From the NCBI GenBank assembly GCA_017627015.1, contig JAGAHP010000012.1:1-38165 (forward strand): 38,165 bases of DNA, read 5' to 3'. A model generated the notes under the pieces. It had not been told where the DNA came from and ran no database searches. It saw nothing but the letters and a program-made list of their open reading frames with translations. Positions 1 through 38,165 of this stretch are shown piece by piece. The number at the start of each line of letters is the position of its first letter. Position 1 is the stretch's first letter. The stretch is from Bacilli bacterium. Its GTDB lineage: Bacteria; Bacillota_I; Bacilli_A; RF39; UBA660. The position numbers were made by a program, and so were the translations under genes.

Positions 1-15
1 AAGTCTATTTTTAAT

Positions 16-91
16 GGCCTGTTGGTGAAGCGGTTAACACATTGCCCTCTCAAGGCAACATTCATGGGTTCAAGTCCCATACAGGTCACCA
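16..91 (+). tRNA. tRNA-Glu (anticodon CTC)
   Basis: Full cloverleaf: acceptor strands 16-22 and 81-87 pair (one G-U), the anticodon stem 42-46/54-58 closes a 7-base loop 47-53, and the T-loop reads TTCAAGT. CCA is encoded at 89-91. The anticodon at 49-51 is CTC, which reads GAG. The body is typical of Firmicute tRNA-Glu, which normally has TTC. No promoter is visible because the gene begins at the window edge. Confidence 0.96.
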
Positions 92-102
92 AATAAGTAT
101 TT

Positions 103-125
103 AACTCGATTTATCGAGTTTTTTT
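103..125 (+). terminator. Terminator of tRNA-Glu
   Basis: Perfect 7-bp stem AACTCGA (103-109) / TCGAGTT (114-120), a 4-base loop, then a T-run. Confidence 0.85.
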
Positions 126-149
126 AACCAACTAGATAGGATGATAAGA

Positions 150-914
150 ATGGATAGATTAAATGTTATTAATATGTCTTTAGAAATAACAAGAGATTGT
201 AATTTAGAATGTAGACATTGTTTTAGAGGAGAAAAACAATGCCAATACATGGATTTAGGTATTATTGATTATGTATTTGATAATGTATGTAGAATAAATG
301 AATTTATGTTGACTGGTGGAGAACCTTTTTTGGCAAAAGAACAATTGAAAAGGATAACAAAAAGAATAATGGAAGATGAAACTAATATAGGAAATATGAT
401 TATAGTAACAAATGGATCTGTTATGTCATCTGATGTCCTAAGAATGCTTTATCAAATAAATAAAAGAGCTAATTTAGAAATTAGATTATCTAATGATTAT
501 TTTCATAATTTAGAATTAGAAAAGAAAAATCTTACAACAATTAAGGATAATAATATAGATATATTAAAAGAACATTTTAATGTTACTACAACTGAACATA
601 AACTATTTGTAATTGATAAAGTTGGAAGAGCAGCAGATATAACAGAAGAAGAAATGATAGATATTAATAGTAAATCCAATGTTAAATATATAATAGATAC
701 TTATAGAATACTAGAAGAATATAGAAGGGAATATCCTTTACCTAAATTAATAGAAGATGATGTAGTATGTGGTTCTTTAAATATAGACGTATTTGGTAAT
801 ATAATCCCAACATATTATTCATATGAATTAGAAGATAAGAATAGTTATGCTAATATATGCAATCATAAAACTCTAAAAATGGCAATTAATTCTATAGATC
901 CTTCTATGGTATAA
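150..914 (+). CDS. Radical SAM domain protein
   Basis: A radical SAM enzyme that should bind a 4Fe-4S cluster and cleave S-adenosylmethionine to start radical chemistry; substrate unknown. The cluster motif CNLECRHC (CxxxCxxC) is near residue 17 and the SAM-binding GGEP motif near residue 57. A C-terminal stretch with VCGSLNIDVFGNIIP resembles a reduced SPASM-type segment but has too few cysteines for a full auxiliary cluster. The ATG at 150 is preferred because GGATGAT lies about 5 bases upstream, as at neighbouring genes; an ATG at 141 would add MIR but has no spaced SD. It stands alone between tRNA-Glu and a LysM gene, with its own terminator. No precursor peptide gene is visible beside it, so a RiPP role is not supported. 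Confidence 0.85.
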   Translation: MDRLNVINMSLEITRDCNLECRHCFRGEKQCQYMDLGIIDYVFDNVCRINEFMLTGGEPFLAKEQLKRITKRIMEDETNIGNMIIVTNGSVMSSDVLRMLYQINKRANLEIRLSNDYFHNLELEKKNLTTIKDNNIDILKEHFNVTTTEHKLFVIDKVGRAADITEEEMIDINSKSNVKYIIDTYRILEEYRREYPLPKLIEDDVVCGSLNIDVFGNIIPTYYSYELEDKNSYANICNHKTLKMAINSIDPSMV

Positions 915-936
915 CTAGTTATAAACTAGTTTTTTT
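913..936 (+). terminator. Terminator after radical SAM gene
   Basis: Self-complementary AACTAGTT occurs twice (913-920, 924-931), forming an 8-bp stem with a 3-base loop, then T-run to 936. It overlaps the stop codon. Confidence 0.85.
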
Positions 937-961
937 ATGCATAAAATATACTGGTGATTAT

Positions 962-1966
962 ATGGTAGTTATAGATGCTTATAGAGGTGGAGGGGACATT
1001 GGATATACTGGAAATGGTATTATAGAAAAAGACTTTAATCTTATGATAAGTAAATATATCAGTGATAGATTAAATAGTTTAGGAATAAATAACTATTTAA
1101 CAAGAGATACTGATACAGATCTAAATATAAATCAAAGGGCAGAACTAATAAAAAATGCTTTTGGTAATAATAAAGGAGTAATTGCTATTTCAAATAGACT
1201 ATATCAAGGAGATGAAGATGGTGTTGAAATAGTATATTCTTTAAAGAATTCTAATGAACTTGTTAATAAACTAGAAAATGCATTCAAAGAACGAGATATA
1301 AAAGTAAGTAAAGTGTATCAAAAAAGAGATGAAAATGATACAAGTATGGATTATGATGAACTATTAAAGAAAACTGGTAATATAGAGACCATAATTATTA
1401 ATTTTGGTAACATAAATAGCGAAAAAGACTCTAATAGTTTAAAAAATGATTATACTAAATATGTTGAATCTATTGTGAAATTTATCACAACTCAACTCGG
1501 TGTTCCATATTTTTATACTTTAGATAACGAATATATAGTAAAAAAAGGCGATTCTTTATACTCAATTAGTAAAAAATATGGTATTTCAGTAGATGATCTA
1601 AAAAAATATAATAATTTAAAAACAAATACAATTAATATAAATCAAATATTAAAAATACCTTCAGCAGGATCTTCATCACAAAACCAAAATACTTATACGG
1701 TAGCAAAAGGAGATAGCTTATGGTCCATTTCTCAAAAATATAATACAACAGTTAATGAATTAAAGAGTTTAAATGGGTTAACTAGTAATATCCTAAGTAT
1801 AGGTCAAGTATTAAAAGTACCTAGCAAAAAGGTTTATATAGTAAAGAAAGGAGATAGTTTGTGGCTTATTGCTAAAAATAATAATACTACTGTCGATAGA
1901 ATAAAAAGTCTAAATAATTTAACTAGTAATTTGTTAAGTATAGGTCAAGAGTTAATTTTACCTTAA
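962..1966 (+). CDS. Degenerate amidase_3-fold protein with three LysM domains
   Basis: The N-terminal ~180 residues follow the N-acetylmuramoyl-L-alanine amidase (Amidase_3) pattern: MVVIDAYRGGGDIG in place of VVIDAGHGG, IIEKDFNL, LTRDTDTDL. Three LysM repeats follow at about 191-233, 245-287 and 292-334, each starting YxVxKGDSL. Family zinc ligands are His, Glu, His plus a catalytic Glu. Here the first His is Arg8, the second His aligns with Ser77 and the catalytic Glu aligns with Asn147; only Glu22 remains. Hydrolysis is therefore unlikely, and a peptidoglycan-binding or scaffold role is more plausible. No signal peptide is visible from the ATG, which has GGTGATT upstream, so how or whether it is exported is unclear. 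The stop codon lies inside the terminator hairpin. Confidence 0.82.
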   Translation: MVVIDAYRGGGDIGYTGNGIIEKDFNLMISKYISDRLNSLGINNYLTRDTDTDLNINQRAELIKNAFGNNKGVIAISNRLYQGDEDGVEIVYSLKNSNELVNKLENAFKERDIKVSKVYQKRDENDTSMDYDELLKKTGNIETIIINFGNINSEKDSNSLKNDYTKYVESIVKFITTQLGVPYFYTLDNEYIVKKGDSLYSISKKYGISVDDLKKYNNLKTNTININQILKIPSAGSSSQNQNTYTVAKGDSLWSISQKYNTTVNELKSLNGLTSNILSIGQVLKVPSKKVYIVKKGDSLWLIAKNNNTTVDRIKSLNNLTSNLLSIGQELILP

Positions 1967-1980
1967 ATTAACTCTTTTTT
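1948..1980 (+). terminator. Terminator after LysM gene
   Basis: 11-bp stem 1948-1958 / 1965-1975 with a 6-base loop and T-run. The left arm is inside the coding end. Confidence 0.85.
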
Positions 1981-2005
1981 ATGGTATAATGTTTATGGTG
2001 ATTTA

Positions 2006-2263
2006 ATGAAGATTATAAAGATTGGTGCTTTATGGTGTCCAGCATGCTTAATTACTAATAATGCACTAGATAAGATAAATAAAAACTATAATGTTAAAAT
2101 AGTTAATTTAGATTATGATTTTGATGAAGAAGAAGTTAAAAAATATAATGTTGGTAAGACATTACCAGAATTAATATTCATAAAAGATGATAGAGAAGTA
2201 GATAGGTTAATAGGGGAAAAGAATTATAAAGAAATAGAAGAGGTGTTAAAGAAGTATGAATAG
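2006..2263 (+). CDS. Small thioredoxin-like protein (WCPAC)
   Basis: An 85-residue thioredoxin-fold protein with active-site WCPAC at residues 11-15 and a TLPEL cis-proline segment near residue 53. It has no signal peptide and should be cytoplasmic. It is smaller than classical thioredoxin (about 105 residues). The start has GGTGATTTA upstream, and a TATAAT at 1985-1990 is a likely -10 box. It overlaps the next gene, a thioredoxin-CcdA fusion, by 8 bases, so the pair is probably translationally coupled. The likely job, inferred from context, is to feed electrons to the membrane CcdA domain or to be a partner thiol carrier. Confidence 0.85.
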   Translation: MKIIKIGALWCPACLITNNALDKINKNYNVKIVNLDYDFDEEEVKKYNVGKTLPELIFIKDDREVDRLIGEKNYKEIEEVLKKYE

Positions 2264-3458
2264 AATTAAAAAAATACTATTACTCTTATTATTTGTAATA
2301 ATTTTTCCTGTATCTGTAAAAGCAGAAAATGTTGTTAATCTATACTTATTCTATGGTGATGGATGTCCACACTGTGCAGAAGAGGAAAAGTTTATAGATG
2401 AATATTTAAAAACAGAAAAAAGTGCTAAATTAATTAAATATGAAGTATGGCACAGTGAAAATAATAGAAAAACATGGGTAAAAATACAAGATAAATTAAA
2501 TAATCATGAAAATGGAGTTCCATATTTAATAATTGGTGATGAAGTAATAGTAGGTTATTTAGATGGTGTTACTGATGAGAATATAAAGAAATATGTTAAT
2601 AAATATAAAAATGATAAAAAGTATGAAGATAAGGTTGCAAAAATATTAAACAATGAAGAAATAAAAACAAAAAAAGAAGTTAAAAAGAAAAAGGAAGAGG
2701 TAAAAGAGTATAAATTACCTATATTAGGTAAAGTTAACCCTAGAAAGGTATCTTTACCACTTCTATCAGTAGTATTAGGATTAGTAGATGGATTTAATCC
2801 GTGTGCTATGTGGGTATTAATCTTTTTAATAACAATGCTTCTTAATACAAAAGATAGAAAGAAGATGTGGATACTAGGTCTAACATTTATATTAACATCA
2901 GGTTTAGTATATCTAGCATTTATGCTTGCTTGGTTAAACTTAGCAACATTCATAAATCAAATTATATATGTAAGAATATTAATTGCAGCGGTTGCGATTG
3001 TAGTTGGTTTCTTTAATATAAAAAAATATATTGAAGCAAGAAATAAAGATGATGGATGTGACGTAGTTGATTCACAGAGTAGAAAGAAAATAATGAATAA
3101 AGTAATGGATGTTACTAAAGAGAGTAAGTTTATTCTAGCTATTCTAGGAATAATGGTTTTAGCAGCGTCAGTAAATTTAATAGAAATGATGTGCTCAATA
3201 GGTTTACCACTAATATTTACTCAAATATTATCATTTAATAATTTAAGTACTGGAAGTTATGCATTATATATGTTCTTATATATTTTATTCTTCCTTATAG
3301 ATGATATTGTAATTTTTGTTATAGCAATGATAACATTTAAAGTTACAGGTATATCAACAAAATATAGTAAATACGCACATTTGGTAGCGGGAATTATTAC
3401 AATTTTGATAGGATTATTACTATTAATTAACCCTTCAATTTTAATGTTGAACTTTTAA
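2256..3458 (+). CDS. Thioredoxin-CcdA/DsbD-type membrane fusion protein
   Basis: A 400-residue membrane thiol-disulfide carrier. Order: signal/anchor (1-23); thioredoxin-like domain with GDGCPHC (C37, C40) and GVPY cis-proline (87-90); Lys/Glu-rich linker (about 118-152); and a CcdA/DsbD-like multi-helix domain. CcdA-family cysteines are visible as DGFNPC (C183) and NLIEMMC (C313), the pair that passes electrons across the membrane. Predicted topology puts the thioredoxin domain outside, so the protein could carry reducing power from the upstream cytoplasmic thioredoxin to surface substrates in one polypeptide. The ATG lies inside the end of the upstream gene. CcdA proteins usually lack such a fused domain, although DsbD has comparable fusions in another arrangement. 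An extra GC-free acidic loop with C268 is unexplained. Confidence 0.85.
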   Translation: MNRIKKILLLLLFVIIFPVSVKAENVVNLYLFYGDGCPHCAEEEKFIDEYLKTEKSAKLIKYEVWHSENNRKTWVKIQDKLNNHENGVPYLIIGDEVIVGYLDGVTDENIKKYVNKYKNDKKYEDKVAKILNNEEIKTKKEVKKKKEEVKEYKLPILGKVNPRKVSLPLLSVVLGLVDGFNPCAMWVLIFLITMLLNTKDRKKMWILGLTFILTSGLVYLAFMLAWLNLATFINQIIYVRILIAAVAIVVGFFNIKKYIEARNKDDGCDVVDSQSRKKIMNKVMDVTKESKFILAILGIMVLAASVNLIEMMCSIGLPLIFTQILSFNNLSTGSYALYMFLYILFFLIDDIVIFVIAMITFKVTGISTKYSKYAHLVAGIITILIGLLLLINPSILMLNF

Positions 3459-3482
3459 AGGCTAAAAAAAGCCTTTTTTTTG
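3457..3482 (+). terminator. Terminator of thiol-redox operon
   Basis: 6-bp stem AAAGGC / GCCTTT (3457-3462 / 3471-3476) followed by a T-run; starts at the stop codon. Confidence 0.75.
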
Positions 3483-3524
3483 ATAAAAAACCCCCCAAAA
3501 CTCTTATAAAATAAGCAAAAAACC

Positions 3525-3554
3525 TTTACAAAACTATATATTTTCAGTTATAAT
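3525..3554 (+). promoter_or_regulatory. Promoter of tail-anchored protein gene
   Basis: TTTACA (3525-3530), 18-base spacer, perfect TATAAT (3549-3554). Confidence 0.7.
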
Positions 3555-3586
3555 GGAATTGTATAAGAATAGGAGAAATGATATAT

Positions 3587-4258
3587 ATGGTAGGAAGATT
3601 TGATTATAACAACGATGAAGTTATGAATATTTTAAATAATCCAAATTATACAGATGATCAAAAGAAAGAATTATTTGAAAAGTATAAAAGTGATTTAAAA
3701 GAAGCAAGAAGAAAAGAAATTATAGATAAATTAAATGAATGTGCTAAAAACAACCCAATTATTACACAAGAAGAATATGTTAATTTCTTAAAGAAACAAC
3801 CAGTTGAAGATTTAGCAATAGCATTTAGTGATATTGAAAAACAATTAGATAAGTTCAGTAATGAAATGCAAGCTAAGTATGATGAATACTTAAAAGCTAA
3901 GGAAGCTGAAGAAATGGCTAAAGCTGCCCCAGCTCCAGTAGTTGAAGAAGCTCCAGTTCAAGAAGAACAAACTGATATAGCAGACGAAATTACGCCAGAT
4001 GTAACTCCTACAGATTACAATGAAAATGAACTATCTGATACAATTTTCAATCAAAGCCCAATTTCTGAACCAAGTGTCCCAGAAGAAACTTCAAATCTAG
4101 ATCCTACAGTATTTGAAGATAAAGAAGTAAAAGAAGTAATGCCTGAAGATATTCCTGGAGAACTTGATGAAAAAGGTAATGCTAGTGCAATTATAATTAG
4201 TATAATAGCTATTATAATTGGTATGGTAATAATGTATTCAATAATAAAATTAAAATAG
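3587..4258 (+). CDS. Acidic coiled-coil protein with C-terminal membrane anchor, unknown function
   Basis: I do not recognise this family. The N-terminal ~110 residues are charged and helical (FEKYKSDLKEARRKEI; many E/K), the next ~80 residues are rich in Pro, Glu, Thr and Ala (a flexible stalk), and the last ~25 residues form one hydrophobic helix ending in KLK. This looks like a tail-anchored or single-pass protein with a large cytoplasmic or surface region. The ATG at 3587 is chosen because AGGAG at 3571-3575 sits 11 bases upstream; an ATG at 3578 is only 2 bases from the SD. It is a single-gene unit with its own promoter, ending in a hairpin shared with the convergent CmpB-type gene. Confidence 0.75.
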   Translation: MVGRFDYNNDEVMNILNNPNYTDDQKKELFEKYKSDLKEARRKEIIDKLNECAKNNPIITQEEYVNFLKKQPVEDLAIAFSDIEKQLDKFSNEMQAKYDEYLKAKEAEEMAKAAPAPVVEEAPVQEEQTDIADEITPDVTPTDYNENELSDTIFNQSPISEPSVPEETSNLDPTVFEDKEVKEVMPEDIPGELDEKGNASAIIISIIAIIIGMVIMYSIIKLK

Positions 4259-4278
4259 AAACCAATGGTTTCTATTTT
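4252..4278. terminator. Bidirectional terminator
   Basis: 12-bp perfect stem AAAATAGAAACC / GGTTTCTATTTT with AAT loop. A-run and T-run flanks serve both convergent genes and overlap both coding ends. Confidence 0.85.
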
Positions 4279-4907
4279 TTAAATAATTTATTTTCTCCAA
4301 TTTTTTCAGTATCTATTATTTTATATTTTTCTACTATATTAGGATGATCATCTGAATAAATGAAGTCTACTACAAATATAGTAAATATTGCTAAGCAAAT
4401 AACAGTAATTGTTTTTAATTCAAATTTCTTCATAAATTGTTTTATTCTAGGTGCAAATAAATAAATACATGCTAGACCAGATATACCAAAGAATATTGAT
4501 GCTAATAAACATATTCTTCCTTCTATATTAAATGGCATACTAGCATAACTCCACCACTTATGATGTTTAAAAGTTTCTAAATAAACAGCTGTACAATACT
4601 CTATAATAGTACAAAATACAAATCCACCCATAAATACTATTATTGAGTTGTTTTTAAACCTGTTTAGAACTAAATACATAAATACACCGCCACCACCATA
4701 AATTGGTAACCATGGGCCATGTAATACACCGTGGTTAGCGAGTATTCCATGTTTTAGAAAGTCATATAGTAATTCCCAAAACCATCCAAGTATAGAAAAT
4801 AGTAGAAACATTAAAATTATATATACAACTTTTTCTATTTTTTCAACTTGTTTAGCTTTTTCTTCCTCAATAATTTTTTCAATCTTTTTTCGATTAAAAT
4901 ACTTCAT
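4272..4907 (-). CDS. Putative ABC transporter permease of the CmpB type (membrane protein)
   Basis: A multi-pass membrane protein of the family annotated as putative ABC-transporter type IV (ABC_trans_CmpB). Diagnostic features are LGWFWELLYD, GVLHGPWLPIYGGGG and NIEGRICL, with about five hydrophobic helices and a short charged cytoplasmic N-terminus. No ATP-binding subunit is nearby, so the transporter label is by family name only and the biological role is unknown. The ATG at 4907 is preferred because AGGTGATTGTTT precedes it; a TTG two codons upstream is inside the SD region. A second member of the same family lies at 11123, and the two are divergent paralogues. Confidence 0.82.
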   Translation of the reverse strand: MKYFNRKKIEKIIEEEKAKQVEKIEKVVYIILMFLLFSILGWFWELLYDFLKHGILANHGVLHGPWLPIYGGGGVFMYLVLNRFKNNSIIVFMGGFVFCTIIEYCTAVYLETFKHHKWWSYASMPFNIEGRICLLASIFFGISGLACIYLFAPRIKQFMKKFELKTITVICLAIFTIFVVDFIYSDDHPNIVEKYKIIDTEKIGENKLFKK

Positions 4908-4977
4908 AAACAATCACCTATTGTATTAATTTTACCACTAAAATAAGTAAAAGTTAAGTCAATTAAGAAAAATACTA

Positions 4978-5006
4978 TTGTTATTTGCAAAATAATGTGT
5001 TATATT
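4978..5006 (+). promoter_or_regulatory. Promoter of tRNA-His
   Basis: TTGTTA (4978-4983), 17-base spacer, TATATT (5001-5006); tRNA begins 18 bases after the -10 box. Confidence 0.65.
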
Positions 5007-5023
5007 ATGTATGCATTGTTTAT

Positions 5024-5100
5024 GGCGGAGTTGGTGAAGTGGTTAACACGCCGGATTGTGGCTCCGGTATGCATGGGTTCGATCCCCATATTCCGCCCCA
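5024..5100 (+). tRNA. tRNA-His (anticodon GTG)
   Basis: Acceptor 5025-5031 pairs with 5090-5096, and the extra G-1 (5024) pairs with discriminator C (5097), the hallmark of tRNA-His. Anticodon loop TTGTGGC gives GTG. CCA is encoded at 5098-5100. Its last six bases start a 42-bp sequence repeated 946 bases downstream. Confidence 0.97.
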
Positions 5101-5136
5101 TTAAGAAAAATAGAACTTTTATAAGTTCTTTTTTTT
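5095..5136 (+). repeat. 42-bp direct repeat, copy 1 (tRNA-His 3' end plus terminator)
   Basis: Identical over 42 bases to 6041-6082. It comprises the last six tRNA-His bases (GCCCCA), a short spacer and the terminator hairpin AGAACTT/AAGTTCT (5112-5118 / 5123-5129) with eight T's. Flanks differ (TTCC before, ACTCG after). Confidence 0.95.
5112..5136 (+). terminator. Terminator of tRNA-His
   Basis: 7-bp stem 5112-5118 / 5123-5129, 4-base loop, T-run 5129-5136. Confidence 0.85.
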
Positions 5137-5162
5137 ACTCGTAGAATAGTAATATTATGATG

Positions 5163-5193
5163 AGATTAGAAATAGTAATTTCTAATCTTTTCT
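5163..5193 (+). terminator. Orphan terminator-like hairpin
   Basis: 11-bp perfect stem 5163-5173 / 5178-5188, loop AGTA, then TTTTCTT. No gene lies between it and the preceding tRNA-His terminator, so it may be a remnant of a lost gene. The arm AGATTAG is shared with the terminator at 5897. Confidence 0.6.
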
Positions 5194-5226
5194 TGTTTAT
5201 AAACTGTAAAGAAAATGTATGAAAAA

Positions 5227-5255
5227 TTGACTTTTACATTATAAATAATTATAAT
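5227..5255 (+). promoter_or_regulatory. Promoter of islet gene
   Basis: TTGACT (5227-5232), 17-base spacer, TATAAT (5250-5255), close to consensus. Confidence 0.75.
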
Positions 5256-5286
5256 TATATAAAGTAAATATTTTAGGAGGTGCTAT

Positions 5287-5895
5287 ATGTCAAAAATTAT
5301 AGAGTCTATTTCAGAAACAGAAGAATTTGAAGTAGTAAAAAGTCTTTTGATAAATAACGAAAAATGGTTAAAATTAACTTTTGATAAATATGCAGAACAA
5401 TTGAAAACATTGGATTTATCAAAAGAGTATTATTCAATTGATAAAAAAGTTGATTTTTTTAAAATTGAAGAAATATTGGATGATATGAGAGTTAAACAAG
5501 AACAATATAATAAAAATAAAATTGCATTAGATGGATTAGAAAAAGTATCACGTCTTATGTATATGCCAATAACACCAGAAAACACTGAGAAAATTATTAA
5601 TATCATTAATGAGAAAGCTCGTGATGCTTGGGTTAATTATAAGAATCAAAATGAGGGATATAATTATGTGATGAATATGATATCACAAGATTATTATTCA
5701 AAAAAAGAAGACTCAAAATATTTTAATGAGAAAATGTTAGTAGAAAGAATAAAAAATGATTATCAAAATGCTGAAGATGAGCAAAGTAAAAAGTATGCTA
5801 TTCAAGAAATGTTATTCATAGAACAATTATCAAAAAATCCAATGTTTGCTGATAGGTTTTCAACATTAGATTCATCTTCTGGACCAAAAATGTAA
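5287..5895 (+). CDS. Unknown helical protein, islet beside tRNA-His
   Basis: A 202-residue soluble protein I do not recognise. It is Lys/Glu/Asn-rich and probably almost all alpha-helical, with no signal peptide, membrane segment, cysteine cluster or nucleotide motif. It ends in SSSGPKM. The start is well supported: AGGAGG at 5275-5280 and a near-consensus promoter. It is the only gene between two exact 42-bp repeats of the tRNA-His 3' end and terminator, and it ends with its own terminator, so it behaves as a self-contained unit. Nothing in it suggests an integrase or transposase. It might be a captured accessory gene or the product of a local duplication. Confidence 0.75.
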   Translation: MSKIIESISETEEFEVVKSLLINNEKWLKLTFDKYAEQLKTLDLSKEYYSIDKKVDFFKIEEILDDMRVKQEQYNKNKIALDGLEKVSRLMYMPITPENTEKIINIINEKARDAWVNYKNQNEGYNYVMNMISQDYYSKKEDSKYFNEKMLVERIKNDYQNAEDEQSKKYAIQEMLFIEQLSKNPMFADRFSTLDSSSGPKM

Positions 5896-5896
5896 T

Positions 5897-5924
5897 AGAT
5901 TAGATATTGTATCTAATCTTTTTT
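5897..5924 (+). terminator. Terminator after islet gene
   Basis: 10-bp perfect stem 5897-5906 / 5910-5919, 3-base loop, T-run. Confidence 0.88.
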
Positions 5925-5963
5925 ATGTTTAAAGGAGGAATAAATAATCGTCATATTAAGATA

Positions 5964-5993
5964 TTGTGATAATAGTAAAATATATGCTATAAT
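5964..5993 (+). promoter_or_regulatory. Orphan promoter in front of repeat copy 2
   Basis: TTGTGA (5964-5969), 18-base spacer, TATAAT (5988-5993). No ORF follows before the terminator at 6082. Confidence 0.55.
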
Positions 5994-5999
5994 ACAAAT

Positions 6000-6082
6000 A
6001 ACAAAGTGAGGACTTAATTTCTTATATTAGTATTAGAAAAGCCCCATTAAGAAAAATAGAACTTTTATAAGTTCTTTTTTTT
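6000..6082 (+). ncRNA. Candidate ~80-nt transcript or decayed tRNA locus
   Basis: A promoter-like sequence ends at 5993 and a complete terminator (repeat copy 2) ends at 6082. The ~83 bases between have no usable ORF (GTG at 6006 stops after three codons) and no cloverleaf. It could be a small RNA, or the shell of a second tRNA locus of which only GCCCCA and the terminator survive. No conserved RNA family is recognised. Confidence 0.3.
6041..6082 (+). repeat. 42-bp direct repeat, copy 2
   Basis: Exact copy of 5095-5136, including the tRNA-His tail GCCCCA and the full terminator (stem 6058-6064 / 6069-6075 plus T-run). Preceded by AAAA and followed by GTAAAG. Confidence 0.95.
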
Positions 6083-6103
6083 GTAAAGTAATATATAAAA
6101 TAA

Positions 6104-6131
6104 TTGATTTTTATTATATGGATGCTATAAT
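6104..6131 (+). promoter_or_regulatory. Promoter of DUF5684-like gene
   Basis: TTGATT (6104-6109), 16-base spacer, TATAAT (6126-6131). Confidence 0.6.
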
Positions 6132-6152
6132 ATAATTAAAGGAGGTATTAGT

Positions 6153-6680
6153 ATGTATAATGGAGGATTTGATTTAACTACAGATACAGTTACATCTAAT
6201 AACGCTGCTGATTTCTTTAGTAATTTAGAATCATTAAGTGCTGGTTTAGTTGTATTCACTGTTTTTGTAGCACTTATCACTATTGCTATTGCTGTATTCT
6301 TAATCATTGCTGAATGCAAAATGTTTAAGAAAGCTGGTGAATCTTGGTGGAAAGCTTTAATACCATTCTATAGTACTTGGGTTGAAGCTAAGATTGCTGG
6401 TTTAGCTTGGTGGTGGTGTCCTATTATGGTAGGTGTTGCTTCTTTAGCTACATTTAAAAATTTATCTTCAATAGCTGGAATTGCAACATTAATTATTTCA
6501 TTTAACTTCTACTATAATATATCTAAGAAGTTTGGAAAATCTAATGGTTTTGCAGTTTTATGTACATTCTTACCAGTAATAGGAATTCCTATTTTAGCTT
6601 TTGGTAGTGCTAAATACAACGCTGATGCTAAAACTGATAAAAATGGTATTTTTGCTGTTGAAAAAGATATAGCAAAATAA
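6153..6680 (+). CDS. DUF5684-like multi-pass membrane protein
   Basis: A 175-residue membrane protein with about four helices. The segment FKKAGESWWKALIPFY, the later FGKSNGFAVLCTFLPVIGIPILAFGSAKY and the tryptophan-rich AGLAWWW match the pattern of DUF5684 proteins, often found beside signal peptidase genes in Firmicutes. Function of the family is unknown. The start has AAAGGAGG at good spacing. It is a single-gene unit with its own promoter and a hairpin at 6697-6724. No signal peptidase gene is nearby here. Confidence 0.75.
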   Translation: MYNGGFDLTTDTVTSNNAADFFSNLESLSAGLVVFTVFVALITIAIAVFLIIAECKMFKKAGESWWKALIPFYSTWVEAKIAGLAWWWCPIMVGVASLATFKNLSSIAGIATLIISFNFYYNISKKFGKSNGFAVLCTFLPVIGIPILAFGSAKYNADAKTDKNGIFAVEKDIAK

Positions 6681-6696
6681 TTATTATTTATTATTA

Positions 6697-6724
6697 AAAA
6701 AGGACTCATATGAGTCTTTTTTTT
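6697..6724 (+). terminator. Terminator after DUF5684-like gene
   Basis: Hairpin centred on ACTCATATGAGT (6704-6715), extended by G-C, G-U and A-T pairs, followed by eight T's. Confidence 0.8.
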
Positions 6725-6748
6725 GTTATTATATGTTATAATGATTTT

Positions 6749-6793
6749 GTACTTGTTAACCTACACATCCAAGTATAAAAAAGGGAAGGAGAT
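6749..6793 (+). promoter_or_regulatory. Probable preQ1-I riboswitch
   Basis: A 6-bp P1 stem TACTTG (6750-6755) / CAAGTA (6770-6775) encloses a loop beginning with T and ending with C, containing CTACAC as in known preQ1-I aptamers. An A-rich tail (TAAAAAAGGG) leads into the AAGGAG SD. Loop CCT could form the H-type pseudoknot with AGG in the tail and hide the SD, giving translational control. The downstream gene is a queuosine-precursor transporter, the expected target. A TATAAT at 6737-6742 would start the RNA right at P1. The 14-base loop is slightly longer than in the best-studied examples. Confidence 0.68.
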
Positions 6794-6797
6794 TTAT

Positions 6798-7457
6798 ATG
6801 AATATTTTTTTAGGAATTATAAATATCGTCGTAATATTTGCATTAGTTGTAATAATAGAGAAGATATTTAAAAAAGAAGGATTATATGTATGGCTTTCTT
6901 TAGCAGTTATATTTGCTAATTTAGTTGTAGGTAAAGCAGTAGACTTATTTGGTTACACTACTACTTTAGGAAATGTATTATTTGCTTCAACATTTTTAGC
7001 TACAGATATAATGGCTGAAAAGTATAGTAAAGAAGATGCTAAAAAAGGTATATATATGAGTGTATTTAGTTCTATTGTATTTATAATAGTAACACAGTTA
7101 ACTTTAGCTTTTATACCAAGTAATAGTGATGTAGTGAATGAATCTATGAAAGTATTATTTGGAATTAGTATAAGGACATTTACAGCTAGTATAGTTATGT
7201 TCTTTGTTAGTAATATGTTTGATATATATTTATATAGCAAACTAAAAGAAAAATATCCAGATAAGCTATGGTTTAGAAATAATGCCGCTACTATAATAAG
7301 TAATTGTTCTGAAAATTTTCTATTCGTTTTATTAGCGTTTGTAGGTATATATGATATGTCTTTAATAATATCAATTGCGCTTACTAAAACAATATTAGAA
7401 ATAGTAATAGCGTTACTAGATACACCATTTTTATATTTATCAAAGAAATTAAAATAA
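6798..7457 (+). CDS. Queuosine precursor transporter (YhhQ/VUT family)
   Basis: A 219-residue integral membrane protein of the VUT_1/YhhQ family, which imports queuine or preQ1-type bases for tRNA queuosine modification. Six or so hydrophobic helices are visible, with family-type segments AVIFANLVVGKAVDLFG, FLATDIMAEKYSKEDAKKG and NNAATIISNCSENFLFVLLAFVG. The ATG at 6798 follows AAGGAG at optimal spacing; an upstream TTG-started frame from 6723 lacks an SD and crosses the riboswitch. Regulation by a preQ1-I riboswitch in the leader supports the substrate assignment. tRNA-His and tRNA-Tyr in this window are queuosine-type (GUN) tRNAs. Confidence 0.9.
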   Translation: MNIFLGIINIVVIFALVVIIEKIFKKEGLYVWLSLAVIFANLVVGKAVDLFGYTTTLGNVLFASTFLATDIMAEKYSKEDAKKGIYMSVFSSIVFIIVTQLTLAFIPSNSDVVNESMKVLFGISIRTFTASIVMFFVSNMFDIYLYSKLKEKYPDKLWFRNNAATIISNCSENFLFVLLAFVGIYDMSLIISIALTKTILEIVIALLDTPFLYLSKKLK

Positions 7458-7478
7458 GATACTTATGTATCTTTTTTT
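7457..7478 (+). terminator. Terminator after queuosine transporter
   Basis: 6-bp stem AGATAC / GTATCT (7457-7462 / 7467-7472), TTAT loop, T-run. Confidence 0.8.
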
Positions 7479-7506
7479 ATGTTATACTTTATTTAGGAGT
7501 GATATT

Positions 7507-8304
7507 GTGGCAAAGAATGGTGTTGTTAAGACTGATGACTTTAATGCTTATTATATTAAATTTGGTACAGGTAAAAAGAATTTAATATTAATACCTGGAG
7601 TAGGAGATGGACTTAAAACTATAAAAGGACTAGCAAAACCTTTTTCTATTCTTTATAAAAAGTTTTCTAAAGATTATACAGTTTATTATTTTAGTAGAAG
7701 AAATAATATACCAAAAGATTTTACTATTAAAGATATGGCAGATGATTTAGTTAAATGTATGGATAAAGTTGGTATAGATAAGGCAGATGTAGTAGGGGTA
7801 TCACAAGGTGGTATGATAGGTCAAATACTTGCGATTAATTATCCAGATAGATTGAATAAATTAGTTCTAGTAGTAACAACTCCAAAACCCACTAAAATAC
7901 TTAAAGAATCTGTAAATAGTTGGATAGAAATGGCTTATAATAATGATTATAAAAGTATAATGTTAGATACTGCTAAAAGATCATATACTGGTAAATATTA
8001 TGAAAAGGGTTTAAAGATATTTGGGTTTTTAAGTAAAGTAAGCAAACCAAAAAGTTTTAATAGATTTATAACAATGGCAAAGTCTTGTTTAGAGTTTAAT
8101 GTATATAAAGATTTAAAAAAAATTAGTAATCCTACTTTTATTATTGGAGGGTCAGATGATAATGTTCTTGGTATAGAGGGATCTAAACTTCTAAATAAAA
8201 AAATAAAGAATAGTGAACTATATATATATGAAGGATATTCACATGGATTATATGAACAAGCAAAGGATTTTAATGATAGAGTACTAGAGTATTTAAAAAA
8301 GTAA
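7507..8304 (+). CDS. Alpha/beta hydrolase
   Basis: A 265-residue alpha/beta-hydrolase fold enzyme. Visible are the oxyanion-side segment LILIPGVGDG, the nucleophile elbow GVSQGG (Ser near residue 99), the acid-loop GGSDDNVLG and the C-terminal histidine in GYSHGLYE. Esterase, lipase or thioesterase activity is likely; the substrate is unknown. The GTG at 7507 is chosen because AGGAGTGAT lies just upstream; the longer frame from 7465 overlaps the preceding terminator and -10 box (TATACT, 7483-7488). It shares a bidirectional hairpin with the convergent mscS gene. Confidence 0.85.
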   Translation: MAKNGVVKTDDFNAYYIKFGTGKKNLILIPGVGDGLKTIKGLAKPFSILYKKFSKDYTVYYFSRRNNIPKDFTIKDMADDLVKCMDKVGIDKADVVGVSQGGMIGQILAINYPDRLNKLVLVVTTPKPTKILKESVNSWIEMAYNNDYKSIMLDTAKRSYTGKYYEKGLKIFGFLSKVSKPKSFNRFITMAKSCLEFNVYKDLKKISNPTFIIGGSDDNVLGIEGSKLLNKKIKNSELYIYEGYSHGLYEQAKDFNDRVLEYLKK

Positions 8305-8321
8305 CCAATGGTTACTTTTTT
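8295..8321. terminator. Bidirectional terminator
   Basis: 12-bp stem AAAAAAGTAACC / GGTTACTTTTTT with AAT loop. Overlaps the ends of both convergent genes. Confidence 0.85.
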
Positions 8322-9112
8322 TCATGTATATCTAGTTGATTATAAGGAACTTCTATATTATGTTCATCTAATCCTAGTAATACTTGTTTTAGTGAATCTC
8401 TTTTAACTTGTCTTTTATACTGTGGATTAGTTTTTATTTCTAATAAGTATAATACACTTGATTCTCCTAATTCATTAATACCCTTATAATTACATTCTTC
8501 TACTTTATCTACTTGTTCTATTTTTTTTATGATAGTATCAATAGCTTTTTCTCCTTTTTCTCCTTTTACTTCATATGGCATAGGTATATTAATATAAATA
8601 TAATTAGAAACTACTTCTATTTCATCTATATTTCTATTAGCGATAGAAACTACATTTCCTGTTTTTAAATCTTTAATTTTTGTAGTTTTTAAACCAAGTA
8701 TAAGTACTTTTCCTTCTATATCTTTATATTTAACTACATCCCCAACTTTAAAATAATCATCAGATAATATACTTGTTCCTCTTATAATATCTTTGATAAA
8801 GTCTTGAAGAGCAAGTCCAAATACCGCACCTATTAAACCCACTCCCGCAATAATAGAAGTTATATTTATTTCTAATATTTGTAATATAATTAAAAGTGTT
8901 AGTAATATAAATAAATATCTAGTTATTGATCTAGCTAATCTTAAATAAGTAGTAGTTCTTTTACCCGCAAGTGATTCAAATTTATTACTTTTAGAATATC
9001 TTTTAATTATACTTGCGACTATTGAATAAATAATTAAACTAATTAATATTGTTATTCCAACTTTTATACCTTTTTCAACCCAAGGGTTTTCTAATAATTC
9101 TTTTATATCCAT
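8312..9112 (-). CDS. Small-conductance mechanosensitive channel (MscS family)
   Basis: A 266-residue MscS-type channel that would open on membrane tension to release solutes during hypo-osmotic shock. Two N-terminal helices precede the pore helix, which carries the Gly/Ala pattern GVGLIGAVFGLALQDFIKD; the beta domain follows with YFKVGDVVKYKDIEGKV. Length is close to the short MscS members. The ATG at 9112 has GGTGATAAC directly upstream and a TATAAT -10 box in the leader. The neighbouring aquaporin runs the same way but ends at its own terminator, so the two are separate transcripts with a shared osmotic theme. Confidence 0.93.
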   Translation of the reverse strand: MDIKELLENPWVEKGIKVGITILISLIIYSIVASIIKRYSKSNKFESLAGKRTTTYLRLARSITRYLFILLTLLIILQILEINITSIIAGVGLIGAVFGLALQDFIKDIIRGTSILSDDYFKVGDVVKYKDIEGKVLILGLKTTKIKDLKTGNVVSIANRNIDEIEVVSNYIYINIPMPYEVKGEKGEKAIDTIIKKIEQVDKVEECNYKGINELGESSVLYLLEIKTNPQYKRQVKRDSLKQVLLGLDEHNIEVPYNQLDIHEKK

Positions 9113-9137
9113 GTTATCACCAATATAATTATAGCAT

Positions 9138-9170
9138 AAAAAAAAGAAACATATAATGTTTCTTTTTTTT
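9138..9170 (-). terminator. Terminator of aquaporin gene
   Basis: Stem of about 14 bp (9138-9151 / 9157-9170) built on AGAAACA/TGTTTCT with A/T flanks; on the minus strand it ends in a T-run. Confidence 0.8.
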
Positions 9171-9807
9171 ATTCGTTGTCCTTAAGTACTAAACTATAGA
9201 AAACACTAGCAATAGCAGAACCTACAAGAGGAGCAACTATAAATACCCAAAGTTGTTTTAAAGCTTCTCCACCAACAAATAAAGCAGGTCCAATACTTCT
9301 AGCTGGGTTAACACTTGTTCCAGTAATAGATATTCCAAGTAAATGAACTAATACTAATGTTAAACCAATAACAATTCCAACAGTATGTCCATTTTCTTTT
9401 TTAGATGTAACTCCTAATATAGCTGTAATAAAAATAAATGTAAGAATTACTTCTGTTACAAACGCTACTAAAAGTTTTCCATCTGCAAATCCATTAGTAC
9501 CAAGTTTGTCATAACTACCTAAGATGAATCCTAATATAGCAGCACCAGCAATTGCACCTAGAATTTGTGAAATAACATAGAATATAAATTCTTTTACTTT
9601 CATTTGTTTAGTCATAAGCATAGATAATGATACAGCTGGATTAATATGACATCCTGAAACATTACCAATAGAGTAAGCCATAGCAACGATAACTAAACCA
9701 AATGCTAAAGATGTAGCAACTACATTTGCGCTAGTAACAACAGCAACTCCACAACCAACTAATACAAGTACTAAAGTTCCAACAAATTCAGAAATATACT
9801 TCTTCAT
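9169..9807 (-). CDS. aqpZ: Aquaporin (MIP family, AqpZ-like)
   Basis: A 212-residue six-helix channel with both NPA boxes: INPAVS (N56) and SVNPARS (N167). The selectivity-filter residues resemble water-specific AqpZ, with His155 in helix 5 and Arg170 after the second NPA. Glycerol facilitators are longer and have an NPARD motif, so water transport is the better call. The ATG at 9807 has AAAGGAG upstream. It lies between mscS and a Thr/Glu-rich membrane protein, each with a separate terminator. Confidence 0.93.
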   Translation of the reverse strand: MKKYISEFVGTLVLVLVGCGVAVVTSANVVATSLAFGLVIVAMAYSIGNVSGCHINPAVSLSMLMTKQMKVKEFIFYVISQILGAIAGAAILGFILGSYDKLGTNGFADGKLLVAFVTEVILTFIFITAILGVTSKKENGHTVGIVIGLTLVLVHLLGISITGTSVNPARSIGPALFVGGEALKQLWVFIVAPLVGSAIASVFYSLVLKDNE

Positions 9808-9841
9808 AATAGTCTCCTTTCTATTATCATTATAACATAAA

Positions 9842-9870
9842 AAAGACGAATATATTAATTATTCGTCTTT
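9842..9870 (-). terminator. Terminator after Thr/Glu-rich protein gene
   Basis: 10-bp perfect stem AAAGACGAAT / ATTCGTCTTT (9842-9851 / 9861-9870); minus-strand T-run beyond. Confidence 0.85.
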
Positions 9871-10974
9871 ATTTTTATCACGCCATTCTTCATATTTATC
9901 TTTTATAAATTTTAGTCCTAAAGAACCAGTATCTTTTACACCTTCTTTAACAGCGTCTTTCGTTTCACCAGCACTATTATAGTATTCTTCTCCAACTTTT
10001 TCTTTTATTTTTTCTTTAGCGTTATTAAGTGTTAGAGAACCAAAATCTTTAACAACTTTATATCTATCACTCATATTATTAATGTAATTAGGATCTTTTT
10101 CATTAACAGTATTTATTAATTCTTGATATTTGTTATATACTTTTGATTTTTCTTCATCAGTTAATTGTTCAAATGTTTTGCCATCTATTTCTGTTCCATA
10201 GAATATGAAATCAGTATATTCAATTACTTTTTGTTTTGCAGTATCATTAGCTTCTTCTCTTTTATCATCGTCCATAATAGTTTCTTCAGCTTTATCAATT
10301 CCATCATTCATTTTCCAGAACCAATCAGTTGCGGTATCTATTTTATCTTGATCAATTAATTCACTTTCAATAGTTTCAGTAGTAGTTGCTTCTGTTGTAC
10401 TTTCAGTAGTACTTGTAGTAGCTTCTGTAGTAGCTTCTGTCTTCTTTTCTGTAGTAGCTTCAGTAGTGGTTTCAGTAGTGGCCTCTGCAACTTCCATAGT
10501 AGAAGCTTCAGTAGGTTCCTCTGTTCTAAATTCTGTTGTACCATTTTCTGTATAATTATCAACTCTACCATCATTTTTATTTTTATTAATAACAATTGCA
10601 CCAATACTTAAGATTGCTAATGAAACACCTGCTGTTATTAAGATTTTTACTTTATGTTTATTAATTATCTTACGTATATCTTTTGATTTTTTATTATCTT
10701 TTACTATTGATTCTAAGTCTTCATTGATAATTCTATTTAATTCATCTCTATAATTATTATATTTAGTCATTTCATTTTTTATTTTAATATATTTAGAATT
10801 ATCTTCAGAGTTATTAATTTTTTCTTCCAATTCAACTCTATCAATTTTATTAATGATAGCCATTTGATCTTTTATTTCTTTTTGTTTTAAAATTAATTTT
10901 TCTTTATTAGAAGATTCATTCTTCTTTAAATTATTAAAATCATCTATTAATTCGTTAATTGGTCTTAAATTCAT
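9859..10974 (-). CDS. Single-pass membrane protein with Thr/Glu-rich repeat linker, unknown function
   Basis: I do not recognise this 371-residue protein. It has a charged, coiled-coil-like N-terminal region (1-105), one hydrophobic helix (about 109-129), a linker of about 75 residues made of short Thr/Glu/Ala repeats (EATTE-like units), and a C-terminal region (about 205-371) that looks helical and acidic/basic mixed, ending RDKNKDE. The positive KHKVK before the helix suggests the N-terminus stays in the cytoplasm and the repeat linker plus C-terminal domain lie outside, as in wall-spanning stalks. There is no sorting signal. The repeat-coding DNA (10370-10510) could change length by slippage. 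The ATG at 10974 has GAAGG upstream. Confidence 0.75.
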   Translation of the reverse strand: MNLRPINELIDDFNNLKKNESSNKEKLILKQKEIKDQMAIINKIDRVELEEKINNSEDNSKYIKIKNEMTKYNNYRDELNRIINEDLESIVKDNKKSKDIRKIINKHKVKILITAGVSLAILSIGAIVINKNKNDGRVDNYTENGTTEFRTEEPTEASTMEVAEATTETTTEATTEKKTEATTEATTSTTESTTEATTTETIESELIDQDKIDTATDWFWKMNDGIDKAEETIMDDDKREEANDTAKQKVIEYTDFIFYGTEIDGKTFEQLTDEEKSKVYNKYQELINTVNEKDPNYINNMSDRYKVVKDFGSLTLNNAKEKIKEKVGEEYYNSAGETKDAVKEGVKDTGSLGLKFIKDKYEEWRDKNKDE

Positions 10975-11122
10975 AATAAAACCTTCTTTCCTGATTTTAA
11001 TATATCATAAGCCATTTAAATAGTCAAAAAAGGTGTATATAAAAAAGTAAAATAACGTAAAAGAAATATAAAAAACAACATTTTTTGCTATTTTTATTGG
11101 TATAATATTATTAGGTGATTAT

Positions 11123-11812
11123 ATGAATACTTTTTTAGTTTTAGTTTTTATATTCTTTATTGGTAGTACAATTGGGTGGATCTTAGAATTGATTTTTAGA
11201 AGACTGTATCATGGTAAGTGGGTTAATCCAGGATTTTTAGTAGGTCCATATTTACCTATATACGGACTTAGTTTAACATTAATGACAGGTATGCATGTAT
11301 TTTTTCAATCATATGATTTATCTCCAATAGTTCAAATTATATTAATGGGTTTATCTATTACCCTTATAGAGTTAATTGGAGGTTTAATATTCTTAAAACA
11401 AGGTGTAAGATTATGGGATTATAGAGATAGAAAGTTTAATTATAAAGGTGTTATATGTCCATTATTTACTATAATATGGATACTTATGGGTGCGGTATAT
11501 TATATTTTTATTGCGGAAAGGTTATTTGATGCATTAGAGTGGTTCAGTGATAATTTATCATTTTCTTATATACTAGGTATATTTACAGGGTGTATAGTTA
11601 TAGATTTCTTCTATTCAACTAAGTTATATAAGAAGGTTAAAAAATACGCAAAGAATAATGATATTGATATTATTTATGAAAAACTTAAAATGCATATAAA
11701 AGATGTTCAAAAAGAAGCAAGAGAAAAATATTCATTTATTTTACCCTTTAAACAATCAAGTAAGATGAATGATTATGTAAGTTCTTATAAAGAAAAAGTA
11801 AAAAGAAGGTAG
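11123..11812 (+). CDS. Putative ABC transporter permease of the CmpB type (second copy)
   Basis: A 229-residue membrane protein of the same family as the gene at 4272-4907. Shared marks are IGWILELIFRRLYHGKWVNPGFLVGPYLPIYG and FNYKGVICPLFTIIW, in the order and spacing of the first copy. About five hydrophobic helices are followed by a basic cytoplasmic tail of ~60 residues, absent from the other copy. The ATG at 11123 follows GGTGATTAT, with a TATAAT at 11101-11106. It is the first gene of a tight operon with a DUF2974 hydrolase (4-base gap) and a GH20 enzyme (8-base gap). Role unknown. Confidence 0.82.
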   Translation: MNTFLVLVFIFFIGSTIGWILELIFRRLYHGKWVNPGFLVGPYLPIYGLSLTLMTGMHVFFQSYDLSPIVQIILMGLSITLIELIGGLIFLKQGVRLWDYRDRKFNYKGVICPLFTIIWILMGAVYYIFIAERLFDALEWFSDNLSFSYILGIFTGCIVIDFFYSTKLYKKVKKYAKNNDIDIIYEKLKMHIKDVQKEAREKYSFILPFKQSSKMNDYVSSYKEKVKRR

Positions 11813-11816
11813 TTAT

Positions 11817-12878
11817 ATGAATGTATTTGATTATATAGATTATTATGGAGAATATACATTTAAAGAAAGACCATTTAATGAAGTAGATAACGCTATATTT
11901 TCTTTTCTAGCTTATGTACCTTTTAGTGGAGTTGTGAATAAAAAGAAAAAAACAATAGAAAATGCTTTTGAAGATTTTAAAAAGATATATAAACCAAGAA
12001 AAAGAGAAATGCTTGCGGTTAAAAAAGCAGTTGAATTATTTGAAAAATTATATAATAAAAATAGATTTAAAGATATAGAACTAAGTAATTATATATATGA
12101 TGGTGATGAAAACTCTCAATTTTCCGCAATTACTTTTGGCATTGATAAAAAGACTTATTATGTAGCTTTTGAAGGAACAGATAGTTTAATTAGTGGTTGG
12201 GAAGAAGATTGTAAGATGGCATATCATTTTCCTGTAGAGGCTCAAGTACTTGCGAAGAATTATTTGGATAAGTACTTTACTATGAAAAAATGTTCTTTAA
12301 TAGTTGGAGGACACTCAAAAGGTGGGAACTTAGCTTTAACTTCTTCTATGTACGCAAATTATTTTGTTAAAAAGAAAATTAAAACTATTTATAGTAATGA
12401 TGGTCAAGGTCTTAGAAAAGCTCAAATAGAATCTAAGTTCTATGAAAAGATAGAACCTAAATTTATACATATCATACCTAATTATTCTATAGTAGGTTTA
12501 TTATTAAGACATAAAGATAACTATATAGTTGTTAAAAGTAATAAAAGAGGATTACTTGCGCATGATTTAGCTACTTGGCAAGTAAGTTTTGATCATTTTG
12601 AAAAAGAAAATCTAAGTAGAACATCAAAAGTATTTGATGAAGGTTTTTCTAAATGGTTAGATAAATATGATGATGAAAAAAGAAAGATGTTTGTTAAAGA
12701 AGTATTTGATGTTTTAAGAAAAAATAATATTAAAGATTTAATGGAAATAAATTTAAAAAAAGAATTAATTTTAAATATAATAAAACAATCTAAAGAAATT
12801 AATCCAGTAGTTAAAGAAATGACTATAGAATTATTTAAAGTAATTGGTAAAACAAGCTTTGAATATCCATTATTTTAG
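11817..12878 (+). CDS. DUF2974 (Mbeg1-like) lipase-fold protein
   Basis: A 353-residue protein matching the DUF2974/Mbeg1-like pattern: N-terminal FNEVDNAIFSFLAYVPF, a substrate-side FEGTDSLISGWEEDCKMAY, and the hydrolase elbow GGHSKGGNLA (GxSxG) near residue 165, followed by NDGQGL. It resembles class 3 lipases; an acyl-ester substrate is possible but unproven. No signal peptide is visible. The start lies 4 bases after the preceding stop with GAAGG inside the upstream gene, so coupling to the CmpB-type gene is likely. A GH20 enzyme follows in the same operon. Confidence 0.82.
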   Translation: MNVFDYIDYYGEYTFKERPFNEVDNAIFSFLAYVPFSGVVNKKKKTIENAFEDFKKIYKPRKREMLAVKKAVELFEKLYNKNRFKDIELSNYIYDGDENSQFSAITFGIDKKTYYVAFEGTDSLISGWEEDCKMAYHFPVEAQVLAKNYLDKYFTMKKCSLIVGGHSKGGNLALTSSMYANYFVKKKIKTIYSNDGQGLRKAQIESKFYEKIEPKFIHIIPNYSIVGLLLRHKDNYIVVKSNKRGLLAHDLATWQVSFDHFEKENLSRTSKVFDEGFSKWLDKYDDEKRKMFVKEVFDVLRKNNIKDLMEINLKKELILNIIKQSKEINPVVKEMTIELFKVIGKTSFEYPLF

Positions 12879-12886
12879 GAGGATAC

Positions 12887-14146
12887 ATGAAAAAATTTTT
12901 ATTAGTGTTATTTTTTAGTATTTTGTTTATACCTAAAGTTTATGCCAAACAAATAGTAGAAGAGACACATATGGAAAGCGTTATTATGCTTGATGTTGCA
13001 AGAAGATATTACCCTGTTGACGAGATAAAAAAATATATTGATGCTTTATCAGTTAATGATAATAGTACTCTTCAACTTCATTTAACTGATGATGAAAATG
13101 TGGGTATTGAATGTACTTATCTTGATCAAACAAAAGAAAAAGCAACAGTTAATGATGGTGTGTATACTAATCCCGTAACAGGTAAAAGTTTTCTAACATA
13201 TGATCAAGTAACTGAGTTAATGAATTATGCAAAAGAAAAAAAAGTTAATATTGTGCCAGAAATAGACATTCCAGCACATATGAAAGGATTTTTTACACTA
13301 GCGCAAAATAAGTTTGGTGTAGATTATGTTAAACATCCGTATGATTGGGATAATCCAGAGAATAGTGGTATTGCATGGGGTTCAGGTGATGAAGAAGGTA
13401 ACCTAGATATAATGAGTCCTAATGCAAAACCATTTGTTAGAAATATATTAGATGAATATACTGAATTTTTTAAAGACTGTAAATATTTTCATATAGGTTT
13501 CGATGAATACACTTTTAGACCAGAAATGAAAATTGATTACGCCAATGAATTATATGATTATCTAAGTAATAAAGGTTTTATAGTTCGTATGTGGAGTGAT
13601 GCAATTACCAAAGATAATATAAATGATCTAAATAATAATATAGAGATTACTTATTGGGGATGGAAAGATGATGATATAACTACAACTAATTATGCAACAG
13701 TACCTGATTTACAAGAAAAAGGATTTAAAATACTTATTACCAATAAATATTATTTGTTTTTTGTTCCTAATCCTAGTCATGTTAGTGATAATGATTTAAC
13801 AAGATCTATTAATAATATTGATAATGATTGGAAATTAGAAAGATGGAATTATAATTTTACTAGTGATCTAGAAAATCATGATAATATATTGGGAGCAATG
13901 GTTTGTACTTGGGGAGAAAATAGTGCTGGTGTTACTGATAATATTATTACCAGCCATACAATAAATATGTATAATGCCATGTTTAAAAAATTAGATGTGT
14001 ATAAGAAAATAATCGATATAGAAGATGATAAAACGGAGCCAATTATTAATAATCCAAAAACAGGAGATAATATAGTAATATATTTAATATGTTTGGTAAC
14101 ATTTAGCTTATTGATACTAAAAAGAAAACATGTTATACTTAAATAA
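12887..14146 (+). CDS. Wall-anchored GH20 family beta-N-acetylhexosaminidase
   Basis: A 419-residue secreted glycosidase. It has a signal peptide (1-20, cleavage after YAK-like region), a GH20 (beta/alpha)8 domain beginning at [17 protein letters not shown], with LHLTDD (65-70), VPEIDIPAH (123-131) and the catalytic pair in HIGFDEY (D206-E207). It likely removes terminal GlcNAc or GalNAc from mucin glycans or peptidoglycan by substrate-assisted catalysis. The C-terminus carries NPKTG (389-393), a hydrophobic helix and KRK, a sortase signal of the NPxTG type common in gut Firmicutes. AGGAGG precedes the ATG. The non-catalytic N-terminal domain typical of many GH20 proteins is missing. No sortase gene is in the window. 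Confidence 0.88.
14111..14139 (+). promoter_or_regulatory. Rubrerythrin promoter inside the GH20 gene end
   Basis: TTGATA (14111-14116), 17-base spacer, TATACT (14134-14139). It sits in the last codons of the GH20 gene and gives rbr its own short leader. Confidence 0.65.
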
Positions 14147-14157
14147 GAGGTGATAAT

Positions 14158-14697
14158 ATGGAATTAAAAGGATCTAAAACAGAACAAAATTTAATGACTG
14201 CATTCGCAGGAGAATCACAAGCTAGAAATAAATATACGTATTTTGCTAGTAAAGCTAAAAAAGATGGTTATGAACAAATAGCAGCTATCTTTGAAGAAAC
14301 TGCTAATAATGAAAAAGAACATGCCAAAATGTGGTATAAAGAATTACATGGAGGTGCTATTCCTGATACAGTAGAAAACTTAAAAGAAGCTGCTGATGGT
14401 GAAAACTATGAATGGACTGACATGTATGAAGAATTTGCTAAAACTGCTGAAGAAGAAGGATTTAAAGAATTAGCATTTAAATTTAGAGCAGTTGGTCAAA
14501 TAGAAAAACATCATGAAGAAAGATATAGAAAATTATTAAAGAATATTGAAGATAAAGTAGTATTTTCTAAAGATGAAGATTGTATTTGGATTTGTAGAAA
14601 TTGTGGACATGTTGTAGTAGGAAAATATGCACCTGAAGTATGTCCTGTTTGTAATCATCCAAAATCATATTTTGAATTAAAGAGTGAAAATTATTAA
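14158..14697 (+). CDS. rbr: Rubrerythrin
   Basis: A 179-residue rubrerythrin that reduces hydrogen peroxide with a di-iron centre in the ferritin-like domain and a rubredoxin FeCys4 site. Visible are [11 protein letters not shown] and [11 protein letters not shown] in the N-terminal four-helix domain, [10 protein letters not shown] in the second half, and CRNC...CPVC in the C-terminal rubredoxin part. Length is typical. The start has AGAGGTGAT upstream. It is 11 bases from the GH20 gene but has its own predicted promoter, so it can be expressed separately. It supports an anaerobic or microaerophilic lifestyle. Confidence 0.96.
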
Positions 14698-14709
14698 TCA
14701 CTCTTTTTT
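14681..14709 (+). terminator. Terminator after rubrerythrin
   Basis: 7-bp stem AGAGTGA / TCACTCT (14681-14687 / 14698-14704) and T-run; overlaps the stop. Confidence 0.8.
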
Positions 14710-14770
14710 TAATAAATTTTAATATTTATATTTCTAAAAAAATGTTATAATGTAAAAGTGGGAGTAAAAT

Positions 14771-15484
14771 ATGGAGAACAGTTATAACATTTTAATAAAA
14801 TTATTTGATAAATATGAACTTCATGAAGTAGAGAGAGTAGAAATATATGAAATTATTAAAAATATATTTTTACATGATGAATTTCAAAGAAGATGTACAA
14901 GTGAATTCTTACATCATGGAAATACTACTTTAGGAGAACATTTATTAGAAGATACAATAATAACATATTTATTATTATCTAGTGATAAAGTTGAATATGT
15001 TGATTTAGAGTTATCTTTAAAAATTGCTATGATGCATGATTTATATACATCACCTTGGCAAAATGCAAAAATTAAAAAAGATAGTATTTTCCATCAACAT
15101 GGATTTTCTCATCCATTAGAAGCTGCAATTAATGCATTAACTTGGTTTAAAGATGAATTTAAAGATGATTATAAAGCAAGAGTATTATTAGATGGTATAA
15201 TTCACCATATGTATCCTTTACCAGTTTTGTCATATGATTATAATAAGAAAAACGATTTAGAATTAAATAACTATAAATTATTAAAAGGTATATCTAAAAA
15301 ACATAAAGATATGATAGTAGAAAGTACTAATAGAGGTAAGATTGGTAAAGTATCTTTATCTAAGAGTTTATACCTAGAAGGAAGAATAGTTGCAAGAGCA
15401 GATAAGATAGCTACTACTAAACAATTAGATTGCTTTGCGGATGCTAAAGCTTTAGTAACAGGAAAAAATAAGAAAATTATATAA
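14771..15484 (+). CDS. HD-domain phosphohydrolase-like protein
   Basis: A 237-residue protein with an HD-domain signature: GEHLLEDT (H57), AMMHDLYT (H89-D90), then GFSHPLEAA, GIIHHMYPL and late RADKIATT. The family hydrolyses phosphate esters or nucleotides with metal ions. The substrate is unknown; the FLHHGNTTLGEH context resembles a group of uncharacterised Firmicute HD proteins. GGGAG precedes the ATG, and a TATAAT (14744-14749) is a likely -10 box. It is a single-gene unit just upstream of the CIRCE element of htpG. Confidence 0.8.
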   Translation: MENSYNILIKLFDKYELHEVERVEIYEIIKNIFLHDEFQRRCTSEFLHHGNTTLGEHLLEDTIITYLLLSSDKVEYVDLELSLKIAMMHDLYTSPWQNAKIKKDSIFHQHGFSHPLEAAINALTWFKDEFKDDYKARVLLDGIIHHMYPLPVLSYDYNKKNDLELNNYKLLKGISKKHKDMIVESTNRGKIGKVSLSKSLYLEGRIVARADKIATTKQLDCFADAKALVTGKNKKII

Positions 15485-15497
15485 TTTCTTTTTTTTA
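15471..15497 (+). terminator. Weak terminator after HD gene
   Basis: AGAAAATT / AATTTCT pair with one bulge, followed by a long T-run. Confidence 0.5.
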
Positions 15498-15505
15498 CAC
15501 TTAAA

Positions 15506-15532
15506 TTAGCACTCACTATTGACAAGTGCTAA
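15506..15532 (+). promoter_or_regulatory. CIRCE element (HrcA operator) of htpG-hsp20
   Basis: TTAGCACTC (15506-15514), exactly 9 bases, AAGTGCTAA (15524-15532). It matches the CIRCE consensus with one mismatch in the right arm. It overlaps the -35 box, so HrcA binding should block the promoter. Confidence 0.93.
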
Positions 15533-15547
15533 AAATAGTGGTATAAC
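15519..15547 (+). promoter_or_regulatory. Heat-shock promoter of htpG
   Basis: Perfect TTGACA (15519-15524), 17-base spacer, TATAAC (15542-15547), within and just after CIRCE. Confidence 0.85.
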
Positions 15548-15569
15548 TATCTTGTAAGAAGGTGAATAT

Positions 15570-17381
15570 GTGAAGAAACAATTTAAAAGTGAGTCAAAGA
15601 GATTACTTGATCTTATGATTAATTCCATATATACCAATAAAGATATATTTTTAAGAGAATTAATCTCAAATGCATCAGATGCATTAGATAAGATATATTA
15701 TGAGTCATTAACTAATAAAGATGTTAGTGTTAAAAAGAAAGATTTAAAAATTAGTTTATCAGTTAATGATACTAATAAAGCATTAATTATCTCTGATAAT
15801 GGATGCGGTATGGATGAAAAAGAACTTGAAAATAATCTTGGAACCATTGCTAAAAGTGGAAGTTTAGCTTTTAAAGAAATGATGGATAAAAAGAAAAATA
15901 TTGATATTATAGGTCAATTTGGTGTAGGTTTTTATTCAGCTTTCATGGTTAGTAAAAAGATTGTAGTTGAGTCTAAATCTATTCATTCTGATAAATCTTA
16001 TATTTGGGAAAGTGATGGAGCTTCTGGTTATTCTATATCAGAAGGTACTAAACAAGATAATGGTACAACTATTACTTTATATTTAAAAGATGATACAGAA
16101 GATATTAATTATAGTGAATATATATCTGATTATAAGATTAAGAGTCTTGTAACAAAATATTCTGATTATATCAGATACCCAATAGTATTTAAAGAAGAAA
16201 CTCTAAATTCTATGGTTCCATTATGGAAGAAAGATAAGAGTAAAATAACAGATACTGAATATAATAATTTTTATTCAGACAAGTATTATGATTATGAAGC
16301 ACCACTAAAAGTAATTCATACTTCAGCAGAAGGTATGGTTTCATATAAAGCCCTATTATTTATACCTTCTCATACTCCTATGGATTACTACACTAAAGAA
16401 TATGAAAAAGGATTAAGTTTATATTCAAATGGTGTTCTAATAATGGATAAGTGTAAAGATCTACTTCCAGATTATTTAGCGTTTGTTAAAGGTGTAGTAG
16501 ATACAGAAGATATTTCTCTTAATATAAGTAGAGAAATGCTTCAACAAACTAAATCTATTCAATTAATATCAAAGAATATTGATACAAAAGTAAGAAAAGA
16601 ATTAGAAGAAATGCTTAAAGAAGATAGAGATAACTATAAAAAGTTCTTTGAGGCTTTTGGTCCACAATTAAAATTTGGTATTTATAATAATTTTGGTATG
16701 GATAAAGATAAGTTAAAAGATTTAATATTACTTTATTCATCTAAGAAAAAGGATTTAGTAACATTTAAAGAATATATAGAAGATAATAATCAAGATGTAA
16801 TTTATTATGCTTCTGGTGAAACTATTGATAAGATTGATAATTCACCACAAGTTGAACCTTATAAAGAAAAAGATATAGATATACTTTATTTAACTGATTA
16901 TATTGATGAATTTATGATAAATGCACTTCAAGAATATGAAGGTAAGAAATTTATTAATATAAAAGAAGAAAAGTCTGATTTAGAAGATGAAAAGTCTAAA
17001 GAAGAAACTAAAAAGTTAAATGAAGAAAATAAAGATATGTTAGAATCTATGAAAGGATATATAGATGTTTCAGAAGTTAGATTTACTAATAAATTAAAGA
17101 ATCATCCTGTATGTCTAAGTAGTAAAGGTGATATTAGTTTAGAAATGGAAAAAGTAATAAATGCTATGCCTACTGATGAAACAGTAAAGGCAGAGGCAGT
17201 ACTTGAAATAAATGAAAATCACCCAATTAAGGATAAATTAATAGATTTATACAATAATAATAAAGAGGAACTAGAAAAGTATACTAAAATACTTTATAGT
17301 GAAGCTCGTTTAATTGAAGGATTACAAATAGATAATCCAAGTGAAATAAGTAGTTTAATCTGTGACATAATATCTAAGTAA
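15570..17381 (+). CDS. htpG: Molecular chaperone HtpG (Hsp90)
   Basis: A 603-residue Hsp90. The N-terminal GHKL ATP site shows LRELISNASDALDK, DNGCGM and IGQFGVGFYSAFMV; the middle domain shows GVVDTEDISLNISREMLQ; a charged C-terminal dimer region follows. It refolds or holds client proteins using ATP. The GTG start at 15570 follows AGAAGGTGAAT; an overlapping ATG one base pair earlier in another frame hits a stop at once. It lies under a CIRCE element and is followed after 18 bases by an Hsp20 gene. In B. subtilis htpG is not in the HrcA regulon, so the control seen here differs. Confidence 0.97.
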   Translation: MKKQFKSESKRLLDLMINSIYTNKDIFLRELISNASDALDKIYYESLTNKDVSVKKKDLKISLSVNDTNKALIISDNGCGMDEKELENNLGTIAKSGSLAFKEMMDKKKNIDIIGQFGVGFYSAFMVSKKIVVESKSIHSDKSYIWESDGASGYSISEGTKQDNGTTITLYLKDDTEDINYSEYISDYKIKSLVTKYSDYIRYPIVFKEETLNSMVPLWKKDKSKITDTEYNNFYSDKYYDYEAPLKVIHTSAEGMVSYKALLFIPSHTPMDYYTKEYEKGLSLYSNGVLIMDKCKDLLPDYLAFVKGVVDTEDISLNISREMLQQTKSIQLISKNIDTKVRKELEEMLKEDRDNYKKFFEAFGPQLKFGIYNNFGMDKDKLKDLILLYSSKKKDLVTFKEYIEDNNQDVIYYASGETIDKIDNSPQVEPYKEKDIDILYLTDYIDEFMINALQEYEGKKFINIKEEKSDLEDEKSKEETKKLNEENKDMLESMKGYIDVSEVRFTNKLKNHPVCLSSKGDISLEMEKVINAMPTDETVKAEAVLEINENHPIKDKLIDLYNNNKEELEKYTKILYSEARLIEGLQIDNPSEISSLICDIISK

Positions 17382-17399
17382 TTGAAAGGAGAGATGTAT

Positions 17400-17795
17400 A
17401 TGTTATTACCAGATTTATTTGATGATGTATTTGATTTTGGAGAACCAAGAAGACCACATGGTCCTAAAGAAAGAATGGAATGTGATATCTACGAAAAAGA
17501 TGGAAACTATGTAGTTGAAGCTTCGGCTTTTGGTTTCAATAAGGAAGATATCAAAGTAGAAGCAGAAGATGGAAATATTATCATTACTGCTGAAAAGAAA
17601 GATGATGAAAAAGAAGAAGATGATAAGAAATATCTAAGAAGAGAAAGACATTTCCGCAGTAAAGTTCAAAGAGCATTCTATCTTGGTGATATAGATGAAG
17701 ATAATATAAAAGCTTCATTTGAAAATGGTGTTCTTAAAGTAGAAGTTCCAAAGAAAAATATTGAATCAAACAGAAAATATATTGATATAGAATAG
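17400..17795 (+). CDS. Small heat-shock protein, Hsp20/alpha-crystallin family
   Basis: A 131-residue ATP-independent holdase. The alpha-crystallin domain spans most of the protein, with MECDIYEKDGNYVVEASAFGF, FRSKVQRAFYL and the signature ASFENGVLKVEVPK. The ATG at 17400 has AGGAG (17387-17391) at 8 bases; an ATG at 17394 is too close, and a TTG at 17382 would begin inside the SD leader. It follows htpG by 18 bases with no terminator between, so it is probably in the same CIRCE-controlled operon. Confidence 0.94.
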   Translation: MLLPDLFDDVFDFGEPRRPHGPKERMECDIYEKDGNYVVEASAFGFNKEDIKVEAEDGNIIITAEKKDDEKEEDDKKYLRRERHFRSKVQRAFYLGDIDEDNIKASFENGVLKVEVPKKNIESNRKYIDIE

Positions 17796-17816
17796 GATTA
17801 TTCCTATTCTTTTTTT
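17787..17816 (+). terminator. Terminator of htpG-hsp20 operon
   Basis: 9-bp stem AGAATAGGA / TCCTATTCT, 4-base loop, T-run; overlaps the stop. Confidence 0.85.
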
Positions 17817-17861
17817 GTATATTATTTATATTTTTTTCCACAATATAAATGGAGGAACAAT

Positions 17862-18299
17862 ATGAATGAAAGAATAGAAATATATAAACATATATATCAA
17901 GATAGTGAAATGAGTTTAAGTTCTTTAGAAAATTTAAAGAACGATTTAAAGGATAAAGATAATAAAATAAAGGATATTTTAGATGATATTATATCTGGTT
18001 TTATTGAGTATAAAAAGTATTCAGAAAAAGAACTAAAAAAATGTAAGTGTGAATTAGAAGAAGAAAGTACTATGGCTAAAATGATGGCTAAAATGGGTAT
18101 AAAAAAAGAAGTACTTGTGGATAATAGTGATTCACATATGGCAGATTTACTTATACAAGGAATATCTATGGGAAGTATTAATATGGAAAAGAAAATAGAC
18201 GATTATAGAGATAAAATTCCTGGTAAAGATTTAAAATATGCCAAGAAATTTTTAAAATTTGAACAAGAAAAGATAGAAGAACTTAAAAAATATTTATAA
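17862..18299 (+). CDS. Helical protein of unknown function
   Basis: A 145-residue, highly charged, probably all-helical cytoplasmic protein. The layout (helical hairpin 1-60, a Met-rich turn STMAKMMAKMG, then SHMADLLIQGISMGSINMEKKIDDY and a final helix EQEKIEELKKYL) resembles a four-helix bundle of the ferritin-like type. However, no convincing iron ligand set is visible, so I do not assign a family. GGAGG precedes the ATG. It is separated from hsp20 by a terminator and is not part of that operon. Confidence 0.75.
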   Translation: MNERIEIYKHIYQDSEMSLSSLENLKNDLKDKDNKIKDILDDIISGFIEYKKYSEKELKKCKCELEEESTMAKMMAKMGIKKEVLVDNSDSHMADLLIQGISMGSINMEKKIDDYRDKIPGKDLKYAKKFLKFEQEKIEELKKYL

Positions 18300-18359
18300 G
18301 ATTCTTTAACTTTTCTTTTTTTTATTATATAATGATATATAGAATAGAGAGGGATTATT

Positions 18360-20660
18360 ATGCTTAGAGATAATGAGTTAAATATTTTGAATCGTTATTT
18401 TAATGCCGCTAATTATTTGTCGGTTGCGCAGTTATATCTAAGAGATAATCCGCTTCTTGAAAGACCTTTAGAATTAAATGATATTAAAAAGAAAGTAGTT
18501 GGGCACTTTGGTACAGTCCCAGGACAAAACTTTATATATACTCATCTAAATAGAGTAATTAATAAATATGATTTAAATATGATTTATATATCTGGTCCAG
18601 GTCATGGAGGTAACTTCTTAGTATCTAATACTTATTTAGAAGGATCATATTCAGAAACTTATCCTGAAATAACTGAGGATAAAGAAGGATTAAAGAAATT
18701 ATTTAAACAGTTTTCTTTTCCTGGAGGAATATCATCACACTGCGCTCCAGAAGACCCAGGATCTATACATGAAGGTGGAGAACTTGGTTATTCACTTTGT
18801 CATGCTTATGGCGCAGTACTAGATAATCCAAATCTAATCGCAGCTTGTGTAGTAGGTGATGGAGAAGCAGAAACAGGACCTTTATCAGCGTCTTGGCATT
18901 TAAATAAAATTATCAATAAGAAAAAGGATGGAGTAGTACTACCAATACTTCACTTAAATGGATATAAAATTAGTAATCCTACTATTTTATCTAGAATATC
19001 AAAAGAAGAATTAATAAGCTTATTTAAAGGATATGGTTATGAACCAATATTAGTTTCAGGTTCTGATATAAATTTAATGCAAGATCAAATGGCAACAGCT
19101 ATGGATTATGCAATAGAAAAAATAAAAAAAATAAAAGAAGATAATACACTTGATAGAGCAATTTATCCAATGATTATATTAAAAACACCAAAAGGATGGA
19201 CAGGTCCTAAAATAGTAGATGGTAAAAAGGTAGAAGATTCATTTAGATCTCATCAAGTACCTTTATTAGTAGATGAAGAACATCCAGAGAACTTAATCGC
19301 GTTAGAAAATTGGCTTAGAAGTTATAAAATAGAAGAATCATTCACTAAAGAAGGAAAACTTATGGAAGATATTAAAAATTATCTTCCAAAAGGTGAAAAA
19401 AGAATGGGTTCTAATCCAAATACTAATGGTGGATTATTATTAAAAGATTTAGATTTACCTGATTTTAAAAAATATATGATAGATTTTGATAAACCAGGAA
19501 CAATATATAAACAAGATATGATGGAACTAGGTAAATATTTAGGAGAAGTTATAACAAAAAATCCTACTAATTTTAGAGTATTTACTCCAGATGAAGCATT
19601 ATCAAATAGATTAAATCATATATTTGATATTACTAATAGAGAGTTTAATGCATCTATAGAAAGAGACGATGAATATTTATTTAATGTAGGTAGAATTATA
19701 GATTCAGTTTTATCAGAACATGTTTGTGAAGGTCTTTTAGAAGGATATCTTCTAACTGGAAGACATGGTTTATTTAGTTCTTATGAAGCTTTTATTAGAA
19801 TAATAGATTCAATGGTATCTCAACATGCAAAATGGTTAAAAGTAACAAAAGAACTATCTTGGAGAAAACCAATTTCTTCATTAAATATATTATTAACATC
19901 TCATATATGGCAACAAGATCATAATGGATACACTCATCAAGATCCAGGATTCTTAAATCACTTAGTTACTAAAAAAGCAGATATAACTAGAATATATCTT
20001 GCCCCTGATACTAATACACTATTAAGTATTATGGATCACTGTTTAGAATCAAAGAACTATATAAATGTAGTAGTTGCGTCTAAACATCCAAGAAAACAAT
20101 GGTTTAATAAAGAAGAAGCACTTACTCTTTGTAAAAGAGGAGTAGATATAGTTAAATGGGCATCAGATGATAATCCAGATGTTGTACTTGCGGCCGCAGG
20201 TGATACTCCTACAATAGAGGTATTTGAGGCAGCAAAACTATTAAAACAATATTTAAATATAAAGGTACGAGTAGTAAATGTAGTAGATTTAATGAAATTA
20301 GAATCTGATAGAAAACATCCACATGGTCTAACAAATACTGAATTTAAAAACATATTTACTTCTAATAAACCAGTTATATTTAATTTTCATGGTTATCCTA
20401 ATCTTATTCATGAACTTGTTTATGATAGAGAAAATAAAAATATACATGTACATGGTTATAAAGAAGAAGGAACTATTACTACTTCATTTGATATGAGAGT
20501 TCAAAATGAAATAGATAGATATCATTTAGTTTTAGATGTTCTTAGATATGTTGAAGTAGATAATGAAGGACCATTAAGACAATATTGTATTAATATGTTA
20601 TACAAACATTATAACTATATTAGAGAGTATGGTGTAGATATGCCAGAAATTGATGAATAA
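18360..20660 (+). CDS. xfp: Phosphoketolase (xylulose-5-phosphate/fructose-6-phosphate)
   Basis: A 766-residue thiamine-diphosphate enzyme that splits xylulose-5-P (and often fructose-6-P) with phosphate into acetyl-phosphate and an aldose phosphate, the key step of heterofermentative and bifid-type fermentation. Visible are GHFGTVPGQNFIY, ISGPGHGG, the cofactor/metal motif GDGEAETGPLS, SSYEAFIRIIDSM and HQDPGFLNH, and the C-terminal domain. Length is close to the usual ~790. GAGAGGG precedes the ATG, with a TATAAT in the leader. It is a single-gene unit. A separate fructose-6-P specificity cannot be read from sequence. Confidence 0.97.
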   Translation: MLRDNELNILNRYFNAANYLSVAQLYLRDNPLLERPLELNDIKKKVVGHFGTVPGQNFIYTHLNRVINKYDLNMIYISGPGHGGNFLVSNTYLEGSYSETYPEITEDKEGLKKLFKQFSFPGGISSHCAPEDPGSIHEGGELGYSLCHAYGAVLDNPNLIAACVVGDGEAETGPLSASWHLNKIINKKKDGVVLPILHLNGYKISNPTILSRISKEELISLFKGYGYEPILVSGSDINLMQDQMATAMDYAIEKIKKIKEDNTLDRAIYPMIILKTPKGWTGPKIVDGKKVEDSFRSHQVPLLVDEEHPENLIALENWLRSYKIEESFTKEGKLMEDIKNYLPKGEKRMGSNPNTNGGLLLKDLDLPDFKKYMIDFDKPGTIYKQDMMELGKYLGEVITKNPTNFRVFTPDEALSNRLNHIFDITNREFNASIERDDEYLFNVGRIIDSVLSEHVCEGLLEGYLLTGRHGLFSSYEAFIRIIDSMVSQHAKWLKVTKELSWRKPISSLNILLTSHIWQQDHNGYTHQDPGFLNHLVTKKADITRIYLAPDTNTLLSIMDHCLESKNYINVVVASKHPRKQWFNKEEALTLCKRGVDIVKWASDDNPDVVLAAAGDTPTIEVFEAAKLLKQYLNIKVRVVNVVDLMKLESDRKHPHGLTNTEFKNIFTSNKPVIFNFHGYPNLIHELVYDRENKNIHVHGYKEEGTITTSFDMRVQNEIDRYHLVLDVLRYVEVDNEGPLRQYCINMLYKHYNYIREYGVDMPEIDE

Positions 20661-20685
20661 AAAGACATTTTAATTGTCTTTTTTT
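20659..20685 (+). terminator. Terminator after phosphoketolase
   Basis: 8-bp stem AAAAGACA / TGTCTTTT (20659-20666 / 20675-20682) and T-run. Confidence 0.8.
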
Positions 20686-20728
20686 ATTTCTTAATGTTAT
20701 AATTAAATTGTGAGGGTATGGTGATAAT

Positions 20729-22120
20729 ATGAAAGATGTAGTAATTGTAGGCGCAGGACCCGCAGGATTATTTTGTGCGTATGAATTAATTGAAAAGAAT
20801 CCTAAATTAAAAGTAACTATTTTAGAAAAAGGTAAATTTGTTCAAAATAGAGTATGCCCTATGAACAAGATGAAAACAGAATGTAAGAACTGTAATCCAT
20901 GTAATATATTATCTGGGTATGGTGGCGCAGGAACTTTTTCTGACGGTAAATTAAACTTTATTCCAAAACTAGGTAAATCAGATTTATTTAGATATATGTC
21001 TGAAGAAGATGCTTATAAATTAGTAGATGAAACAGAAGAAATATTTAATAAATTTAAAATGGATGCAGAAGTATTCCCATCTGATATGACTGAGGCAAAA
21101 AAAATACAAAAGAAATGTACTAAACTAGGCATGAGATTGCTTTTAATTAAACAAAAACATTTAGGTAGCGATCATTTACCAGAATATATAGATGGTATGG
21201 CTAAATATTTAGAAAAAAATGGAGTAGAGATATTAGAGTCTACTGATGTTTTAGATATAGAAAGTATTAAAGAAGATAAACATATTATTAAATATAAAAA
21301 AGGTAAAGACCTTCAAGAGGTAACTAGTAAATATGTCGTAGTTGCGCCAGGTAGAACCGGGGCTAAATGGGTTCAGGAACTTGCGGATAAATATAAGATT
21401 GACTATCTATCTAAGAGTATAGAGATAGGGGTTAGAGTAGAAGTTAGAAAAGATGTTTTAGAAGAAATAACTAATGTTATATATGATCCAACTATTTTTA
21501 TTAAGACTAAGACTTATGGTGATGAAATCAGAACATTCTGCACTAATCCTGGTGGGTTTGTAGCAAAAGAAAACTATTATGGATATATATGTGTAAATGG
21601 TCATTCTCTAAAAGATATAAAGTCTAATAATTCTAATTTTGCTTTTATAACAAAAGTAAGTTTAACAGAGCCTGTTACTAATACAAGAGAATATGGAGAA
21701 TCTATTGCGAGAATCGCAAATGTACTAGGGGATTCTAAACCTATTATTCAGACCCTTAGAGACTTAAAAGATGGAAGAAGAAGTAAATGGTCTAGAATAG
21801 ATAAAATGTTTATTACACCTACCTTAAAAGACTGTGTAGCGGGTGATTTAGCATTAGTTCTTCCTCATAGAATAGTAACTAATATATTAGAAGGGTTAGA
21901 AGAACTAGATAAGATTATTCCTGGGGTTAATAATGATGAAACATTGTTATATGGTCCAGAAATAAAATTCTTTAGTAATGAAATTACTACTGATAATAAT
22001 TTTAAAATAGATAAAAATAATGTATATTTTATAGGTGATGGAGCAGGTAAAGCAGGCAACATTGTAATTGCAGCCGCGACTGGTTTAGTATCCGCTAGAG
22101 ATATATTAAAAAGAAAATAA
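20729..22120 (+). CDS. FAD-dependent dehydrogenase-like protein (COG2509 type)
   Basis: A 463-residue flavoprotein with an N-terminal Rossmann FAD-binding motif VIVGAGPAGLF and a C-terminal FIGDGAGKAGNIVIAAATG segment typical of flavin-dependent oxidoreductases. A four-cysteine cluster CPMNKMKTECKNCNPC (residues ~44-59) and GYGGAGTFSDGKLN match uncharacterised FAD-dependent dehydrogenases grouped as COG2509. The substrate is unknown; the cysteines could be structural, metal-binding or redox-active. GGTGATAAT precedes the ATG. It forms its own transcription unit. Confidence 0.87.
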   Translation: MKDVVIVGAGPAGLFCAYELIEKNPKLKVTILEKGKFVQNRVCPMNKMKTECKNCNPCNILSGYGGAGTFSDGKLNFIPKLGKSDLFRYMSEEDAYKLVDETEEIFNKFKMDAEVFPSDMTEAKKIQKKCTKLGMRLLLIKQKHLGSDHLPEYIDGMAKYLEKNGVEILESTDVLDIESIKEDKHIIKYKKGKDLQEVTSKYVVVAPGRTGAKWVQELADKYKIDYLSKSIEIGVRVEVRKDVLEEITNVIYDPTIFIKTKTYGDEIRTFCTNPGGFVAKENYYGYICVNGHSLKDIKSNNSNFAFITKVSLTEPVTNTREYGESIARIANVLGDSKPIIQTLRDLKDGRRSKWSRIDKMFITPTLKDCVAGDLALVLPHRIVTNILEGLEELDKIIPGVNNDETLLYGPEIKFFSNEITTDNNFKIDKNNVYFIGDGAGKAGNIVIAAATGLVSARDILKRK

Positions 22121-22147
22121 AAAAGTTCAAAATAATGAACTTTTTTA
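22121..22147 (+). terminator. Terminator after FAD-dependent gene
   Basis: 9-bp stem AAAAGTTCA / TGAACTTTT, 6-base loop, T-run. Confidence 0.85.
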
Positions 22148-22153
22148 ATTTTT

Positions 22154-22300
22154 TTAAGGTGGTATTATTAAAAAATAAATAAAATAAAAAGTACACTTAA
22201 CACCTCTTATTCGAAGTTTTGAGTGTACTACCAAAAAAACATAGGTACATCTAACTTCTGCATATTAGATGCATCCATTAATTTAATACTATCATAATTA
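22154..22300. other. Unexplained intergenic block with two inverted repeats
   Basis: Most of this 272-base intergenic gap has no gene. It holds two hairpins: AGTACACT / AGTGTACT (22190-22197 / 22222-22229) and CATCTAA / TTAGATG (22248-22254 / 22265-22271). Read on the minus strand, the first is followed by TTTTTATTTT and so resembles a terminator. A 29-codon minus-strand frame between stops ends MDASNMQKLDVPMFFW, with no SD. It may be the remnant of a mobile or decayed gene; I cannot assign it. Confidence 0.45.
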
Positions 22301-22392
22301 ATTATATATTTCAACAAGATTTATCGTTTTTTACTTGGATATGTTTATTTTTATAACTTTATGATATAATCAATCAAGAAGGAAGTGAGAAT

Positions 22393-23088
22393 ATGGTTGC
22401 GTTAGTGACAGGATCTAGTAGAGGGATTGGAAAAGAACTTGTTTTAGGACTTGCGAAAAAGGGATATGATGTAATAATTACTTATAACACTAATAAAGAA
22501 AAAGCAAATGATTTAAAGGACAAAATAGAACAAGAATATAGTGTTAAAGCATTAACAATTAAATGCGATATTTCTAATGAAGAAGAAATAAAAGAATTAA
22601 AAGAAAATGTTATAAATGAATTTGGTAATATTGATATATTAATAAATAATGCAGCTTTAGCTATGGATAACTATATAGATGATAAAACTAAGGAAGAGTT
22701 CATGAAAGTATTAGAAGTAAATGTTGTAGGTACATTTTTAGTAACTAAATACTTATATAAAAATGTTACTGATACTATTGTTAATATATCTTCTACTGAT
22801 GCTGAAGATACATATAATGATATAAGTATAGATTATGCTGTATCTAAAGCTGGAATAAATATGCTTACAAAAGTGTTCTCATATTCATTTAAAGATGTTA
22901 GAGTATTAGGTGTTATGCCTAATTGGACTAATACAGAAAGTATAAAAGAAATGAACCCTGATTTCTTAGAAAAAGAATTAAAGAGAATAGGTCAAGAAAA
23001 ACTAGAAGAACCAAATGAGGTAGCAACCAATATTATTGATTTAATATTTAATAAAAATGTTAAAACAGGAGAAATAAGGAGGGTATAA
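22393..23088 (+). CDS. Short-chain dehydrogenase/reductase (FabG-like)
   Basis: A 231-residue NAD(P)-dependent SDR. Cofactor motif TGSSRGIG is at residues 6-13, NNAA near 86, the catalytic Ser in NISSTDA and YAVSK as the Tyr-Lys pair. It is FabG-like in size but lies outside a fatty-acid gene cluster, so the substrate is unknown. The ATG at 22393 follows GGAAGTGAG. The next gene, a methionine-gamma-lyase-family protein, starts one base after its stop, and its SD is in this gene's end, so the two are an operon. Confidence 0.9.
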   Translation: MVALVTGSSRGIGKELVLGLAKKGYDVIITYNTNKEKANDLKDKIEQEYSVKALTIKCDISNEEEIKELKENVINEFGNIDILINNAALAMDNYIDDKTKEEFMKVLEVNVVGTFLVTKYLYKNVTDTIVNISSTDAEDTYNDISIDYAVSKAGINMLTKVFSYSFKDVRVLGVMPNWTNTESIKEMNPDFLEKELKRIGQEKLEEPNEVATNIIDLIFNKNVKTGEIRRV

Positions 23089-23089
23089 A

Positions 23090-24322
23090 ATGAATATAGT
23101 AGATTTAGTTAATAAATGTGAATTAGAGTGCCAAGAAGAGTTTAAAAAAATTGATAAGGTAGCGGAAATAAATTCTAAAAAAGTATTAGATGCTTTTCAA
23201 AAGAATAAATTATCTGAAAATCATTTTAACTCTACAACTGGTTATGGGTATAACGATATAGGTAGAGATGTAATAGAAGATATATATAAAGATATTTTTA
23301 ATGTAGAAGATGCTTTAGTTAGAAGTCAATTTATATCAGGTTCTCATGCTTTAACAGTTGCGTTATTTTCTTTACTTAGACCAGGAGATCTTTTACTTAG
23401 TATATCAGGTCTTCCATATGATACACTTCATGAAGTAATTGGTATTAAAGAAAATCCTAGTTCATTAAAAAGTTATGGTATTAATTATGATCAAATAGAT
23501 TTAGTTGATGATGACTTTGATTATAAAAAAATAGAAGAATATATAAAAAGCAATAAAGTAAAAGTAATTGAAATACAAAGATCAAAAGGATATTCCACAA
23601 GAAAAAGTATTTCTGTAGATAAGATAGAAAAAGTATTAAAAGTAATTAGAGATGTTGATAAAGATATTATTGTACTAGTTGATAACTGCTACTGCGAATT
23701 TGTTACGGGTAAAGAGGTTACTTCCTTAGATGTAGATGTCGTTGTAGGTTCATTAATTAAGAATTTAGGTGCGGGTATTGCTCCTAATGGTGCTTATATA
23801 ATAGGAAAGAAGAAATATGTAGAATTATCGGCTGAAAGACTTACTTTACCAGGTGAGGGAAGAGAAGTAGGTCCTACACTAGGAATAAATAAATCTATAT
23901 TACAAGGATTATTCTTTGCGCCTTCAGTTGTTGCGTCTTCTCTTAAAACAGCGGTTCTTACTAGTAAAGTAATGGAAGAACTAGGTTATGATGTAGAACC
24001 TAAATATAATGAAGAAAGAGCAGATATAGTACAAAATATTATATTTAATGATCCTGATAAACTAATTAAATATGTAGTAGGTATTCAAAAGGGTTCTCCT
24101 GTGGATAGTTTTGTTACATGTGAACCATGGGATATGCCAGGTTATGATGATAAAGTTATAATGGCAAGTGGAAGTTTTACACAGGGTTCTTCAATAGAAT
24201 TATCATGTGACGGACCTATTAGACCACCATATATTGCATATCAACAAGGATCACTTACATATGAATATGGAAAACTTGGTTTAATTAAAGCAATAGAGGA
24301 ACTAGAAAATGAACATAGATGA
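23090..24322 (+). CDS. Methionine gamma-lyase family protein (YnbB-like)
   Basis: A 410-residue PLP-dependent enzyme of the family named after methionine gamma-lyase and older 'aluminium resistance' annotations (Met_gamma_lyase, YnbB of B. subtilis). Family-type segments are FNSTTGYGYNDIGRD, RSQFISGSHAL, VVGSLIKNLGAG (with the PLP-lysine), LPGEGREVGPTLG and CDGPIRPPYI. It probably acts on a sulphur amino acid, but its true reaction is not established. GGAGGG precedes the ATG. It overlaps the next small gene by 14 bases. Confidence 0.9.
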   Translation: MNIVDLVNKCELECQEEFKKIDKVAEINSKKVLDAFQKNKLSENHFNSTTGYGYNDIGRDVIEDIYKDIFNVEDALVRSQFISGSHALTVALFSLLRPGDLLLSISGLPYDTLHEVIGIKENPSSLKSYGINYDQIDLVDDDFDYKKIEEYIKSNKVKVIEIQRSKGYSTRKSISVDKIEKVLKVIRDVDKDIIVLVDNCYCEFVTGKEVTSLDVDVVVGSLIKNLGAGIAPNGAYIIGKKKYVELSAERLTLPGEGREVGPTLGINKSILQGLFFAPSVVASSLKTAVLTSKVMEELGYDVEPKYNEERADIVQNIIFNDPDKLIKYVVGIQKGSPVDSFVTCEPWDMPGYDDKVIMASGSFTQGSSIELSCDGPIRPPYIAYQQGSLTYEYGKLGLIKAIEELENEHR

Positions 24323-24560
24323 TATAGTAAAAGAAACTCATAGGAATATGAGTATGAATAAAATAAATGATAGATTATATTTATCTAATAATCAAATAAA
24401 TATATTAAATAGATATGATATAGAGTATAAATCTAAATCTATAGAAGAATTAATGTTTGAATTAGATGAAATACTTAATGATACACCTGATTATGATGAT
24501 TTAGAAAAACTATCATTAGAATTAGCTGAATTTAATTATTATTACAACACAAAAAAATAG
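24309..24560 (+). CDS. Small acidic protein, unknown function
   Basis: An 83-residue Asp/Glu/Asn-rich protein, probably helical, that I do not recognise. It overlaps the PLP-enzyme gene by 14 bases with GAGG a few bases before its ATG, which suggests translational coupling. No membrane segment or cysteine is present. It has the look of a small partner protein, but that is inference from context. Its stop lies in a bidirectional terminator shared with the PBP gene. Confidence 0.72.
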   Translation: MNIDDIVKETHRNMSMNKINDRLYLSNNQINILNRYDIEYKSKSIEELMFELDEILNDTPDYDDLEKLSLELAEFNYYYNTKK

Positions 24561-24584
24561 AAGTATTAAACTTCTATTTTTTTA
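24554..24584. terminator. Bidirectional terminator
   Basis: 10-bp stem AAAATAGAAG / CTTCTATTTT, 7-base loop, with A- and T-runs on both sides; serves both convergent genes. Confidence 0.85.
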
Positions 24585-27542
24585 ATCTGTTACAGTGAAT
24601 TTTAATGTCTTAGTATCAATTGTTACATCTTCAATTGTTATAGTGATATCTAGTTCATAATCACCTTTATCTGAGAATGTAACACTATCATCTGATTCAC
24701 TAGTTGTACAAGTTGATGCTGGAGTACAATTTGAATAAGTTATATCATAATCATCTGTTGTTAATTCTTTTCCATCTGCATCAGTTACTTTTATAAACTT
24801 AGATAAGTATGATACTTGTACATTCTTTTTAGCTGTTTGTGGAGAATCTACTGTTACAGTATAGTTATTTGGATTTATTTTTTTCTTAGTTCCTGTTACA
24901 CTAACTGGATTAGAATCACCACTTTGAGTAATATTATTATTTTGATACATTGCTCTTACTGTATAAGTTGCATCATATTGTTTTTTCTCGAATGAATAAC
25001 TTGTATTTGTAGTAAATGTCATAAAGTTTCCATTTTCATATATTGCATATCCAAATGCACCATTAGCAGCTTGCATTTCAGCAAATTTTTCTTCAATATG
25101 TTGTGCATATAAAACTTTATAATAATTCTTGAAGTAATCTAATGATGTAGTCTTTGGTTGTGCTACTCCGCCCCAATTTAATGTTACTTTTTTATCTGTT
25201 TCCGTTAGAGATAAATTTTTAGGTGTATCTAATTTGTTATATCTTGGAGAAACTGTACTAGGTTCAGTTCCTTTCTTACAATATTCAGATACAATCATAT
25301 CCCCAGGGGTATTAGCACTAGGCTTTTGAACTGGATATGTTTCCTTTTCTACCGACACTCTAACGACTGAGCTGGGTATATCAAAGGATTGTTTTGCATC
25401 TCTATTTACTAATGAGTCTACAATTTGTCTATATAATTGGTTCTTAACAACACCGTTCATATTGTAATAACCAGGTAATAATTTATCATAACCATACCAG
25501 ATAGCTACTGTAAGTTCTGGAGTATAACCAGCTGTCCATACGTCGTTAACAGCTCCTTGTGGATATCCATATTTAGCTATTGTTTCTGAATCTAGGTTTG
25601 TAGTACCAGTTTTAGCAGCTAATCTAACTCCATCAACAGTACCACCAATATTACCTGTACCTTCAACTGCATATAATAATGTATCTGTAATCATATATGC
25701 TGTTGCATCAGACATTGCTCTTACTTTTTTACTCTTTGTATTAACAGTTTTACCTGTATCTATGTATTCAATTTTTGAAACTGAATAAGGTTTATTGAAG
25801 TAACCACCATTACCAAATGCTGCATAAGCACCAGCAAGTTGTACTGGATTAGTACCAGTAAATGCTCCTAATGAGTGAGCTTCATGAAGTTTTCCTTCTG
25901 AATCTATTTCAGGAGTCATTCCTAAAGTAGTTACGAATTCTTTAATTTTAGCATTATCAACTGATTGGAATGCTTTAACAGCAGGAATGTTTCTTGATTC
26001 TGCTAATGCAACTTTTAATGTGATAGTTCCCATATAACTTCCGTCCCAGTTCTTTAATGCTGCACCACTACTATAAGTATATGGAGCATCTAAGAATGGA
26101 GTTGATAAACAGAAATTATTATATTCTATTGCAGGTCCATAATCGAATAATGGTTTAGCAGTTGAACCTATTTGTTTATTAACCATAGTTGCATAGTTAT
26201 ATTGTCTTTCACCTGTTCTATTTCTTCCTCCACCAATCGCAAGTATTGCTCCTGTTTGAGTATCTAGAACACCAACACCAGCTTGAATATATTCATCTTT
26301 CCATTCCCAAGTTTTACCGTTCATTATATCGTTTAATACTCTTTGTTTACCAGTATCAAGTGTAGTATAGATTTTCATACCTGTTGTATATGGACTTTTA
26401 CCAGTTTTTTCTTCAACTTCATCTAATACTATATCTATAAATGATTGGAACTCATTTCCAGCAACTTCTGGATTTGAATCTTTTATTAATGATTTAACAG
26501 GAATAGCTTTAGCCATTTTTTCTTCTTCTTCAGTTATATAACCATGTAGTTTCATTAAGTATAATACTGTATTTCTTCTTTTTTCTGTTTCTTCTGGGAA
26601 TCTATAAGGATCATATGCAGAAGGAGCTTGGAATAAACCAGCTATTATAGAAGCTTCAGCCAAGTTTATATCTGATACTGATTTACCAAAATAACTTTGA
26701 CAAGCTTGCTCAACACCATATGAACCATTTCCTAAGAAAGGAGTATTAACATAATATTCTAATATTTCTTCTTTAGTATAATTCTTTTCTAGTTTGAATA
26801 TAGAGATATAAATATCTGTAAATTTTCTTGTAATAGTTTGATCTACTGTAGTAAAGTTATTTTTAACAACTTGCATTGATATAGTAGAACCTCCACCAGC
26901 ATTACCATGATGAGTTAATTTATTAACTACTTGACCAGCAGCAGCTTTAGTAAATCTTGGTAAATCGAAACCATTATGTTGATAATATCTTGAGTCTTCT
27001 GTTGCTACTATAGCGTCTATTAATACTTGTGGTAGATCATCATAACTAACTTTCTTTCTCTTTTCAATACCAATCTTAGTTAATTGATTACCATCTTTAT
27101 CATATATAATTGATGATTCTGCTCTATATAAATTATCTGGATTAAAATCAGGTGCATTAATAACTATATATATTGAGAATACAATACCTGCTATTAAACC
27201 TAATAATATAAATAGTAATGCAGCATTTAATATAAATTTTAAAAATTTATGTTTTTTCTTTTTTCCTTTTTTCTTACTATTAGTACTTGTTTCTATATCT
27301 TTAGTACTACTTTTAGTCCCTTTTTTCTTCTTATTAGCCATTTTTTCATAACCTCCAGTTTTAATAAATAATACTATTCCTGCCAACCATATTATCATTA
27401 TAAATAGTCCCAGCAGAACACTTATAAACATTAAAAATATTATAAATAAAAATATTACTATATTAAAGATAGAAAAAACTGGATAATCTTTAATATAATT
27501 CTTAACAAAATTAAATTTTTCTTTTAAATCTATATTTTTCAT
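24582..27542 (-). CDS. ponA: Class A penicillin-binding protein (PBP1-like) with N-terminal two-helix extension
   Basis: A 986-residue bifunctional peptidoglycan synthase. From the ATG: two hydrophobic helices (about 26-60), a second possible start MANKKKK (27341) with a basic tail, membrane helix (105-131), glycosyltransferase domain with ATEDSRYYQHNGFD and GGSTISMQ, and transpeptidase domain with STAK (460-463), SRN (516-518) and KTG (644-646). A fibronectin-III-like domain and a second beta-rich domain follow (780-986). The ATG at 27542 has AGGAG at 7 bases and starts two bases after the recU stop. GGAGG also precedes MANKKKK by 10 bases, so a shorter standard PBP may also be made. The paired recU-ponA order is as in B. 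subtilis. Confidence 0.93.
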   Translation of the reverse strand: MKNIDLKEKFNFVKNYIKDYPVFSIFNIVIFLFIIFLMFISVLLGLFIMIIWLAGIVLFIKTGGYEKMANKKKKGTKSSTKDIETSTNSKKKGKKKKHKFLKFILNAALLFILLGLIAGIVFSIYIVINAPDFNPDNLYRAESSIIYDKDGNQLTKIGIEKRKKVSYDDLPQVLIDAIVATEDSRYYQHNGFDLPRFTKAAAGQVVNKLTHHGNAGGGSTISMQVVKNNFTTVDQTITRKFTDIYISIFKLEKNYTKEEILEYYVNTPFLGNGSYGVEQACQSYFGKSVSDINLAEASIIAGLFQAPSAYDPYRFPEETEKRRNTVLYLMKLHGYITEEEEKMAKAIPVKSLIKDSNPEVAGNEFQSFIDIVLDEVEEKTGKSPYTTGMKIYTTLDTGKQRVLNDIMNGKTWEWKDEYIQAGVGVLDTQTGAILAIGGGRNRTGERQYNYATMVNKQIGSTAKPLFDYGPAIEYNNFCLSTPFLDAPYTYSSGAALKNWDGSYMGTITLKVALAESRNIPAVKAFQSVDNAKIKEFVTTLGMTPEIDSEGKLHEAHSLGAFTGTNPVQLAGAYAAFGNGGYFNKPYSVSKIEYIDTGKTVNTKSKKVRAMSDATAYMITDTLLYAVEGTGNIGGTVDGVRLAAKTGTTNLDSETIAKYGYPQGAVNDVWTAGYTPELTVAIWYGYDKLLPGYYNMNGVVKNQLYRQIVDSLVNRDAKQSFDIPSSVVRVSVEKETYPVQKPSANTPGDMIVSEYCKKGTEPSTVSPRYNKLDTPKNLSLTETDKKVTLNWGGVAQPKTTSLDYFKNYYKVLYAQHIEEKFAEMQAANGAFGYAIYENGNFMTFTTNTSYSFEKKQYDATYTVRAMYQNNNITQSGDSNPVSVTGTKKKINPNNYTVTVDSPQTAKKNVQVSYLSKFIKVTDADGKELTTDDYDITYSNCTPASTCTTSESDDSVTFSDKGDYELDITITIEDVTIDTKTLKFTVTD

Positions 27543-27544
27543 AA

Positions 27545-28108
27545 TCACTCTCCTATATATTCATCTATAATTTTTAGGTAATCAATAATTGGATTGAAAC
27601 CATCTTTTAATAAATATCCCTTATCTTCAATATATGAGATAGGAACCGATTTTCTTTCATTATTATTTATATAAGATATAAAATCTTCAGTAAATAATAA
27701 AAAAGTTTTTCCTAGTGTAGTAAATCTAATTATTAAAAATGATATTCCACCATGTTTAATTATTCTTTCTAGATGTACTATCTGGTGTTTGTGAATATTA
27801 TTTAAACTAAATGATGTTTTAGATTTAGTTTCTTTAGCTTCAAAGTCTATATATTTACCTTTATATATACCATTATAATCTGTAGTAGAAGGTACTTCAT
27901 AATAAGCTTCTGTTATTTTAGTATTGATTCTTTTATTATAATTTACTTTTACTACTTTAATTGGTGTAGGCTTTTTATATATAACTGCGATATCATTTTC
28001 TAAATAATATTTATTTGAACTATTTATATCACTTTCTAAAGTCATACCACGTTTACCATATTCTATGTAGCTAGATGACTTATTATCTTTTTTATTCGGA
28101 TAGTTCAT
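27545..28108 (-). CDS. recU: Holliday junction resolvase RecU
   Basis: A 187-residue RecU that cuts Holliday junctions in recombination and chromosome segregation. Visible are YGKRGMTLE near residue 17-25 and the nuclease core TTDYNGIYKGKYIDFEAKET (D77, D88, E90, K92), then HQIVHLERI. Length is normal. The ATG at 28108 follows AGGTGGTAAT, with a minus-strand TATAAT at 28129-28124. It leads the recU-ponA operon. Confidence 0.96.
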   Translation of the reverse strand: MNYPNKKDNKSSSYIEYGKRGMTLESDINSSNKYYLENDIAVIYKKPTPIKVVKVNYNKRINTKITEAYYEVPSTTDYNGIYKGKYIDFEAKETKSKTSFSLNNIHKHQIVHLERIIKHGGISFLIIRFTTLGKTFLLFTEDFISYINNNERKSVPISYIEDKGYLLKDGFNPIIDYLKIIDEYIGE

Positions 28109-28270
28109 ATTACCACCTATTTAATTATACTATATTTTTAATTATAAAGATAGGTTAAACCTTAAAAAAATGATTAATTTTTGTTAGTTAAATTCTAAAT
28201 ATTATATATAATGTCGAAACTAATGAATTTTATTATTTATATTGATAAACTATATTTTAAGGAGGATACC

Positions 28271-28384
28271 ATGAACAATTTATGTGCAATATTAGTTTTA
28301 AATAGTATTATAGAGGATGTAATAGAAACAAAATATAATCTTAACTATGAATTATGTAAAACCAGTAAAACAATAGTAAATTGA
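28271..28384 (+). CDS. Candidate 37-residue small protein
   Basis: An ORF with an ideal AAGGAGGA SD at optimal distance from ATG 28271, ending at TGA 28382-28384. The product (starts MNNLCAILVLN, ends TSKTIVN) is short, weakly hydrophobic at its N-terminus and has two cysteines. A TATAAT about 60 bases upstream (around 28206) could drive it. The -35 box of gpsB overlaps its stop codon. The layout faintly recalls Spo0E-like peptides, but the signature is not present, so I do not assign it. A leader or regulatory peptide is also possible. Confidence 0.5.
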   Translation: MNNLCAILVLNSIIEDVIETKYNLNYELCKTSKTIVN

Positions 28385-28409
28385 CAAAGGTAATATTTCT
28401 TCTTATAAT
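28381..28409 (+). promoter_or_regulatory. gpsB promoter
   Basis: Perfect TTGACA (28381-28386), 17-base spacer, perfect TATAAT (28404-28409); may also supply rnpB. Confidence 0.88.
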
Positions 28410-28427
28410 TATATGTAGGTGATTTTT

Positions 28428-28751
28428 GTGAAGAATGAAATAGTGTTAAGTTCAGATACTTTATTAAATTGGGATTTTAAACTTGATGCAAGGGGTTATA
28501 GACCACAAGAAGTAGATAAGGTCTTAGATATTGTTATTAATGACTATAAAACTTTTGCTAAAAAAGAGAAAGCATATCAAGATAAAATTGAAGAATTAAA
28601 CAAAGAAATACTTGATTTAAAACATCAATTAAGAAGTGCTAATGATAGTATGCAAATTATTAAGAGTAGTGAAAAAGAAATGACTAATCTTGATATTATA
28701 AGAAGAGTTTCTCAATTAGAAAAAATAGTATTTGGCGATAAAGAACAATAA
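28428..28751 (+). CDS. gpsB: Cell division protein GpsB
   Basis: A 107-residue DivIVA-family adaptor that links the divisome to PBP1 and other wall enzymes. The N-terminal lipid-/PBP-binding domain shows WDFKLDARGYRPQEVDKVLDIVINDYKTF; a coiled coil and a C-terminal trimerisation segment (LDIIRRVSQLEKIVFG) follow. The GTG at 28428 is preferred because AGGTGATT lies just upstream; a GTG at 28419 is inside the SD. It has a consensus promoter and is followed directly by rnpB, as in B. subtilis. Its PBP partner, ponA, is encoded nearby on the other strand. Confidence 0.95.
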   Translation: MKNEIVLSSDTLLNWDFKLDARGYRPQEVDKVLDIVINDYKTFAKKEKAYQDKIEELNKEILDLKHQLRSANDSMQIIKSSEKEMTNLDIIRRVSQLEKIVFGDKEQ

Positions 28752-29097
28752 TAATTTTTAGGCAAACGCTGCATTTTAAACGTAATGTAGAGGAAAGTCC
28801 ATGCTCGCACCGCTTCTGTGATGACGGTAGTGTTTGTGTATAGGGAATAAATAACCTATAGTAGCTTTTTGCTAACGGCGAAAAAAGTCCTAAGGGTAAC
28901 TACGGGCAATTTTCATAAAGTGCCGCAGTGACGATATTTCTTGAAAAAGAAGAGTGAAACGTTGGTAAACCCCGCAAGCGAGAAACCCAAAATATGGTAG
29001 GGGAACCTTCAGAGGAGAACTGAATCTAATGAAGGATGATTATTCATAGATAAATGTTTGCCACCTTTATGGTACAAAACATGGCTTATTAAGATTA
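28750..29097 (+). ncRNA. rnpB: RNase P RNA (type B)
   Basis: The catalytic RNA that matures tRNA 5' ends. Conserved blocks are visible: GAGGAAAGTCCATGCTCGC near 28793, GTGCCGCAGTGACG near 28920, GTAAACCCC(GC) near 28965, GCGAGAAACCCAAA near 28977, GTAGGGGAACCTTC near 28997 and ACAAAACATGGCTTA near 29075. Type B, like B. subtilis. Ends are estimated by pairing AATAATTT near 28750 with AAGATTATT near 29090, so they may shift by about 10 bases. The 5' end touches the gpsB stop codon. Confidence 0.95.
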
Positions 29098-29122
29098 TTA
29101 TTAATATATAAGGAGAGTATAA

Positions 29123-29611
29123 ATGAAAGATATTGGAGAAAAGATTAAAGAGGCTAGAACTAAAACAGGTATTTCTGTTGAAGAAGCAGCAGAAGATCTA
29201 AACTATAAAGTATCTCAATTAGAAGATATAGAAAATGGTAATTATAAAAATTTTAAAGATAAATTTGTATTAAAAACAATAGTTACAGATTATTCTAAAT
29301 ATTTAGGATTAGATGTAGAAGAAATTATAGATGAATTTAATGACTTTGTATTTGAATCTACTTCTAAAATACCATTAGATGATATAGCTAAAGCAAGCAA
29401 GATTAAAGAAAAAGAAGAAGATGTTAAAATAGCATCTCCATATACAGCAACAGAAGAAAAAAATAAAATACCAAAATCAGTATTTATAATACTATTTATA
29501 TTATTATTAATAGCGATTGGAGTATTTTGTTATATACAATTTAAACCAAAAGCTAATAAATCATTTGATATAAGTTATAATGTAGGAGTAGAATATGAAG
29601 AAAGAATTTAA
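29123..29611 (+). CDS. RodZ-like HTH membrane protein
   Basis: A 162-residue protein with an N-terminal Cro/C1-type helix-turn-helix (GEKIKEARTKTGISVEEAAEDLNYKVSQLEDIENG) and a single membrane helix (about 121-143), the RodZ/YmfM pattern that links MreB to the wall machinery. The extracellular C-terminal part is only about 18 residues, much shorter than in full RodZ. AAGGAG precedes the ATG. It overlaps pgsA by 17 bases, the same order as ymfM-pgsA in B. subtilis. Confidence 0.88.
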   Translation: MKDIGEKIKEARTKTGISVEEAAEDLNYKVSQLEDIENGNYKNFKDKFVLKTIVTDYSKYLGLDVEEIIDEFNDFVFESTSKIPLDDIAKASKIKEKEEDVKIASPYTATEEKNKIPKSVFIILFILLLIAIGVFCYIQFKPKANKSFDISYNVGVEYEERI

Positions 29612-30206
29612 TAAAAATATACCAAACTATTTAACTATATCTAGAATTATTATTTCACTAATAGTAATAATATTTCTATTATTTCCATTTGATATGGTTA
29701 ATATAGGATTTCCAAAATATTTAATAAATGGAACATTAATTATAGATGTTAAACTTGTTATAGCAGCAGTATTATTTGTAATAGCTTCTGTAACAGATTT
29801 CTTTGATGGATATCTAGCTAGAAAATATAACTGCGTTTCAGATATTGGAAAAGTAACTGATGCGATAGCAGATAAAATATTAGTTAATTCTATATTAATA
29901 ATATTATCTGGACAAGGTTATATATCACCAATAATTCCAGTAGTAATTATACTAAGAGATACAGTAGTAAATACAATTAAAATGGTAGCAGGTAATAATG
30001 GAGATGTAGTAGCAGCAATAAAAACTGGTAAATTTAAAACAGCATTTTTAATGATAGGTATTACATTAAAATTAATTGGTAATTTTCCAGCAGGTTTATG
30101 GAATATATCACTAGATGATTTCTTCTTAGTAACTGCAACTATATTATCTTTAGTATCTGGATATGAATACTTTGTAATATATAAAAAATATTTCAAAAAG
30201 AATTAA
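29595..30206 (+). CDS. pgsA: CDP-diacylglycerol-glycerol-3-phosphate phosphatidyltransferase
   Basis: A 203-residue integral membrane enzyme making phosphatidylglycerol phosphate, the first committed step to phosphatidylglycerol. It carries the CDP-alcohol phosphotransferase motif D(x)2DG(x)2AR(x)8G(x)3D(x)3D, seen as DFFDGYLARKYNCVSDIGKVTDAIAD. About six hydrophobic helices are present, and NIPNYLTISRI at the start is typical of PgsA. It overlaps the RodZ-like gene by 17 bases and ends before a strong terminator. Confidence 0.93.
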   Translation: MKKEFNKNIPNYLTISRIIISLIVIIFLLFPFDMVNIGFPKYLINGTLIIDVKLVIAAVLFVIASVTDFFDGYLARKYNCVSDIGKVTDAIADKILVNSILIILSGQGYISPIIPVVIILRDTVVNTIKMVAGNNGDVVAAIKTGKFKTAFLMIGITLKLIGNFPAGLWNISLDDFFLVTATILSLVSGYEYFVIYKKYFKKN

Positions 30207-30210
30207 ATTG

Positions 30211-30241
30211 AAAGAGTTTTTGAACAAAAAACTCTTTTTTT
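30211..30241 (+). terminator. Terminator of rodZ-like-pgsA operon
   Basis: 11-bp perfect stem AAAGAGTTTTT / AAAAACTCTTT, 5-base loop GAACA, T-run. Confidence 0.88.
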
Positions 30242-30281
30242 ATAAGCAAAAATAAGTGTTTTACATCAAAAAATAAAAAAA

Positions 30282-30295
30282 CAAACAAACGTTTG
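30282..30295 (+). promoter_or_regulatory. LexA (DinR)-type SOS box of recA
   Basis: CAAAC-AAAC-GTTTG, which fits the Firmicute pattern CGAAC-N4-GTTCG with G/C to A/T changes in each arm. It lies immediately upstream of the recA -35 box. Confidence 0.65.
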
Positions 30296-30303
30296 AAAAG
30301 TAC

Positions 30304-30332
30304 TTGATTTATGAAATTTTATGTTATATAAT
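30304..30332 (+). promoter_or_regulatory. recA promoter
   Basis: TTGATT (30304-30309), 17-base spacer, TATAAT (30327-30332). Confidence 0.75.
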
Positions 30333-30364
30333 GTTATTGTATTCAGTTAGGAGGAAAACATAAA

Positions 30365-31387
30365 ATGGCAAAGGTAAACGAAACAAACGATAAGGATAAA
30401 ATATTATCACAAGTATTAACAGATATTGAAAAACAATTTGGTAAAGGAGCAATAATGAAATTAGGAAGCGAATCACATTTAGAAGTAGATTCAGTTTCAA
30501 GTGGTTCTTTATCATTAGATATAGCTTTAGGTATTGGAGGATATCCTAAAGGAAGAATAGTAGAAATATATGGACCAGAATCAAGTGGTAAAACTACATT
30601 CGCACTTCACGCAATTGCAGAAGTACAAAAAAATGGTGGAAGAGCAGCATTTATAGATGCAGAACATGCTTTAGATCCAGTATATGCTAAAAACTTGGGA
30701 GTTAATATAGATGAATTATTATTATCTCAACCAGATACAGGAGAACAAGCTTTAGAAATATGTGATGCTCTTGTTAAGAGTGGTGCTATTAATATTGTTG
30801 TTATAGACTCAGTAGCGGCTCTTGTTCCACAAGCAGAAATTGAAGGTGAAATGGGAGATAACCATGTAGGTTTACAAGCTAGATTAATGTCTCAAGCATT
30901 AAGAAAATTATCAGGAACTATTAATAAAACTAATACAATCGCAATATTTATTAACCAATTAAGAGAAAAAGTTGGAGTATTATTTGGTAATCCAGAAACT
31001 ACTACTGGAGGTAGAGCATTAAAATTCTATTCATCTATAAGAATGGATGTAAGAAGAAGTGAAGCAATTAAACAAGGAGATAATGTTATTGGAAGCTTTA
31101 CTAAAGTTAAGATTGTTAAGAATAAAGTAGCGCCTCCATTTAAAACAGCTAATATTGAAATAATGTATGGAACAGGTATAAGTAAAGAAGGAGAAATTAT
31201 TGACTTAGCTGTAGAAGATGGATTAATTGAAAAGAGTGGATCTTGGTATTCATATAATGGAGATAAGATTGGTCAAGGTAGAGAAACAGTTAAAGTAATG
31301 TTAAAAGAAAATCCTAAATTAGCTACTGAACTTGAAAATAAGATAAGAGAAAATCATAATTTAAAAGTAAAAAAAGAAGAAAAATAA
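30365..31387 (+). CDS. recA: Recombinase RecA
   Basis: A 340-residue ATP-dependent strand-exchange protein that also triggers LexA self-cleavage. Walker [41 protein letters not shown], loop L2 region and GGRALKFY are all conserved. AGGAGG precedes the ATG. Upstream are a consensus-like promoter and a LexA-type box; a hairpin follows the stop. The region continues to asnB and rny, and recA-rny proximity is a Bacilli feature. Confidence 0.98.
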
Positions 31388-31400
31388 TTCTTCTTTTTCT
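31371..31400 (+). terminator. Terminator after recA
   Basis: 11-bp A/G-T/C stem 31371-31381 / 31388-31398 overlapping the stop; short, interrupted T-run. Confidence 0.65.
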
Positions 31401-31454
31401 TTTATTTATATAGGATAAGTGTTATAATTTTATATGTGAAATAGGAGAAGTAAT

Positions 31455-33290
31455 ATGTGTGGAATAGTAGGATACGTATCAAGTAAAAAAGCAAAATTAG
31501 AAACTATTGAAAAAATGGCCAATAAAATTATACATAGAGGACCAGATGCATTCGGATACTTTGTTGAAGGTAATGTTGCATTAGGTCATAGAAGATTATC
31601 AATTATAGATTTAGCTAATGGTAAACAACCAATGGAAAGTGATGATGGTAATTTAGTAATTGTATTTAATGGTGAAATATATAACTTTTTAGAATTAAGA
31701 GAAGACTTAAAACTAAGTGGATATAAATTTAAAACTAATTCTGATACAGAAGTTCTTTTAAAAGGATATCAAGAATGGGGATCTAAAGTAACTACTAAAC
31801 TTAGAGGTATGTTTGCGTTTGCTATATATAATAAAGAGACAAAAGAATTATTTATGGCAAGAGATCAGTGGGGTATTAAACCTTTATATTATGGTAAGTT
31901 TGGTAATACATTTATATTTGGTTCTGAAATAAAAGTATTTATAGATCATCCTGACTTTGTAAAAGAATTTAATGGAGATATTTTATCTGCTTATCTCTGT
32001 TTTAACTCTGTACCAACAGAAGAAACATTCTTTAAAGGTGTTTATAAATTAAAACCAGGACATCAATTAACTTATAAAAATGGAAAAATTAATATAGAAA
32101 GATTCTTTAAATTAGAATTTGAAGTATCAGATAAAACGGATGAAGAATTAATTGAAGATTTAAAAGAAGCTATGAAAGATTCGGTAGAACATCATAAAAT
32201 ATCTGATGTTGAAGTAGGTTCATTCCTTTCTGGTGGAGTAGATTCTTCATATGTAGTTTCATTATTAAAACCAGATAAAACATATACTGCATCTTTTGAT
32301 ACTAAATACTCAAAATATGATGAAATAGGTAAAGCAAAAGATTTATGTAAAAAACTTAAAATACATAACAAGGCATCTGTAGTAACAAAAGAAGAATATT
32401 TAGAAGAATTTCCTAAGATTATGTATTATATGGATGAACCACTTGCGGATCCAGCTGTTATCGCATTATACTTTGTTGCAAAAGAAGCTTCTAAAGACGT
32501 AAAAGTAGTAACATCTGGAGAAGGCGCAGATGAATTATTCTGTGGATATACAGGTGGAGACTTTAGAGAAGAAGTAGATAATGCTTGGTATAACAAGATT
32601 CCGTATCCTATTAGACATCTTGCATCAATGCTTGTATCTGATTATAGATTAAGAGAGAAAAAAGGTCTTAACTTTATATATAGAAGAGGTCAAAAACTAG
32701 AAAACTATTTTATAGGTTGTACTAGAGTATTCTCTGATCAAGAAGCTATGAATATAGTTAAATTAAAAAATCAAATACATACAAAAGATATAACTAAACC
32801 ATATTATGAAGAATATAAAAATGAACCAGATATTATAAAAAGACAAGTAATAGATTTTTACTTCTGTTTAGTAAATGATTTCTTAGCGGGAGTAGATAGA
32901 AATACTATGATTTTCTCTTTAGAAGCTAGAACTCCATTTCTTGATAAAGAAGTATATGAAGTAGCTAGAAAACTACCTAAGCACTTAAAAGTAAATGATG
33001 AAACTACAAAAGTAGGGCTTAGAATGGCAGCTAAATCAGTAATTCCAAATTCATCTTATAAAACTACAAAATTAGGTTTTCCTGTTCCATTAAGAAACTG
33101 GGTAAGAGAAGATGATTTATATAATAAAATAAAAGAAAAATTTGAATCACCAGTCGCAGAAAAGTTCTTTAAAAAGAAAAAAATACTTAAACTTTTAGAA
33201 CAACATAGATCTGGTAAAGTAGATTGTTATAAAAAAGTATGGAATATATATACATTCCTAGTTTGGTATGAACAATTCTTTGAAGTCTAG
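31455..33290 (+). CDS. asnB: Asparagine synthetase (glutamine-hydrolysing)
   Basis: A 611-residue enzyme that makes asparagine from aspartate, glutamine and ATP. The N-terminal Cys2 nucleophile (MCGIVGYV) forms the glutaminase; RGPDA, GHRRLSIID and FNGEIYN bind glutamine. The synthetase domain has the pyrophosphate loop SGGVDSS (~260) and GEGADELFCGY. Length is typical. AGGAG precedes the ATG and TATAAT lies in the leader. It sits between recA and rny, where B. subtilis has other genes. Confidence 0.96.
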   Translation: MCGIVGYVSSKKAKLETIEKMANKIIHRGPDAFGYFVEGNVALGHRRLSIIDLANGKQPMESDDGNLVIVFNGEIYNFLELREDLKLSGYKFKTNSDTEVLLKGYQEWGSKVTTKLRGMFAFAIYNKETKELFMARDQWGIKPLYYGKFGNTFIFGSEIKVFIDHPDFVKEFNGDILSAYLCFNSVPTEETFFKGVYKLKPGHQLTYKNGKINIERFFKLEFEVSDKTDEELIEDLKEAMKDSVEHHKISDVEVGSFLSGGVDSSYVVSLLKPDKTYTASFDTKYSKYDEIGKAKDLCKKLKIHNKASVVTKEEYLEEFPKIMYYMDEPLADPAVIALYFVAKEASKDVKVVTSGEGADELFCGYTGGDFREEVDNAWYNKIPYPIRHLASMLVSDYRLREKKGLNFIYRRGQKLENYFIGCTRVFSDQEAMNIVKLKNQIHTKDITKPYYEEYKNEPDIIKRQVIDFYFCLVNDFLAGVDRNTMIFSLEARTPFLDKEVYEVARKLPKHLKVNDETTKVGLRMAAKSVIPNSSYKTTKLGFPVPLRNWVREDDLYNKIKEKFESPVAEKFFKKKKILKLLEQHRSGKVDCYKKVWNIYTFLVWYEQFFEV

Positions 33291-33307
33291 TAATAGACTT
33301 CTTTTTT
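33282..33307 (+). terminator. Terminator after asnB
   Basis: 7-bp stem GAAGTCT / AGACTTC, 6-base loop, T-run; overlaps the stop. Confidence 0.8.
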
Positions 33308-33362
33308 ATTTGAGATTATTAACTTAAAATGGTATAATTATAAAAGAATAGTAGGTGATAAG

Positions 33363-34595
33363 GTGACTAAACAAGAAATGTTTGAAAGAAATAATAAAAT
33401 AATAAATGAAGTATTAAAAAAGATTGAAAGAACATGTCCTAATTCAGTAGATATGGTGGCAATTGGAGGTTCTTTTGCTTCAGGTGATTATTATGATAAA
33501 TCTGATTTAGATATTGTTATTATAAGAAATAATAATGATGCGATTAATATTAGTAAATGTTTTATTATGGATGATATAGGATATGATATATATACTCAGA
33601 GTTGGGATGAATTTATACGTATGGCTAGATATACAGATCCATATGTTACTAAATTAAAGCAATTAGATATTATATATACAAAAGACTCCGATGTAATAGA
33701 AAAATATAAGAATTTACAAGCGGATTTAAATGATAATATGAATAATGACCTATTATTAAAAAATAACCTATCAAACCTATTTTCAAGAGTATCTAAAAAT
33801 TATAGTGATTTATTAAGCGGTAATACTAAAAAGGAAAGTTATATGTCACTTGGAAACTTTATAGAAAACACTGAAAATATCATTTATTTAATGAATAAAA
33901 AATATATTGAACATGGTGTTAAGACAATTCCATTAGATATTATAAATATGAAAGAATTACCTAAAAACCTTATCAATAACTATTACAAACTATTTAGCTG
34001 CGCTAATGAAAATGAAATATCAGATGCTATGACTGAAACATATAATTCATTAGAACAATATCTTATAGAACAAGATATAGAAATTAAAATTAGAACTGAA
34101 TTTGATAGAAGAAACTTTGATAAATCAGATATAACTTCATCTGATTTAACAGGTACTTTCGAAGAATTGTATTCTAACTACTATAACAAATTAAAATATG
34201 CATATGAAAATAATGATAGATTTTTATCATTTAGATCTTTAGTAAACGCTCAAAAATTTTATGATTATTTCAATTATAGTTTTAATATTAACGAAATAGA
34301 TATTGTTAGTAAATATAATCCTAACGATTTAAAACAAAATTTTGATGTTTTTGTTAATTCCTTAAAAGAATGGAAAAAATTATATGATGAAAAGAATAAA
34401 AAAATTCAAATTATAGATAATCCAAAAGAAATATATGATAATAAAAATGTATTTACGACTTACTTAACTGAAACAGAAAAAGAATTCTTTAATGAATTAG
34501 ATAAAGAGGGAGATGACAGTATTACTGTTACTAAAAATATAGTAAGTGAGCCTATTCTAGAAGATTTAAAGAAGAAAAAAGGACTAAGAAATTAG
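33363..34595 (+). CDS. Nucleotidyltransferase-fold protein, unknown substrate
   Basis: A 410-residue protein. Residues 30-55 hold the nucleotidyltransferase signature GGSFASGDYYDKSDLDIVI, with metal-binding Asp48 and Asp50; the third Asp is probably in the MDDIGYDIYTQ strand. The remaining ~300 residues are helical (Asn/Lys/Glu-rich), possibly substrate-binding. This fold includes aminoglycoside adenylyltransferases and MNT-type antitoxins, but no HEPN partner gene is nearby and the length is unlike those families. The GTG start at 33363 follows AGGTGATAAG. It ends at its own terminator between asnB and rny. Confidence 0.8.
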   Translation: MTKQEMFERNNKIINEVLKKIERTCPNSVDMVAIGGSFASGDYYDKSDLDIVIIRNNNDAINISKCFIMDDIGYDIYTQSWDEFIRMARYTDPYVTKLKQLDIIYTKDSDVIEKYKNLQADLNDNMNNDLLLKNNLSNLFSRVSKNYSDLLSGNTKKESYMSLGNFIENTENIIYLMNKKYIEHGVKTIPLDIINMKELPKNLINNYYKLFSCANENEISDAMTETYNSLEQYLIEQDIEIKIRTEFDRRNFDKSDITSSDLTGTFEELYSNYYNKLKYAYENNDRFLSFRSLVNAQKFYDYFNYSFNINEIDIVSKYNPNDLKQNFDVFVNSLKEWKKLYDEKNKKIQIIDNPKEIYDNKNVFTTYLTETEKEFFNELDKEGDDSITVTKNIVSEPILEDLKKKKGLRN

Positions 34596-34605
34596 TCTTT
34601 TTTCT
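34579..34605 (+). terminator. Terminator with GAAA tetraloop
   Basis: Stem GACTAA / TTAGTC (34582-34587 / 34592-34597) closed by a stable GAAA tetraloop, extended by A-T and G-U pairs, then a T-run. Overlaps the stop. Confidence 0.85.
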
Positions 34606-34611
34606 TTTTCA

Positions 34612-34640
34612 TTGACTTTATTAAAAATAAACTTTATACT
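34612..34640 (+). promoter_or_regulatory. rny promoter
   Basis: TTGACT (34612-34617), 17-base spacer, TATACT (34635-34640). Confidence 0.75.
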
Positions 34641-34693
34641 AGAAGTATATAGTTTATTAATTTAAGTTATATAAAAATAAAGGAGAGAAGAAT

Positions 34694-36238
34694 ATGGAAC
34701 AAAAATTATTGTTTTCCATATTTGGATTGATTTTTGGAGTAGTAATTACATTTATAATTACATTAATATTAAATAAATCAAAAGAAAAACAATCTGATAA
34801 TATAATTGAAAAAGCTAAAAAAGAAGCAGAAAAACATAAAAGAGATGCAATATTAGAATTAAAAGAAGAACAATTTAAAATTAAACAAGATTTTGAAAAA
34901 GAGTTAAAAGAAAAGAAAGAAGAAGCTAAAGAATTAGATGAAAGAATGAGATCTCGTGAAGAAGGTATTGATAGAAGAGATCAAATTCTTAATGATAGAG
35001 AAAATTTATTATCAGAAAAAGAAAATCAAATTACAGAAAGACAAAAAGAAATTCAAAAATTGGAAGACAGAGCTAACGAAATAGTAAAAGAAGAATTAGG
35101 TCGTCTTGAAGAAATATCAGGATTAACTAAAGAAGAAGCTAAAAAAAGAATAATGTCTAGAGTTGAAGAAACTATGACAAAAGAAATCGCAGCGTATATT
35201 AAAGATAGAGAAGCAGAAGCTAAACTAGATGTAGATAAAAAGGCTAAAGAAATGCTTGTTTCATCTATGCAAAAATATAGTGCTGATGTTACAAATGAAG
35301 TTACAGTATCAGTAATTAATTTACCTAATGATGATATGAAAGGTAGAATTATTGGTAGAGAAGGAAGAAATATAAGAACAATTGAAGCAGTAACTGGTGT
35401 AGATTTAATTATTGATGATACTCCAGAAGCAATAGTTATTTCAAGTTTTGATCCTTTGAGAAGAGAAATTGCTAAAGTAACAATTGAAAGTTTAATTAAA
35501 GATGGAAGAATTCACCCAGGTAGAATTGAAGAATTATATGATAAAACATGTGAAGACTTCAAGAAAACTATTATTGAAAAGGGTGAAGAAGCAGTATTTA
35601 AACTTGGTTTAGGTAAAATGGATCCAGAGTTAATTGAAACAATTGGTAAATTATACTTTAGAACAAGTTATGGACAAAATGTATTACAACATTCTATAGA
35701 AGTCGCTAATCTAGCTGGTATTATGGCTGGTGAAACAGGTGAAAATGTTACACTTGCTAAAAGAGCTGGTTTACTTCATGATATAGGTAAAGCTATAGAC
35801 TTTGAAGTAGAAGGTTCTCATGTTGATATTGGTGCTGAAATAGCTAGAAAATATGGTGAAGATGAAGTTGTTATTAATACTATTATGTCACATCATGGTG
35901 ATTGTGATCCAACTAGTGTTATTGCTGAATTAGTTGCGATAGCTGATTCAATCAGTGCAGCTAGACCTGGCGCTAGAAATGATTCATTAGAAAACTATGT
36001 TAAGAGATTACAACAATTAGAAGAAATTGCCAATGATTTTGGTGGTATTGAAAAGAGTTATGCAGTTCAAGCTGGTAGAGAACTTAGAGTAATTGTTAAA
36101 CCAGAAGAAATAGATGAATTATCTTCAGTTAAACTTGCTAGAGATATCAAGAATAAGATTGAAGAAGAACTTCAATATCCAGGTACTATTAAAGTAGTAT
36201 TAATAAGAGAAACAAGAGTTGTAGAAGAAGCTAAATAA
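34694..36238 (+). CDS. rny: Ribonuclease Y
   Basis: A 514-residue membrane-anchored endoribonuclease that starts mRNA decay. Order: N-terminal membrane helix (4-26), long coiled coil (about 30-190), KH domain with [16 protein letters not shown], and the HD catalytic domain with [10 protein letters not shown] and [10 protein letters not shown]. Length and order are typical of RNase Y. AAGGAGAG precedes the ATG. It lies downstream of recA as in Bacilli generally. Confidence 0.97.
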
Positions 36239-36249
36239 GCTTCTTTTTT
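36225..36249 (+). terminator. Terminator after rny
   Basis: 8-bp stem ending AGAAGCT / AGCTTCT (36226-36232 / 36238-36244), 5-base loop, T-run; overlaps the stop. Confidence 0.75.
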
Positions 36250-36291
36250 CATACTTTAAAATAGGTTTCATATAATTAAATGGGTGAAACT

Positions 36292-37206
36292 ATGAAGAAT
36301 ATCATTAATTATTATTATAATTTTAATTTATTAGATGTTTATTTAGTTGATAATAAATATTATTTTAATTATAAAAATAATGATTATTTCTTTATAGTTT
36401 TTGATAGACCTATTGAGGATGCTCAAAGTATATATAATCTTTTTTTAGAATTAAAAAAAAGAAGATTACTAACAAATGATATTATTTTAAACAAAGATAA
36501 TCAAATAATAACTTTTGTTAATAATACTCCATATATATTATTAAAAGATAATGTAAAAAATAATCAAATAAATATAAATGATATTTTATATATTCAAAAC
36601 AATACAATAAATATAATAAAAGATAAAAAATTATTTAGAAATAATTGGATAAATATGTGGGAAGCAAAAATAGATTACTATGAACAAATTATGAATAATA
36701 CTCTAGGTAAATATAAAATACTGAATAGTACTATAGATTATTATATTGGACTAGGTGAAAATGCAATTAGTTATTTAGTAAATAATAAGATAACAAACAG
36801 TGTATTATGTTTATCTCATAAAAGAATTGATATAAATAAAAGTGCATTTGATTTTTATAACCCTATTAATTATATATTAGATAATAGAGTTAGAGATTTT
36901 AGTGAATATATTAAAAACTTATTCTTTTTAGACATGATATCTATTAATAATTATAAATATTTTTTAGATTATATGAATTTTACTAGAGAAGAATATATAT
37001 TATTAATATCAAGATTATTATTTCCTACATATTATTTTGATATGTATGATAATATTATCAATTATAATTTAGATGAGAAAGTAATTGAGGATATTATTAA
37101 TAAAACAGATAGTTATATATCCTTTATAAGGGATATAATGATGTATATAATCTATCAAAAGAGAATTAATATACCTTTTATTGAATGGATAATAAAAGAT
37201 GCCTAA
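36292..37206 (+). CDS. YutH/CotS-like protein (degenerate kinase fold)
   Basis: A 304-residue protein similar in pattern to the CotS/YsxE/YutH group of spore-coat-associated proteins, which have an aminoglycoside-phosphotransferase-like fold. The best match is LCLSHKRIDINKSAFDFYNPINYILDNRVRDFSEYIK, corresponding to the kinase catalytic loop and the DxR-type region. The kinase HxDxxxxN triad reads HKRIDINKSAFDF, so catalytic ability is doubtful. It is very rich in Asn, Ile and Tyr. The ATG at 36292 follows GGTGAAACT; an in-frame ATG at 36280 lies within the SD region. It overlaps the convergent NifU-type gene by 4 bases. Confidence 0.65.
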   Translation: MKNIINYYYNFNLLDVYLVDNKYYFNYKNNDYFFIVFDRPIEDAQSIYNLFLELKKRRLLTNDIILNKDNQIITFVNNTPYILLKDNVKNNQININDILYIQNNTINIIKDKKLFRNNWINMWEAKIDYYEQIMNNTLGKYKILNSTIDYYIGLGENAISYLVNNKITNSVLCLSHKRIDINKSAFDFYNPINYILDNRVRDFSEYIKNLFFLDMISINNYKYFLDYMNFTREEYILLISRLLFPTYYFDMYDNIINYNLDEKVIEDIINKTDSYISFIRDIMMYIIYQKRINIPFIEWIIKDA

Positions 37207-37218
37207 TTGGCATCTATT
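37198..37218. terminator. Bidirectional terminator
   Basis: 6-bp stem GATGCC / GGCATC (37198-37203 / 37209-37214) with TAATT loop, spanning the overlapping stops of two convergent genes. U-tracts are short. Confidence 0.6.
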
Positions 37219-37436
37219 TGTCTTACTTCTAATACTTCAGGAATTTCTGATGTTAATATTGCTTCTACTGTATCTTTTATTTCAAAATCCGCTATCGCGC
37301 AGTTCGCACAAGCTCCAGCAAGTTTTACATAAACAATACCATCTTCATATTTAACAAATTCAACATCCCCACCATCATTCATTAAAAATGGTCTTATTTT
37401 TTCAATAACAAATTTAATATGATCTATTGTATCCAT
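37203..37436 (-). CDS. NifU C-terminal domain Fe-S scaffold/carrier (YutI-like)
   Basis: A 77-residue protein consisting only of the NifU C-terminal domain, which binds or delivers iron-sulphur clusters through CxxC. Visible are IRPFLMNDGGDVEFV and GACANCAIADFEIKDTVEAIL. The ATG at 37436 follows GGAGG with 7-base spacing; the longer frame from 37463 reaches into the -10 region (TATAAT on the minus strand). It could serve the Fe-S enzymes of this organism, such as radical SAM proteins. Confidence 0.93.
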   Translation of the reverse strand: MDTIDHIKFVIEKIRPFLMNDGGDVEFVKYEDGIVYVKLAGACANCAIADFEIKDTVEAILTSEIPEVLEVRQIDAN

Positions 37437-37536
37437 ATGAATTCCTCCAAAAGTATTATACATTATATTTATACTAATTTCAAAAAAAATTAAAAAAATG
37501 TAAAAAAAGTGTTATAATAACCATTAGGTGAGAAGG

Positions 37537-37887
37537 ATGTATAGGTTAAACGATATTATCGTTGTTACAGTTACATCTATCAAAGATTACGGAGTGTTTG
37601 TAAAAACAGATTCAGATTATACAGGTTTAATCCATATATCAGAGATAAATGGAGAATATATAAGAAATATAAAATCTTATTTTAAAAATATGACAACATT
37701 TAAAGCTAGAGTAATAGGAATTGATGAAGAAAAAAAGCATCTTAGTTTAAGCATGAAAAATTTAAATTCAAATAGTTCTAAAACATATAATAATTTAAAA
37801 GAGGTTGGAGAAGGATTTGAATTATTAAAGGATAAACTTCCAGAATGGATAGATGAAACTAAAAAAACGATAGAAAATAGTAAATAA
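37537..37887 (+). CDS. S1 RNA-binding domain protein (YugI/CvfD-like)
   Basis: A 116-residue protein with one S1 domain: LNDIIVVTVTSIKDYGVFVKTDSDYTGLIHISEI at the N-terminus and VIGIDEEKKHLSLSMK at the end of the barrel, followed by a short helical tail. This matches general-stress S1 proteins such as GSP13/YugI that associate with ribosomes; the exact role here is inferred. The ATG at 37537 follows AGGTGAG; the GTG at 37528 lies in the SD. TATAAT (37513-37518) is a likely -10 box. It has no obvious terminator before the tRNA promoter. Confidence 0.85.
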   Translation: MYRLNDIIVVTVTSIKDYGVFVKTDSDYTGLIHISEINGEYIRNIKSYFKNMTTFKARVIGIDEEKKHLSLSMKNLNSNSSKTYNNLKEVGEGFELLKDKLPEWIDETKKTIENSK

Positions 37888-37911
37888 AAATGAAAAAGTT
37901 TACAAATTACA

Positions 37912-37940
37912 TTGACAAAAGGTAATATTAATGATATATT
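37912..37940 (+). promoter_or_regulatory. Promoter of the tRNA cluster
   Basis: TTGACA (37912-37917), 17-base spacer, TATATT (37935-37940). Confidence 0.8.
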
Positions 37941-37959
37941 TTATTACGTCAATGTTTAT

Positions 37960-38036
37960 GGATTCTTAGCTCAGTTGGTTAGAGCACCTGCCTTACAAGC
38001 AGGGGGTCACAGGTTCGAGTCCTGTAGAGTCCACCA
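37960..38036 (+). tRNA. tRNA-Val (anticodon TAC)
   Basis: Acceptor GGATTCT / AGAGTCC (37960-37966 / 38026-38032), anticodon loop CTTACAA giving TAC, CCA encoded at 38034-38036. First gene of a cluster. Confidence 0.97.
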
Positions 38037-38041
38037 TGTGT

Positions 38042-38117
<76 letters not shown>

Positions 38118-38126
38118 TTTATTTAT

Positions 38127-38165
38127 GGGAAGATAGCGAAGTGGCTAAACGCGGCAGACTGTAAA
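38127..38165 (+). tRNA. tRNA-Tyr (anticodon GTA), cut by window end
   Basis: Acceptor 5' strand GGGAAGA, a D-arm (GCGAAGTGGCTAAACGC), and anticodon stem GCAGA with loop CTGTAAA giving GTA. The 3' half lies beyond the window. A class II tRNA with a long variable arm is expected. Confidence 0.88.

What the first reader, a model, noticed from the sequence alone, without database searches (positions are those of the whole stretch)
5095..6082. One-gene islet bounded by exact 42-bp copies of the tRNA-His 3' end and terminator
The last six bases of tRNA-His plus its terminator (5095-5136) recur without mismatch at 6041-6082, 946 bases on. Between them lies one complete unit (promoter, unknown 202-residue gene, terminator) and an orphan terminator hairpin. 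tRNA 3' ends are common integration sites, and the copy may be an attachment-site duplication. The alternative is a tandem duplication of the tRNA-His locus with the second tRNA body lost. No integrase is present, so the element would have been moved in trans or be a relic.
Basis: partly seen in the sequence, partly recalled or inferred. Interest (0 to 1): 0.7.

Follow-up and report, generated by a model that had tools for sequence, protein, structure and literature searches.

The report
Gene-cassette array at a tRNA-His gene
The single-gene insert behind a tRNA gene looks like one unit of a family of swappable gene cassettes in uncultured Bacilli, which resembles integrons but uses different attachment sites and probably a different enzyme.

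Summary
In detail: 5095-5136 recurs exactly at 6041-6082, the only exact direct repeat of 20 bp or more in the window. It is not a lost second tRNA: the right copy follows a conserved element (RE), present three times in relative G196 and once in G391, each time between tRNA-His and a GCCCCA-terminator. G196 has three cassettes in tandem there; one, shared with G391, is 92.6% identical while two upstream proteins are 53-54% identical.

The islet also holds a left site (R1, 5137-5162) and a right site (R2, 5947-5971). R1-gene-R2 looks like the mobile piece: a GNAT cassette at tRNA-His in G196 and behind rlmD in G097 is 94% identical from R1 to R2. R2 occurs 289 times in 338 family genomes (reversed pattern 43); 30 genomes have three or more (reversed: none). 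The three anchor-near spacers of the rlmD array copy the end of rlmD, as the 42 bp copy the end of tRNA-His; seven other tested spacers do not copy their anchor. Mobilizable elements with a tyrosine integrase reach these sites, so that integrase is my best candidate. No recombination was observed; the window's genome is not held.

The parts
5025..5100 (+). tRNA-His(GTG), anchor gene of the array; its last six bases are GCCCCA
   Evidence: ARAGORN; the same gene found in 12 of 12 genus genomes
5095..5136 (+). left copy of the 42-bp repeat: tRNA-His 3' end plus terminator
5137..5162 (+). R1, left cassette site: arm ACTCGTAGAATAGTA (5137-5151) and core ATATTATGATG (5152-5162)
   Evidence: sequence; 1 mismatch in 17 to the R1 motif, best of 100 shuffles 2; same motif begins the GNAT cassette in G196 and G097
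   Evidence: sequence; G391 spacer; the likeness is read by eye, untested
5287..5895 (+). cassette gene, 202 aa, no known family found, predicted all-helical
5898..5926 (+). hairpin plus T-run, terminator of the cassette gene
   Evidence: sequence, inverted repeat I16
5947..5971 (+). R2, right cassette site: arm ATCGTCATATTAAG (5947-5960) and core ATATTGTGATA (5961-5971)
   Evidence: identical over 25 of 25 bp to the R2 behind the GNAT cassette of G196; 3 mismatches in 18 to the R2 motif, best of 100 shuffles 4; survey
5972..6040 (+). RE, conserved tRNA-His-type spacer: extended -10-like box, then a near-invariant stretch ending in AGAAAA
   Evidence: five copies compared; 2 of 12 genus genomes hold the motif
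6041..6082 (+). right copy of the 42-bp repeat (end of the spacer): GCCCCA plus terminator

Best explanation
The islet is a one-gene mobile cassette (R1, gene, R2) standing in a short cassette array anchored at the 3' end of tRNA-His. A recombinase acts at cassette boundaries, around a short ATATT core that follows a conserved arm. Cassettes without a recombinase are moved in trans, most likely by the tyrosine integrase of IMEs that reach the same sites. Between cassettes lies a spacer with a terminator; at tRNA-His, and in the three anchor-near spacers of an rlmD array, it carries a copy of the anchor gene's 3' end, so the anchor stays whole. The 42-bp repeat is this copy. Shown: the repeat, the sites, arrays, block boundaries at the sites, and cassettes shared between genomes and loci. 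Inferred: recombination at the core, the enzyme, how the spacer copies arise. The gene product is unknown; an accessory, possibly defence-related, role is a guess from one other cassette.
For: RE stands 3 times in G196 and once in G391, downstream of tRNA-His and directly before GCCCCA. Cassette C (NTP_transf_6 + Fic) is 92.6% identical over 1,431 bp in G196 and G391 while two upstream proteins are 53% and 54% identical; cassette D is 96.4% identical over 877 bp in G390 and G396 against 46% and 44% upstream. The GNAT cassette is at tRNA-His in G196 and behind rlmD in G097, 94.3% over 594 bp, ending at R1 and R2. R2 pattern: 289 hits in 92 of 338 genomes; the reversed pattern 43 hits in 42 of 338; 30 genomes with 3 or more R2 hits, none with 3 or more control hits. 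R2 lies within 50 bp behind a same-strand stop in 18 of 34 sites (exact matches 12 of 16) against 49 of 1,200 random points. Of 70 free ends of 41 cross-genome blocks, 18 lie within 25 bp of a core in both partners, against 2.0% of paired internal points. The first three of seven spacers of the rlmD array align with the rlmD 3' end plus terminator (scores 105, 72, 84; shuffled maximum 29; RlmD by TIGR00479). IMEs begin at R2 in G196 and G463, and G463 has ATATTCCGAACTA on both sides.
Against: No excision circle or in-strain variation is shown; I had no reads to look in. At tRNA-His, cassettes C and D have neither R1 nor R2 beyond chance, and A has only R2, so there a second way of exchange (at GCCCCA), or loss of sites, must be assumed. 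No R1 follows the right 42-bp copy in the window (best 7 mismatches). The other four spacers of the rlmD array and three of three behind yebC do not match their anchor, so copying the anchor end is not a general rule. G097 has an array but only two PF00589 proteins, both Xer-sized. Of four aligned IMEs one (G390:C38) shows no R2 at its left end and one (G392) a poor one; no R1 was found at the right end in the G196 stretch read, nor R2 at the left end of the G391 element. 52 of 70 block ends are not at a core. 54 of 76 cassette-end genes are singletons in my set. 42 of 338 genomes match the control, so many single R2 hits are probably chance. The window's genome is not held.
Confidence: 0.68

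Rival explanations
1. The cassettes are Xer modules: XerC and XerD act on R1 and R2 as dif/pdif-like sites, as in Acinetobacter pdif modules.
For: G097 has a long array but only two PF00589 proteins, of 298 and 296 aa open frame. The sites are about 25 bp and dyadic, and cassettes are bounded by such sites on both sides. The best NCBIfam matches of the IME integrase itself are Xer-like, below their cut-offs.
Against: Some IMEs with their own integrase end at the same sites. No host dif site was identified, so likeness to dif was not tested; a likeness of R2 to ColE1 cer (20 of 30) rests on a recalled sequence compared by eye.
Confidence: 0.25
2. A decayed integrative element (CIME) at the tRNA-His 3' end: a larger element inserted with GCCCCA as core and shrank to one gene; accretion of such remnants made the array.
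For: A 10.7-kb element with a large serine recombinase sits at exactly this site in G394, flanked by CGCCCCATTT copies. Cassettes C and D at tRNA-His have no R1 or R2 beyond chance, so their boundaries need only GCCCCA. CIME accretion is described (PMC5704250, passages).
Against: Independent decay would hardly leave the same RE and R sites around different genes, nor the same R1-gene-R2 unit behind rlmD.
Confidence: 0.25
3. Tandem duplication of the tRNA-His locus with loss of the second tRNA body.
For: RE has a promoter-like box and ends in GCCCCA plus terminator, as a tRNA gene would.
Against: RE is near identical in three diverged genomes and stands behind different genes; no tRNA is found there; the rlmD array shows a like pattern with a protein gene.
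Confidence: 0.03

Closest known systems
Integrons (IntI, attI, attC gene cassettes)
   Same: Arrays of short gene units in one orientation behind a fixed anchor, each followed by a recombination-site-like unit; the same cassette in arrays of different genomes
   Different: No IntI: the IME integrase scores 55 bits for TIGR02249 against a cut-off of 265. None of 13 R2-spacer-R1 units carries RYYYAAC or GTTRRRY near its ends. Spacers carry a terminator and, in two loci near the anchor, the anchor gene's 3' end
CIMEs and tandem accretion of ICEs/IMEs at tRNA or housekeeping 3' ends
   Same: Integrase-less units flanked by att-like sites, in tandem at a gene 3' end, next to or like elements that do encode an integrase (PMC5704250, passages)
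   Different: The compared units are about 0.6-1.4 kb with shared ends, found at many loci; the same unit occurs behind different anchors
pdif (dif) modules of Acinetobacter
   Same: Discrete genes bounded by short sites, taken to move as modules (abstract starts in a search listing only)
   Different: Site sequence differs from dif as I recall it; some spacers copy the anchor gene end; an IME integrase seems to share the sites
IMEs with tyrosine integrase and MobV relaxase
   Same: The candidate helper is such an element: PF00589 integrase, HTH_17 excisionase-like protein, MobV
   Different: Here element ends coincide with sites that also flank integrase-less gene cassettes

Membership tests
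Integron | IntI-type integrase gene at the array | tested here: not met
   IME integrase far below the TIGR02249 cut-off; no site-specific recombinase among 37 of 44 window ORFs; G097 has two Xer-sized PF00589 proteins only
Integron | attC sites with RYYYAAC and GTTRRRY ends | tested here: not met
   0 of 13 units with either
Integron | tandem array of exchangeable gene cassettes | tested here: met
   exchange is inferred from sequence comparison
CIME / IME accretion | unit flanked by direct att-like repeats at a gene 3' end, integrase genes absent | tested here: met
   42-bp repeat and R1/R2 cores; no integrase found in the window
CIME / IME accretion | a related element with integrase uses the same att sites | tested here: inconclusive
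   G463 has R2 at the left and R1 at the right end; G196 has R2 at the left end, G391 R1 at the right end; G392 poor, G390:C38 none
CIME / IME accretion | mobilisation by that integrase | not testable with these tools
   needs excision or transfer assays
pdif modules | flanking sites are XerC/XerD (dif-like) sites | not tested
   no host dif site was identified; comparison with cer only from recall
tRNA duplication remnant | tRNA-derived sequence before the right copy | tested here: not met
   no tRNA found; RE is a separate conserved element

The most novel reading that the evidence does not exclude
A new class of gene-cassette system, parallel to integrons, in uncultured small-genome Bacilli: integrase-less cassettes share the attachment sites of an Int-Xis-MobV element, collect in arrays behind tRNA and housekeeping genes, and at some anchors keep the anchor gene whole by carrying a copy of its 3' end and terminator in the nearby spacers.
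Probability: 0.45. Interest if true: 0.88.

Novelty: new variant of a known kind. Interest (0 to 1): 0.7.

Why it matters
Complete integrons are reported as extremely rare in Firmicutes (PMC9024848, passages seen). A cassette-array system of another make in these bacteria would suggest that gene-capture arrays arose more than once, give a catalogue of mobile accessory genes (one tested cassette matches a candidate defence family), and make testable how a spacer comes to copy the end of its anchor gene. It also offers a short site motif by which arrays can be sought in metagenomes.

Tried and rejected
tRNA duplication: rejected. attC-like or HUH/rolling-circle reading of RE: RE alone does not fold better than shuffles (window 5998-6046 z 0.09; G390 junction z -0.49); the low z of longer pieces (-2.82; -2.62 and -1.38) includes the terminator. 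RE as a small RNA gene: an extended -10-like TGNTATAA box is kept in all five copies; Rfam matches only the tRNA above its cut-off; left open. Motif scans of viral contigs: repeat 0, RE 0, exact R2 0. RE in the family: 1 of 386 genomes, G196 (G391 was not in that draw). DNA search with spacer plus repeat: 108 of 243 genomes matched, mostly terminator-like or R2 pieces; recognised as R2 only later. Islet protein: 3 of 193 family genomes gave weak partial matches (E 3e-4 to 5e-4), which I dropped; genome contigs 0, viral contigs 0, phages 0. Serine recombinase of G394 as the mover: matches in 7 of 12 genomes including G394 itself, none examined at R sites; kept as evidence that GCCCCA is a target. 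Sister genus of G071: tRNA-His matched in 5 of 8 genomes, no further CCCCA on the tRNA strand in the about 1.5 kb behind it. Foldseek in PDB: no match at E 0.001 or better. R2 counts come from loci that I chose and hold at least one site twice.

Full report
Observation. The 42-bp repeat is exact at 5095-5136 and 6041-6082, is the only exact direct repeat of 20 bp or more in the window, and exceeds anything in 200 Markov simulations (longest 23 bp). Its first six bases are the 3' end of tRNA-His. Of 44 ORFs of 80 aa or more I scanned 37 (nine of them were scanned first with NCBIfam, two of those again with Pfam); none is a site-specific recombinase, though recA and recU are there. The seven left out are short minus-strand ORFs, most of them nested. 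The 202-aa gene has no Pfam or PHROG family and no strong PADLOC match and one homologue, 57% identical, in a search of 5.8 billion proteins. A model from two sequences is all helical, mean pLDDT 80, without a PDB match at E 0.001.

Relatives. The window's genome is not held. Named relatives of a neighbouring gene are uncultured Bacilli, Erysipelotrichaceae, Clostridia, Tenericutes and other Firmicutes at 54-72% identity. By RNase Y, among 385 genomes searched, the nearest are G097 (97%) and G312 (91%); I think of the group as RF39-like, a label from recall and no call. tRNA-His was found in 12 of 12 genomes of the genus. Two gene families (F00, F02) precede it in 11 of 12, not in G150; what follows it differs widely. 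G097 has no islet there, other genes instead. The contig of G312 ends two bases behind its tRNA-His, so that site could not be read.

Array at tRNA-His. In G196 tRNA-His is followed by an alpha/beta-hydrolase gene (A), a GNAT-like gene (B, no Pfam match) and an NTP_transf_6 plus Fic pair (C), each followed by RE and GCCCCA. G391 has cassette C alone, at the same site. C is 92.6% identical over 1,431 bp while two upstream proteins are 53% and 54% identical; cassette D of G390 and G396 is 96.4% identical over 877 bp against 46% and 44% upstream. So single cassettes have moved between species into this place. RE is found in 2 of 12 genus genomes and in 1 of 386 family genomes, the same G196. Its core is nearly invariant over five copies, but it does not fold better than chance by itself. 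What it does is open.

A second locus shows the unit. The GNAT cassette of G196 was sought in 376 family genomes; 31 have a match at E 1e-30 or better. In G097 the match (96%) is not at tRNA-His but in an array behind rlmD. The two copies agree over 594 bp at 94.3%, from TAAAATAGTAATRTTRCGATG on the left to ATTAAGATATTGYGATA on the right; beyond these the alignment stops. These are R1 and R2. The window islet has both: R1 at 5137-5162 and R2 at 5947-5971, the latter identical over 25 bp to that of G196. Against shuffles both are better than chance in the window islet and in B; A has only R2, and C and D have neither.

Arrays are widespread. An 18-base R2 pattern with at most one mismatch gave 289 hits in 92 of 338 family genomes, up to 16 in one, 30 genomes with three or more; the reversed pattern gave 43 hits in 42 genomes, never more than 2 in one (tallies and by eye). 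Single hits are therefore in part chance. The pattern was made from genomes that are in part in the searched set. In the 30 loci returned by that search, R2 follows a same-strand stop codon within 50 bp in 18 of 34 sites, exact matches 12 of 16, random points 49 of 1,200. In a set that I chose, 76 of 104 R2-like sites follow a stop within 60 bp; 7 cassette-gene groups recur between genomes, an eighth is a double listing of one locus, and 54 of 76 genes are singletons. Between arrays of different genomes 41 shared blocks have 70 free ends; 18 lie within 25 bp of a core in both partners (12 of 35 left, 6 of 35 right), against 2.0% of paired internal points and 4.4% of single random points. Clear examples are G390:C49 with G441:C50 and G097:C3 with G196:C4. 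Several arrays stop at contig ends.

The spacers and the 42 bp. In the rlmD array the first three spacers align with the 3' end of rlmD plus its terminator, scores 105, 72 and 84 against a shuffled maximum of 29; the first copies the last 29 bases of the aligned stretch without a change. The later four spacers do not (scores 14-24, shuffled maxima 28-34), and in an array behind yebC three of three do not match yebC. At tRNA-His the spacer ends in GCCCCA and, in the window and in the first two spacers of G196, a terminator like that of the tRNA; the last spacer of G196 and that of G391 end in other terminators. The exact 42-bp repeat is thus one case of a pattern seen near two anchors, not of a general rule.

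Candidate enzyme. Elements with a 426-aa tyrosine integrase, an HTH_17 excisionase-like protein and a MobV relaxase are 93-96% identical to each other over 3.2-3.8 kb. Their left end starts at the R2 core in G196 and G463 and at a poor copy in G392, but not in G390:C38. R1 stands at the right end in G463 and behind the relaxase gene of a related element in G391; in G143 and G281 an R1 follows a relaxase-like gene with two or three ORFs between, and no integrase gene was read there. In G463 the 13 bases ATATTCCGAACTA stand on both sides. I therefore take R1 and R2 as attachment-site halves of this integrase family, and the gene cassettes as integrase-less passengers. Against this, G097 has an array and only two Xer-sized tyrosine recombinases. 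The tRNA-His end itself is also used by a 10.7-kb element with a large serine recombinase in G394. Cassettes C and D lack both sites, so exchange at GCCCCA may be a second route there.

Known kinds. By behaviour this is like an integron, but the integrase test (55 bits against a cut-off of 265) and the attC test (0 of 13) both fail, so it is not filed as one. By anatomy it is nearest to CIMEs and IME accretion (PMC5704250, passages) and to pdif modules (search listing only). IntegronFinder 2.0 reports one complete integron and a few CALIN in Firmicutes (PMC9024848, passages). Five literature searches listed no paper on cassette arrays in this group; only their listings and passages of two papers were seen, and most subscription papers and preprints are not covered.

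Noticed in passing
window 5972-6040 and L051, L048 (RE copies): RE keeps an extended -10-like box (TGNTATAAT in four of five copies, TGNTATAAC in one) and about 47 nearly invariant bases in five copies from three diverged genomes, before a terminator: it could be a small RNA gene. It does not fold better than shuffles on its own.
   Followed up: partly
L055 and G394:C3, tRNA-His +70 to +10754: A 10.7-kb element with a 636-aa large serine recombinase is inserted at the same tRNA-His 3' end in G394, with CGCCCCATTT on both sides.
   Followed up: partly
L051:15143-16409 and the same cassette in L048: Cassette C pairs an NTP_transf_6 protein with a Fic-domain protein that matches PADLOC candidate defence family PDC-S04 (E 8e-103); a 71% identical relative lies on an IMG/VR contig (L133).
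   Followed up: partly
L050:2916-3743 (-): Cassette D protein of G390 and G396 has no Pfam match and 3 homologues in a search of 5.8 billion proteins.
   Followed up: no
L046 (G312:C22): A contig of the second-nearest relative ends two bases behind tRNA-His, as expected if the site is repeated or mixed in the population.
   Followed up: no
window 4272-4913 (-) and 11123-11812 (+): Two CmpB-type membrane protein genes (PF06541) stand on either side of the variable stretch behind tRNA-His.
   Followed up: no
contig starts, e.g. G281:C1, C10, C17; G441:C22, C50; G416:C9, C31: R2 sites lie 50-220 bp from contig starts in several genomes, so assemblies may break at array repeats and array sizes may be underestimated.
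   Followed up: partly
G097:C3 array and other arrays: The later spacers belong to a few recurring types (for example CCCGTACATTAAGATGAG plus hairpin, or AGGAACGAAAGTTCC) that recur in several genomes and may be ends of other, unknown anchor genes or of elements.
   Followed up: no
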